Positions 1-40,832 of a stretch of DNA of 40,832 nucleotides are shown one piece after another. The position numbers were made by a program, and so were the translations under genes. Source of the DNA: a virus. Location: IMG/VR virus record IMGVR_UViG_3300048112_000058, positions 1 through 40,832 of that record; one strand, written 5' to 3'. Position 1 is the stretch's first letter. Each line of letters starts with the position of its first letter. Below the pieces are notes generated by a model. The model did no database searches. It worked only from the letters and a program-made list of their open reading frames with translations, and was not told the origin of the DNA.

Positions 1-41
1 CAACTAACAGCGTAACGGTACTTATTAATAGAATAGCTTAA
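1..41 (+). CDS. 3' end of an upstream gene (partial, uncertain)
   Basis: The frame starting at base 3 is open from the window edge and ends at a TAA at 39-41, giving a short hydrophobic, beta-like tail (TNSVTVLINRIA). The stop is 12 bases before the next ATG, the tight spacing seen throughout the late region, so it may be the end of another virion gene. Twelve residues are too few to assign a function, and the frame could be open by chance. Confidence 0.3.
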   Translation, partial: TNSVTVLINRIA

Positions 42-53
42 AATTAAAAAACT

Positions 54-455
54 ATGGCAACAATTTTTAACTGGGACTGCAAGACAGTAGATGCATACCC
101 ATTAGTGGGGGAAGATTCAGATGTGGTGTACAACGTACACTGGATAGTAACGGGTGTATCAGACCAACTAGACCCGCAGGGTAATCCCTATCAGGCTAGG
201 AGTATTGGTACTCAGGCGTTAAGCACGGATGACATTACAGACTTTATACCCTTTGGGGACTTGACAAACGAAATTGTTGTTGAGTGGACTAAGGGTGCAA
301 TGGGAGAGTTTGATGTTACTTCTGTAGAGAACGGTATACAGAATAGTATTGATCTTCAAATCACTCCAGTATCAGTGACACTTATTGTGGGGGGAGAACC
401 ACAGCCACCAGTAGAGGAAGAGCCAGTAGAGGCTGAACCAGAGGAGGAGATATAA
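54..455 (+). CDS. Small virion-associated phage protein, 133 aa
   Basis: A 133-aa acidic protein. Its first 110 residues follow a pattern I recognise from small proteins near tail genes of many podoviruses and cyanophages: an N-terminal F-W pair, a 'VVxxVHWxVTG' strand near residues 24-34, a 'DFIPFGDLT' stretch near 62-70 and a following 'VVEWTKG' strand. No enzymatic motif is visible. The last 20 or so residues are a Pro/Glu-rich low-complexity tail, probably disordered. The start is an ATG after an A-rich leader. It lies directly upstream of the tail fibre gene, which suggests a tail or fibre-related role, but that is inferred from position only. Confidence 0.7.
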   Translation: MATIFNWDCKTVDAYPLVGEDSDVVYNVHWIVTGVSDQLDPQGNPYQARSIGTQALSTDDITDFIPFGDLTNEIVVEWTKGAMGEFDVTSVENGIQNSIDLQITPVSVTLIVGGEPQPPVEEEPVEAEPEEEI

Positions 456-491
456 TACCAACCTATAAAATATAATACAATTTAATACCCT

Positions 492-3248
492 ATGGCAATT
501 AGATTTTTAAACAGTCAGTCTATTGATGGAGAGCTTACGGTAACAGAAAACGTAGGTATAGGTATTGCTACTCCAGATTCACCATTGCACATATGGTTTG
601 ATGATAACAATGCAGCAGAGAAGGTATTCCTTAATGTAGAAAGTGGTTACGGATCTGATAATCCTATCTTCCAAGTAGGAACACAACTAGGAGAAGGTTT
701 TATGCGGCTAAAAGATAAATTTGATGTTTCTAAAATTGAATTATTATCAAGTGGAAATTCTTATTTTAATGGAGGCAACGTAGGTATAGGCACTACTACC
801 CCTGGTCATCTTCTTGATGTACAAGCTGTTACTGATCCTTCTATTAGAGTACGTTCTTCAGGCACAGGAACTTCAGATGATGCCTTAGTTAGAATAAGAA
901 TTGGGGGAACTACTGCATCTAGTATTATTGCCTTTGGGGATTCCGCATTAAGTACTTCTGGTATGATTAGATATTCACATAGTGTTGATGCTATGCGTTT
1001 ATATACAGCAGGAACAGAAAAAATGCGTATCTCATCAACTGGTAATGTAGGTATAGGGAATACAAATCCCATAGCTAAATTATATGTAGATGGTGGAATA
1101 TTAGGAGGCACTGCAGGAGATGATGTTGCTTTGCTTAGTTTAAAAACTTTAACTGGTAATACTGATACTTTACAATTTACATCTGAGAGATTAACCACAG
1201 GAACAGATTGGACTCATGCAGCACAAAGAATACAGAGAAAAGTAGATAGTACCTTAATGGGGTATATGCAGTTTGGATCTATGAATGATGATCTGATTAC
1301 GTTTGGTGAGGGTAATACTGAACGAATGCGTATTAATGGGGATGGTAAAGTCGGAATAGGAACTACAAGCCCATCAGAAAAACTAGAAGTAGTTGGAAAT
1401 GTAGAAATATCAAATAACTTATTGACAGGTAATAATATTACTGCAAGAGCTGCTACTACACAATCATCTATACTAGAATTAGGATCAGGCAGAACAGGAA
1501 ATGGTTATGCTTATATAGATTTAGTAGGAGATGCTACTTATTCAGATTATGGACTTAGGATTATTAGAGCTAATACTGGAGCTAACACATCTAGTACAAT
1601 TAACCACAGAGGAACAGGTAATTTTAAATTAAAAAATTCAGAAGCTGCTCCTATTACCTTTGAGACTACTAATACAGAAAAGATGCGTATTACCGCAGCT
1701 GGTAATGTAGGTATGGGGACTACGAATCCAGATAAATTATTGGTAGTGTCAGGAGATGGTGCTGAAATAGTTATTAATGATACAGATACTACAGATAATC
1801 CAAGACTAAGATTTAGAGAAAGTGGAACAACTAGCGGAAGTATTTATACAGATGCAGGTGAGCTAATATTTGACTCAAGCACATCTGAAAAGATGCGTAT
1901 TGATTCATCAGGTAACGTAGGTATAGGAACTACTAGTCCAAGTGCAAAACTTACAGTGCAAGGTAACGCTAGAATAACAGGTGCTTACTATGATTCAAGC
2001 AATTCACCAGGAACAAGCGGTAAAGTATTATCTTCTACAGCAACTGGTACATCTTGGATAGAAGCTGCTAGTGGAGGAGGTAAGTTCGTAGATGGTACAG
2101 ACACTAACGATGCAGTATACACTACAGGCAACGTAGGTATAGGGACTACAAGTCCTGATGTATCTCTTGAAGTTGAAGGGCCGCATATTAGTGGTATTGG
2201 AATGTTTCTTTTAGATGGAGACACCCATGCATATATGACTATGGATTCTGCAACAGGATCTAATTCAGGACTCTTTTTTAAAGAAAATTCAGCTAATAGG
2301 TGGCTTATTGATTATCAGTCATCAAGTAATTTTTTGAGGTTTTATGACTACTCAGGAGCTGCAGGGGTAAGGATGGTTATAGAAGACTCAACAGGTAACG
2401 TAGGAATAGGAACTACAACTCCATCACAACCACTCCATGTAACTGGAAATATATTATCTAATGGAGTACTTTATGGGGACACAGGAATTTACTCAGATGG
2501 TTATATTACTGCTGATGGGAATATCACAACTTACAATGATTTACAGGTTGACGGTAGTGCAGAAATAGGAGGCAGTACAGGTCTAGGCACTTCAAGTCCT
2601 ACTCAAAAACTTCATGTAAATGGAAACGCTAGGGTCACAGGTGCTTATTATGATTCAAATAATCTACCAGGAACAAGTGGACAAGTATTGTCATCTACTG
2701 CAACAGGTACATCTTGGGTAAATGAGGGGAGTAGTGTTGGTGTGTCATCTATAATAGCAGGAACAAATATTACCATTTCTCCTACAGGCGGGACTGGTGC
2801 GGTTACTATTAACGCATCAGGCGGAGGCGGAGGCGGTGGTAGTAGAACTGCCTCTTTTAATTCTGCGTTTTTTCAATCAGGTAATGGTAATTATTATCTT
2901 CCTATTTCTACTGAGAGTGAACAAACATCAAGGCAGCGAGGTAATACCATAGTCCCTCCATTTAATGCGTATTTAAAAAGTGTTACTATGACTCATACAT
3001 CAGTTAATGCTCCTACATCTGGAACAAGGATTTTGACAATGCAGGATTCAAGTGGTACTACTATAGAAGCTATAACTGTAAATTACAATGACTATGTATC
3101 GGTGGGGGTTGGCAGATATACATGGACATTTACATTTACCTCATCAGCCCAAATCTCTGCTGGAAGACCTTTTTGGATTTATGGTACTAACAACTTTAAT
3201 GTAGGTTGGGGAAATGCAATATATACTATTCTTTTAGAAGAACAATAA
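492..3248 (+). CDS. Tail fibre protein built of repeated VGIGTTSP modules
   Basis: A 918-aa fibrous protein. The motif [NK]VGIGTT[ST]P followed by 'xxLxVxGN' occurs about nine times between roughly residues 20 and 730, often preceded by 'TEKMRIxxxG'. This is a classic beta-helical or triple-beta shaft repeat of phage tail fibres. The shaft contains two near-identical 'GAYYDS..PGTSG.VLSSTATGTSW' segments encoded by a duplicated 93-bp stretch. A Gly run at about residues 776-784 separates the shaft from a non-repetitive C-terminal domain (about 785-918, ending NAIYTILLEEQ), probably the receptor-binding tip. Its DNA is visibly more AT-rich than the terminase and portal genes, suggesting separate ancestry. 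A TAnnTTTG promoter word follows the stop. Confidence 0.85.
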   Translation: MAIRFLNSQSIDGELTVTENVGIGIATPDSPLHIWFDDNNAAEKVFLNVESGYGSDNPIFQVGTQLGEGFMRLKDKFDVSKIELLSSGNSYFNGGNVGIGTTTPGHLLDVQAVTDPSIRVRSSGTGTSDDALVRIRIGGTTASSIIAFGDSALSTSGMIRYSHSVDAMRLYTAGTEKMRISSTGNVGIGNTNPIAKLYVDGGILGGTAGDDVALLSLKTLTGNTDTLQFTSERLTTGTDWTHAAQRIQRKVDSTLMGYMQFGSMNDDLITFGEGNTERMRINGDGKVGIGTTSPSEKLEVVGNVEISNNLLTGNNITARAATTQSSILELGSGRTGNGYAYIDLVGDATYSDYGLRIIRANTGANTSSTINHRGTGNFKLKNSEAAPITFETTNTEKMRITAAGNVGMGTTNPDKLLVVSGDGAEIVINDTDTTDNPRLRFRESGTTSGSIYTDAGELIFDSSTSEKMRIDSSGNVGIGTTSPSAKLTVQGNARITGAYYDSSNSPGTSGKVLSSTATGTSWIEAASGGGKFVDGTDTNDAVYTTGNVGIGTTSPDVSLEVEGPHISGIGMFLLDGDTHAYMTMDSATGSNSGLFFKENSANRWLIDYQSSSNFLRFYDYSGAAGVRMVIEDSTGNVGIGTTTPSQPLHVTGNILSNGVLYGDTGIYSDGYITADGNITTYNDLQVDGSAEIGGSTGLGTSSPTQKLHVNGNARVTGAYYDSNNLPGTSGQVLSSTATGTSWVNEGSSVGVSSIIAGTNITISPTGGTGAVTINASGGGGGGGSRTASFNSAFFQSGNGNYYLPISTESEQTSRQRGNTIVPPFNAYLKSVTMTHTSVNAPTSGTRILTMQDSSGTTIEAITVNYNDYVSVGVGRYTWTFTFTSSAQISAGRPFWIYGTNNFNVGWGNAIYTILLEEQ
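1965..2057 (+). repeat. Intragenic 93-bp direct repeat, copy 1
   Basis: The stretch from 'aacgctag' to 'acatcttgg' recurs at 2625-2717 with scattered substitutions and no indels. It encodes the NARITGAYYDS to TGTSW segment of the fibre shaft. The copies keep the same reading frame, so loss or gain of the intervening 660 bp by recombination would leave the frame intact. Confidence 0.85.
2625..2717 (+). repeat. Intragenic 93-bp direct repeat, copy 2
   Basis: Second copy of the 1965-2057 segment, same length and frame, encoding NARVTGAYYDS to TGTSW. Many of the differences from copy 1 are synonymous third-position changes, which points to an old duplication kept by selection on the shaft structure. 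Confidence 0.85.
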
Positions 3249-3254
3249 ATTTAC

Positions 3255-3262
3255 TATCTTTG
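3255..3262 (+). promoter_or_regulatory. Bacteroidota -7 promoter element TATCTTTG
   Basis: TATCTTTG matches the TAnnTTTG word recognised by the primary sigma factor of Bacteroidota. It lies in the short gap after the fibre gene, 30 bases before the next ATG, with an AT-rich leader in between. A clear -33 TTG-type box at the right spacing is not evident. The same word recurs at 13575 and 22407, both in intergenic gaps upstream of plus-strand genes. Confidence 0.6.
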
Positions 3263-3292
3263 TGTTACTGATAACTAATTAAATTTAATATA

Positions 3293-3547
3293 ATGAGTAA
3301 AAGTAAAGAACAGGTGATGTTAACCGCAGACGAGTTAACAGCTATACAGGAGCTAAACAATAAGTTCATGCAAATAAAGGTTGCAATTGCAGACACTGTA
3401 ATTCAACAGCAGCAACTTACCGCAGAGATTGGTTTGGTACAAAAAGATTTTAAGGAGCAGGAACTATTGCTTGCTGAAAAATATGGGAAGAATGCTACCA
3501 TCAACCTACAGGATGGTGAGGTAACTCAACCCGAAGAAAAAAAATAA
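3293..3547 (+). CDS. Small coiled-coil protein, 84 aa
   Basis: An 84-aa, Glu/Gln/Lys-rich protein whose residues 12-62 have the heptad-like hydrophobic spacing of a long helix or coiled coil (ELTAIQELNNKF, then a QQQQ stretch and an 'EIGLVQKDFKEQE' helix). It ends with 'KYGKNATINLQDGEV' and a charged tail. Similar short helical proteins sit beside tail fibre genes in flavobacterial phages, where they may help fibre folding or attachment; that role is an inference. The gene follows the TATCTTTG promoter word and is 3 bases ahead of the next ATG, so the two are probably co-transcribed. Confidence 0.7.
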   Translation: MSKSKEQVMLTADELTAIQELNNKFMQIKVAIADTVIQQQQLTAEIGLVQKDFKEQELLLAEKYGKNATINLQDGEVTQPEEKK

Positions 3548-3550
3548 AAC

Positions 3551-4339
3551 ATGGCACGGATAAGTAACACAACGGCATACCCTCAGATTGCTACCTTAGA
3601 CACAGATGACTACATACTATTAACCGACAAGGGTAATAAGTTAATGACAAAGTCTTGTAGCATAGGTAAGCTCCAGGAAAAGTTTGGTATTGACACACTG
3701 GTTGCCCACGTGGAGGTAACACCTGCTGACCTGTTATCCTTATCTACGTCAAACAAGGTTATTATACCTAGCCCTGGTGTTGATAAGGTTATAGATGTTA
3801 TATCTTTAGCTGTAAACACTGTGCCAGGAACAACTGCATATAACTTTACTGACCCACTAGAGTTTGTGTCTGCGGTTGACCAAGCGATTAGGGCTGCGGG
3901 GACTACAACGGGACAAGCACCAGGGCCAGTTGGAGACCCTCAGAATCAAATAGTAGACAACGCTGCTACGTTTATAACAAGCGGGGTAAGGCCTGGAGAT
4001 ATAGCAACATATACAATTCTAGGTGTTGTAACTAACACGGTGGTGACAAACGTAATATCCGAAACACGGCTACGGGTGGTGGCAGAAAACCTTGATACTT
4101 CTCCAGTTGCGTATATAATATATACCCCTGATAATACTGTGGCACTTGGAACTATTCCTGCGGTCGATATGAACACCGTAAATGAACGGGTATATAAACT
4201 GGTTCAGCCATCTTCAAACTACCACATGGGTGCTGGAAGTCCACTTAGGTTAAAGTGTGAATCCAACCCAGCTGATGGTAATGGTAAGATGTTTGTTAAT
4301 ATATTTTACAGGGTACTAACGATAGGTACTTCATTTTAA
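3551..4339 (+). CDS. Beta-rich virion structural protein with an inserted ~80-aa module
   Basis: A 262-aa protein without catalytic motifs. Its N-terminus (MARISNTTAYPQI, then a 'DDYILLTDKGN' stretch) and C-terminus (MGAGSPLRLKCES, then an 'NIFYRVLTIGTSF' end) look like parts of one domain. Between them, residues 113-195 form a distinct module (ATFITSGVRPGD, TNTVV, ISETRLRV, SPVAYIIY) that also occurs in the 323-aa protein at 13598 with about half the residues identical. A virion or tail decoration role is inferred from the module, composition and position. The ATG follows the previous stop by 3 bases. Confidence 0.65.
   Translation: MARISNTTAYPQIATLDTDDYILLTDKGNKLMTKSCSIGKLQEKFGIDTLVAHVEVTPADLLSLSTSNKVIIPSPGVDKVIDVISLAVNTVPGTTAYNFTDPLEFVSAVDQAIRAAGTTTGQAPGPVGDPQNQIVDNAATFITSGVRPGDIATYTILGVVTNTVVTNVISETRLRVVAENLDTSPVAYIIYTPDNTVALGTIPAVDMNTVNERVYKLVQPSSNYHMGAGSPLRLKCESNPADGNGKMFVNIFYRVLTIGTSF
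3887..4135 (+). repeat. Shared structural module, copy A
   Basis: Encodes residues 113-195 of the 262-aa protein. It is similar in protein and visibly in DNA (it opens with 'attagggctgcggggactac' against 'attagggctacgggtactac') to 13949-14182 in an unrelated gene. Copy A carries a few extra residues near its start (PGPVGDP). It looks like a small beta-sandwich inserted as a unit. Confidence 0.75.
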
Positions 4340-4348
4340 TCTAATACT

Positions 4349-4573
4349 TTGGACATAAGAAAGATATCCATAGGAGCAGACTATAAGTCTGGGGCAATGC
4401 ATTACATTGCGGGACAGGATGTTTTAGGTGGAAAATACTGCATCCATTTGATTCAGTATGACCATGAGGATTTTTCTTATAGGATATGGATTCGTAACAA
4501 GGACGAGGTCTTGCTATGGAAGGAGTTCAAGAAGACGATGCCTATATCGCTGGAGTACAACATAAACTTTTAA
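4349..4573 (+). CDS. Small conserved phage protein, 74 aa (TTG start)
   Basis: A 74-aa protein beginning at a TTG 10 bases after the preceding stop; no in-frame ATG gives a near-complete product. The opening DIRKISIGADYKSG and the central 'MHYIAGQDVLGG' to 'YRIWIRNKDEVLLWKEF' are the sort of compact beta-rich sequence that recurs upstream of terminase genes in marine podoviruses, as far as I recall. The function is unknown. The stop TAA shares its last A with the ATG of the next gene (TAATG), so the two genes are probably translationally coupled. Confidence 0.65.
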   Translation: MDIRKISIGADYKSGAMHYIAGQDVLGGKYCIHLIQYDHEDFSYRIWIRNKDEVLLWKEFKKTMPISLEYNINF

Positions 4574-5139
4574 TGCAATCACCATACTCATTTATTGTAA
4601 AGCCTGTAAAGGGCAGGCGCTATGACAACATAAGGGTATACGGTGATAGGGACTTAATCATCAGCGTATCTGAGGAGGATCACACCGTAGCTAATCGCTA
4701 TGCAGAGGTAGTCAGCGTACCCATGGGGTACGAAGGAGAGGTATCTAAGGGAGATACTATACTTGTACACCACAATGTATTCAAGTACTACAACGATATA
4801 TACGGCAGGCAGAAGAGTGGCAGGAGCTGGCTCAAGGACAACCTATTTATTGTAGACTTCGATCAGTTCTTTTTATACAAGAAGGGAGATGAGTGGAAGG
4901 CATTTGATAAGTACTGCTTTGTAAAACCAATCAAAAAGAAGGACTCTTACATTATAGGCAGCGGGGTAAAAGAAGAGCCACTACATGGAGAGTTAGTGTA
5001 CCTCAACGACCAGTTAGTAGAGCTTGGTTTAGAGAAGGGGGACAGCATATGCTTCGAGCCTTTCAGTGAGTACATGTTTGATATAGAGGGCCAGAAGTTG
5101 TTTAGGATGTACACCAGCAATATAACCATCAAGCTATAG
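4573..5139 (+). CDS. Probable tandem GroES-fold (co-chaperonin-like) protein
   Basis: A 188-aa protein when started at the ATG in the TAATG overlap. An earlier in-frame ATG at 4516 would add 19 residues but overlap the previous gene by 58 bases, so I prefer 4573. Two halves each show the Cpn10 barrel pattern. Half one has 'FIVKPVKG', 'AEVVSVP', 'VSKGDTILVHHNVF' and 'NLFIVDFDQFFLYK'. Half two has 'YCFVKPIK', 'HGELVYLN', 'LEKGDSICFEPFSEY' and 'FDIEGQKLFRMYTSNI', like the GroES 'VGDxVLF...dGeeylilresDIla' end. Phage co-chaperonins such as T4 gp31 adapt GroEL for capsid folding, and this gene sits with the head genes. The fold call is by eye; an unrelated beta-barrel remains possible. Confidence 0.5.
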   Translation: MQSPYSFIVKPVKGRRYDNIRVYGDRDLIISVSEEDHTVANRYAEVVSVPMGYEGEVSKGDTILVHHNVFKYYNDIYGRQKSGRSWLKDNLFIVDFDQFFLYKKGDEWKAFDKYCFVKPIKKKDSYIIGSGVKEEPLHGELVYLNDQLVELGLEKGDSICFEPFSEYMFDIEGQKLFRMYTSNITIKL

Positions 5140-5140
5140 T

Positions 5141-5458
5141 ATGGATATAAGGGAACTAAAGATACAGATAATTCAAGCAGGAAAAAACTCTGTGCAGCAC
5201 TTGATTCAGGTAGCCAACGAGAAGATAATAAAGATAGACCCAGAGGATGAGCTTGCGGCTGACAGACTAAAGAACGCTGCGGCTGCTAAGAAGCTTGCTA
5301 TCTTTGATGCCTTCGATATACTTCAGCGTATACAGGAGGAGGAAGACAGGATCAATGGCGTGGAAAGAGAAAAAAATAACTTACCAAAAGGATTTGCAGA
5401 ATCAAAGTCAAAATCGCTAAAACACAAAACAACACGACACTATACCCTCAAGCGTTAG
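5141..5458 (+). CDS. Probable terminase small subunit
   Basis: A 105-aa helical, charged protein directly upstream of the large terminase gene. Residues 1-75 (ELKIQIIQAGKNSV, then an 'ELAADRLKNAAAAKKLAIFD' helix and 'AFDILQRIQEEED') match what I remember of proteins at this position in marine podoviruses. A small terminase recognises phage DNA and hands it to the large subunit, but no HTH is obvious here. The ATG is one base after the previous stop. The last 35 residues are basic and overlap an alternative frame (5355-5420) that appears to be the true N-terminus of the large subunit, so this C-terminal tail may be partly a by-product of that overlap. Confidence 0.5.
   Translation: MDIRELKIQIIQAGKNSVQHLIQVANEKIIKIDPEDELAADRLKNAAAAKKLAIFDAFDILQRIQEEEDRINGVEREKNNLPKGFAESKSKSLKHKTTRHYTLKR
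5355..5420 (+). pseudogene. Candidate N-terminal exon-like fragment of TerL, ended by TAA
   Basis: An ATG at 5355 opens the same frame as the large terminase and encodes 21 residues (MAWKEKKITYQKDLQNQSQN plus R) before a TAA at 5418-5420. Beyond the stop the frame stays open without any ATG, GTG or TTG until 5517, yet the intervening translation (KQHDTIPSSVRKLKN, then HKSWVYGYDEKYDI) looks conserved and coding. A nonsense change, a sequencing error, readthrough or another start is needed to express it. Confidence 0.45.
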
Positions 5459-5516
5459 GAAGCTAAAGAACAGACACAAGTCCTGGGTCTATGGCTACGA
5501 TGAGAAGTATGATATC

Positions 5517-7646
5517 GTGGTTATATCTCGTGACGGGACTATCGGAGATATATACAACATAAACAACCTAAAGGTTGCCCTACCACATACACCTAAAGAC
5601 CCATACAAGAGGTCTACTGAAAAAGCGTCTCAGTACTGGGAGGCATCAGAGTACTCCAAGGAGTTAAAGAGGATATCAACAATATTTCAGTGGCACAACA
5701 TGCCCCTTAGTTTTAAGGAGAGGTGGGTGGACTACATAGAGAAAGAGTTTAATAGGAGGGACTTAGGTTACTGGTTCTATAACAATGGAGTTCCTACATA
5801 TATTACAGGTTCTCATTATATGTATCTACAGTGGACTAAGATTGATGTTGGACTACCAGACTTTAGGGAGGCCAATAGGGTGTTCTATATATACTGGGAG
5901 GCTTGCAAGGCAGACAAGAGAAGCTTTGGTATATGCTACCTAAAGATTAGGAGGTCAGGGTTTTCTTACATGGGTTCTGAGGAGTGTGTAAACATGGCTA
6001 CGCTTGCTAGGGATGCTCGTGTAGGTATACTGTCAAAGACAGGGTCTGATGCAAAGAAGATGTTTACAGACAAGGTTGTTCCCATATCAAACAACTACCC
6101 ATTCTTCTTTAAGCCTATACAGGACGGTATGGATAAGCCTAAGACAGAGCTTGCTTACAGAGTCCCTGCGTCTAAGATTACAAAAAAGAATATGTTCCTC
6201 ATAGACGAAGAGGAAAAGCTTGAGGGGCTTGATACCACTATTGACTGGAAGAATACTTCAGACAACAGCTATGATGGTGAGAAGCTAAAGCTACTTATAC
6301 ATGACGAGAGTGGAAAGTGGGACAAGCCAGACAATATACTAAACAACTGGCGTGTTACTAAAACATGTCTCAGGCTGGGTAGTAAGGTTGTGGGTAAGTG
6401 CATGATGGGTTCTACGTCTAATGCCTTGGATAAGGGTGGGAGGAATTTTAAACAATTATACTACGACTCTGATGTATCTAAGAGGAACTCAAACGGACAG
6501 ACTAAGAGTGGCCTGTATAACCTATTCATTCCTATGGAGTGGAACATGGAGGGGTTTATAGACCAGTATGGAATGCCTGTGTTAAAGACACCAATCAAGC
6601 CAGTGATGGGTATTGACGAAGAGCTTATTAGCCAGGGTGCTATTGACTACTGGGACAACGAGGTTAGTTCTCTAACATCAGACCCCGATGCACTTAATGA
6701 GTTCTACAGGCAGTTTCCTCGTAGCGAGTCTCATGCTTTTAGGGATGAGAGTAAGCAGTCTATATTTAACCTAACCAAGATATACCAACAGATAGATTAC
6801 AACGACTCCCTTATAAGGGAACACTTTGTAACTCAGGGTTCGTTTAGTTGGAAGGATGGCATCAAGGACAGCAAGGTAGTTTGGACTCCAAATAAAAGAG
6901 GCAGATTTTTTGTAACTTACATGCCTAAACCTGCGTTACAGAATAATGTAATAAGGAGGAATGGTAGATTTTTTCCAGGCAACGAACACCTTGGAACTTT
7001 TGGATGCGATTCCTACGATATATCTGGAGTAGTTGTGGGCAAGGGGTCTAATGGTTCTTTGCATGGTTTGACTAAGTTTTCTATGGAGGAGATACCAAGT
7101 AATCATTTCTTCTTGGAGTACATAGCCAGGCCTCAGACTGCTGAGATATTCTTTGAGGAGGTGTTGATGGCGTGTGTGTTCTTTGGTATGCCTATCCTAT
7201 GTGAGAACAATAAACCTCGTTTACTGTATCACTTCAAGAACAGGGGGTATAGAGGGTTCTCTTTAAACCGACCAGACAAGGCTTACTCAAAGCTGTCTAA
7301 GACAGAGAAGGAGTTGGGTGGTATACCTAACACATCCCAGGATGTAAAGCAGTCACACGCATCTGCTATTGAGTCTTATATAGAAAAATATGTAGGACTA
7401 GATGAGACTGGTATATATAGAACTGAGGGAGACATGGGGGACGTATACTTTGAAAGAACCTTAGAGGACTGGGCAAAGTTTGATATCAACAACAGGACAA
7501 AGTTTGATGCGTCTATAAGTTCAGGTCTGGCTATAATGGCTAACCAAAAACACCTATATACACCGTTAAAAGAAAATAAAAAAATAAGCATTAAATTTGC
7601 AACATATAACAACACTGACTCCCGCAGTAGAATAATAAATAGATGA
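5517..7646 (+). CDS. terL: Terminase large subunit (ATPase-nuclease)
   Basis: The packaging motor: an N-terminal ATPase drives DNA into the procapsid and a C-terminal RNase H-like nuclease cuts it. Numbered from the GTG at 5517 (709 aa), a degenerate Walker A region is at about 143-153 (KIRRSGFSYMG), Walker B at 257-265 (LKLLIHDES) and a coupling motif at 296-302 (MMGSTSN). Nuclease acidic residues are D498 (FGCDS), E563 (ILCEN) and D664 (KFDAS). The GTG is only the first standard start in the open stretch. Coding-looking sequence extends upstream to a TAA at 5418 and, past it, to an ATG at 5355, so the true N-terminus is unresolved. The stop overlaps the portal ATG (ATGA), indicating coupling. 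Confidence 0.9.
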   Translation: MVISRDGTIGDIYNINNLKVALPHTPKDPYKRSTEKASQYWEASEYSKELKRISTIFQWHNMPLSFKERWVDYIEKEFNRRDLGYWFYNNGVPTYITGSHYMYLQWTKIDVGLPDFREANRVFYIYWEACKADKRSFGICYLKIRRSGFSYMGSEECVNMATLARDARVGILSKTGSDAKKMFTDKVVPISNNYPFFFKPIQDGMDKPKTELAYRVPASKITKKNMFLIDEEEKLEGLDTTIDWKNTSDNSYDGEKLKLLIHDESGKWDKPDNILNNWRVTKTCLRLGSKVVGKCMMGSTSNALDKGGRNFKQLYYDSDVSKRNSNGQTKSGLYNLFIPMEWNMEGFIDQYGMPVLKTPIKPVMGIDEELISQGAIDYWDNEVSSLTSDPDALNEFYRQFPRSESHAFRDESKQSIFNLTKIYQQIDYNDSLIREHFVTQGSFSWKDGIKDSKVVWTPNKRGRFFVTYMPKPALQNNVIRRNGRFFPGNEHLGTFGCDSYDISGVVVGKGSNGSLHGLTKFSMEEIPSNHFFLEYIARPQTAEIFFEEVLMACVFFGMPILCENNKPRLLYHFKNRGYRGFSLNRPDKAYSKLSKTEKELGGIPNTSQDVKQSHASAIESYIEKYVGLDETGIYRTEGDMGDVYFERTLEDWAKFDINNRTKFDASISSGLAIMANQKHLYTPLKENKKISIKFATYNNTDSRSRIINR

Positions 7647-10078
7647 AAGAGGTAAAAATAGAAATCAATCAAGCCGCTTTTCCTGATCAGTTTGTTACTG
7701 ACGCACAGAAAGATACGATGGAGTATGGCCTACAGATAGGGCAGGCGATACAGTACGAGTGGTTCAGGAAGGACAATAGTTCATGTAGGTTCTTCAACCA
7801 GTGGGGGGAGTTCAATAGGCTAAGGCTGTATGCCCGTGGTGAGCAGTCTGTGGCTAAGTACAAGAACGAGATTGCGGTAGACGGAGACCTAAGTTACCTT
7901 AACCTAGACTGGACACCTGTTCCAGTTATACCTAAGTTTGTAGACATAGTAGTAAACGGATTAAACGATAGGCTGTTTAAGGTGAAAGCTTTTGCAGAGG
8001 ATGCTATGTCAGCGGAGAAGAGGGATGAGTTTCAGAAAATGATAGAGGGAGAGATGATTGCACGTCCGTTGTTTCAACAGATAGAGCAAGACTTTGACCT
8101 AAACCTTTTTCAGACGGAAGAGTCTGAGCTGCCTGAGAGTGATGAGGAACTTCAGTTATATATGCAGCTTAAATATAAGCCAGCTATAGAGATTGCTGCG
8201 GAGGAGGCTATAGACACCATACTAAACCAGAACCAATACAACGAGATAAGAAAGAGATGCGACTACGACCTTATGACGCTTGGCGTTAGTATGGCAAAGC
8301 ATCAGTTCCTACCAGGACAAGGGGTACAGCTAGATTATGTTGACCCTGCAAACGTTGTGTACAGCTATACAGAAGATCCATACTTTAAGGACTGTTACTA
8401 CTGGGGTGAGGTAAAGACTATACCTATGGCAGAACTTGTTAAGATAGACCCAGACATATCAAACGAGGATATGGATAAGATATCTAAATACAGTCAGTCT
8501 TGGTATAACTACTACAACAACGCCCAGTACTACGAGAACTCTATGTTCCAGCGTGACACAGTCACCCTGCTGTACTTTAACTACAAGACCACACACTCTT
8601 TTGTTTACAAGAAGAAGGAGATGGCAGACGGTAGTTACAAGGTTGTGGCTAAGGACGACCAGTTTAACCCACCCATTGAGATGCAGCAGGAGGGTAAGTT
8701 TGAGAGGGTAGAAAAGAATATAGAGGTATGGTACGATGGTATCATGGTGATGGGTACAAACATTTTATTGAAGTGGGAGTTAGCTGAAAACATGGTAAGA
8801 CCAAAGTCAGCTTCTCAGCATGCACTGCCTAACTATGTTGCGTGTGCGCCAAGGATGTACAAGGGTGTATACGAATCTTTAGTGAGGCGTATGATTCCTT
8901 TTGCAGACCTTATACAGATGACACACTTAAAGATACAGCAGGTAGTTTCTCGTGTTGTACCAGACGGTGTGTTCATAGACGCTGATGGATTAAACGAGGT
9001 AGACTTGGGTACAGGTAACGCTTACAACCCTGAGGATGCACTGAGGCTATACTTCCAGACAGGTTCTGTTGTTGGTAGGTCTTACACCCAAGACGGTGAG
9101 TTTAATAACGCAAGGCAGCCGATACAGCAGCTTACATCAAGCAGTGGGTCAGGTAAGCTACAGATGCTGATAGGTAACTATAATCACTACATGGACATGA
9201 TTAGGACGGTTACTGGATTGAACGAGGCAAGGGATGCTTCAAGCCCTAACCCACAGGCGTTGGTTGGTGTACAGAAGCTCGCTGCACTAAGCTCTAACAC
9301 GGCAACTAGACACATACTTAACAGCAGCTTATATATAACAAAGCGTTTGGCTGAGGGTATTGTTATAAGGACATCAGATATATTGGAGTACTCAAACTTT
9401 AAGAATCAGTTTGCTATGCAGATTGGTAAGTACAACCTAAGGCTGTTAGAAGACCTAAGGGACTTCTACTTGTATGACTTTGGTATATTCCTAGAGATGT
9501 CTCCAGACGAGGAGCAGAAGGCTATGCTTGAGCAGAACATACAGATGGCATTATCCAAGCAGGATATAAACCTTGAGGACGCTATTGACATTAGGGAGAT
9601 ACATAACCTAAAGATGGCTAACCAGCTATTGAAGGTTAAGAGAAAAAGAAAGCAGGAGGCAGAGCAGCAGGCAGTACAGCAGCAGCAACAAGCAGCGGCA
9701 CAGATGCAACAGCAGCAAGTAATGGCACAGTCTCAAGCCGAACAGATGAGGATACAGACAGAGACACAGGCTAAGATGCAGATAAAGCAAGCAGAGGTTG
9801 CTATGGATATTGAGAAGCTAAAGAACGAGGCGCAGCTAAAGGCTCAGTTGATGGAGATTGAGTTCGGCTACCAGATGCAGATGAGGGGCTTAGAACAGCA
9901 GCAGATAGATATGAGGGAGCAGTCAAGGGAGAAGGCTAAGTCTGACAGGATTACTCAGGCTAACACGCAGCAGTCTAAGATGATTGAGCAGAGGAAGAGA
10001 AACCTGCCACCAATAAACTTTGAGTCTAACGAGGACAGTTTAGATGGCTTTGATCTAGCTGAGTTTAACCCAAGGTAG
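7643..10078 (+). CDS. Portal protein
   Basis: An 811-aa protein immediately after TerL, the normal place and size for a podovirus-type portal, the dodecameric ring that forms the DNA channel at the capsid vertex. The N-terminal half has the alpha/beta pattern of portals (FVDIVVNGLNDRLFKV near residue 95; YDLMTLGVSMAKH near 205; DYVDPANVVYSY near 230). Residues 490-600 hold a helical stem or wing region (IGNYNHYMDMIRTVTGLNEARD). From about residue 675 it turns into a long Gln/Lys/Glu-rich helical tail (QQQQQAAAQMQQQQ) likely to form the barrel or contact internal core proteins. The ATG lies within the TerL stop (ATGA). Confidence 0.88.
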   Translation: MKEVKIEINQAAFPDQFVTDAQKDTMEYGLQIGQAIQYEWFRKDNSSCRFFNQWGEFNRLRLYARGEQSVAKYKNEIAVDGDLSYLNLDWTPVPVIPKFVDIVVNGLNDRLFKVKAFAEDAMSAEKRDEFQKMIEGEMIARPLFQQIEQDFDLNLFQTEESELPESDEELQLYMQLKYKPAIEIAAEEAIDTILNQNQYNEIRKRCDYDLMTLGVSMAKHQFLPGQGVQLDYVDPANVVYSYTEDPYFKDCYYWGEVKTIPMAELVKIDPDISNEDMDKISKYSQSWYNYYNNAQYYENSMFQRDTVTLLYFNYKTTHSFVYKKKEMADGSYKVVAKDDQFNPPIEMQQEGKFERVEKNIEVWYDGIMVMGTNILLKWELAENMVRPKSASQHALPNYVACAPRMYKGVYESLVRRMIPFADLIQMTHLKIQQVVSRVVPDGVFIDADGLNEVDLGTGNAYNPEDALRLYFQTGSVVGRSYTQDGEFNNARQPIQQLTSSSGSGKLQMLIGNYNHYMDMIRTVTGLNEARDASSPNPQALVGVQKLAALSSNTATRHILNSSLYITKRLAEGIVIRTSDILEYSNFKNQFAMQIGKYNLRLLEDLRDFYLYDFGIFLEMSPDEEQKAMLEQNIQMALSKQDINLEDAIDIREIHNLKMANQLLKVKRKRKQEAEQQAVQQQQQAAAQMQQQQVMAQSQAEQMRIQTETQAKMQIKQAEVAMDIEKLKNEAQLKAQLMEIEFGYQMQMRGLEQQQIDMREQSREKAKSDRITQANTQQSKMIEQRKRNLPPINFESNEDSLDGFDLAEFNPR

Positions 10079-10105
10079 GCTAAAATATTATTATATAATA
10101 TGTAT

Positions 10106-10113
10106 TAACTTTG
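10106..10113 (+). promoter_or_regulatory. Bacteroidota -7 promoter element TAACTTTG
   Basis: TAACTTTG fits TAnnTTTG and lies in the 51-bp AT-rich gap between portal and scaffold genes, 16 bases before the ATG at 10130. It would give the scaffold and capsid genes their own transcript, matching the high dose these proteins need. A -33 box is not clear in the AT-rich sequence upstream. Confidence 0.6.
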
Positions 10114-10129
10114 TACAAAATTAAATCAA

Positions 10130-11224
10130 ATGAATTTACAAGTAAAAGAAGTTGGTGGAAACCAAGAAAAATCAAAGGCTGAGATAGAGGAGCAGTTACT
10201 TAAGAAACATGAAGAGTCTTTTGCTGACGCAGAGACTGTATCTAGTGAGCCAGAGGTTATAACTAAAGAGCCAGAGGTTACACCTGAGCCATTAACTATA
10301 GATGACGACAGTGTTCTGTCGTATATAAAGGAAAGGTATAACAAGGACATTGATTCAGTTGATCAGTTGTTCGAGACGAGAGAGTCAAACGAGCAGTTGC
10401 CTGATGATGTGTTAAAGTATTTTGAGTATAAGAAAGAGACTGGGCGTGGTATTGAGGACTTTTATAAACTACAAAAGGACTACGATAGCATGGACGAGAA
10501 CTCTATACTAGCTGACTACATGGCTATTCATGAGGAGGGTTTAGATGCGATAGACATCGAGGACTTGATGGATGATAAGTTTGGCTATGATGAGCTTGAT
10601 GACGACAAGGATATCAAGAAGAGACAGCTGGCTAAGAAAAGAGAACTTGCGAAAGCACGTAAGTTTTTTAATGAACAGAAAGATAAATATAAAATTCCTC
10701 TTGAGTCAAGTGGGGGTGGGTTATCTGAAGATCAGAAAGAAAACTTAAGTGCATATCATAAGTATATAAACGAATCTAATTCTGTTGCTGAACAAAATCA
10801 GAAGCGATATGATTACTTCTTAAACCGCACTAAGGAAGTGTTTAACAACGAGTTCAAAGGTTTTGAATTTGAGGTCGGTGAAAAGAAGATTAATTACAAA
10901 CCAGGTACAGCAGAAGAGCTGTATAACAAACAGTCTGACGTAAACAACTTTATAAACAAGTTTGTAGACAAGGAGGGTTTACTGAGCGAGACAAAGGATT
11001 ACCACAGGGCCTTATCGGTTGCTATGAATCCAGAGAAGTTTGCTCAGTTCTTTTATGAACAAGGTGTTGCAGCAGCGGTTGATGACGTTACACGTAAGTC
11101 CAAGAACATAAACATGGATGTACGTAAGTCACCTCAGCTCTCATCAAAAGATGGTTTGAAAATTCGTTCTGTTGGAGACACAAGCAGCGGGAAGGGACTC
11201 AAAATTAGAAGTTTAAAAAAATAA
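10130..11224 (+). CDS. Probable scaffolding / head assembly protein
   Basis: A 364-aa, highly charged protein between portal and major capsid protein, the canonical scaffold position. Residues 1-60 are acidic and probably disordered (repeated 'PEV' and 'EPEVT' units). Residues 60-250 are helical with many Glu, Asp and Lys residues, including a 'KKRQLAKKRELAKARKF' helix, and the C-terminus is basic with a duplicated 'GLKIRS' motif in the last 25 residues. An acidic coiled-coil body with a basic C-terminal hook for the capsid protein is the usual scaffold design. There is no protease motif. The call rests on position and composition, not on detectable family motifs. Confidence 0.6.
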   Translation: MNLQVKEVGGNQEKSKAEIEEQLLKKHEESFADAETVSSEPEVITKEPEVTPEPLTIDDDSVLSYIKERYNKDIDSVDQLFETRESNEQLPDDVLKYFEYKKETGRGIEDFYKLQKDYDSMDENSILADYMAIHEEGLDAIDIEDLMDDKFGYDELDDDKDIKKRQLAKKRELAKARKFFNEQKDKYKIPLESSGGGLSEDQKENLSAYHKYINESNSVAEQNQKRYDYFLNRTKEVFNNEFKGFEFEVGEKKINYKPGTAEELYNKQSDVNNFINKFVDKEGLLSETKDYHRALSVAMNPEKFAQFFYEQGVAAAVDDVTRKSKNINMDVRKSPQLSSKDGLKIRSVGDTSSGKGLKIRSLKK

Positions 11225-11249
11225 TTAACAAAAAAAAAAGTAAAAAATT

Positions 11250-12707
11250 ATGGCAGTAAATGCAACGCCAGGTTTCGACCTGCAGCCATCAGCACAGCAA
11301 GTGCCGTTGGAAAGTAACTATATCACAAACTTTGATTTCTTGAATCAGTATCTACCCGATACTTACGAGAAAGAGTTTGAGAGATATGGAAATAGAAGTG
11401 TATCATCTTTCCTAAGACTAGTGGGAGCAGAGATGCCTTCTAACTCTGACCTTATCAAGTGGGCAGAGCAGGGAAGACTACACGTAAAATACCAAAACTG
11501 TACATCAGGTGCTGCAGCTACAGCTTTAACTGGGGTGTGGACTATTCCTAACAACATCAGTAACTTTAACCCTGCCCTAGCTGGAAGCAATACAGCATCA
11601 TTGAGGGTTGGACAGACGGTAATGATATCCGACAAGACAGCTGGGTCTAACCTAACTAATAAGGGTGTGATCACGGTAGCTCCTACAGCTGGCGCACCAA
11701 ACACGGTAACAATAGCCTACTACGAGGCAGGTGGACAGACAATGGCAGCGGATGTAGCTTGTGATATATTTATCTACGGGTCTGAGTTCAACAAGGGAAC
11801 TGAGGGGATGGTAGGATCTAACGAGTCTGACGACCTAATCTTTGACAACAAGCCAATAATTATCAAGGACAAGTATGCTGTCTCTGGTTCTGATATGGCT
11901 CAGATTGGATGGATTGAGGTATCAGGCGAGGACGGAGTAAGCGGATACCTTTGGTATCTAAAGTCTGAGCATGACACGAGACTACGTTTCGAGGACTACA
12001 TGGAGACTGCAATGATTGAGGCCGTGCCTGCAGAGGCTGCTTCTGGGGCAGGAGACTTCTTCCAAGGTACTGGAGCTGGACTATCACAAGCTAACCTTAA
12101 CGGTTCAGAGGGTGTGTTCTACGTAGTGGGTCAGAGAGGTAACGTGTTTGGTGGAGGTAATCCAACAACGCTTGCTGAGTTTGATTCTATTATACAGAGG
12201 CTAGACAAGCAGGGAGCAATCGAGGAGAACGTTCTCTTCGTGAACAGAAACTTCTCGTTTGATATGGACGACATGTTAGCTGCTCAGAACTCTTACGGGG
12301 CTGGTGGCACTTCATATGGACTGTTTGACAATGACGAGGAGATGGCTTTAAATCTTGGGTTCTCAGGATTCAGGAGAGGCTATGACTTCTATAAGTCTGA
12401 CTGGAAGTATCTTAACGACCCAACAATGAGAGGCGGTCTTGTAGGCGGTGCGATCAACGGAATGTTAGTTCCTGCTGGTTCGACTACAGTATACGACCAG
12501 GTACTAGGAAAGAATGCAAAGCGTCCTTTCTTACACGTTCGTTACAGAGCTTCTGAGACTGAAGACAGACGTTACAAAACTTGGATCACTGGTTCAGCTG
12601 GTGGAGCAAGGACATCTTCTTTGGATGCTATGGAGGTAAACTTCTTGACAGAGAGAGCAGTTTGTGTATTAGGCGCAAACAACTTCTTCTTATTCCAAGA
12701 TGCATAA
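11250..12707 (+). CDS. Major capsid protein
   Basis: A 485-aa protein after the scaffold, followed at once by a strong terminator, as expected for the most abundant virion protein. The N-terminus (MAVNATPGFDLQPSAQ, then a 'NFDFLNQYLPDTYEKEFERY' region) has the helix-rich arm of HK97-fold capsids. Residues about 85-195 form a beta-rich insertion (SLRVGQTVMISD, NTVTIAYYEAGG, CDIFIYGSEFNKG), a probable E-loop or surface domain. The C-terminal half (NVLFVNRNFSFDMDDML to 'RAVCVLGANNFFLFQDA') resembles A- and P-domain strands. The leader is an A-rich tract before the ATG without a clear Shine-Dalgarno, typical of Bacteroidota genes. Confidence 0.85.
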   Translation: MAVNATPGFDLQPSAQQVPLESNYITNFDFLNQYLPDTYEKEFERYGNRSVSSFLRLVGAEMPSNSDLIKWAEQGRLHVKYQNCTSGAAATALTGVWTIPNNISNFNPALAGSNTASLRVGQTVMISDKTAGSNLTNKGVITVAPTAGAPNTVTIAYYEAGGQTMAADVACDIFIYGSEFNKGTEGMVGSNESDDLIFDNKPIIIKDKYAVSGSDMAQIGWIEVSGEDGVSGYLWYLKSEHDTRLRFEDYMETAMIEAVPAEAASGAGDFFQGTGAGLSQANLNGSEGVFYVVGQRGNVFGGGNPTTLAEFDSIIQRLDKQGAIEENVLFVNRNFSFDMDDMLAAQNSYGAGGTSYGLFDNDEEMALNLGFSGFRRGYDFYKSDWKYLNDPTMRGGLVGGAINGMLVPAGSTTVYDQVLGKNAKRPFLHVRYRASETEDRRYKTWITGSAGGARTSSLDAMEVNFLTERAVCVLGANNFFLFQDA

Positions 12708-12721
12708 TAAGTAGTAATATT

Positions 12722-12751
12722 AGGGGAGATGTAAGAGTCTCCCCTTTTTTT
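12722..12751 (+). terminator. Intrinsic terminator after the capsid gene
   Basis: A perfect 8-bp stem, AGGGGAGA at 12722-12729 and TCTCCCCT at 12738-12745, with an 8-base loop, is followed directly by a T run to 12751. It sits 14 bases after the capsid stop and 23 before the next ATG. It should end or attenuate the scaffold-capsid transcript; no promoter word follows, so the next gene probably depends on partial readthrough. Confidence 0.9.
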
Positions 12752-12774
12752 AATTCTAAATTAAATTATATCAA

Positions 12775-13530
12775 ATGAAAAAAACACAAAAGTTTGTAGA
12801 CAAAACTTACAGACTAAAACAAGACCGTGCGCCACTCAGCTATATGTTGTCATCAAGACACTCTAAGAGATCACCTTTGCTACACTTCGATGAGGGTAAG
12901 GGACTTAACAGGCCACTGAGGTATGCGAGAAACCAAAAGAGTCCGTTCGAGGATGAGCAGGATGGTAACGCTATACTAGAGCCTATCGTATTCGAGGATG
13001 GCATGCTATTCGTACCTAAACAAAACCAAGTACTGCAGCAGTTCTTACACTACCACCCGTCTAATGGGAGGGTGTATGAGGTTGTAGATAAGTCAAGGGA
13101 TGCGTCTAAGGAGCTGGAGATGGTAGAGAAGGCTGTTGATGCAATGATTGTTGCAAAGGAATTAAAGGGCGATAAGTTGTTGGCTGTGGCAAGGGTATTG
13201 ATCGGGGTTTCGGTTGACAAGATGTCTACCGCTGAGATCAAGAGGGATGTACTTGTCTATGCAAGAAACAGTCCACATGACTTTATGGAGACCATAAACG
13301 ATCCTATGCTAGACCTGACCAATGATGTTGTTCAGTTCTTTAATAACTCTTACCTGTCGTTTAGGAACTCAGGTAAAGACGTTTACTTTAACTTACCAAA
13401 GAATAAAACTAAGTTACTAACCGTTCCGTTTGGTGAAGACCCCTACTACATTGTGGCTTCATTGTTCCAGACAGATGATGGTATTGAGACTTACAAGCTA
13501 TTAAAGAAACGCTTAAGTAGTAATAGTTAA
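12775..13530 (+). CDS. Virion-region protein of unknown function, 251 aa
   Basis: I do not recognise a named family. The 251-aa protein is basic at the N-terminus (KKTQKFVDKTYRLKQDRAP) with an 'EPIVFEDGMLFVPKQNQVLQ' region near residues 64-83 and 'QFLHYHPSNG' near 84-93. Its mid-part is helical (SKELEMVEKAVDAMIVAKEL) and its C-terminus reads 'LLTVPFGEDPYYIVA' and 'TYKLLKKRL'. It lies between two intrinsic terminators, so it is expressed by readthrough from the capsid transcript or from an unseen promoter. The position suggests a head-completion or late assembly role, inferred only. Confidence 0.6.
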   Translation: MKKTQKFVDKTYRLKQDRAPLSYMLSSRHSKRSPLLHFDEGKGLNRPLRYARNQKSPFEDEQDGNAILEPIVFEDGMLFVPKQNQVLQQFLHYHPSNGRVYEVVDKSRDASKELEMVEKAVDAMIVAKELKGDKLLAVARVLIGVSVDKMSTAEIKRDVLVYARNSPHDFMETINDPMLDLTNDVVQFFNNSYLSFRNSGKDVYFNLPKNKTKLLTVPFGEDPYYIVASLFQTDDGIETYKLLKKRLSSNS

Positions 13531-13540
13531 TAACAAAGAG

Positions 13541-13572
13541 AGAGGCTTAAAAAATTAGGCCTCTTTTTTTTT
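13541..13572 (+). terminator. Intrinsic terminator after the 251-aa gene
   Basis: A 10-bp stem with one G-T wobble, AGAGGCTTAA at 13541-13550 and TTAGGCCTCT at 13555-13564, closes a 4-base AAAA loop and is followed by a run of Ts through 13572. A TATCTTTG promoter word begins three bases after the T run, so one transcription unit ends and the next begins within about 45 bases. Confidence 0.9.
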
Positions 13573-13574
13573 GT

Positions 13575-13582
13575 TATCTTTG
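13575..13582 (+). promoter_or_regulatory. Bacteroidota -7 promoter element TATCTTTG
   Basis: TATCTTTG lies directly behind the terminator, 15 bases before the ATG at 13598. It most likely starts the long neck-tail operon that runs to about 22398. The upstream position where a -33 box would sit is occupied by the terminator stem, and no TTG box is visible there. Confidence 0.65.
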
Positions 13583-13597
13583 TAAAAAAGAATATCG

Positions 13598-14569
13598 ATG
13601 ATAAATTCTGTGAGAAATACAGTGTTAGCTGTACTCAATAAAAACAATTACGGATATCTATCTCCCCAAGACTTTAACTTATACTGCCTACAAGCCCAGA
13701 TGGACTTGTTTGAGGACTACTTTTATCAGTACAACAACTGGATCAACAGAGAAAATAACAGGTCTTCAGGGACTGGTTACGCAGATATAGTAAAGGGACT
13801 AGAGGAGGTTATAGACACGTTTACGGTACTAGCACCCCTACAAAATCAGAGTACGGCTACATTAAATAAAAGCTCGTACCTTCTCCCTACCGCAACACTA
13901 AACGGAAGTGACTACTACCTACTTAACAAGATGTTAGTCTACCAAACGATTAGGGCTACGGGTACTACAACCAGCTTTGCGGTTGGTCAGAACGAGATAC
14001 TAGACACAAACGCTACCTTTGTAACAAGCGGAGTACTTCCAGGAGATGTTGTGGGGTATAGTATTGGGGGTATACCAACAAACACATTAGTGGAGAGCGT
14101 GGTGTCAGAGACACAGCTTCAGGTGGAAAGTACAAATATTATTTCGTCTCCTATAGACTACGCAGTATATAATCCTAATAACTTAAAGGAAGCAGAGAAG
14201 GTAACACAGGCTAAGATAACCTTACTAGATAACTCTATACTAACCAAGCCAACGTTGACATACCCTGCGTATGTTCAGAACGCATTAAGCTCTAAGATAT
14301 ACCCATCTAGTGTATACGAACAGGGGCAGGTATTGGCTCAGTATATTAGGTATCCGTTTGTACCTAGCTGGACTTACTTAGAGACCTCTGGTAACGACCC
14401 TATATTTAATATATCTGATGGACTGTATCAAGACTTTGAGCTACCGCTTTCAGATGAACCTAACTTAGTTAATAAGATATTACAGTATGCGGGAGTAGAA
14501 ATAAGGGAAGCAGATGTTGTACAGTTTGCACAGGGACAGGAAGCATTAGATACACAAGAAACAAGTTAA
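13598..14569 (+). CDS. Neck / connector candidate with inserted beta module
   Basis: A 323-aa protein, first gene of the neck-tail operon. The N-terminal part (INSVRNTVLAVLNKNNYGYL, then FEDYFYQYNNWINREN) is helical. The C-terminal part has 'PTLTYPAYVQN' and 'LYQDFELPLSDEPNLVNKIL' near the end. This arrangement matches, as I recall it, a structural protein conserved at this position in marine podoviruses. Residues 118-195 are the same module found in the 262-aa protein at 3551 (ATFVTSGVLPGD, TNTLV, VSETQLQV, SPIDYAVY) and interrupt an otherwise continuous protein. A head-to-tail connector role is inferred from gene order. The next ATG is one base after the stop. Confidence 0.6.
   Translation: MINSVRNTVLAVLNKNNYGYLSPQDFNLYCLQAQMDLFEDYFYQYNNWINRENNRSSGTGYADIVKGLEEVIDTFTVLAPLQNQSTATLNKSSYLLPTATLNGSDYYLLNKMLVYQTIRATGTTTSFAVGQNEILDTNATFVTSGVLPGDVVGYSIGGIPTNTLVESVVSETQLQVESTNIISSPIDYAVYNPNNLKEAEKVTQAKITLLDNSILTKPTLTYPAYVQNALSSKIYPSSVYEQGQVLAQYIRYPFVPSWTYLETSGNDPIFNISDGLYQDFELPLSDEPNLVNKILQYAGVEIREADVVQFAQGQEALDTQETS
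13949..14182 (+). repeat. Shared structural module, copy B
   Basis: Encodes residues 118-195 of the 323-aa neck candidate and is homologous to 3887-4135. By eye about 42 of 78 aligned residues are identical, and several short DNA stretches match exactly. It starts and ends at corresponding points in both host genes, consistent with insertion of a complete folding unit. Confidence 0.75.
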
Positions 14570-14570
14570 G

Positions 14571-15494
14571 ATGGCATATATAAATCAGTACCAGTACTAC
14601 ACAAACAACGAGGGAAACCCTAACGATGCGAATTGGGGTTCGTACCAGTATGTAACATTAGAGGATATAGTTAATAACTTCATGCTTATATACCAAGGAA
14701 ACCACGAGTTGGTTAACAACCTGAACAGGTTTCAGGTACTGTTCCATGCAAAGCGTGGTATACAGGAGTTAAACTACGATGCACTCAAGGAGATAAAGAT
14801 ACTGCAGCTAGACTTAGACAGTAGCCATAGGTTTGTTTTGCCATCCGACTTTGTGAACTGGGTTAGGATATCTGAGTGGAGGAATGGTGTACTGCGTCCA
14901 CTGACTGAAAACATACAGACAAGCTACGCCAAGGCCTACCTACAAGACAACGAGTCTAACCTACTATTCGACCAAGACGGTAACGTACTAAGCCCTCAGG
15001 ACAGTGAAATAGATCTAGCCCGTATAAGGGGTGGTGCAAGGAGTATATACCTAAACTCAAACAGTGTCTATGACGGGCAGGAGGGATGGAATGTAGAGGG
15101 GTGTTGGTACTTTGACTACCAGGTTGGTGCAAGGTTTGGTCTGAATACAGAGACAGCAAACTCAAACCCTACGTTTAATATAGACAAGAAGGCAGGGGTA
15201 ATAAACTTTAGCTCAGGGAGTAGTATGATGTCAGTGGTATTAGAGTATGTATCTGACGGAATGGAGAACGGAGACGATGCGTCTGTTAGTTTAAATAAGT
15301 TATTTGAGGAGTACATATATGCGTACATACGTTACTCTATTTTAAACGGCAGGCTTGGTGTGCAGGAGTATGTAGTTAACAGGGCAAGGAAAGATAAGTC
15401 ATCACTACTAAGGAACGCAAAATTAAGACTAAGTAACATACACCCTGGCAGGCTTCTGATGAACATGAGGGGCAAGGATAAATGGATAAAATAA
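14571..15494 (+). CDS. Neck / tail-tube adaptor candidate, 307 aa
   Basis: A 307-aa protein following the other neck candidate. Residues 30-120 show an adaptor-like pattern: 'TLEDIVNNFMLIYQG', a helix with 'FHAKRGIQELNYDALKEIK', then 'FVLPSDFVNWVRISEW'. The C-terminus is a basic helical stretch (LLRNAKLRLSNIHPGRLLMN). The early helical part is reminiscent of the gatekeeper or tail tube A proteins (T7 gp11, P22 gp4), but similarity is only in gene order and general shape, so the call is tentative. The stop is 4 bases before the next ATG, within one operon. Confidence 0.55.
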   Translation: MAYINQYQYYTNNEGNPNDANWGSYQYVTLEDIVNNFMLIYQGNHELVNNLNRFQVLFHAKRGIQELNYDALKEIKILQLDLDSSHRFVLPSDFVNWVRISEWRNGVLRPLTENIQTSYAKAYLQDNESNLLFDQDGNVLSPQDSEIDLARIRGGARSIYLNSNSVYDGQEGWNVEGCWYFDYQVGARFGLNTETANSNPTFNIDKKAGVINFSSGSSMMSVVLEYVSDGMENGDDASVSLNKLFEEYIYAYIRYSILNGRLGVQEYVVNRARKDKSSLLRNAKLRLSNIHPGRLLMNMRGKDKWIK

Positions 15495-15498
15495 TAAT

Positions 15499-18400
15499 AT
15501 GCCAATAATAAATACAAACTTTATTGCAGGTAGGATGAATAAGTCTGTGGACGAGAGACTCCTTCCACCAGGTGAATATGTAGATGCTATAAACGTGCGT
15601 CTGGGTTCTACTGAAAACACTGAGATAGGTGCTGTAGAGAACTCAAAGGGCAACAACTCCTTGACTACATTAGAGTATGGTGGGCAGTCACTGTCAAGCT
15701 CGGCAACATGCCTAGGTGCATATGACGATGGGCAGCTGGAGACTATGTACTGGTTTGTTCATGACCCCGCTAACACAGTGGCTACCGATGGTGTAGTTGA
15801 TATGGTGGTGTCGTTTAACACGCAGAACAATCAGCTCAGATACCATGTGATAACACTTGACGTATTAAAGTTTGACCCAGAGTATTTAATAACTGGCGTA
15901 GATAAGATCGAGGACTTACTGTTCTTTACGGACGGAAAGAATCCACCAAGGAGAATAAATGTAAACGACACATACGAATTTCCTACGGGGGATGTGGATG
16001 GTATAGAGGAGGAGGATATATCTGTGATACTAAAGCCACCTGGTTTTGAAGACCAGACAGCAACTGGCGAAGTTCCACTGACAGCACCTACGTTTGAGTT
16101 AATCAATGTGGTGGGTGGAGAAAATTATTTGGAGGACAGGTTTATAAGCTTTGCCTACAGGTACAGGTACATAAACAACGAGTACAGTGCGACTTCTTTA
16201 TTCAGTCTACCTGCATTCCAGCCATCAAACTTTAGGTTCGATACCCGAAGCTATGACAACGCTGGTATGTCTAATGCATTCAACGGTGCTAAGGTAAAGT
16301 TTAGCACAGGGAGTGACAGGGTTGTTCAAGTTGACTTGCTGTATAAGGACTCTAACACTAACAGGATATATGTAATAGAGAGGTTCAAGAAGGAAGACTA
16401 CGGCTGGGCAGACAACGCAACGCAGGAGTATGTGTTCACGAACAGTAAGATATACTCTGTAATAGGATCGGATGAGTTACTGAGGCTGTACGACAACGTC
16501 CCACTAAAGGCACAGGCCCAAACAATAATGGGCAACAGGCTGATATACGGTAACTATACCGATGGGTATGACATAGTAAACATAAACGGACAGAACATTC
16601 CCATAGACTACTCTACATCACTATTCGCTACATCGTTAAGCCTTATAAACTTAGACAATGCTGTACTCGAAAACTCATCCGTAAATCCTGGTGTTGCTTA
16701 TACCATAAACCCATCAGCAACTATTGATGTGCCTAACTCTTTAGCCACAGTAGACCTTGCAGAGGTAGAAGACCAACTCTTAAGGGGGGCGCAGTTAGCT
16801 TTTGATATAAGGATTGAACACTTTACTATAAACGGTACAACTACTGATACGTGTTACATCGATAATGTTGGGTTTAGTAATTCTCCGCTTAACATAAATG
16901 TCACCATAAACCTCACACAGGACTATGCAAATGTCTTTGACTTTGTTAATTCAGCAGATTTTGAGAATGCTATAGGAACTTTGATAGACACAAACTTTGA
17001 ACCAATAGCAACAGCTGACCAGGGGATATCTCTAACGGATAGGTTTAACGCAGGATTAGTAGCACCCGCTGAAGGTGATTGTGACTTTGATAAAATCATA
17101 AGTTCTATTACAAGTAGTGTTGCGCAGCAGGGATTTGCTATTAGTGCTACCTCTGGGCAAACTACCTTTACTTTACAGACGCTGGCGATGAAGTACTCTA
17201 CAGGTACTACTCCATCTGCTGACATGTACGAGTACTTTAGCTTCAGTTCGTTTAGGGTGGGCTTTACTAACAACATAAATAAATCAAGCCTACACAGTGA
17301 CAGAGACTTTGAGACTGGGATTGTATACCTAGATGAGTACGGCAGGGGTTCTACCGTCTTGGTATCTGAGTACAACACTATATTCGTTCCACCTAGTGCG
17401 AGTCTAACAAAGAACCAGATACAGGCCACAATACAGAACTACGCACCAACATGGGCGACTAAGTATAAGTTTGTAGTCAAGCCAAGTAAGGTTGGGTACG
17501 AGACGGTTTACAGCAACTTCTTTTACACAAACCCGTTTGACAACGTAACACACTTTAAGCTAGAGGGTGACAACACGAACAAGGTAAAGGTTGGAGACAG
17601 ACTTAGGGTAAAGAGAGACACAAGGGGTGCTTTAACGTCCTTGGTTGAGACCACGGTACTGGGCGTAGAGGCACAAAGCTCTGACTTTTTAAATGGACAG
17701 CAAGAGCTTGGGGAAGACAGCGAGCAGTTGGCAGGGCTATACATGCAGATCAAGGCGACCAACTTTTCTGCTCAGGTTTCTAGCAACTCTATAATTGACT
17801 ATGGACTAAGGGCAAGAGCATCTGACTCAAAGGTGCCTGGGGATGATGTATGGGCCTTATCATACCCATGCTATACATACGACACTGTTGGCGGCACAAC
17901 AAGTAACTATGACCTGCCTGCAGGTTCAGTCATAGACATGAAGTTTAAGTTCTTTAGACCTGAGGGTGGTGGTGGGCCAGTAAGAGAATGGGAACTAGAC
18001 AGGAGCTTTGTAGTGTCAGAGGACTACAGTGACTTCCACGAATTTTGGACTGCCTCTAACATAGACACTACCGCAACATACTCTTCAGGGGCTGACCCTG
18101 TCGGTATTTACAATACTAACTTTGTTGACCCATCAGGTAGTGGTTTAGATCCAAATGCTACATCTCCAACAAACGCAGATGGGGCATATAAACGTGCTGA
18201 TGAGACTGTGGGGGAGGATCTCTTTAAGATGTACTTTCAGTTCATACAGCAAGATCCAGGTAACGTAACAAGTCCTTTATGGCTTGGTGTTAGGTGTGGG
18301 GGTATAGGGATCAATGGATGGACTGTGTTTGACCAAGAAATGACTGTATCTGCTGAGATAGTAGTCCAAAGGGCAAACACGGTAATGGTATTTGAAACAG

Positions 18401-20310
18401 AGCCAGCCGATGCAAACGATGAGATTTACTTTGATGCGTCAGAGGCACTGCCCCTAGTTAGGGACGTGGCTACTGGAAACATGCTACACAAGTCAACGGG
18501 GAGCGTGGACTCTGGTGACCAAGACCAGACCACTACACAGGACGCAATCGTTACTTTAGACTTTATGGACTGCTATACCTTTGGTAATGGCGTGGAGAGC
18601 TATAAGTACCTAGACAGGATAGATGGAAGGTCTGTTGTCATGGGGCAGAGGGGACTGGCAGTAGCGGAGCAGGACTACAAAAAGACAGACAGGTTTGCTG
18701 ACCTTACATACAGCGGTGTGTACAGCAGCAGCTCTGGCATAAATAACCTTAACGAGTTCAACCTAGGTCTGGCAAACTTCAAGACACTGGAGACATCGTT
18801 TGGCCCTATACAGCTACTGTTTGCAAGGGAGACAGACATACTCACGCTACAGGAGGATAGGATTAGTTACGTACTTGCGGACAAGAACCTTATCAGCGAC
18901 TCAGTGGGTGGCGGGTCTATCGTGTCAGTGCCACAGATACTAGGCACACAGATAGCTCGTGTAGAGGAGTATGGTATTAGTTACAACCCAGAGAGCTTTG
19001 CTAACCACGGGCCTTACTTTTACTTTACCGACACCAAGAGGGGTGCTGTGATAGAACTTATGGGTAACTCTAGTAACGACAGGCTTAGGGTTATATCAAA
19101 CCTAGGAATGCGGTCTTGGTTTAGAGACCAGTGGAACTTTCAGTTGAACACTCAGAAGGTTGGTGGCTTCGATCCATATATGGACGAGTATGTCCTTGGA
19201 ACAAACTTAAACCCTGTGCCTGTACCTGAGCCTGTGCTACAGTGTGGCGCACAGCTATCGTTCAAGGGACTAAGTGAGCCTGTTACGCACACATATAACT
19301 TTGGAAGTATAATTGGAAACAGTGTAGTAGACTACGAGATATACTCAGGCGGGATTACTATAGACGTGCTATGGAACGGGAACACATACTCATCGGGTGT
19401 GGTTACTGTGTCAGGAAGTTTTACGTGGAACAAGTCAGCACTTACACCTACCAATGCACAGGTCACTATAACGCCTGTTGATACAGCTGCATTTAGTGTG
19501 ACACCACAGTGTGTAGGGAAGATACCACTTACGGTAGTGAAGTGTATGATCAACTCAAGCACTAACGCAGGTGAGACTATACACGTTGAGTACAGCTGGA
19601 GCAATACAAACTCTAATAGCCCAGTAGACAGCGACATGGCCACACTGGGTACGAGTAACAACACGTTTAGCTTCTACAATGTACAGGCTGGTATAAGGTC
19701 ACAGGGAGTGTTCCCGTACAGCGGAGTTGATTTTACTATTAGGGCAAACAAGGTAAACTTTGATGACTATAACTGGGGGTATCCAGAAGATAACTTCAAG
19801 TACCTGTCTTCTAACACATTGTATGCCAACACCCCTACGGATGTGGATGCGTTGTTAGCGGCTTCTACTACCATACCAAACGTAGACGTGACAAGCCCTT
19901 CCCCTAACATAAACTTAGCAACGGTGACTGGACTAAGCCTGCCAGTAGGAAACCAGTACCTGTATGTAATATACGACCTTAGGGATATTAGCGCACAGCA
20001 GCTGTGCTACGATTCAACTTCTGCGATTGCAGCTTGTTGTACGTGTACATGGAGCTGTGTTCCTTTCTTAGCGAGTACATCATCGGTAGAGGACTCAGTG
20101 TGTGGCATGGTTACAAACTCAACGTACTACCACAACAACGGGTCTGGTTCTTTACCAGTGGTTGGAAGTATTGTGTACACAAGTTCAAACTGTGAGGACA
20201 CAACAACGGGTCTGGTAAATGTATTACCTTCAGGGTTCTATAAGATATCTGCAACAACGTACATGGAGATAGGATTAAATGGCCTGGTGCTACAAATAAA
20301 AAATTGTTAA
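15499..20310 (+). CDS. Large tail protein, probable tail tubular B-like / stabilisation protein
   Basis: A 1603-aa protein, too long for T7 gp12 (about 800 aa) but in its position and with its typical opening: 'RLLPPGEYVDAINVRLGS' followed by 'EIGAVENSKGN', then beta-propeller-like strands and 'LLFFTDGKNPPRRINVN' near residue 145. Such proteins form the nozzle of podovirus tails. The middle is long, beta-rich and non-repetitive. A second nozzle-like stretch near residues 1120-1230 reads 'LLFARETDILTLQEDRISYVL' and 'YFYFTDTKRGAVIELMG'. The last 200 residues are Cys-containing, with a 'CCTCTWSCVPF' cluster and a terminal module ending in Cys, related to the next gene. The two ends probably have separate origins. 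Confidence 0.7.
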   Translation: MPIINTNFIAGRMNKSVDERLLPPGEYVDAINVRLGSTENTEIGAVENSKGNNSLTTLEYGGQSLSSSATCLGAYDDGQLETMYWFVHDPANTVATDGVVDMVVSFNTQNNQLRYHVITLDVLKFDPEYLITGVDKIEDLLFFTDGKNPPRRINVNDTYEFPTGDVDGIEEEDISVILKPPGFEDQTATGEVPLTAPTFELINVVGGENYLEDRFISFAYRYRYINNEYSATSLFSLPAFQPSNFRFDTRSYDNAGMSNAFNGAKVKFSTGSDRVVQVDLLYKDSNTNRIYVIERFKKEDYGWADNATQEYVFTNSKIYSVIGSDELLRLYDNVPLKAQAQTIMGNRLIYGNYTDGYDIVNINGQNIPIDYSTSLFATSLSLINLDNAVLENSSVNPGVAYTINPSATIDVPNSLATVDLAEVEDQLLRGAQLAFDIRIEHFTINGTTTDTCYIDNVGFSNSPLNINVTINLTQDYANVFDFVNSADFENAIGTLIDTNFEPIATADQGISLTDRFNAGLVAPAEGDCDFDKIISSITSSVAQQGFAISATSGQTTFTLQTLAMKYSTGTTPSADMYEYFSFSSFRVGFTNNINKSSLHSDRDFETGIVYLDEYGRGSTVLVSEYNTIFVPPSASLTKNQIQATIQNYAPTWATKYKFVVKPSKVGYETVYSNFFYTNPFDNVTHFKLEGDNTNKVKVGDRLRVKRDTRGALTSLVETTVLGVEAQSSDFLNGQQELGEDSEQLAGLYMQIKATNFSAQVSSNSIIDYGLRARASDSKVPGDDVWALSYPCYTYDTVGGTTSNYDLPAGSVIDMKFKFFRPEGGGGPVREWELDRSFVVSEDYSDFHEFWTASNIDTTATYSSGADPVGIYNTNFVDPSGSGLDPNATSPTNADGAYKRADETVGEDLFKMYFQFIQQDPGNVTSPLWLGVRCGGIGINGWTVFDQEMTVSAEIVVQRANTVMVFETEPADANDEIYFDASEALPLVRDVATGNMLHKSTGSVDSGDQDQTTTQDAIVTLDFMDCYTFGNGVESYKYLDRIDGRSVVMGQRGLAVAEQDYKKTDRFADLTYSGVYSSSSGINNLNEFNLGLANFKTLETSFGPIQLLFARETDILTLQEDRISYVLADKNLISDSVGGGSIVSVPQILGTQIARVEEYGISYNPESFANHGPYFYFTDTKRGAVIELMGNSSNDRLRVISNLGMRSWFRDQWNFQLNTQKVGGFDPYMDEYVLGTNLNPVPVPEPVLQCGAQLSFKGLSEPVTHTYNFGSIIGNSVVDYEIYSGGITIDVLWNGNTYSSGVVTVSGSFTWNKSALTPTNAQVTITPVDTAAFSVTPQCVGKIPLTVVKCMINSSTNAGETIHVEYSWSNTNSNSPVDSDMATLGTSNNTFSFYNVQAGIRSQGVFPYSGVDFTIRANKVNFDDYNWGYPEDNFKYLSSNTLYANTPTDVDALLAASTTIPNVDVTSPSPNINLATVTGLSLPVGNQYLYVIYDLRDISAQQLCYDSTSAIAACCTCTWSCVPFLASTSSVEDSVCGMVTNSTYYHNNGSGSLPVVGSIVYTSSNCEDTTTGLVNVLPSGFYKISATTYMEIGLNGLVLQIKNC

Positions 20311-20319
20311 AAAAATAAT

Positions 20320-21417
20320 ATGGGACAGTTAGGAACATACTACTTTAATGGAAACTCTTTTGCTCAGGCTACATCCGTGTTTACGGATTCTGATCTTACT
20401 ACCCTTGCGCCAGATGGCTACTACTCAAATGCAGGCATAGTAAGGCAGCAATTGCTTGGCATACTGCTGTCCGCAGAGACATGCAGTACCTGCTGTGTTC
20501 CATGTAACGCTCTTGTGTCAGTGTTCGAGAGTACAAGTGGAGTGTACTCATCATGCTTAGAGCTAGGTGGTGGAACGGGTGCTGTAATTTTTAGGATTCA
20601 AACTGGGTTTGTTGACCAAGGGCCTGGATACCCAGCGGGTACTATAATAACACACGATGGAAGTAACTATAACAGGTTTACTATCAAGTACAACCACAAC
20701 GGTATTGATCTTGTAGATGAAAATGGAACTCAAATAGATTATGCAGGCATAAACAATAACCCTACCGATCCTACGTATGTGGGAGTTGCTAGTACCAATA
20801 CAACTTTTGTTGCCACTTACGATCAAACCCCAACAGACCCATGCGAGCCATTAGACCAGCTCGAAGATTTCACATATGAATCTGTGACAGGGTCTTTTGT
20901 TGAGCAGGGGACGTACCAGACGGTTGTGGTTAATAGCAACCAAGTAGGTTTTTACACTCAGATCTCAACGAATGCTGCTAGGCCTTATACCTTAGTTTTC
21001 CCAAAAACAAACGCTGCGTCTACATTTGCTGACATGCTTAACTATTCACCACTGTGTGGCACTGGTATGACATTTGAGGTTGAGTGTCCCGCACAACTGC
21101 CGTTCTTTGATGGAGAAGAAGGTACTGTGAACATTCCTTTCTGTACAGACACACCAACTTTTAATACGTATTACTTCGCAAGGAATTCAGACAGTTATAA
21201 CTTTGAGACACAGCAGTTTGATGTGGACACGAACACCACGCCTGATGTGGGTAACTTTGTATTCACAACATCAGATGGCTCTGTGTACCTTAACGATACA
21301 TCAAATCCTTTATATTACTATATAGACATACCATCATCTCCAGGCGTAGGGGAATATATTAGAGTAAGAAACGGTGTGGTTATAGAGAAAGGCCCATGCC
21401 AACCTCAAACACCTTAA
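20320..21417 (+). CDS. Cys-rich tail-surface protein with repeated 'YY...C' modules
   Basis: A 365-aa beta-rich secreted-looking protein without a signal peptide. Residues 5-50 form a module (GTYYFNG, then 'VFTDSDLTTLAPDGYYS', then 'ILLSAETC') that I associate with flavobacterial adhesins and phage tail proteins. It is followed by a 'CSTCCVPC' cluster. The C-terminal 80 residues repeat the plan (NTYYFARN, 'YIRVRNGVVIEKGPC'). A similar module ends the upstream 1603-aa protein. The cysteines could form disulphides outside the cell. A role at the tail tip or host contact is an inference. The gene begins 9 bases after the preceding stop and is in the same operon. Confidence 0.6.
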   Translation: MGQLGTYYFNGNSFAQATSVFTDSDLTTLAPDGYYSNAGIVRQQLLGILLSAETCSTCCVPCNALVSVFESTSGVYSSCLELGGGTGAVIFRIQTGFVDQGPGYPAGTIITHDGSNYNRFTIKYNHNGIDLVDENGTQIDYAGINNNPTDPTYVGVASTNTTFVATYDQTPTDPCEPLDQLEDFTYESVTGSFVEQGTYQTVVVNSNQVGFYTQISTNAARPYTLVFPKTNAASTFADMLNYSPLCGTGMTFEVECPAQLPFFDGEEGTVNIPFCTDTPTFNTYYFARNSDSYNFETQQFDVDTNTTPDVGNFVFTTSDGSVYLNDTSNPLYYYIDIPSSPGVGEYIRVRNGVVIEKGPCQPQTP

Positions 21418-21429
21418 AAAATAATACAT

Positions 21430-22398
21430 ATGCCAGTACCGTCATCAAGTAATCCATTCACACTGACCTATAGCGAGGGGGCTGAGGGTTGGCCGTCTTT
21501 CTATACATACTTCCCTGAGTACATAAAGGGGATGAATGGATACCTATACACCTTCCAGAACGGAAACATGTATAGGCATAATACCAATAGCATACGTAAC
21601 AACTACTATGGCGTACAGGGTACGTCAAGTGTTACGAGCGTGTTTAACCCACAGCCATCGGTAACTATAAAGCTGTTTAAGACACTTTCGTTTGAGAGTA
21701 ATGCGTCTTGGGACTGTACGTCTCTGCTTACTGACCTAAGCCAGGGTAATGTACCTGAGCTAAACTTCGAGCAGAAGGAGGGTGAATGGTTTGCGTACAT
21801 AAGACACAACACGGGGGTAACAAACTTCTCCCTAAGGTACTCAAATGGCTTGGGCAACATAGTATCTGTTACTGGGATAGGTTGTCAATCTTATTTAATT
21901 ACTAATAATACTGGTAGTACTGGGTTTTATGAAATAACTGATTGTGATGGTAATGTACTACAAGGTACTTTAAATAGTGGCACTAGTACAACTTTCTGTT
22001 CACAGGTAGTACCAACGGTATCAAGTGGATTAACAATAAGTGCGGGAAGTACTACATGTCCAACCGATACGGTGCTGTGTACGTTCAACAACAACATAGG
22101 AAACATCATAACAAACGGGGCAACTGCTTACACACTAGCACCAAACTCTTCGCCATCCCTTGCAGGACAGGTGATAGAAGTGGTTAAGTCTGGAGACAGC
22201 GGTACGGTTACTTTGGATACTACGATAGCAGGGGCTACAGCCCCAGTCGCAGGCCAGTTCCTACTGTTTGTTAACAACACTATAGCGGAGAGCTATGGCA
22301 TGAGGGGATACTACATGGAGTTCACGTTAGTTAATGACGACACCACGCCAGTAGAGCTATTTGCAGTGGGAAGTAGTGTGATGAAAAGTTTTCCATAG
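21430..22398 (+). CDS. Tail-associated structural protein with inserted Cys domain
   Basis: A 322-aa beta-rich protein. The N-terminal 150 residues (WPSFYTYFPEYIKGMNGYLY, 'FQNGNMYRHN', 'FKTLSFESNASWDC') and the C-terminal 110 (VIEVVKSGDSGTVTLD, 'YYMEFTLVNDDTTPVELFAV') read like tail or spike proteins of marine podoviruses. Between them residues 152-210 form a Cys-bounded domain (CQSYLITNNTGSTGF, 'TDCDGNVLQGTL', 'TFCSQVV', 'STTC') of a kind common in flavobacterial surface proteins. Its DNA (21883-22010) is distinctly more AT-rich than the flanks, pointing to insertion. It is the last gene before a new TAnnTTTG promoter, so it probably closes the neck-tail operon. Confidence 0.6.
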   Translation: MPVPSSSNPFTLTYSEGAEGWPSFYTYFPEYIKGMNGYLYTFQNGNMYRHNTNSIRNNYYGVQGTSSVTSVFNPQPSVTIKLFKTLSFESNASWDCTSLLTDLSQGNVPELNFEQKEGEWFAYIRHNTGVTNFSLRYSNGLGNIVSVTGIGCQSYLITNNTGSTGFYEITDCDGNVLQGTLNSGTSTTFCSQVVPTVSSGLTISAGSTTCPTDTVLCTFNNNIGNIITNGATAYTLAPNSSPSLAGQVIEVVKSGDSGTVTLDTTIAGATAPVAGQFLLFVNNTIAESYGMRGYYMEFTLVNDDTTPVELFAVGSSVMKSFP

Positions 22399-22406
22399 AA
22401 ATTTAT

Positions 22407-22414
22407 TATCTTTG
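22407..22414 (+). promoter_or_regulatory. Bacteroidota -7 promoter element TATCTTTG (leaderless start)
   Basis: TATCTTTG sits in the 22-bp gap after the 322-aa gene, only 6 bases before the ATG at 22421. Because transcription in Bacteroidota starts a few bases after this box, the first transcribed base would be at or next to the A of the ATG, giving a leaderless message for the acetyltransferase and probably the ejection-protein genes behind it. Confidence 0.6.
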
Positions 22415-22420
22415 CATTAA

Positions 22421-22831
22421 ATGGAATTAAATATAAATAGACTAAGCTCTACTGACTATGACGATATACTGTGTCAGTGGTGGAGAGACTGGAGATGGAC
22501 ACCGCCCCCTAAAGATTTTTTACCTGAGGACGGGACTGGTGGGTATATAGTATATGACAATGAGACCCCTGTATGTGCAGGGTTTATGTACATGACAAAC
22601 TCTAAAGCGGTTTGGTGTGACTGGATTATATCGAACATAAACTACAAGGACAGGGACAAAAGAAAGGCGGCTATAAGGCTGCTTATAGGTCACATAACAG
22701 ACATAGCAAAGAACAGTGGACACAGGTACTCATACGCACTGATACAGAGCAAGCCACTTATAGAGGCATATAAGGATCTGGGGTACACAGAGGGTTCTAA
22801 ATACACAAGTGAAATGATTAAAATATTATAG
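22421..22831 (+). CDS. GNAT-family N-acetyltransferase
   Basis: A 136-aa protein with the compact GNAT layout. It opens with 'INRLSSTDYDDILCQWW', then 'GGYIVYDNETPVCAGFMY' (strands 2-3), 'AVWCDWIISN' (strand 4), a basic pre-helix region 'YKDRDKRKAAIRLLIGHITDIA' where the acetyl-CoA loop would be, strand 5 'YSYALIQSKPLIEAYKDLGY' and a C-terminal 'SEMIKIL'. The canonical Q/RxxGxG/A loop is not preserved in exact form, so the cofactor mode may be altered. It acetylates an unknown substrate. Small GNAT genes of this type recur among virion genes of marine podoviruses. It starts the third late transcript, and the next ATG is one base after its stop. Confidence 0.7.
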   Translation: MELNINRLSSTDYDDILCQWWRDWRWTPPPKDFLPEDGTGGYIVYDNETPVCAGFMYMTNSKAVWCDWIISNINYKDRDKRKAAIRLLIGHITDIAKNSGHRYSYALIQSKPLIEAYKDLGYTEGSKYTSEMIKIL

Positions 22832-22832
22832 C

Positions 22833-23609
22833 ATGGCAATAGGAACAGCAGCAACAATAGGAGTAGGAGTTAGCGCAATAAGTTCAGGACTATCTTTTAA
22901 GCAGGCCGCAGACCAATCAAGGATGGCATCCAAGGCAAGGAAGGCATCTGAGAAGCTAGTAGCGGACGCTAGAAAGAAGGCAGAGAAGGACTACTACGAG
23001 GGACTGAACGTACCCCTAGACGCATACGGGGAGCAGTTTGCTCAAAACATGGCAAACCAGCAGCAGACTATACAGGCACTGCAGGAGGGTGACACAAGGA
23101 ATCTTATCGGTGGGGTGCAGGGGCTAACTGCAGCTGCGGCAGCGGCCAACGAGCAGACACGTATTGGTCTGGGTCAGGAGCTTTATGCTAACAGGCAGAT
23201 GAAGGCCGACTCTAGGCAGAACATAAACCAACAACAGTTACAGATAGATATAGGCCAGGCGACAGACCAACAGCTTATGGCTAGGGACGCTGAACAGGCT
23301 AGGGCTGCTGCTATGCAGAGTGGTATAAATAGTGCTGCAAACGCTGCTTATATATATGGTAGGGGTAAGGATTTATATCCAAATAAAGATAAAACATCAC
23401 CAGACCCACCAGATGTCAATCCAGTAACCCTCTTTGATGAGTTCAACAAGCGTGGTGGTCAAGAAGATGAGTTTGCTAAAATAGGTGCTAATATTTTTAA
23501 GAAAAATCCAATGTCAAGCATATACGGCATGACAATACCAGGAGGTACGGAGCAGAAAGATAGCTATATTCCAGGTCTTCTTCCATATCCTACTAGCAGA
23601 AAAAAATAA
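22833..23609 (+). CDS. Internal virion protein candidate, 258 aa
   Basis: A 258-aa Ala/Gln-rich helical protein. The N-terminal 25 residues form a hydrophobic Gly/Ala segment (AIGTAATIGVGVSAISSGL), followed by long helices with 'KARKASEKLVADARKKAEKDYYEG' and 'AAAAAANEQTRIGLGQELYA'. A polar, Pro-containing C-terminus follows (about 185-258). A membrane-active N-terminus plus an Ala/Gln-rich helical body is the pattern of T7 gp14, the ejection protein that enters the outer membrane during infection, and the gene is followed by two larger candidates as in T7 (gp14-15-16). The family match is by architecture and gene order only. Confidence 0.55.
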   Translation: MAIGTAATIGVGVSAISSGLSFKQAADQSRMASKARKASEKLVADARKKAEKDYYEGLNVPLDAYGEQFAQNMANQQQTIQALQEGDTRNLIGGVQGLTAAAAAANEQTRIGLGQELYANRQMKADSRQNINQQQLQIDIGQATDQQLMARDAEQARAAAMQSGINSAANAAYIYGRGKDLYPNKDKTSPDPPDVNPVTLFDEFNKRGGQEDEFAKIGANIFKKNPMSSIYGMTIPGGTEQKDSYIPGLLPYPTSRKK

Positions 23610-23615
23610 ATAACA

Positions 23616-25466
23616 ATGGCAAAGGAAAGAAAGGATACACGAGAAAGGAGGGACACACCATCAGGGGCTAACCAGTTCTCGGTATACGCACAGAGGGACA
23701 CTGACTCAGTTCAGGTAGACTGGGGTGTTATAGCCAAGGACATAAGTGACGAGGTAACAAAAATATCTGACGAAAGGCAGACGAAGAGAGACGAACTTGC
23801 GACATCTCAGAGGAATACTTTAAACGAGTTGTCTCAGGTTGCCGACCTTGATAACCAGTCTGTAAATAATTTTGTTATAAGGGGTGGTAACTTTTCTAAG
23901 AACGCCATGGCAACGCAGTATGAACTAATGACTAGGGGTAAGATAAAGCCTAGCGAATACCAGCTCTTTCAGCAGAGTGTGAAGGATGGGTACAAGAACC
24001 TAAGTATATTTGCCAAGAACGCAGACGATAAGTACAAGGCTGCTATGGAAAGGCTGGCACAAGGAGAGGATGGAAATCAGATAGCGTCAGAGTTAGAGAT
24101 TGTTTTTAACGAGGGTACGTTTGATTACACAGACCTAAAGAACAAGCAGCTAATTACTAACCCGTCAACTGGTGAGATGCTTATAGTCACACTACAAGAC
24201 GATGGCAATGGTAACATGGTTATACCAGACCTAAAGAAAAACCCTGAGCTGTATCAAAGTCTGGCTACACTTAACAACAGGACAGCATTCCAACTGGACA
24301 GGCGTGACACAGGGAAGCTTACTACCGCTGCTGTGGCAGACCTAGGGGATGTGGTTATTTCTACCATAAGTGATTACACTGTATTAGGTGGGGGTGGTGT
24401 GGTTGAAAAGACTACGGGTATTAGGCAGGCATGGGATGAGTCTCTAATGAATGAACCAGGCGCATATGATAAATGGATGAGTGACTCGGTAGACGTTGTA
24501 GCAGGAAAGAGAGATAATCCAAACAACTTTAACGCTATGCAAGTATTAGCGAACACTGGAGTAAAGCTTTCACTCAAGGATGAGCCTGGTACAATTCAGT
24601 ACAGGACTAATGGGAATGGAATGCCTGAGTTAATGATGACACCAGAACAGATTGACCAGGCTCGTGATATAGTACAAAAGCAGATTGAGAGTAAGCTAAT
24701 ACAAAAAATTGAATATACTAAGGGTATGTCTGGTCAGCAAGTTAGTCCATCAAAATCAAAGGCAAATGATGATAAGAAAAAAGAGGAGGCAACTAACGCT
24801 CAAAATCTAAAAATGCTTGGTAATGTATTTCGTGGTAAAGATGAGTCTGCAGTGATGGCAGGCCTTGAACATTTTGCAAACATAAGTCCAAATGTAAAGA
24901 ATATAGAAAAAACAGCTGATGGTCTATTAGTTACGGTGGAGGTTAATGGCGAACTAGAGCCTAGGCTTATCACAATGAAGGGCAAAACATTTGAGCAATT
25001 TGTAGATTCTGCAGGAAATTTGCTGACTGGCAAGGATATTGATAAGACTAATATGACTGGTGGCGATGACACTAGTATAAGTGCTGTATATGGATCTGCA
25101 GGAATTGTTGAAGATGATGAATTTGATACTGATGCTAATGCCTTGGTATTAGATGAAAAGATAAATGATTTAGATTTCTACGAAGACGACGAGGAAATGC
25201 AGACACAAATCATAGATAGGTTTAAGAAGGACTTTCCGACTATAACTACTATAGATAAAGGTAATGACATTTTTGAGATTCAAGTCGGTGGATACACAGT
25301 TCCTAGTAATACATTCCAAGGTGACTTCTTTTCGATTACTGGTACAGAAGAAGGAGATGCAGAAAAGCAAAATCTTAAAGATTTTATGAGAGAATTATAT
25401 ATTCAGAAGTTTAAGAAAGAGAAAGGTAAAAAATCAAGTACAAGTCCTGATTACAGTAGCTTATAA
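23616..25466 (+). CDS. Internal virion (ejection) protein candidate, 616 aa
   Basis: A 616-aa charged protein between the gp14-like and the giant protein, the place of T7 gp15. The N-terminus is very basic (AKERKDTRERRDTPSG) followed by 'WGVIAKDISDEVTKISDERQ' and long helical stretches through residue 200. There are no catalytic motifs. From about residue 370 (base 24720) the codon style changes: GAA, AAA and AT-rich codons replace the GAG, AAG and AGG typical of the first part, and the sequence becomes acidic (VEDDEFDTDANAL, 'YEDDEEMQTQI'). This suggests a recombination join inside the gene. The C-terminus is Lys-rich. Confidence 0.5.
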   Translation: MAKERKDTRERRDTPSGANQFSVYAQRDTDSVQVDWGVIAKDISDEVTKISDERQTKRDELATSQRNTLNELSQVADLDNQSVNNFVIRGGNFSKNAMATQYELMTRGKIKPSEYQLFQQSVKDGYKNLSIFAKNADDKYKAAMERLAQGEDGNQIASELEIVFNEGTFDYTDLKNKQLITNPSTGEMLIVTLQDDGNGNMVIPDLKKNPELYQSLATLNNRTAFQLDRRDTGKLTTAAVADLGDVVISTISDYTVLGGGGVVEKTTGIRQAWDESLMNEPGAYDKWMSDSVDVVAGKRDNPNNFNAMQVLANTGVKLSLKDEPGTIQYRTNGNGMPELMMTPEQIDQARDIVQKQIESKLIQKIEYTKGMSGQQVSPSKSKANDDKKKEEATNAQNLKMLGNVFRGKDESAVMAGLEHFANISPNVKNIEKTADGLLVTVEVNGELEPRLITMKGKTFEQFVDSAGNLLTGKDIDKTNMTGGDDTSISAVYGSAGIVEDDEFDTDANALVLDEKINDLDFYEDDEEMQTQIIDRFKKDFPTITTIDKGNDIFEIQVGGYTVPSNTFQGDFFSITGTEEGDAEKQNLKDFMRELYIQKFKKEKGKKSSTSPDYSSL

Positions 25467-25477
25467 ATATAAATAAA

Positions 25478-28400
25478 ATGAATCCAGAAGTATTAAAAGA
25501 CTTATACGAAAGAGCTACATCTAAAGGTTATAGCAAAAGCATAGAAGAGTTTACTCAATTAATAAGTTCTAACCAAGAGGTTTTGGATGACAATTTTGAT
25601 TATGTAAAAACCAAAGGATACTCAAAAGATATTTCAGAGTTTTCTAAATTAGTAGGTTTTGGTGTAAAAAAAAAAGAAGACTCTATATCTGTTACTCCAG
25701 AGCAAAATGTGGAGTTGGTTTCGGAGGACACTTCTTTGGGTACACCCACGCCTCCTATCAATCAATCTGAAACTCTAAAGGGTGAAGAAAATACAATACT
25801 TGAAAATGTTGTAGGTAAAAACTTTCTTACTGATTTTGTAGGAGATATTTATCGTGCTGGTAAACAAGGTTTCGTTCAAGGAAATACGGCTGATGAATCT
25901 TATGACTTAATGTTTAAAGGTTCTGATGCATCCCCACAAGATATAGCAGAATTTATTCAATCACAACAAGAGCTAGCGTCATTAGGTGAAACTGATGAGA
26001 TGAGTAGCTTTAATAAAATATATGAAGAATCTGGTGGTGGCGTTCTTGGTTTCTTAAAAGGACTTGCATATAACCCATCTGTTGCTGCTCAGTTAGCTGC
26101 ACAAACAGTAACACAAATGCTTAACCCAGCCACGGCAGGAGCAGCTGGAGCTGTAGTTGCTACTGGGGCTGGTGTTGGAGCTATGGGTTTTGGAGTTGGT
26201 GCTATTCCTGGAGCAATAGCTGCTTTGCCTGTAGCTTATGGAGCTACTGGTATGGCTTTAGAAACAGGTATGAGCTTTGCAGAGTTTCTCAGAGAAGAGG
26301 TAGAAAATAATGGAGATAATTTTGATGAATCTGGTATTCAAAAAGTATTAGCCGATGAAGATGCCATGTTTAATATAAGAGCTAAGTCAGCTGGTCGTGG
26401 TGCAGTGATTGGTCTTATTGATAGATACACCATGAAAATGGGTGGTAAAATTGTTGGTAAACAAGCTATTAAAGGCGCAAGTAAAGGAAAAAGATTTGCA
26501 ACTGCTACTGCTATTGAAGGTGTAGGTGGTGGTGTTGGAGAAGCAACAGCAAGACTTGCTGTTGGCCAAGACATGGATGCAAGAGAGATTGGTTTTGAAG
26601 CGATAGGTGGAGCTGGTAAAGCACCATTTACATATGCTTATAGTAAGTTAAAATCTAAACCTGTATATAAAATTAATGGAGGAGAAGTTGACCTTCAAAC
26701 ATATACTGACATGGTTAACAAAGCATCTGACAAAGACTTTGCTGCCATGAAATTTGAGGTATCTAATGATAGTGACATAAAAGACTTAACTCAAGCAAGA
26801 AAAAATAAACTCAAAACACAAAACCAAGTAATAAAAGAAGTTGGTCAAGATAATATTACCAATAAAGAAACTTTAAATGAGTTAGTTAATTTAGAAACCG
26901 AGAAACAAAACTTGGGTGATCCTCAAACTGAAGGAGGAAAGAAGAGACTTGCTGAATTAAAGAAAAAAATTAAAGACCTTCAAGAGAATCCACTTGAAGA
27001 AGAAGTTGCCATTGAGGATGAGTATAGTAATTTATCTACCGAGGATAAGGTAGAGTTACAGGAGAGGGCCGTTAATGAAATTGAGACTGAGATGGCAGAG
27101 CAGGGTGTTGAAGACTATGACCTCACTGACGAGATGATTAACAAAAGAGCATCAGATATTTTTAATAAAGAGATATCAATTTTAGACGAAAGCATCAAGG
27201 AGGAAAATATTAAGCAAGAAGATTTAAAAGATGATATTAAATTTAGTGTAGCTGAAGAGGGGGATGCTTTGGTATCTGTAGATGCTGCAGATAGTGAATT
27301 AATTCAAGAGGAAATGAATAATGATTTTCCTGAATCAGAGGTAAACTTTGAATCAACTACTGAAGGTGGTGGTGTTAATGTTAGTCCTTTTGAGGATAGT
27401 AATTCAACTCAAGAATTTACCGATACTGATGCGGTTGAGATGGGGTTTGAGAGTAAAGAGAAGGCAGTTAAACCTATAGAATACTTTAATGGTATACCAA
27501 TGATTACAGGTATATCTGATACTGCAGCAGGTGGAACTATCAAAGACTCTAAGGGTGGTGATATGGAAGCAAAGGGTGGTATAATGTTTAATGCATTAGC
27601 TAAAGTTAAAGCAGCTTGGGCAGGAGTAAAACCAAGTACGTCTGAAGGACAATTTAAAAACGCAGTAAAATTATATAAAAAAAACAAACCATTGTTTGAT
27701 AGGTTATGGAAGGAAGGTAAGTTACCTAACGGTCAGATACCAATGGCAATTATAAGAATGGGTAATGATGCTATTAATTCTAATGAAATAGTATTTAGAT
27801 ATTTATCACCTGAAATTAATGCACAGTCTCAAGAGAATCAGACTGCTGCATTAAATGATTTAATTGCAGGATTAAAAGTTAAAAAGGGAAAACAGAATCC
27901 TAAACTTCTAAAATTTATAAGCGATAACAAAATTACAACTCTTGGTGCATTAATAAATGCCGTAGTTAAAGATGCTAACGCAAGAGCAAAAGGTAACTAT
28001 AAAACTACTTTAACGCTAGATGAAAGAGCAGCACTATATAATAACTTAACTTCACCTGAAGGAATTAAGAAAGCAAATAAGCCTTTCTTAAAATCATTAT
28101 ACAAAGGTACTACTGATAATTCAAGTGTATTTTTATCAGATAATATATACAATGCAGTAGGAGAACCGTCAATGATGAAAACCAAAAAGGGAGATATTGT
28201 TTCTATTGTTGGTGTTGATGTATTAGATGGTGGTGTTGTAGATATAGAACACGGTAACTATGGTTCAGGCCCAAAGGGTGGTTTAATTGCATTGATTAGT
28301 AATCCTACAAATGGAATGAATGTATTCCCTGAATGGAAAGCTAAATCAAACAGAGTCTTTAAAGAAAATACTGCAGGTGTTGCACCAACTAAAAAAGGTA

Positions 28401-31400
28401 CGGCTGCTCAGACAATGGGGACTGCTGCAAATGATAAAGCTTTTCAAGGTGCTGCAGTACAAACAGATATGTCAGATATTCAAGTCTTAGCTGCTAAGTT
28501 TAGATTTGCATTTCCAGGAGTAACTGTAGTTAGTACTAAGGCTGAGTTTGAAGCAATGCTAAAACAACCCAATATAAGGACTAAAGTGTCAGAAGGGAAA
28601 ATAATTCTTGGTATGACTACTGATGGTAAAGTTTTCTTGAACCCTGAGTTTAGTTCTTTAGGTACACCTATTCACGAGTTTGGTCACGTTTGGATTGACT
28701 TCCTTCGTTCTAAAGCAAGTGGTGATGCAGGAACTGCTCTATTAAAAAAAGGTTTAAAATTAGTTGAAGGAACTGAAGCTTTAAAAACTGCAATAGAAAA
28801 ATATGGAGACAACGCTTTAGCAAGAGAAGAAGCTTTAGTAGAGTTGATGGCAAACAAAGGTGAAACCATTATTGATGCAGGGAAAAAATCTAACTTTATA
28901 GAATGGTTGAATGCAACGTTTAAATATATTCAAAAAAAGTTTGTTAGGTCTGAGAAATTATTTGCTAAAGAAGATATAAAACAATTAAAGAGGCAACTAA
29001 AAAATGAGGAAATAACTCAAGAACAATATGATAAATCTCTTAAAAAGATTCAAGCATCTGTTAAAAAGAGTATAGATTCACTAACTATAGAAGACTTTAT
29101 AAACACAGGTCTTGCAGATTTATTTGGAGGTAAAGAACTAAGTGCATCGTTTGATGCCAAGAAAGAATCAAAAAATATTATGTTTAGTTTTGAATTGAGC
29201 GATAATGTTGTTCAGTTTATAAAGGACGCAAGAGGTCAGGGTATATCTAACGTAGCCATCAAAACTATCCTTAACAAGAGAGGTGTAGCAATGGATGTTA
29301 TACTTGAATCATTTAAAGAAGCAGGTGATATAGCAAATGTTGAATCTCAAGTAAGTGAGAATTTTGCTGAAGGTTTTGATAGGGTGATGAAAGAGATAGA
29401 TGGCGTAGTAGAAAAAGTTAAAAACAGAAACACTAAGGACAGTACAAGTCCTAAGAAATTATATGACGCTTCTGTATCTTACCTAAAGGGGACTAGGCTT
29501 TATGAGAATGCTACAGATGTCCAGCGTGAGAAAATGATTGTTGACCTTAGGAAAAAGTTTAACCAGCCAATAAAAAAATCAATTACACCTCAAGCTGCTA
29601 TTAAAAAAGCATCAAAAAAATTAGGGTTAGATATAAAAGAACCCTCTAAAATTACATTGACACAGAGACAAGCCATTGCTTCACAAATAAAATCACTTAA
29701 TCGTGGAGCAAAAGATGGCATAAGGTCATTCATTAAAGCAAGCAAGGCAGTAGCCAAGGAAGTTAGTGAGCTGGTAAAGAAAGGAAAGATAACTACCAAC
29801 CAGTCTTTAGTTATAATAAAAAGGTTTGCCAAGGTTAATATGCTTAGTGAGTCATCTATTGATAGCTTTGTGGACTACATGGCCAAGGTGTTTGCTAATG
29901 CAGACTACGCTAATACAATTAGCATAGCTAACAATAAGAGGGGTACGGCTAAGAAAAATTCATCAAAAGGAATAGGTATATTAAATTCATTAAGTGGAGA
30001 ACTTCAAAGAATATTTTCTATTAACCCACGCATGATACCTGACTCTGTGTTAGATAACTACATGGAGCTTATAAATATATTTGGAGGTAAGGAGTCAGTA
30101 CTAGGTAAGCTACCTACTCTTCAGAAAACGACAATGTTAGTGAATGATATACTCGACACCTTAAACCAGGAAATGAGTTTGATTCCTGAACTCAATAAGT
30201 TATACAACGAATATGAAAAAGTATTAAACGATGATGGTGAAGTAAGCTACGCTAAGACTATCAAGGAAATGCTAAAGGAGGAGGTAATCACAGAAAGTGA
30301 GTTTGAACTCATGAAGAAGTATAAGTCTGGGATTGTTCCCGCAAAAGAAAAGAAAGAGTTATCTGAAAAGGAAATTAAAGAACTCAAGGAAGATCTAAAA
30401 AAAGAGATTGACTTCCAAATAGCCGAGTATAATCCATCAAATAAAGACACACAACTGCCAACAAGACTTGAAAGAGATGCAGTAAAGTCTTTAATAAAGT
30501 TATCTAGGAATGATAAAGCATTAGATGGTTTAAGTTTAACTGATCTAAAGAATTTATCCAAGGTGTTTGGTAATATAAACAATGGATACTTTCCATCAGT
30601 TGGGTTTAAGTTAACCGAAAATCTTCAGTCAGTTATTGATGGGGAAATAAATAGCAATGCAATCAGTAGGGCTACGCCTGCTAAGATATCAATGGTGGTC
30701 TCAAGGATTAAGTCTCTTATAACAAAAAAAGATTCAATAGTTGAGTTGGTTAGAAGGAATCCACTCTTTAATATTGATCAAATTTTTGGCGACTATAAAA
30801 CTAAAGATATATTTAAATCATTATTTAGCCAGGCTGCTAAAGGCGTTGCTAATTTTAATAGTGATTTAAACGTAGTACAAAGAAAGGTTGAGAAAGCTAT
30901 AACAAAAGTAAGGAAATCTAAAAAAATTAATAACGATGGAAATAATTTTATCAAGTCAGCGTTTGAGCAAATGGCTTGGTCAATTCAAAATGAGTTCATA
31001 ACTAACCCTGAAAGTAATCAGGTAAACCCTGTACATAAATGGTTAGAGGCGACTATAAAAAGAATCGATAAGGGAACATCTCAGTTTTCATTTTCAGATG
31101 CTGAAGTATTGCAAGGTATTCTTGATACATATTACGATGCAGACACACAAGAGTTTGATAACGATGCGCTGTATGAATCATTTAATGCTGAGGAAAAGGC
31201 CTCTATTGAAACCATTAGAGAGATTAATGCAGGGCTTACAGAGAAAGCTGTATTTACAAAAAGTATTATTCGTGGAGATAAGTTTACACCATTAAATAAT
31301 AACATCCACATAAATGTTCTCAGTGCAACGGAGTCGGTAGACATATCCTCAGGCCCATCTTTTGCGGGAAAGATAAACGAAATGATGAGACCTTCATCAA

Positions 31401-33412
31401 GGGGAGGTAACCTAGAAGGTAGAACAGGGTTGGTGTCTAAGGATGGTATTAACTTTAACATATACGACTCAGTTTTAAAAGGAAGTAAAGGGACGTTAAT
31501 GGACTTTCACTTAACGTCTCCAATTAGGACTGCAAGGAAAACAATAAACAAGTCAGAGAAGAACTTAACAAAAAAAGGTAGAATCCCTAGCAATGAAAGG
31601 CTTATTTTAAATGCTATTAGTTCTGCTTTTGAAGAGAGTGTTTCAAATCTTTTAATAAACTCCTATACAGAATCTTCTTTTGGTGATGCCGCAATGCAGT
31701 TCTTAAAGGAGACGGGATATAGAACTATGCTGGCAGGTAGTGGGAGGTTTATTGCAGAGCTTACATCTAACGCAAGCTACGCTATGGTTGTAGACCCACA
31801 GGGATTTATAGTTGGAACAAAAGTTATGAGTAGTATAGACTCTGAAATGGGGCCTCAGATTGCAAGAAACTTAGGCTGGGAAAACCAAGGTAGGTTATAT
31901 GCTGACGGACTCAGTGGAAGAATGATTGACAGTTCTATTATAAACGAGGCAGCGGGCATGAAGTCTAAAGGAACAAGGTCAGGTGCAAAAAACTTTTTAC
32001 TTAAGTACTGGAATAAGACAGGTCAAAAGTATGTTAAGGGTGTTGAGTTCATGGCTGACGTTATGATTTCTACTCCTGATAAACTAGTACTCAGGCCTAT
32101 TACCTTTGGTTCATTTGATGTTAAATTTAAAGAGATAACAGGCAAAAGCCCTGACTATAAAAAAATAGCAGCAAATAATGAGGCGTACATGAACGCAAAT
32201 AAGTCTGCATTAAATGCTGCAAGTCAGTATGCTAATAAAAAATCTGTTTTTGCAGGGGCAACAGACAATGCTTTCATGGGCATACTTAAGGGAACTAAAA
32301 AGCCAAATCAAAGCGGATTAGCGCAAGCAATAAATACGTTTAATAATTTCATGACAAGGTTCTTGATATACGAATATGTAACTGCTCGTACAGGTATAGT
32401 GAACATGGTTGGAAGGGGAGACTTATCTAAAAAGAATGGTGCTGCACTGCTTGCGGGTGTTACCTCTCGTATGATGCTGTACACACTCATTGGTCAGTAT
32501 ACTTCATACGCACTATCTTCCTTGTTAGACCTTGACGATGATGATGATGACTACACTATTGAAGACGGTGTGTTTAAAGAGAACAAACCTATAGACCAAA
32601 TGAAAGGTTTTCAAAAGGTTTTAGGACAGTCTTTTGCATCAACATTTACTTCATTGCTTTTAGGTAGAGACTTTGGTAACGTTGCTAAATCCATTATAAA
32701 TTATGGGGTTGAAGAGTTTAATAAAGAAAATTTACAATTCTTGAGGGACGGTAAGTATGATCAGTTTAAGGATAGCATCCAGTATACTGTTAGCCCTAAA
32801 AAGAAATCAATGGGTGGATCAACTCTCGGAGACTATGTATTAGTATTGGGCGCACCGTTTGGCCCTGTGCTTAAAACAGTAGACTTAATCATAAGAAAAA
32901 TAACCGAGCCTGTAAGGAAAACTGGAGAGGCAAGAGAAAGACAGTTAAACGAAATAGGTCTAAGGATTCCTTTAGAAATACTAGGCAACCTTGGTATGAT
33001 TCCTATGTACAAAGATGTTCGCAAGGCAGTCCTTGAAAATATATATAAAGACTTACGTAAAGCATTAGCAGAAGCAGAGGACACTAAAAGAATAAAAGAA
33101 GAGATGCTTCAAGGGTTTGATAGCGAGAGTGACATGAAGCGTTATGACTATGAGTTATGGAGTAATACGTTCGGCCCTAACTCTCCTGGGTATGACGCTA
33201 GGGAAGCGAAAAAGAAATTAAAGGCTGCTGAGAGAAAAGTAAAAAAGCAATTGAAAGATGAGCTACATGACTACACTCCTAAGGTGAAGGGGAAGAGTAC
33301 TGGTTTCGGAAGGAGTGAGAGAAAGAGTTCTGGTTTCGGAAGGAGTAATAAAAAGAGTTCTGGTTTCGGAAGGAGTAATAAAAAGAGTTCTGGTTTTGGG
33401 AGAAGAAAATAA
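25478..33412 (+). CDS. Giant ejection-type protein with HEFGH metallopeptidase motif
   Basis: A 2644-aa protein, last large late gene, in the place of T7 gp16. Residues 1-60 hold two repeats of the type 'YERATSKGYSKSIEEFTQLI' and 'YVKTKGYSKDISEF'. Residues about 199-273 are a Gly/Ala-rich hydrophobic segment. H1066-E-F-G-H1070 fits a zincin site (HExxH), with E residues in 'REEALVELMA' near 1112-1122 as possible third ligand. Residues about 1300-2050 are Lys-rich and helical, and about 2287-2345 are hydrophobic again, ending in an Asp run. The C-terminus has four 'KSSGFGRS'-like repeats. I see no transglycosylase motif. I infer that it is packaged and ejected with the DNA, and that the peptidase may cut a host envelope or virion protein. 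A multi-domain 'polyvalent' protein is the alternative. Confidence 0.7.
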   Translation: MNPEVLKDLYERATSKGYSKSIEEFTQLISSNQEVLDDNFDYVKTKGYSKDISEFSKLVGFGVKKKEDSISVTPEQNVELVSEDTSLGTPTPPINQSETLKGEENTILENVVGKNFLTDFVGDIYRAGKQGFVQGNTADESYDLMFKGSDASPQDIAEFIQSQQELASLGETDEMSSFNKIYEESGGGVLGFLKGLAYNPSVAAQLAAQTVTQMLNPATAGAAGAVVATGAGVGAMGFGVGAIPGAIAALPVAYGATGMALETGMSFAEFLREEVENNGDNFDESGIQKVLADEDAMFNIRAKSAGRGAVIGLIDRYTMKMGGKIVGKQAIKGASKGKRFATATAIEGVGGGVGEATARLAVGQDMDAREIGFEAIGGAGKAPFTYAYSKLKSKPVYKINGGEVDLQTYTDMVNKASDKDFAAMKFEVSNDSDIKDLTQARKNKLKTQNQVIKEVGQDNITNKETLNELVNLETEKQNLGDPQTEGGKKRLAELKKKIKDLQENPLEEEVAIEDEYSNLSTEDKVELQERAVNEIETEMAEQGVEDYDLTDEMINKRASDIFNKEISILDESIKEENIKQEDLKDDIKFSVAEEGDALVSVDAADSELIQEEMNNDFPESEVNFESTTEGGGVNVSPFEDSNSTQEFTDTDAVEMGFESKEKAVKPIEYFNGIPMITGISDTAAGGTIKDSKGGDMEAKGGIMFNALAKVKAAWAGVKPSTSEGQFKNAVKLYKKNKPLFDRLWKEGKLPNGQIPMAIIRMGNDAINSNEIVFRYLSPEINAQSQENQTAALNDLIAGLKVKKGKQNPKLLKFISDNKITTLGALINAVVKDANARAKGNYKTTLTLDERAALYNNLTSPEGIKKANKPFLKSLYKGTTDNSSVFLSDNIYNAVGEPSMMKTKKGDIVSIVGVDVLDGGVVDIEHGNYGSGPKGGLIALISNPTNGMNVFPEWKAKSNRVFKENTAGVAPTKKGTAAQTMGTAANDKAFQGAAVQTDMSDIQVLAAKFRFAFPGVTVVSTKAEFEAMLKQPNIRTKVSEGKIILGMTTDGKVFLNPEFSSLGTPIHEFGHVWIDFLRSKASGDAGTALLKKGLKLVEGTEALKTAIEKYGDNALAREEALVELMANKGETIIDAGKKSNFIEWLNATFKYIQKKFVRSEKLFAKEDIKQLKRQLKNEEITQEQYDKSLKKIQASVKKSIDSLTIEDFINTGLADLFGGKELSASFDAKKESKNIMFSFELSDNVVQFIKDARGQGISNVAIKTILNKRGVAMDVILESFKEAGDIANVESQVSENFAEGFDRVMKEIDGVVEKVKNRNTKDSTSPKKLYDASVSYLKGTRLYENATDVQREKMIVDLRKKFNQPIKKSITPQAAIKKASKKLGLDIKEPSKITLTQRQAIASQIKSLNRGAKDGIRSFIKASKAVAKEVSELVKKGKITTNQSLVIIKRFAKVNMLSESSIDSFVDYMAKVFANADYANTISIANNKRGTAKKNSSKGIGILNSLSGELQRIFSINPRMIPDSVLDNYMELINIFGGKESVLGKLPTLQKTTMLVNDILDTLNQEMSLIPELNKLYNEYEKVLNDDGEVSYAKTIKEMLKEEVITESEFELMKKYKSGIVPAKEKKELSEKEIKELKEDLKKEIDFQIAEYNPSNKDTQLPTRLERDAVKSLIKLSRNDKALDGLSLTDLKNLSKVFGNINNGYFPSVGFKLTENLQSVIDGEINSNAISRATPAKISMVVSRIKSLITKKDSIVELVRRNPLFNIDQIFGDYKTKDIFKSLFSQAAKGVANFNSDLNVVQRKVEKAITKVRKSKKINNDGNNFIKSAFEQMAWSIQNEFITNPESNQVNPVHKWLEATIKRIDKGTSQFSFSDAEVLQGILDTYYDADTQEFDNDALYESFNAEEKASIETIREINAGLTEKAVFTKSIIRGDKFTPLNNNIHINVLSATESVDISSGPSFAGKINEMMRPSSRGGNLEGRTGLVSKDGINFNIYDSVLKGSKGTLMDFHLTSPIRTARKTINKSEKNLTKKGRIPSNERLILNAISSAFEESVSNLLINSYTESSFGDAAMQFLKETGYRTMLAGSGRFIAELTSNASYAMVVDPQGFIVGTKVMSSIDSEMGPQIARNLGWENQGRLYADGLSGRMIDSSIINEAAGMKSKGTRSGAKNFLLKYWNKTGQKYVKGVEFMADVMISTPDKLVLRPITFGSFDVKFKEITGKSPDYKKIAANNEAYMNANKSALNAASQYANKKSVFAGATDNAFMGILKGTKKPNQSGLAQAINTFNNFMTRFLIYEYVTARTGIVNMVGRGDLSKKNGAALLAGVTSRMMLYTLIGQYTSYALSSLLDLDDDDDDYTIEDGVFKENKPIDQMKGFQKVLGQSFASTFTSLLLGRDFGNVAKSIINYGVEEFNKENLQFLRDGKYDQFKDSIQYTVSPKKKSMGGSTLGDYVLVLGAPFGPVLKTVDLIIRKITEPVRKTGEARERQLNEIGLRIPLEILGNLGMIPMYKDVRKAVLENIYKDLRKALAEAEDTKRIKEEMLQGFDSESDMKRYDYELWSNTFGPNSPGYDAREAKKKLKAAERKVKKQLKDELHDYTPKVKGKSTGFGRSERKSSGFGRSNKKSSGFGRSNKKSSGFGRRK
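33301..33404 (+). repeat. 30-bp tandem repeat at the 3' end of the giant gene
   Basis: A 30-bp unit starting 'tggtttcggaaggagtaata' is repeated from 33301. The units at 33331-33360 and 33361-33390 are identical, the first differs at a few bases and the fourth is partial and diverged. It encodes the 'KSSGFGRSNK' repeats, a basic Gly/Ser/Phe tail. The perfect copies show recent duplication. Confidence 0.95.
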
Positions 33413-33419
33413 ATAACAT

Positions 33420-33578
33420 ATGCCATTTAAAAGTAAAGCACAGAGGAGATACATGCACAAGAACCTGCCTGAGATTGCTAGGCGTTGGGAGAGTGAGACG
33501 CCAGGTGCAGACAGCCTACCTAAAAGAGTTAAGCCAAAGACAAAGCTGAGACTAAAGAGGCAGCGTAAAAGAAAGTAG
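33420..33578 (+). CDS. Small basic phage protein, 52 aa
   Basis: An ATG 7 bases after the giant gene opens a 52-codon frame ending in TAG. The translation starts 'MPFKSKAQRRYMHKNLPEIA' and continues 'RRWESETPGADSLPKRV' to a Lys/Arg-rich end. The 'SKAQRRYMxxxxPEIAxxWExETP' signature belongs to a small protein found in very many phages of diverse hosts, usually near structural or packaging genes; its function is unknown. A nucleic acid-binding role is plausible from its charge. It is the last plus-strand gene, with the convergent minus-strand genes beginning 26 bases on. Confidence 0.85.
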   Translation: MPFKSKAQRRYMHKNLPEIARRWESETPGADSLPKRVKPKTKLRLKRQRKRK

Positions 33579-33604
33579 TTGTAAAACTTCTGTGATATTT
33601 ATTT

Positions 33605-33808
33605 TTAATTAATTATACAAGTATCTCCATCTATCTCTATAGATTCTGAAAATCCTTGCATAACTAATAGCGGCTGTTGCTTATTTCTCTTGGTCTCTAT
33701 AGGTACATTACACTTGACATTCACACAAGGTATACACTTACCTTTGTAGTGTACAGTCATGCCCTTTGTCTGCTTCCTGTAATGAAAAAAAAATCTGTAC
33801 TTCTTCAT
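33605..33808 (-). CDS. Conserved small protein, 67 aa, unknown function
   Basis: A 67-aa basic protein (MKKYRFFFHYRKQTKGMTVH, then 'YKGKCIPCVNVKCNVPIETK', 'LLVMQGFSESIEID'). The C-x2-C and V-K-C pattern (KCIPCVNVKC) and the 'FFFHYRKQTK' opening are what I recall from flavobacterial phages. The three cysteines might bind a metal, but there is no complete four-ligand zinc finger. It is the last gene of the minus-strand cluster, 3 bases after the preceding stop in that direction. Confidence 0.7.
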   Translation of the reverse strand: MKKYRFFFHYRKQTKGMTVHYKGKCIPCVNVKCNVPIETKRNKQQPLLVMQGFSESIEIDGDTCIIN

Positions 33809-33811
33809 GTG

Positions 33812-33931
33812 TTACGCTATATACACCCCGTATGCCGCAGTAAGTAACAGCGTGAGGTAGAAGAAGAAAAGGAAGTATGCCGTTGACATATACTTTCCAC
33901 CCTCATTATGCTTGCTTGTTTGTTTCATCAT
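33812..33931 (-). CDS. Small single-pass membrane peptide, 39 aa
   Basis: Starting at the first of two consecutive ATGs, two bases after the phosphoesterase stop, this frame encodes 39 residues: a polar N-terminus (MMKQTSKHNEGGKYM) followed by a hydrophobic segment (STAYFLFFFYLTLLLTAAYG plus VYIA) long enough to span a membrane. A longer version of the frame reaching 34054 would overlap the phosphoesterase gene by 120 bases and is unlikely. The function is unknown; a holin-like or regulatory membrane peptide is possible, but there is no endolysin beside it. Confidence 0.55.
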   Translation of the reverse strand: MMKQTSKHNEGGKYMSTAYFLFFFYLTLLLTAAYGVYIA

Positions 33932-33933
33932 AC

Positions 33934-34653
33934 CTATAGTTCCATTAGACAGTTTATGGCGGTATGGCCACCGATAACTACACCGCAACCTATCGCCTGC
34001 TTCTTGAAGTTCTTGGCGTATGCGGCTGCGTATGAGCCTCCATCTACACCGCACCCTACCTGCATACCGAAGACCTTAAAATTCCTTCCCACAACCCACT
34101 CTGTGTACGCCTGTGTGTGTATGTGGCCCTGTACAGTGGACATCATATCGTTCTTTGACTTGGTTCTTGCAGTCCCACCCTCACCGTGTACATACTGTAC
34201 GCCATCGTACACTACCCTGTCTACCCAGTTCCAGTTAGTTCCAAGCACCTCGTTGTAGTCCTTGATCCAGCGTGCAGGTATCTGAGAGTCAAATGCCTTT
34301 CGCATTATTATCCTGTCGTGGTTACCTATACACACATCAGCAGTAGGGAACTCTTCCCTCCACTTAACTATCTCTTGTATGGCAAAGTCAAGTTCGTCAC
34401 CACCACCAAGCCCATCAGGGTCTGCGGTATGAAAAGAACTGAAGTGGTTGTCAATAATATCTCCAATCATAATAACCTGATTGCAGTTGTAGTTGGCGTA
34501 TACCTCCTTGCAATGCTCGAAGTATCCATCCAGAGTGAACGGAGCGTGAAGGTCTCCAATGATTAGTATACGTCTCTCATTCCTGTTTAGGTTCTCGAAA
34601 GCTTTACGCTTGTTACCATACAGCCTGGGTCGTATCTGATCTTTATATGTCAT
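33934..34653 (-). CDS. Calcineurin-like metallophosphoesterase
   Basis: A 239-aa protein with the full two-metal phosphoesterase motif series: GDLH at 33-36, GDIIDNH at 64-70, GNHD at 110-113, a VH at 155-156 and GHIH at 176-179. These residues bind the metal pair that hydrolyses phosphodiester or phosphomonoester bonds in nucleotides, nucleic acids or proteins. The N-terminal 25 residues are basic. It lies in the early DNA cluster; Mre11-like nuclease or nucleotide/phosphoprotein phosphatase activity cannot be told apart from sequence alone, but the compact size without a capping domain argues against a classic SbcD. Its ATG overlaps the end of the preceding 63-aa gene by 11 bases. Confidence 0.9.
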   Translation of the reverse strand: MTYKDQIRPRLYGNKRKAFENLNRNERRILIIGDLHAPFTLDGYFEHCKEVYANYNCNQVIMIGDIIDNHFSSFHTADPDGLGGGDELDFAIQEIVKWREEFPTADVCIGNHDRIIMRKAFDSQIPARWIKDYNEVLGTNWNWVDRVVYDGVQYVHGEGGTARTKSKNDMMSTVQGHIHTQAYTEWVVGRNFKVFGMQVGCGVDGGSYAAAYAKNFKKQAIGCGVVIGGHTAINCLMEL

Positions 34654-34834
34654 CGGTTAGGGATTGAATTAACTCCTCCATTAGGATGCATATATGCCTC
34701 GCCTTGTCCTTGGCAGAATCGTTGTCACGTTCCATTAGGTCTTCGTAGATTTCGTTAGTAAGGTCGTGAAGGTTGTTGCACACGTAGTTTATGTGCGTAA
34801 TTACTTCTACATCCTTGCGAGATACTCCTGACAT
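34643..34834 (-). CDS. Small helical protein, 63 aa, unknown function
   Basis: A 63-aa acidic helical protein (MSGVSRKDVEVITHINYVCN, then 'LTNEIYEDLMERD' and 'KARHICILMEELIQSLTDD'). The pattern looks like a compact helical hairpin, perhaps a partner-binding protein or inhibitor. It sits between the DnaA-like gene and the phosphoesterase, with one base between it and the former's stop and an 11-base overlap with the latter's start, so it belongs to the same message. Confidence 0.65.
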   Translation of the reverse strand: MSGVSRKDVEVITHINYVCNNLHDLTNEIYEDLMERDNDSAKDKARHICILMEELIQSLTDDI

Positions 34835-34835
34835 A

Positions 34836-35252
34836 CTATTCCATCAACTGCTTTAATTTGGAGTTTGATATGGACAGCTGTAAAGTTAAACTTTTTATTT
34901 GACTTTCTAGGTGTTTGATCTTATCTTTTTCAGATAAAAAATATATACTGTCTGACCCGCCAAACCATTCCTCCACTACGGTGCTGTATGTCTCCTTTAT
35001 TTTTGGGTCGTTCTTAATGTAGTACGACCACTCAAACAGGCTGTGAAGAACAGAGGCATGAGACTTGTCAAAGAAGAATCCTATCTGCTTATATGTTAGG
35101 TTAAGGTACGTCCTCATTGCCATGAAGCAAGCTGCCCTGGCATATATGACTGGCCTCCTCCTGCTCTTGGCAAGAACATTTACACCAAACCTCTCTGACG
35201 TTATCTTTATTAGTGCGTTAACTCTTTCTTTCTTAAGGGTACTTATTTTCAT
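34836..35252 (-). CDS. DnaA domain IV-like DNA-binding protein
   Basis: A 138-aa protein. Residues 28-72 fit the C-terminal HTH of the replication initiator DnaA: 'KSRRRPVIYARAACFMAMR', 'LTYKQIGFFFDKSHASVLHS'. The last stretch parallels the DnaA signature (RDHTTVLHA), with K63-S-H-A-S-V-L-H-S. It lacks the AAA+ ATPase. A helical, probable coiled-coil tail follows (about 106-138: EKDKIKHLESQIKSLTLQL). It may bind a phage origin or the host DnaA boxes, either to recruit host factors or to interfere with host initiation; that is inferred. The ATG overlaps the end of the upstream 112-aa gene by 20 bases. Confidence 0.75.
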   Translation of the reverse strand: MKISTLKKERVNALIKITSERFGVNVLAKSRRRPVIYARAACFMAMRTYLNLTYKQIGFFFDKSHASVLHSLFEWSYYIKNDPKIKETYSTVVEEWFGGSDSIYFLSEKDKIKHLESQIKSLTLQLSISNSKLKQLME

Positions 35253-35571
35253 TGTTAGATTTGATTGTTAGGTTTAAATTTAATAGGTCTAGGTACTCGT
35301 CCATGTCAACGATACACACGTCTGTTAGCGTAGGCTTGCCGTCAGTCACGTACATTATCTCAAACACAAACGGAAGGGGTTCGTCAAAGAACGTTACCAT
35401 TCCTGCAAAGATATAGGTACAGATATCGTTTGGCTCAATGTCAGGCATATTAGAGTCGATAAACAGTGCTATCGCATAAGCCTCGCTTGGTGACATATCC
35501 TCCAATCCATCTGTGTATCCTATCTCTATGTCATATTTACTGACCTTTATAGACTTCGACTTTAACTCCAT
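35233..35571 (-). CDS. Unknown protein, 112 aa
   Basis: A 112-aa acidic protein (KSIKVSKYDIEIGYTDGLED, then 'AYAIALFIDSNM', 'DICTYIFAGMVTFF' and 'VFEIMYVTDGKPTLTD'). I do not recognise a family. It alternates short strands and helices without membrane segments or catalytic motifs. Both ends overlap neighbours: its start overlaps the VRR-NUC gene by 35 bases and its end overlaps the DnaA-like gene by 20. The tight overlaps support it as a real member of the early operon. Confidence 0.6.
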   Translation of the reverse strand: MELKSKSIKVSKYDIEIGYTDGLEDMSPSEAYAIALFIDSNMPDIEPNDICTYIFAGMVTFFDEPLPFVFEIMYVTDGKPTLTDVCIVDMDEYLDLLNLNLTIKSNNENKYP

Positions 35572-35779
35572 GCTTCTGTAGTTCTTGTATTCTGTACTCC
35601 TGCAACTTAGATAGCTTTCCCTTTGGTTTCTTAACCTCTATGAACTCCACGTCAGAGTTCTTTGGTATAGCTATCAGGTCAGGTATACCGTTCTTGTTTG
35701 TTAACTTTAGTTTTATGACGTAGTATCCCAGTGCCTCCAGCTCCTTGATCTTCTTTGACTGTATCTTCTGTTCGGTCAT
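35537..35779 (-). CDS. VRR-NUC domain nuclease
   Basis: An 80-aa stand-alone VRR-NUC protein of the PD-(D/E)XK superfamily. Key features are 'GYYVIKLKLTNKNGIPDLI' with D34, then E48-V-K50 (EFIEVKKPKGKLSKLQ), and Q60 in 'LSKLQEYRIQEL'. The order GxPD...ExK...Q is the family signature. Phage members cut structured DNA such as Holliday or flap intermediates. The start overlaps the end of the gene before it by 4 bases (ATGA-type), so translation is coupled. It sits two genes from an SF2 helicase, a partnership often seen in phages. Confidence 0.88.
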   Translation of the reverse strand: MTEQKIQSKKIKELEALGYYVIKLKLTNKNGIPDLIAIPKNSDVEFIEVKKPKGKLSKLQEYRIQELQKHGVKVEVYKGQ

Positions 35780-36237
35780 AGTTTGTTTAATTTATTTCTA
35801 CTTAGAAAGTAACCATCCCCATGTCCCAAGTTCTTAATGTTCTCCCTCCTTATTAAATCGTCCTTTGAAGCCCATCCCACAAACTCAACCGTGTTATTAT
35901 TTACATATGCTAATATATAAATATCTACGTCATGGTTTACTTTTAGTGTTGATAACAGGTTTCCATTTTTATAACGTGTAGATTTTATATCATACCTGTT
36001 GTCATCCCTTGTTACACCATCAGCACTACCACTCCTTGGCGATAATCCAAAGTCTGGGAACAGGTTATTAGCTTTTGCAAATGCATACTCAGCCTTAAAT
36101 CCCTGTATATCAGCCTTTACTCCATCATGACTACCAACCTTAGCGTCATGCACATTGTTTGACCGTGCTATACTTGACCTAAGTTTACCTATATAGTCAC
36201 ATAGGTCTGCCTCTAAATCATCAAGTTGTACTATCAT
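35776..36237 (-). CDS. PD-(D/E)XK-like nuclease candidate
   Basis: A 153-aa protein with a restriction endonuclease-like core: an acidic helix residue in 'GFKAEYAFAKANNLFPD' (E50), then a strand pair carrying D73 (GSADGV) and 'RYDIKSTRYKNG' with D83-I-K85, followed by 'DIYILAYVNNNTVEFVGW', the usual fourth strand with its trailing 'SKDDLI'. This is the D-xK form of the motif. It may degrade or trim DNA; the substrate is unknown. It lies between the SF2 helicase and the VRR-NUC gene, two bases from the former's stop. Confidence 0.65.
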   Translation of the reverse strand: MIVQLDDLEADLCDYIGKLRSSIARSNNVHDAKVGSHDGVKADIQGFKAEYAFAKANNLFPDFGLSPRSGSADGVTRDDNRYDIKSTRYKNGNLLSTLKVNHDVDIYILAYVNNNTVEFVGWASKDDLIRRENIKNLGHGDGYFLSRNKLNKL

Positions 36238-36239
36238 TA

Positions 36240-37481
36240 TTATAAATCTAAAGTTAGTGAATCTCTTTTAAAGTGGTTTAAGGTGTAGCTCTTTTTCTTT
36301 AGAACCGTTTTGTATATCTCAGACTCTATGCCACCCTTGGAGAACACCCAGTATATTTTATTACTGAGCCTTTCCTTGGTTGTCATCCTGTCCCTGCTCT
36401 GCCAGTAGCTTGTGGCACTGAAGTCTATGTTGTAGTACACCAGTGACTCAGCCTGACGTAGTGATATACCCTCACGCCCACTTACAACCTGTAGTGCTAT
36501 GGTCTTGTCGGTGGAGTTAAACGTCTCAAGGTCGGTGCATAGCTGATCACCGTACACCTGCTTCAGTGCATTGAGTTCCTCCTTAAACTTGTAGAATATA
36601 CCTATCTTCTGACCGCCAAACCTTTCCTTTATGTATCTCGCCTTTGAAAGGTCAATAACCATTGACTTGCCAGACTCAAACTTTATAGTACCAGAGCATA
36701 GCTGGTGTACCTTGCTCATTAGTTTTGCTGGGGTGTCTGCCAGCAGTACCTCATCCCTCCCCTGTATTACCAGATCCTTAGTCAGCCTCTTGATCATCTG
36801 CTTTGTCATAGGCTCTAAGTCCACGTACAACACCTCCTCCCTCGTGTCAACCACAAAACCAGCCTCCTTCTGGGTGTATGATATTATGTACGGCTTCATC
36901 TCTTCAAGTATAGAGTCCTTGCCACTAGAGTAGTCACTAACAAAGAAGCTATTAATCTTTCTCTGCCTAATGTTTACGTATTCGTTTGCAAACTTATAGA
37001 AGTTTTTAAACCTCTCGAATGGGTTGCCAGGAATGAAACATACCTGGTGATACATCTGACTGTAGGACTCTGGTGTGGGTGTACCTGATAACAGGATTAC
37101 CTTTGGGTCATGTATGCGTACAAGACTCGCAACCAACTTAGACCTCTTGCTTACCTTAGGGAATGCACCTATCGAGTGTGCCTCGTCTAAGATGATAACA
37201 CTAAAGTCTTGGTTAATAGACACCTTGTGTAGTGACTCGTAGTTTATTACCGTTATCCTGTACTTTGGGTTTAGTGTTTTGTAGTCATCCTCAATGCTAC
37301 TTATTGCCTTCTTCTTCGTGACAAACAATACATTCTCTGCACCTAGTTTTTTACATATACCCAAGCTCGTGAAGGTCTTTCCTGTCCTCACCTCCATGGC
37401 AAGGTACAGGAAGTTATGGTTGTTTAAAACCTCTAACCCTCTCTCTATTATTTCCGATTGATAGTCTCTGAACTTGAACAT
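36240..37481 (-). CDS. SF2 (DEAH / SNF2-type) helicase
   Basis: A 413-aa ATP-dependent helicase or translocase. The motifs are: Q-like 'FRDYQSEII' near 4-12; Walker A E-V-R-T-G-K-T at 30-36; motif Ia-like 'VLFVTKKKAI'; DEAH at 99-102; motif III SGTPTP at 132-137; 'GIFYKFKEELNAL' near 294-306; motif V at 331-341 (QVVSGREGISL); motif VI 'YWQSRDRMTT' with Q361 and R365. The layout, especially the late 'VSGREGISLRQA' and 'QSRDR', is that of phage SNF2-like helicases. It may help replication fork processing or recombination with the neighbouring nucleases. Its ATG overlaps the preceding gene's TAA by one base (TAATG). Confidence 0.92.
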   Translation of the reverse strand: MFKFRDYQSEIIERGLEVLNNHNFLYLAMEVRTGKTFTSLGICKKLGAENVLFVTKKKAISSIEDDYKTLNPKYRITVINYESLHKVSINQDFSVIILDEAHSIGAFPKVSKRSKLVASLVRIHDPKVILLSGTPTPESYSQMYHQVCFIPGNPFERFKNFYKFANEYVNIRQRKINSFFVSDYSSGKDSILEEMKPYIISYTQKEAGFVVDTREEVLYVDLEPMTKQMIKRLTKDLVIQGRDEVLLADTPAKLMSKVHQLCSGTIKFESGKSMVIDLSKARYIKERFGGQKIGIFYKFKEELNALKQVYGDQLCTDLETFNSTDKTIALQVVSGREGISLRQAESLVYYNIDFSATSYWQSRDRMTTKERLSNKIYWVFSKGGIESEIYKTVLKKKSYTLNHFKRDSLTLDL

Positions 37482-39880
37482 TAGAATAGGTCTGTTTGGA
37501 CTTCTAGTTCATGCTTGTACCTAAACCTTACCCAACGTGACTTTGCCTCACGACCTTGCTCTGGTGCTACGTCATACTGGAACTGACTGAAAGCTACAAC
37601 CCACTTCCCAAACATTGTACGGCTAATAGTCATCTTAGACTTGGGCGCAAAGTCTGGGTTCTCCTCAATGAAGTCATGGTATAGCTCAGACTTACTTACC
37701 TTTCCACCTGGCCTAAGCTTGTCGTGTATACGTCCGTTTAGTATACCACACCACTCAATAAACTCATGGCAGGTCTCAGCAGCAAGCTTACGTATCCTAA
37801 GGTTAACAAAAGTACTCTTGATTAGACCCTTTGCTAAGTACATTTGCAGGCACTGTATCATGTAGTTATCAAACTGACACCACTCATCATCGTTCCAGTC
37901 CCCAAACATCATCTTACCAAACTCCTCAAGCGGTGTGTAGTCCTTGTTGTAGTGGTGTGCTAACTCAAGTTCCCACTTACGCCTCTCGAATGAATTACCC
38001 TTACCCTTGATTGCGTAGTTGGTTGTGATGGCAACCTTCGGTGACTTGCTGAATGGAATCTTTATAGCATCCTTGTTCTTCTTCTCTAGCGTAAGGCCCT
38101 CTGTTACTACAGAGAACAGACGCTCAAAGTCAAAGTGTTTTCTCACGTCATCAAACGTTAGTATCTGTGTATCAGCAGACACAAGCTGGTAGGCAAAACT
38201 CTTCTCGAAGTTAAACGACTTTCCGTCTATGATAACAACCTTCTTCATGTGGCTAAGTCCATTGATCCAAAGACCCTTACCACTCCCACCCTCTGGGTTG
38301 TCTGATATTACCTCATCGTTTAGTATAACTGCGGGGCAGTATGCTAGGTTCTTCCACCCATGTAGCATGTATCCTATTGTACTCTTCATGGAACGAGTTC
38401 TCTCCTCATCCCCTCCGCTTATGTTGGATATAAACTTCTGGTAGTCGCAGTCTATACTATCGCAATGAGCAAACTCTCTGTCTATGACATGGTCTTTCCA
38501 CACGTACCCACCAAGGTCTATGTAGTCTATCATCGTGACGCTGTCCTCCTTTATCTTCACCGCCCCATTACGGTAGTACAGGTACGATGTGTCCTTGCTG
38601 TCCTCAATAAAGTACACCTCTATTGACTGTAGTAGTGTTAGGAAGTCCTCCCTAAAGTAGCGTGTATGCTCCGCAAAGTAGTTGTAAACAGAGCTGTCGT
38701 CAACGGTAAGTAGGTGTTCGAGAATGAAGTCCTTGATGTCCTTCTCTGATGTGTGGTCTATTAGGTTGTTAGTTACCTTAACAAACACGTAGTTCTTACT
38801 GCCCTGTGGACAGAACTTATAGAAACCATTGTCCTCAAGGAACTGCTTGAATAGTATGTGTACCATCTTGATAGTACCCTTGTCGTTCTTTGTCCAGAAC
38901 TTATGGGTGCTGTCCTCCTCGTCTATCCTGTTCACCACGTTCTCCGCAATGATTGGGTCAACATCAGTCAGCTGATCCTTGATCTCCTTCTTAGAGAAAC
39001 CACGTGCAAGCTTAACCTTTATCATGCTTACCTTGTCCTTGTCCTCGTAGTACTTAGTTCCAAAGTTCTGAATGTTTGAGTAAGCTGAGTCAATGGTTCT
39101 CTTTATCTCATCAGCCTTGAACGTCTCTGTCTCGAAGCTTGATAGTATGTACGAGGCTAGGTTTCTGTTTATACCGAAGTCATTAAATGCTGCCGCCAGT
39201 ATGTACACGTTGTTGTTCCTAGCACCCTCAGACATTGGGAACTTATTCTGCCACCACTTGACCAGTATCTCTACGATCTTGTTCTCGTCAGTTATTGGTA
39301 TGGTTTGCACACCAACGTGCTTTACTATCTCATCATAGCTCTTGTCCTCTAGCTTGTCCCACACGCTCGCATTTTCATTAAAGTATAGTAAGGGGTCATA
39401 GCTCTCGTAACAGACCCGTGAGACGTTCTTACAGGACTTGTCGAAGTACTTTGAGCCGAAGTGTTTCTCCAGTCCATTGAAGTAGTTCTTGTGGTTCTCT
39501 GGGATTGGTGGTATCTTGACCACCGCCTTGAGTCCCTTTCCGCTTGGTGATATGAACGCTGCGTACACGTACTTGCTCTGCGCCAGTATCTCCTTCTGGG
39601 ATAGAAGCTCTCTGTTGTTTGGGTATCCATCAAAGTCTAGGCATATCAGTCCGCTGTGCTGAGTCAGTGACTTGTCGTTACGCTTTGTGAAGATGCCACT
39701 GAAACATATTGCAGGTAGCTGCTGCTTTAGTAGGTCTCTCTTCTCCTTGTCCTTCTCTGAACGTATACCCTTTATGATATCCTTGGATGCCCCATCCCTT
39801 ATCCTTTCGATTATAACATCGACATCCCTATAGAAAGGCTGAGAGGTATCCTTTATGTCTTTGAATATAGTAATTTCCAT
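37481..39880 (-). CDS. Primase-helicase: VirE-N domain plus SF3-type helicase
   Basis: A 799-aa replication protein. Residues 1-175 are VirE-N/BT4734-like ('AICFSGIF', 'HSGLICLDFDGYPNN', then 'SPSGKGLKAVVKIP' at 111-124), a primase-like fold largely confined to Bacteroidota elements. A linker with a helical region (about 200-330) follows. The C-terminal SF3/D5-like helicase has Walker A GGSGKG (531-536), Walker B ILTFDD (573-578) and sensor KVAITTN (615-621). It should unwind and perhaps prime phage DNA. It begins at the downstream edge of the AT-rich gap, first gene of its transcript, after two ATAAAAGAATA repeats in the leader. Confidence 0.9.
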   Translation of the reverse strand: MEITIFKDIKDTSQPFYRDVDVIIERIRDGASKDIIKGIRSEKDKEKRDLLKQQLPAICFSGIFTKRNDKSLTQHSGLICLDFDGYPNNRELLSQKEILAQSKYVYAAFISPSGKGLKAVVKIPPIPENHKNYFNGLEKHFGSKYFDKSCKNVSRVCYESYDPLLYFNENASVWDKLEDKSYDEIVKHVGVQTIPITDENKIVEILVKWWQNKFPMSEGARNNNVYILAAAFNDFGINRNLASYILSSFETETFKADEIKRTIDSAYSNIQNFGTKYYEDKDKVSMIKVKLARGFSKKEIKDQLTDVDPIIAENVVNRIDEEDSTHKFWTKNDKGTIKMVHILFKQFLEDNGFYKFCPQGSKNYVFVKVTNNLIDHTSEKDIKDFILEHLLTVDDSSVYNYFAEHTRYFREDFLTLLQSIEVYFIEDSKDTSYLYYRNGAVKIKEDSVTMIDYIDLGGYVWKDHVIDREFAHCDSIDCDYQKFISNISGGDEERTRSMKSTIGYMLHGWKNLAYCPAVILNDEVISDNPEGGSGKGLWINGLSHMKKVVIIDGKSFNFEKSFAYQLVSADTQILTFDDVRKHFDFERLFSVVTEGLTLEKKNKDAIKIPFSKSPKVAITTNYAIKGKGNSFERRKWELELAHHYNKDYTPLEEFGKMMFGDWNDDEWCQFDNYMIQCLQMYLAKGLIKSTFVNLRIRKLAAETCHEFIEWCGILNGRIHDKLRPGGKVSKSELYHDFIEENPDFAPKSKMTISRTMFGKWVVAFSQFQYDVAPEQGREAKSRWVRFRYKHELEVQTDLF

Positions 39881-39886
39881 TTATAC

Positions 39887-39920
39887 TATTCTTTTATATT
39901 TATATATATTATTCTTTTAT
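39887..39920 (-). repeat. Direct repeat TATTCTTTTAT, two copies
   Basis: Identical 11-bp copies at 39887-39897 and 39910-39920, 23 bases apart. On the coding (minus) strand they read ATAAAAGAATA and lie within 40 bases upstream of the primase-helicase ATG. The spacing of about two helical turns fits a pair of protein-binding sites, but AT-rich sequence makes chance repeats more likely. Confidence 0.7.
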
Positions 39921-40027
39921 GACTAAAATGACAATAAAAATATATAAATATATATATAAAAAAAGAGTAGTAGTATATATATTTCTATAGTTCTATAGTA
40001 GAGGATAAGTTTGTCATTGAGTCATCG

Positions 40028-40063
40028 AAAAAAAAGGGGGCAGTCATAAAGACATCCACCCCC
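40028..40063 (-). terminator. Intrinsic terminator after the SSB gene
   Basis: On the minus strand GGGGG (40063-40059) pairs with CCCCC (40040-40036), with a small inner GTC-TTTAT-GAC hairpin, followed by eight Ts (40035-40028). It lies about 30 bases past the SSB stop and should end that transcript, leaving the primase-helicase operon to depend on its own promoter in the AT-rich gap. Confidence 0.75.
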
Positions 40064-40094
40064 ACTTAAAACAACTAAACTGATCTTTGGTATC

Positions 40095-40376
40095 CTAGAA
40101 CGGCAGGTCACCATCGTGCGCCATCTCAACCTTCTTTGGCTGAGGAGTAGCTGCCTTCTGTTCTGGCTTCCATGTGTTCACGGATACTGCGTGTGTCTTG
40201 CCGTAATCGTCAACGGACTTTTTCTTTGAGACCTTTAGCTTCGTGTACCACTTTCCGTTGTACTCGAACCTGTGTTCCTGTGGTAGGTCTGTTAGGCATA
40301 CAGAGATTTCAATTAGGTCTCCGTCAAACTTTTCTGTTCCGTTGCCTACGTAAATTGTTTTCTGATCGTTACTCAT
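40095..40376 (-). CDS. Probable single-stranded DNA-binding protein
   Basis: A 93-aa protein when started at the internal ATG (MSNDQKTIYVGNGTEKF); a longer frame would overlap the upstream gene and adds an unlikely hydrophobic N-terminus. Features are 'IYVGNGTEKFDGDLIEISV', 'FEYNGKWYTKLKVSKKK', 'DDYGKTHAVSVNTW', and a Pro-rich linker ending in D-G-D-L-P-F. The D-L-P-F end is the SSB tip that recruits replication partners. The body is beta-rich but short for a full OB fold and has no obvious bacterial SSB core sequence, so it may be a diverged phage SSB or an accessory protein. It is followed by a terminator. Confidence 0.65.
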   Translation of the reverse strand: MSNDQKTIYVGNGTEKFDGDLIEISVCLTDLPQEHRFEYNGKWYTKLKVSKKKSVDDYGKTHAVSVNTWKPEQKAATPQPKKVEMAHDGDLPF

Positions 40377-40509
40377 GTGTAATAAATTTAATATTATGCT
40401 CCAAGAAGTTAATAGCGGCACAGATAATCTTATCCTTATCTGCACGGCTAGTACAAGTATTTGGAACTTCTACTTGTATTTTATTTATGGGTTTACTAAA
40501 GGCTCTCAC
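40369..40509 (-). CDS. Small protein, 46 aa (GTG start), unknown function
   Basis: A short frame between the nuclease and the SSB gene. The conserved-looking part is 'INKIQVEVPNTCTSRADKDK' followed by 'IICAAINFLEHNIKFITHE'. A GTG at 40509 gives 46 residues, overlapping the nuclease end by 14 bases; a longer frame to 40578 overlaps by over 80 and is less likely. An ATA within the sequence is where a Met might be expected, so the start is uncertain. The stop overlaps the SSB ATG region (CATGAGTAA), showing tight coupling. Confidence 0.55.
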   Translation of the reverse strand: MRAFSKPINKIQVEVPNTCTSRADKDKIICAAINFLEHNIKFITHE

Positions 40510-40832
40510 GATAGATGAAGCTATCGAGGTCACCCTCTCCCTTGTCTGTGAAAAACTTTTTATATACCTTGATTGCATTTTCTACCTTTTCACGCCCGCT
40601 TTCTATAAACTCCTCTGAGCAGTCAGCTATCTTAACCTCCAAGCTATTCTTGTCGATTACAATAAACCTCATGGGCTTGTTAAATAATGTCTGATAAACG
40701 TATGCCTGTGCATCGTAGCAGTACTCCTTACAAGACCACCTAAACTTATGCACGTTGCTTGATGTCTTTAGGTCGTACACGTAGTCCTCTCCCAGTATGT
40801 CGCACTTGCCCTTCCAATCCACTCCACCTATG
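40496..40832 (-). CDS. PD-(D/E)XK exonuclease-like protein (5' end outside window)
   Basis: The frame is open through the right edge, so the N-terminus is missing; the GTG at 40822 encodes an internal Val. The sequence 'IGGVDWKGKCDILGEDYVYD' followed by 'LKTSS' shows a Cas4/RecB-type nuclease core: D in 'GGVDWKGKCDI', then Y-D-L-K (D-x-K) and a following 'EYCYDAQAYVYQTLF', the conserved Q/Y helix. Then 'RFIVIDKNSLEVKIADCSEE' and a C-terminal helical 'REKVENAIKVYKKFF'. Such phage proteins degrade or recombine DNA ends. It is the first visible gene of the minus-strand early unit and overlaps the 46-aa gene by 14 bases. Confidence 0.8.
   Translation of the reverse strand, partial: IGGVDWKGKCDILGEDYVYDLKTSSNVHKFRWSCKEYCYDAQAYVYQTLFNKPMRFIVIDKNSLEVKIADCSEEFIESGREKVENAIKVYKKFFTDKGEGDLDSFIYRESL

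Follow-up and report, generated by a model that had tools for sequence, protein, structure and literature searches.

The open reading frame that closes the structural block of this viral genome poses the question of what a protein of 2644 aa, encoded where an ejection protein would be expected and bearing a single HExxH motif, might do for the phage. The window, by which we mean the whole stretch of DNA analyzed here, is an IMG/VR virus record of 40832 bases, in which the ORF (25478-33412, plus strand) was confirmed. We favor, at about even confidence, a reading in which the product is a virion-packaged giant podovirus ejection protein assembled from exchangeable modules, one of them an intact-site zincin of the polyvalent kind whose probable role would be self-cutting.

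The terminase and portal proteins of the window are 71% and 67% identical, respectively, to those of MW202828, an uncultured podovirus from Manatee Spring, and both are ~44-45% identical to their counterparts in Flavobacterium elemo phages, with remoter matches in Cellulophaga, Tenacibaculum and Maribacter phages. The window phage is most likely a podovirus, kin to Flavobacterium and Cellulophaga phages, and its hosts are of the Bacteroidetes type. The structural genes run from terminase through portal, capsid and tail proteins to three final genes for proteins of 258, 616 and 2644 aa, an order shared by the cultured relatives:

22833..23609 (+), 258-aa protein at a T7 gp14-like position, matching a virion structural PHROG (phrog_13764, E 2.8e-11)
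23616..25466 (+), 616-aa protein at a T7 gp15-like or N4 gp51-like position, assigned by position only
25478..33412 (+), giant ejection-position protein, a 2644-aa ORF that closes the structural block

Two further window proteins are of note. The 322-aa product of 21430-22398 matches the C-terminal domain of the Crassvirus muzzle protein (crAss_MUZ_C, E 5.9e-14), a sequence match that may indicate a link to crassvirus tails. Within the structural block, 22421-22831 encodes a 136-aa protein, and the corresponding Manatee Spring protein bears the annotation of an acetyltransferase subunit. Scans of the window for promoters and terminators returned chance-level hits only.

The original prediction assigned the giant gene to the position of T7 gp16, and gene order bears this out: the gene follows the tail genes, as is usual for podoviral ejection proteins, and it is the final gene of the structural block here and likewise in MW202828, elemoA, phi46:3, phi18:3, phi38:1 and Calle_1. 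In Cellulophaga phage phi18:3 the same slot is occupied by gp123, the largest and final gene of its block, for which the GenBank record notes 'experimental MS/MS proteomics analysis'; this record note is the virion evidence for the slot. The phi18:3 protein gp121, whose place is comparable to that of the window 616-aa protein, was also found by MS/MS. No homology was detectable between the N-terminal modules of the window protein and the MS-detected phi18:3_gp123 domain; the connection is instead made by gp074 of Gundel_1, which unites a domain homologous to phi18:3_gp123 with a zincin of the window type (E 3e-38). Since gp074 holds both, the zincin falls within a family of virion proteins, and by this reasoning from relatives the window protein is presumably packaged in virions as well. 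Homology to T7 gp16 itself was rejected, with no sequence match in Pfam, PHROGs or NCBIfam. The likeness to the gp16 ejectosome protein (PMC8954989) is one of arrangement, in that each is the last and largest of consecutive ejection-position genes and each has a positively charged C-terminus and one hydrophobic stretch, whereas the window protein is twice as long, lacks the transglycosylase and carries a zincin. The absence of a transglycosylase signature had been anticipated, and indeed no peptidoglycan hydrolase model in Pfam, PHROGs or NCBIfam matches the protein, so that an identity as a peptidoglycan hydrolase was set aside.

The putative catalytic region comprises the following features:

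28454..29137 (+), zincin-like metallopeptidase domain, residues 993-1220, delimited by alignments A1 and A2, AlphaFold, BFVD and a profile link to N4 vRNAP C1
28673..28687 (+), HEFGH active-site motif, residues 1066-1070, with H, E and H invariant in 48/48 sequences
28829..28831 (+), E1118, predicted to be the third zinc ligand, on a following helix, invariant in 48/48 sequences and aligned with the conserved Glu in both the type-2 zincin and N4 vRNAP

The HEFGH motif is the sole HExxH of the 2644-aa protein. Residue-shuffled versions contained any HExxH in 0.15% of trials, a rate that together with the 48/48 invariance rules out a chance occurrence. All 55 ORFs that match residues 901-1191 in the fetched loci have HE[FY][GA]H. 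The HExxH motif itself served as one pattern in the homologue search; however, the eight loci recovered by peptide patterns from module M, which lies outside the zincin region, all have HE[FY]GH (8/8), so that the search pattern does not account for conservation of the motif. Alignment A2 spans 168 columns and 48 sequences, the divergent type-2 zincin among them; its mean column identity is 36% and only six columns are invariant, those of P1013, G1045, H1066, E1067, H1070 and E1118. H1066 and H1070 would serve as zinc ligands and E1067 as the general base. The suggestion that a downstream Glu might supply the third ligand could be narrowed to E1118, situated 48 residues past H1070 in the helical region that follows the HExxH helix, and its invariance across the alignment makes it the likely third ligand. 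The joint invariance of H1066, E1067, H1070 and E1118 is what a functioning metallopeptidase would be expected to show, and the window zincin would accordingly be predicted to bind zinc and cleave protein. Existing models are of little help in naming the family: peptidase models in Pfam, PHROGs and NCBIfam gave no match to the whole protein, single members scored weakly and below cut-offs against SprT-like, M78, DUF6782 and other Pfam models, no Pfam or NCBIfam model covers the clade, and the zincin profile retrieved nothing meaningful among sequences of solved structures.

Structure prediction around residue 1066, proposed at the outset as one of several checks, yielded a zincin topology. Two AlphaFold runs of the region (pLDDT 84 and 81, pTM 0.64 and 0.72) placed a helix, a strand and a strand hairpin ahead of the HExxH helix and put E1118 on a long helix further on. 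A fold search of the PDB ranked PPEP-3 first in both lists, and listed lethal factor and IrrE/PprI in the first, none of them significant (E at least 0.45); with TM-scores of at most 0.37, these comparisons give no basis for membership in the PPEP-type or lethal-factor-type zincins. Among predicted viral structures in BFVD the sole significant match was the Gundel_1 structural protein (E 1.3e-4). Non-significant entries below it were other giant phage proteins, including the elemoC structural protein, crAss-like structural proteins and one whose name refers to a large polyvalent protein associated domain; shorter proteins of IrrE-like, SprT-like and lethal-factor-like type were listed as well. 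Taken together, predicted structure and residue conservation support assignment of the window domain as a zincin-type metallopeptidase with an intact active site. Of the two grounds for refutation named at the outset, lack of a zincin fold and absence from virions, neither materialized, given the predicted topology and the MS/MS detection of the same-slot protein in a cultured relative.

Iterative HMM searches of relatives were used to set module borders in the rest of the protein, giving the order N0, N, M, zincin, H, H2, C and basic tail:

25478..25708 (+), module N0, residues 1-77, with repeats GYSKSIEEF / GYSKDISEF, 23 matches by iterative HMM
25664..25681 (+), N-terminal tag VKKKED, residues 63-68, identified by counts of the [LVQPI]KKK[ED] motif
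25844..26809 (+), module N, residues 123-444, 42 HMM matches, PHROG 32588 at E 1.1e-88
27296..28396 (+), module M, residues 607-973, the upstream partner of the zincin, 32 HMM matches and an independent scan
29162..30277 (+), module H, residues 1229-1600, usually found after the zincin, 52 HMM matches
30275..33154 (+), modules H2 and C, residues 1600-2559, kept in closer relatives, 18 HMM matches each
33155..33412 (+), basic C-terminal tail, residues 2560-2644, net charge +18, with Gly-Phe-Gly-Arg repeats at its end

Module N0 recurs N-terminally in many relatives (the Manatee Spring phage is one), module N is partly duplicated in some, and a scan with the C module gave a single match, to a near-identical contig. 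The modules recombine across loci, as is the case for very large multi-domain proteins with exchangeable parts. In locus L006 a stretch of module N is 86% identical to that of the window, but a different zincin (HEVFH) lies between N and H. This second type (HE[VI]FHA) occurs in L006:9539-17833, L008:9530-18910 and L064 (elemoA) 16946-28027, and profile alignment to the window type extends over the whole domain (probability 97.5) and superimposes both the HExxH motifs and the ligand Glu residues. These lineages thus retain a zincin even though the sequence family switches. The same-slot proteins of three cultured phages, phi18:3_gp123, phi38:1_gp101 and phi46:3_gp120, have no HExxH; the protease is thus an accessory module and not a general requirement for entry. 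Several observations from the relatives are recorded here in their own right. Two HExxH motifs are present in the giants of L061:13920-25496 (the Manatee Spring phage, with HEFGHWAFF at residue 1615 and HEFGHVW at 2500), L046, L049, L050, L095 and L096. A 2258-residue ORF with the zincin and H module occurs in L092 (CP070801.1), a contig assigned to a Candidatus Aenigmatarchaeota bin. The 3694-aa giant structural protein of elemoA matches DUF3293 at residues 1323-1392 (E 1e-12), and residues 896-966 of Gundel_1 gp074 (L066) gave a weak GNAT acetyltransferase match below cut-off (E 0.0018).

Of two long hydrophobic regions originally proposed to insert in membranes, one fared better than the other. 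Residues 199-273 (26072-26296), within module N, are 43% G+A and moderately hydrophobic, with a best 19-residue Kyte-Doolittle mean of 1.68, whereas residues 2287-2345 reach just 1.26 and are not convincing; the proposal of two transmembrane regions was rejected on this ground. A short stretch near residue 2454 has a mean of 1.76, and module N is sometimes less hydrophobic in relatives (best mean 1.26 in L008). Within the first 160 residues [LVQPI]KKK[ED] occurs in 32/62 giants and in 0/265 other ORFs of the loci, two tag-bearing ORFs first counted as 'other' being truncated giants; elsewhere in the giants there are five occurrences in 151,850 residues. After removal of near-duplicates the tag remained in 29 of 52 giants, against a shuffle mean of 0.26. 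In the form [LV]KKK[ED] it is found around residues 30-110 in the giants of this slot alongside unrelated N-terminal repeat types, and it is also present in the zincin-free phi38:1_gp101. Its occurrence with various repeat types and in a zincin-free protein makes a packaging or handling signal likelier than a zincin cleavage site, and we regard KKK[ED] as a candidate for such a signal. At the other terminus, four ten-residue basic repeats of the (S/T)GFGRS..K type (33293-33412) close the giant protein; repeat variants in relatives include SSGFGPRK and GSGDGFGKKKRKKK.

The notion that a metalloprotease delivered with phage DNA would be an unusual strategy is not supported in that form. Among the domains of polyvalent proteins, which phages and conjugative elements deliver, zincin-like metallopeptidases (MPTases) are the most common; they have been grouped in 12 clades and proposed to act in self-processing or in attack on host proteins (PMC5512222). 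A domain with HExxH (C1, residues 2124-2375) is also present in the N4 virion RNA polymerase (PMC12633501). Like the polyvalent proteins (PMC5512222), the window protein is very large, multi-domain and phage-encoded, and like their zincins its own has HEXXH on one helix, the ligand Glu on a later helix, and a helix and strands before them. No named LPD or effector domain was recognized by Pfam in the window protein itself, although polyvalent LPD and ART domains are mixed with zincin modules in its homologues: ART-PolyVal with LPD23 in L050, LPD3 in L094 (a Dyadobacter contig) and LPD23 in L095 and L096. The window zincin profile scored 36 against N4 vRNAP C1, compared with at most 23.2 for column shuffles and 22.3 for unrelated modules, and the pooled zincin profile scored 45 (probability 74.8, E 2.6e-5), with the HExxH and the third-ligand Glu aligned. 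N4 gp50, likewise a giant podovirus protein and an ejected one, has a long C-terminal region after a zincin-like internal domain, as does the window protein; it differs in having an RNA polymerase, a domain that Pfam did not recognize in the window protein, and N4 C2 showed no detectable homology to modules H, H2 or C. The N4 C1 match and the homologues with ART-PolyVal and LPD domains together place the window protein in an already described class. The closest cultured carrier, gp074 of Tenacibaculum phage Gundel_1 (NC_062747, 2482 aa, 'structural protein'), has the same zincin family (HEFGHLW), but its N-terminal part belongs to the phi18:3_gp123/phi38:1_gp101 family, unlike the window modules, and its gene is placed before the terminase gene, unlike that of the window.

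In the mechanism that we favor, the giant protein would be packed in the head, with the N-terminal repeats, their KKK[ED] tag and the basic tail as candidate signals, would exit through the tail before the DNA in a mostly unfolded state, and would refold in the envelope or cytoplasm, where the zincin would act. Self-cutting by the zincin, whether before the protein leaves the head or once it has entered the cell, would free the other modules. Packaging, ejection, zinc binding, proteolysis and the identity of the substrate are all elements that we infer. Self-processing is favored because most full-length zincin bearers, with both ends in the contig, are long (~2,300 to 3,860 aa), as against 1,439, 1,691 and 1,935 aa for the same-slot proteins that lack a zincin; these are only three and related to one another. 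Against self-processing, N4 vRNAP is packaged uncut (PMC5512222, PMC12633501). No cleavage site was identified in the giant protein. To our knowledge, no activity has been described for any member of the clade.

A second reading, in line with the original suggestion, possible but doubtful in our judgment and given about half the weight of self-processing, has the zincin enter the cell and cut a specific host protein involved in defense, transcription or the envelope. The domain is accessory, exchangeable and confined to some lineages, as expected of a conflict module; the ART domain in the related giant of L050 is a typical effector, and host attack is an option named in PMC5512222. Yet we found neither a host target nor any substrate-binding feature, and the retention of P1013, G1045 and the catalytic set over many phage lineages suggests a common and not a host-specific substrate. 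In a third reading the zincin fold would be a structural or allosteric element and not a working protease, with N4 as the supporting case: the available part of PMC12633501 reports no protease activity for C1, which has the motif, and describes the C-terminal domain of N4 vRNAP as autoinhibitory toward the polymerase. A scaffold would not need all four catalytic residues, however, and their invariance in 48/48 sequences that average so low a column identity makes this quite improbable. Least credible is a head-maturation protease that cuts capsid or scaffold proteins during assembly, since the phages phi18:3, phi38:1 and phi46:3 evidently assemble with same-slot proteins that lack HExxH and the gene sits at the ejection position, away from the portal and capsid genes, even though no separate prohead protease was recognized among the scanned window proteins and phage P1 offers the example of DdrB, which is cut before it is packaged (PMC5512222).

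Self-cutting by a packaged zincin remains the reading that we prefer, and its wider interest lies in a class of injected multi-domain phage proteins that is known but experimentally little tested, and to which the window protein is a new addition. The prediction of metallopeptidase domains in injected phage proteins dates from 2017; in the parts of the literature available we found no report of tested metallopeptidase activity in a phage ejection protein. The invariant active site, the cultured carrier Gundel_1 and the zincin-free same-slot relatives make the choice between cargo processing and host attack directly testable, and the N-terminal tag is a testable candidate for the packing of giant cargo proteins. 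Were the injected zinc protease to cut a specific host protein, with the KKK[ED] tag sending the cargo into the capsid, a combination that we consider unlikely, podoviruses of Flavobacteria-type hosts would be a natural source of injected site-specific proteases.
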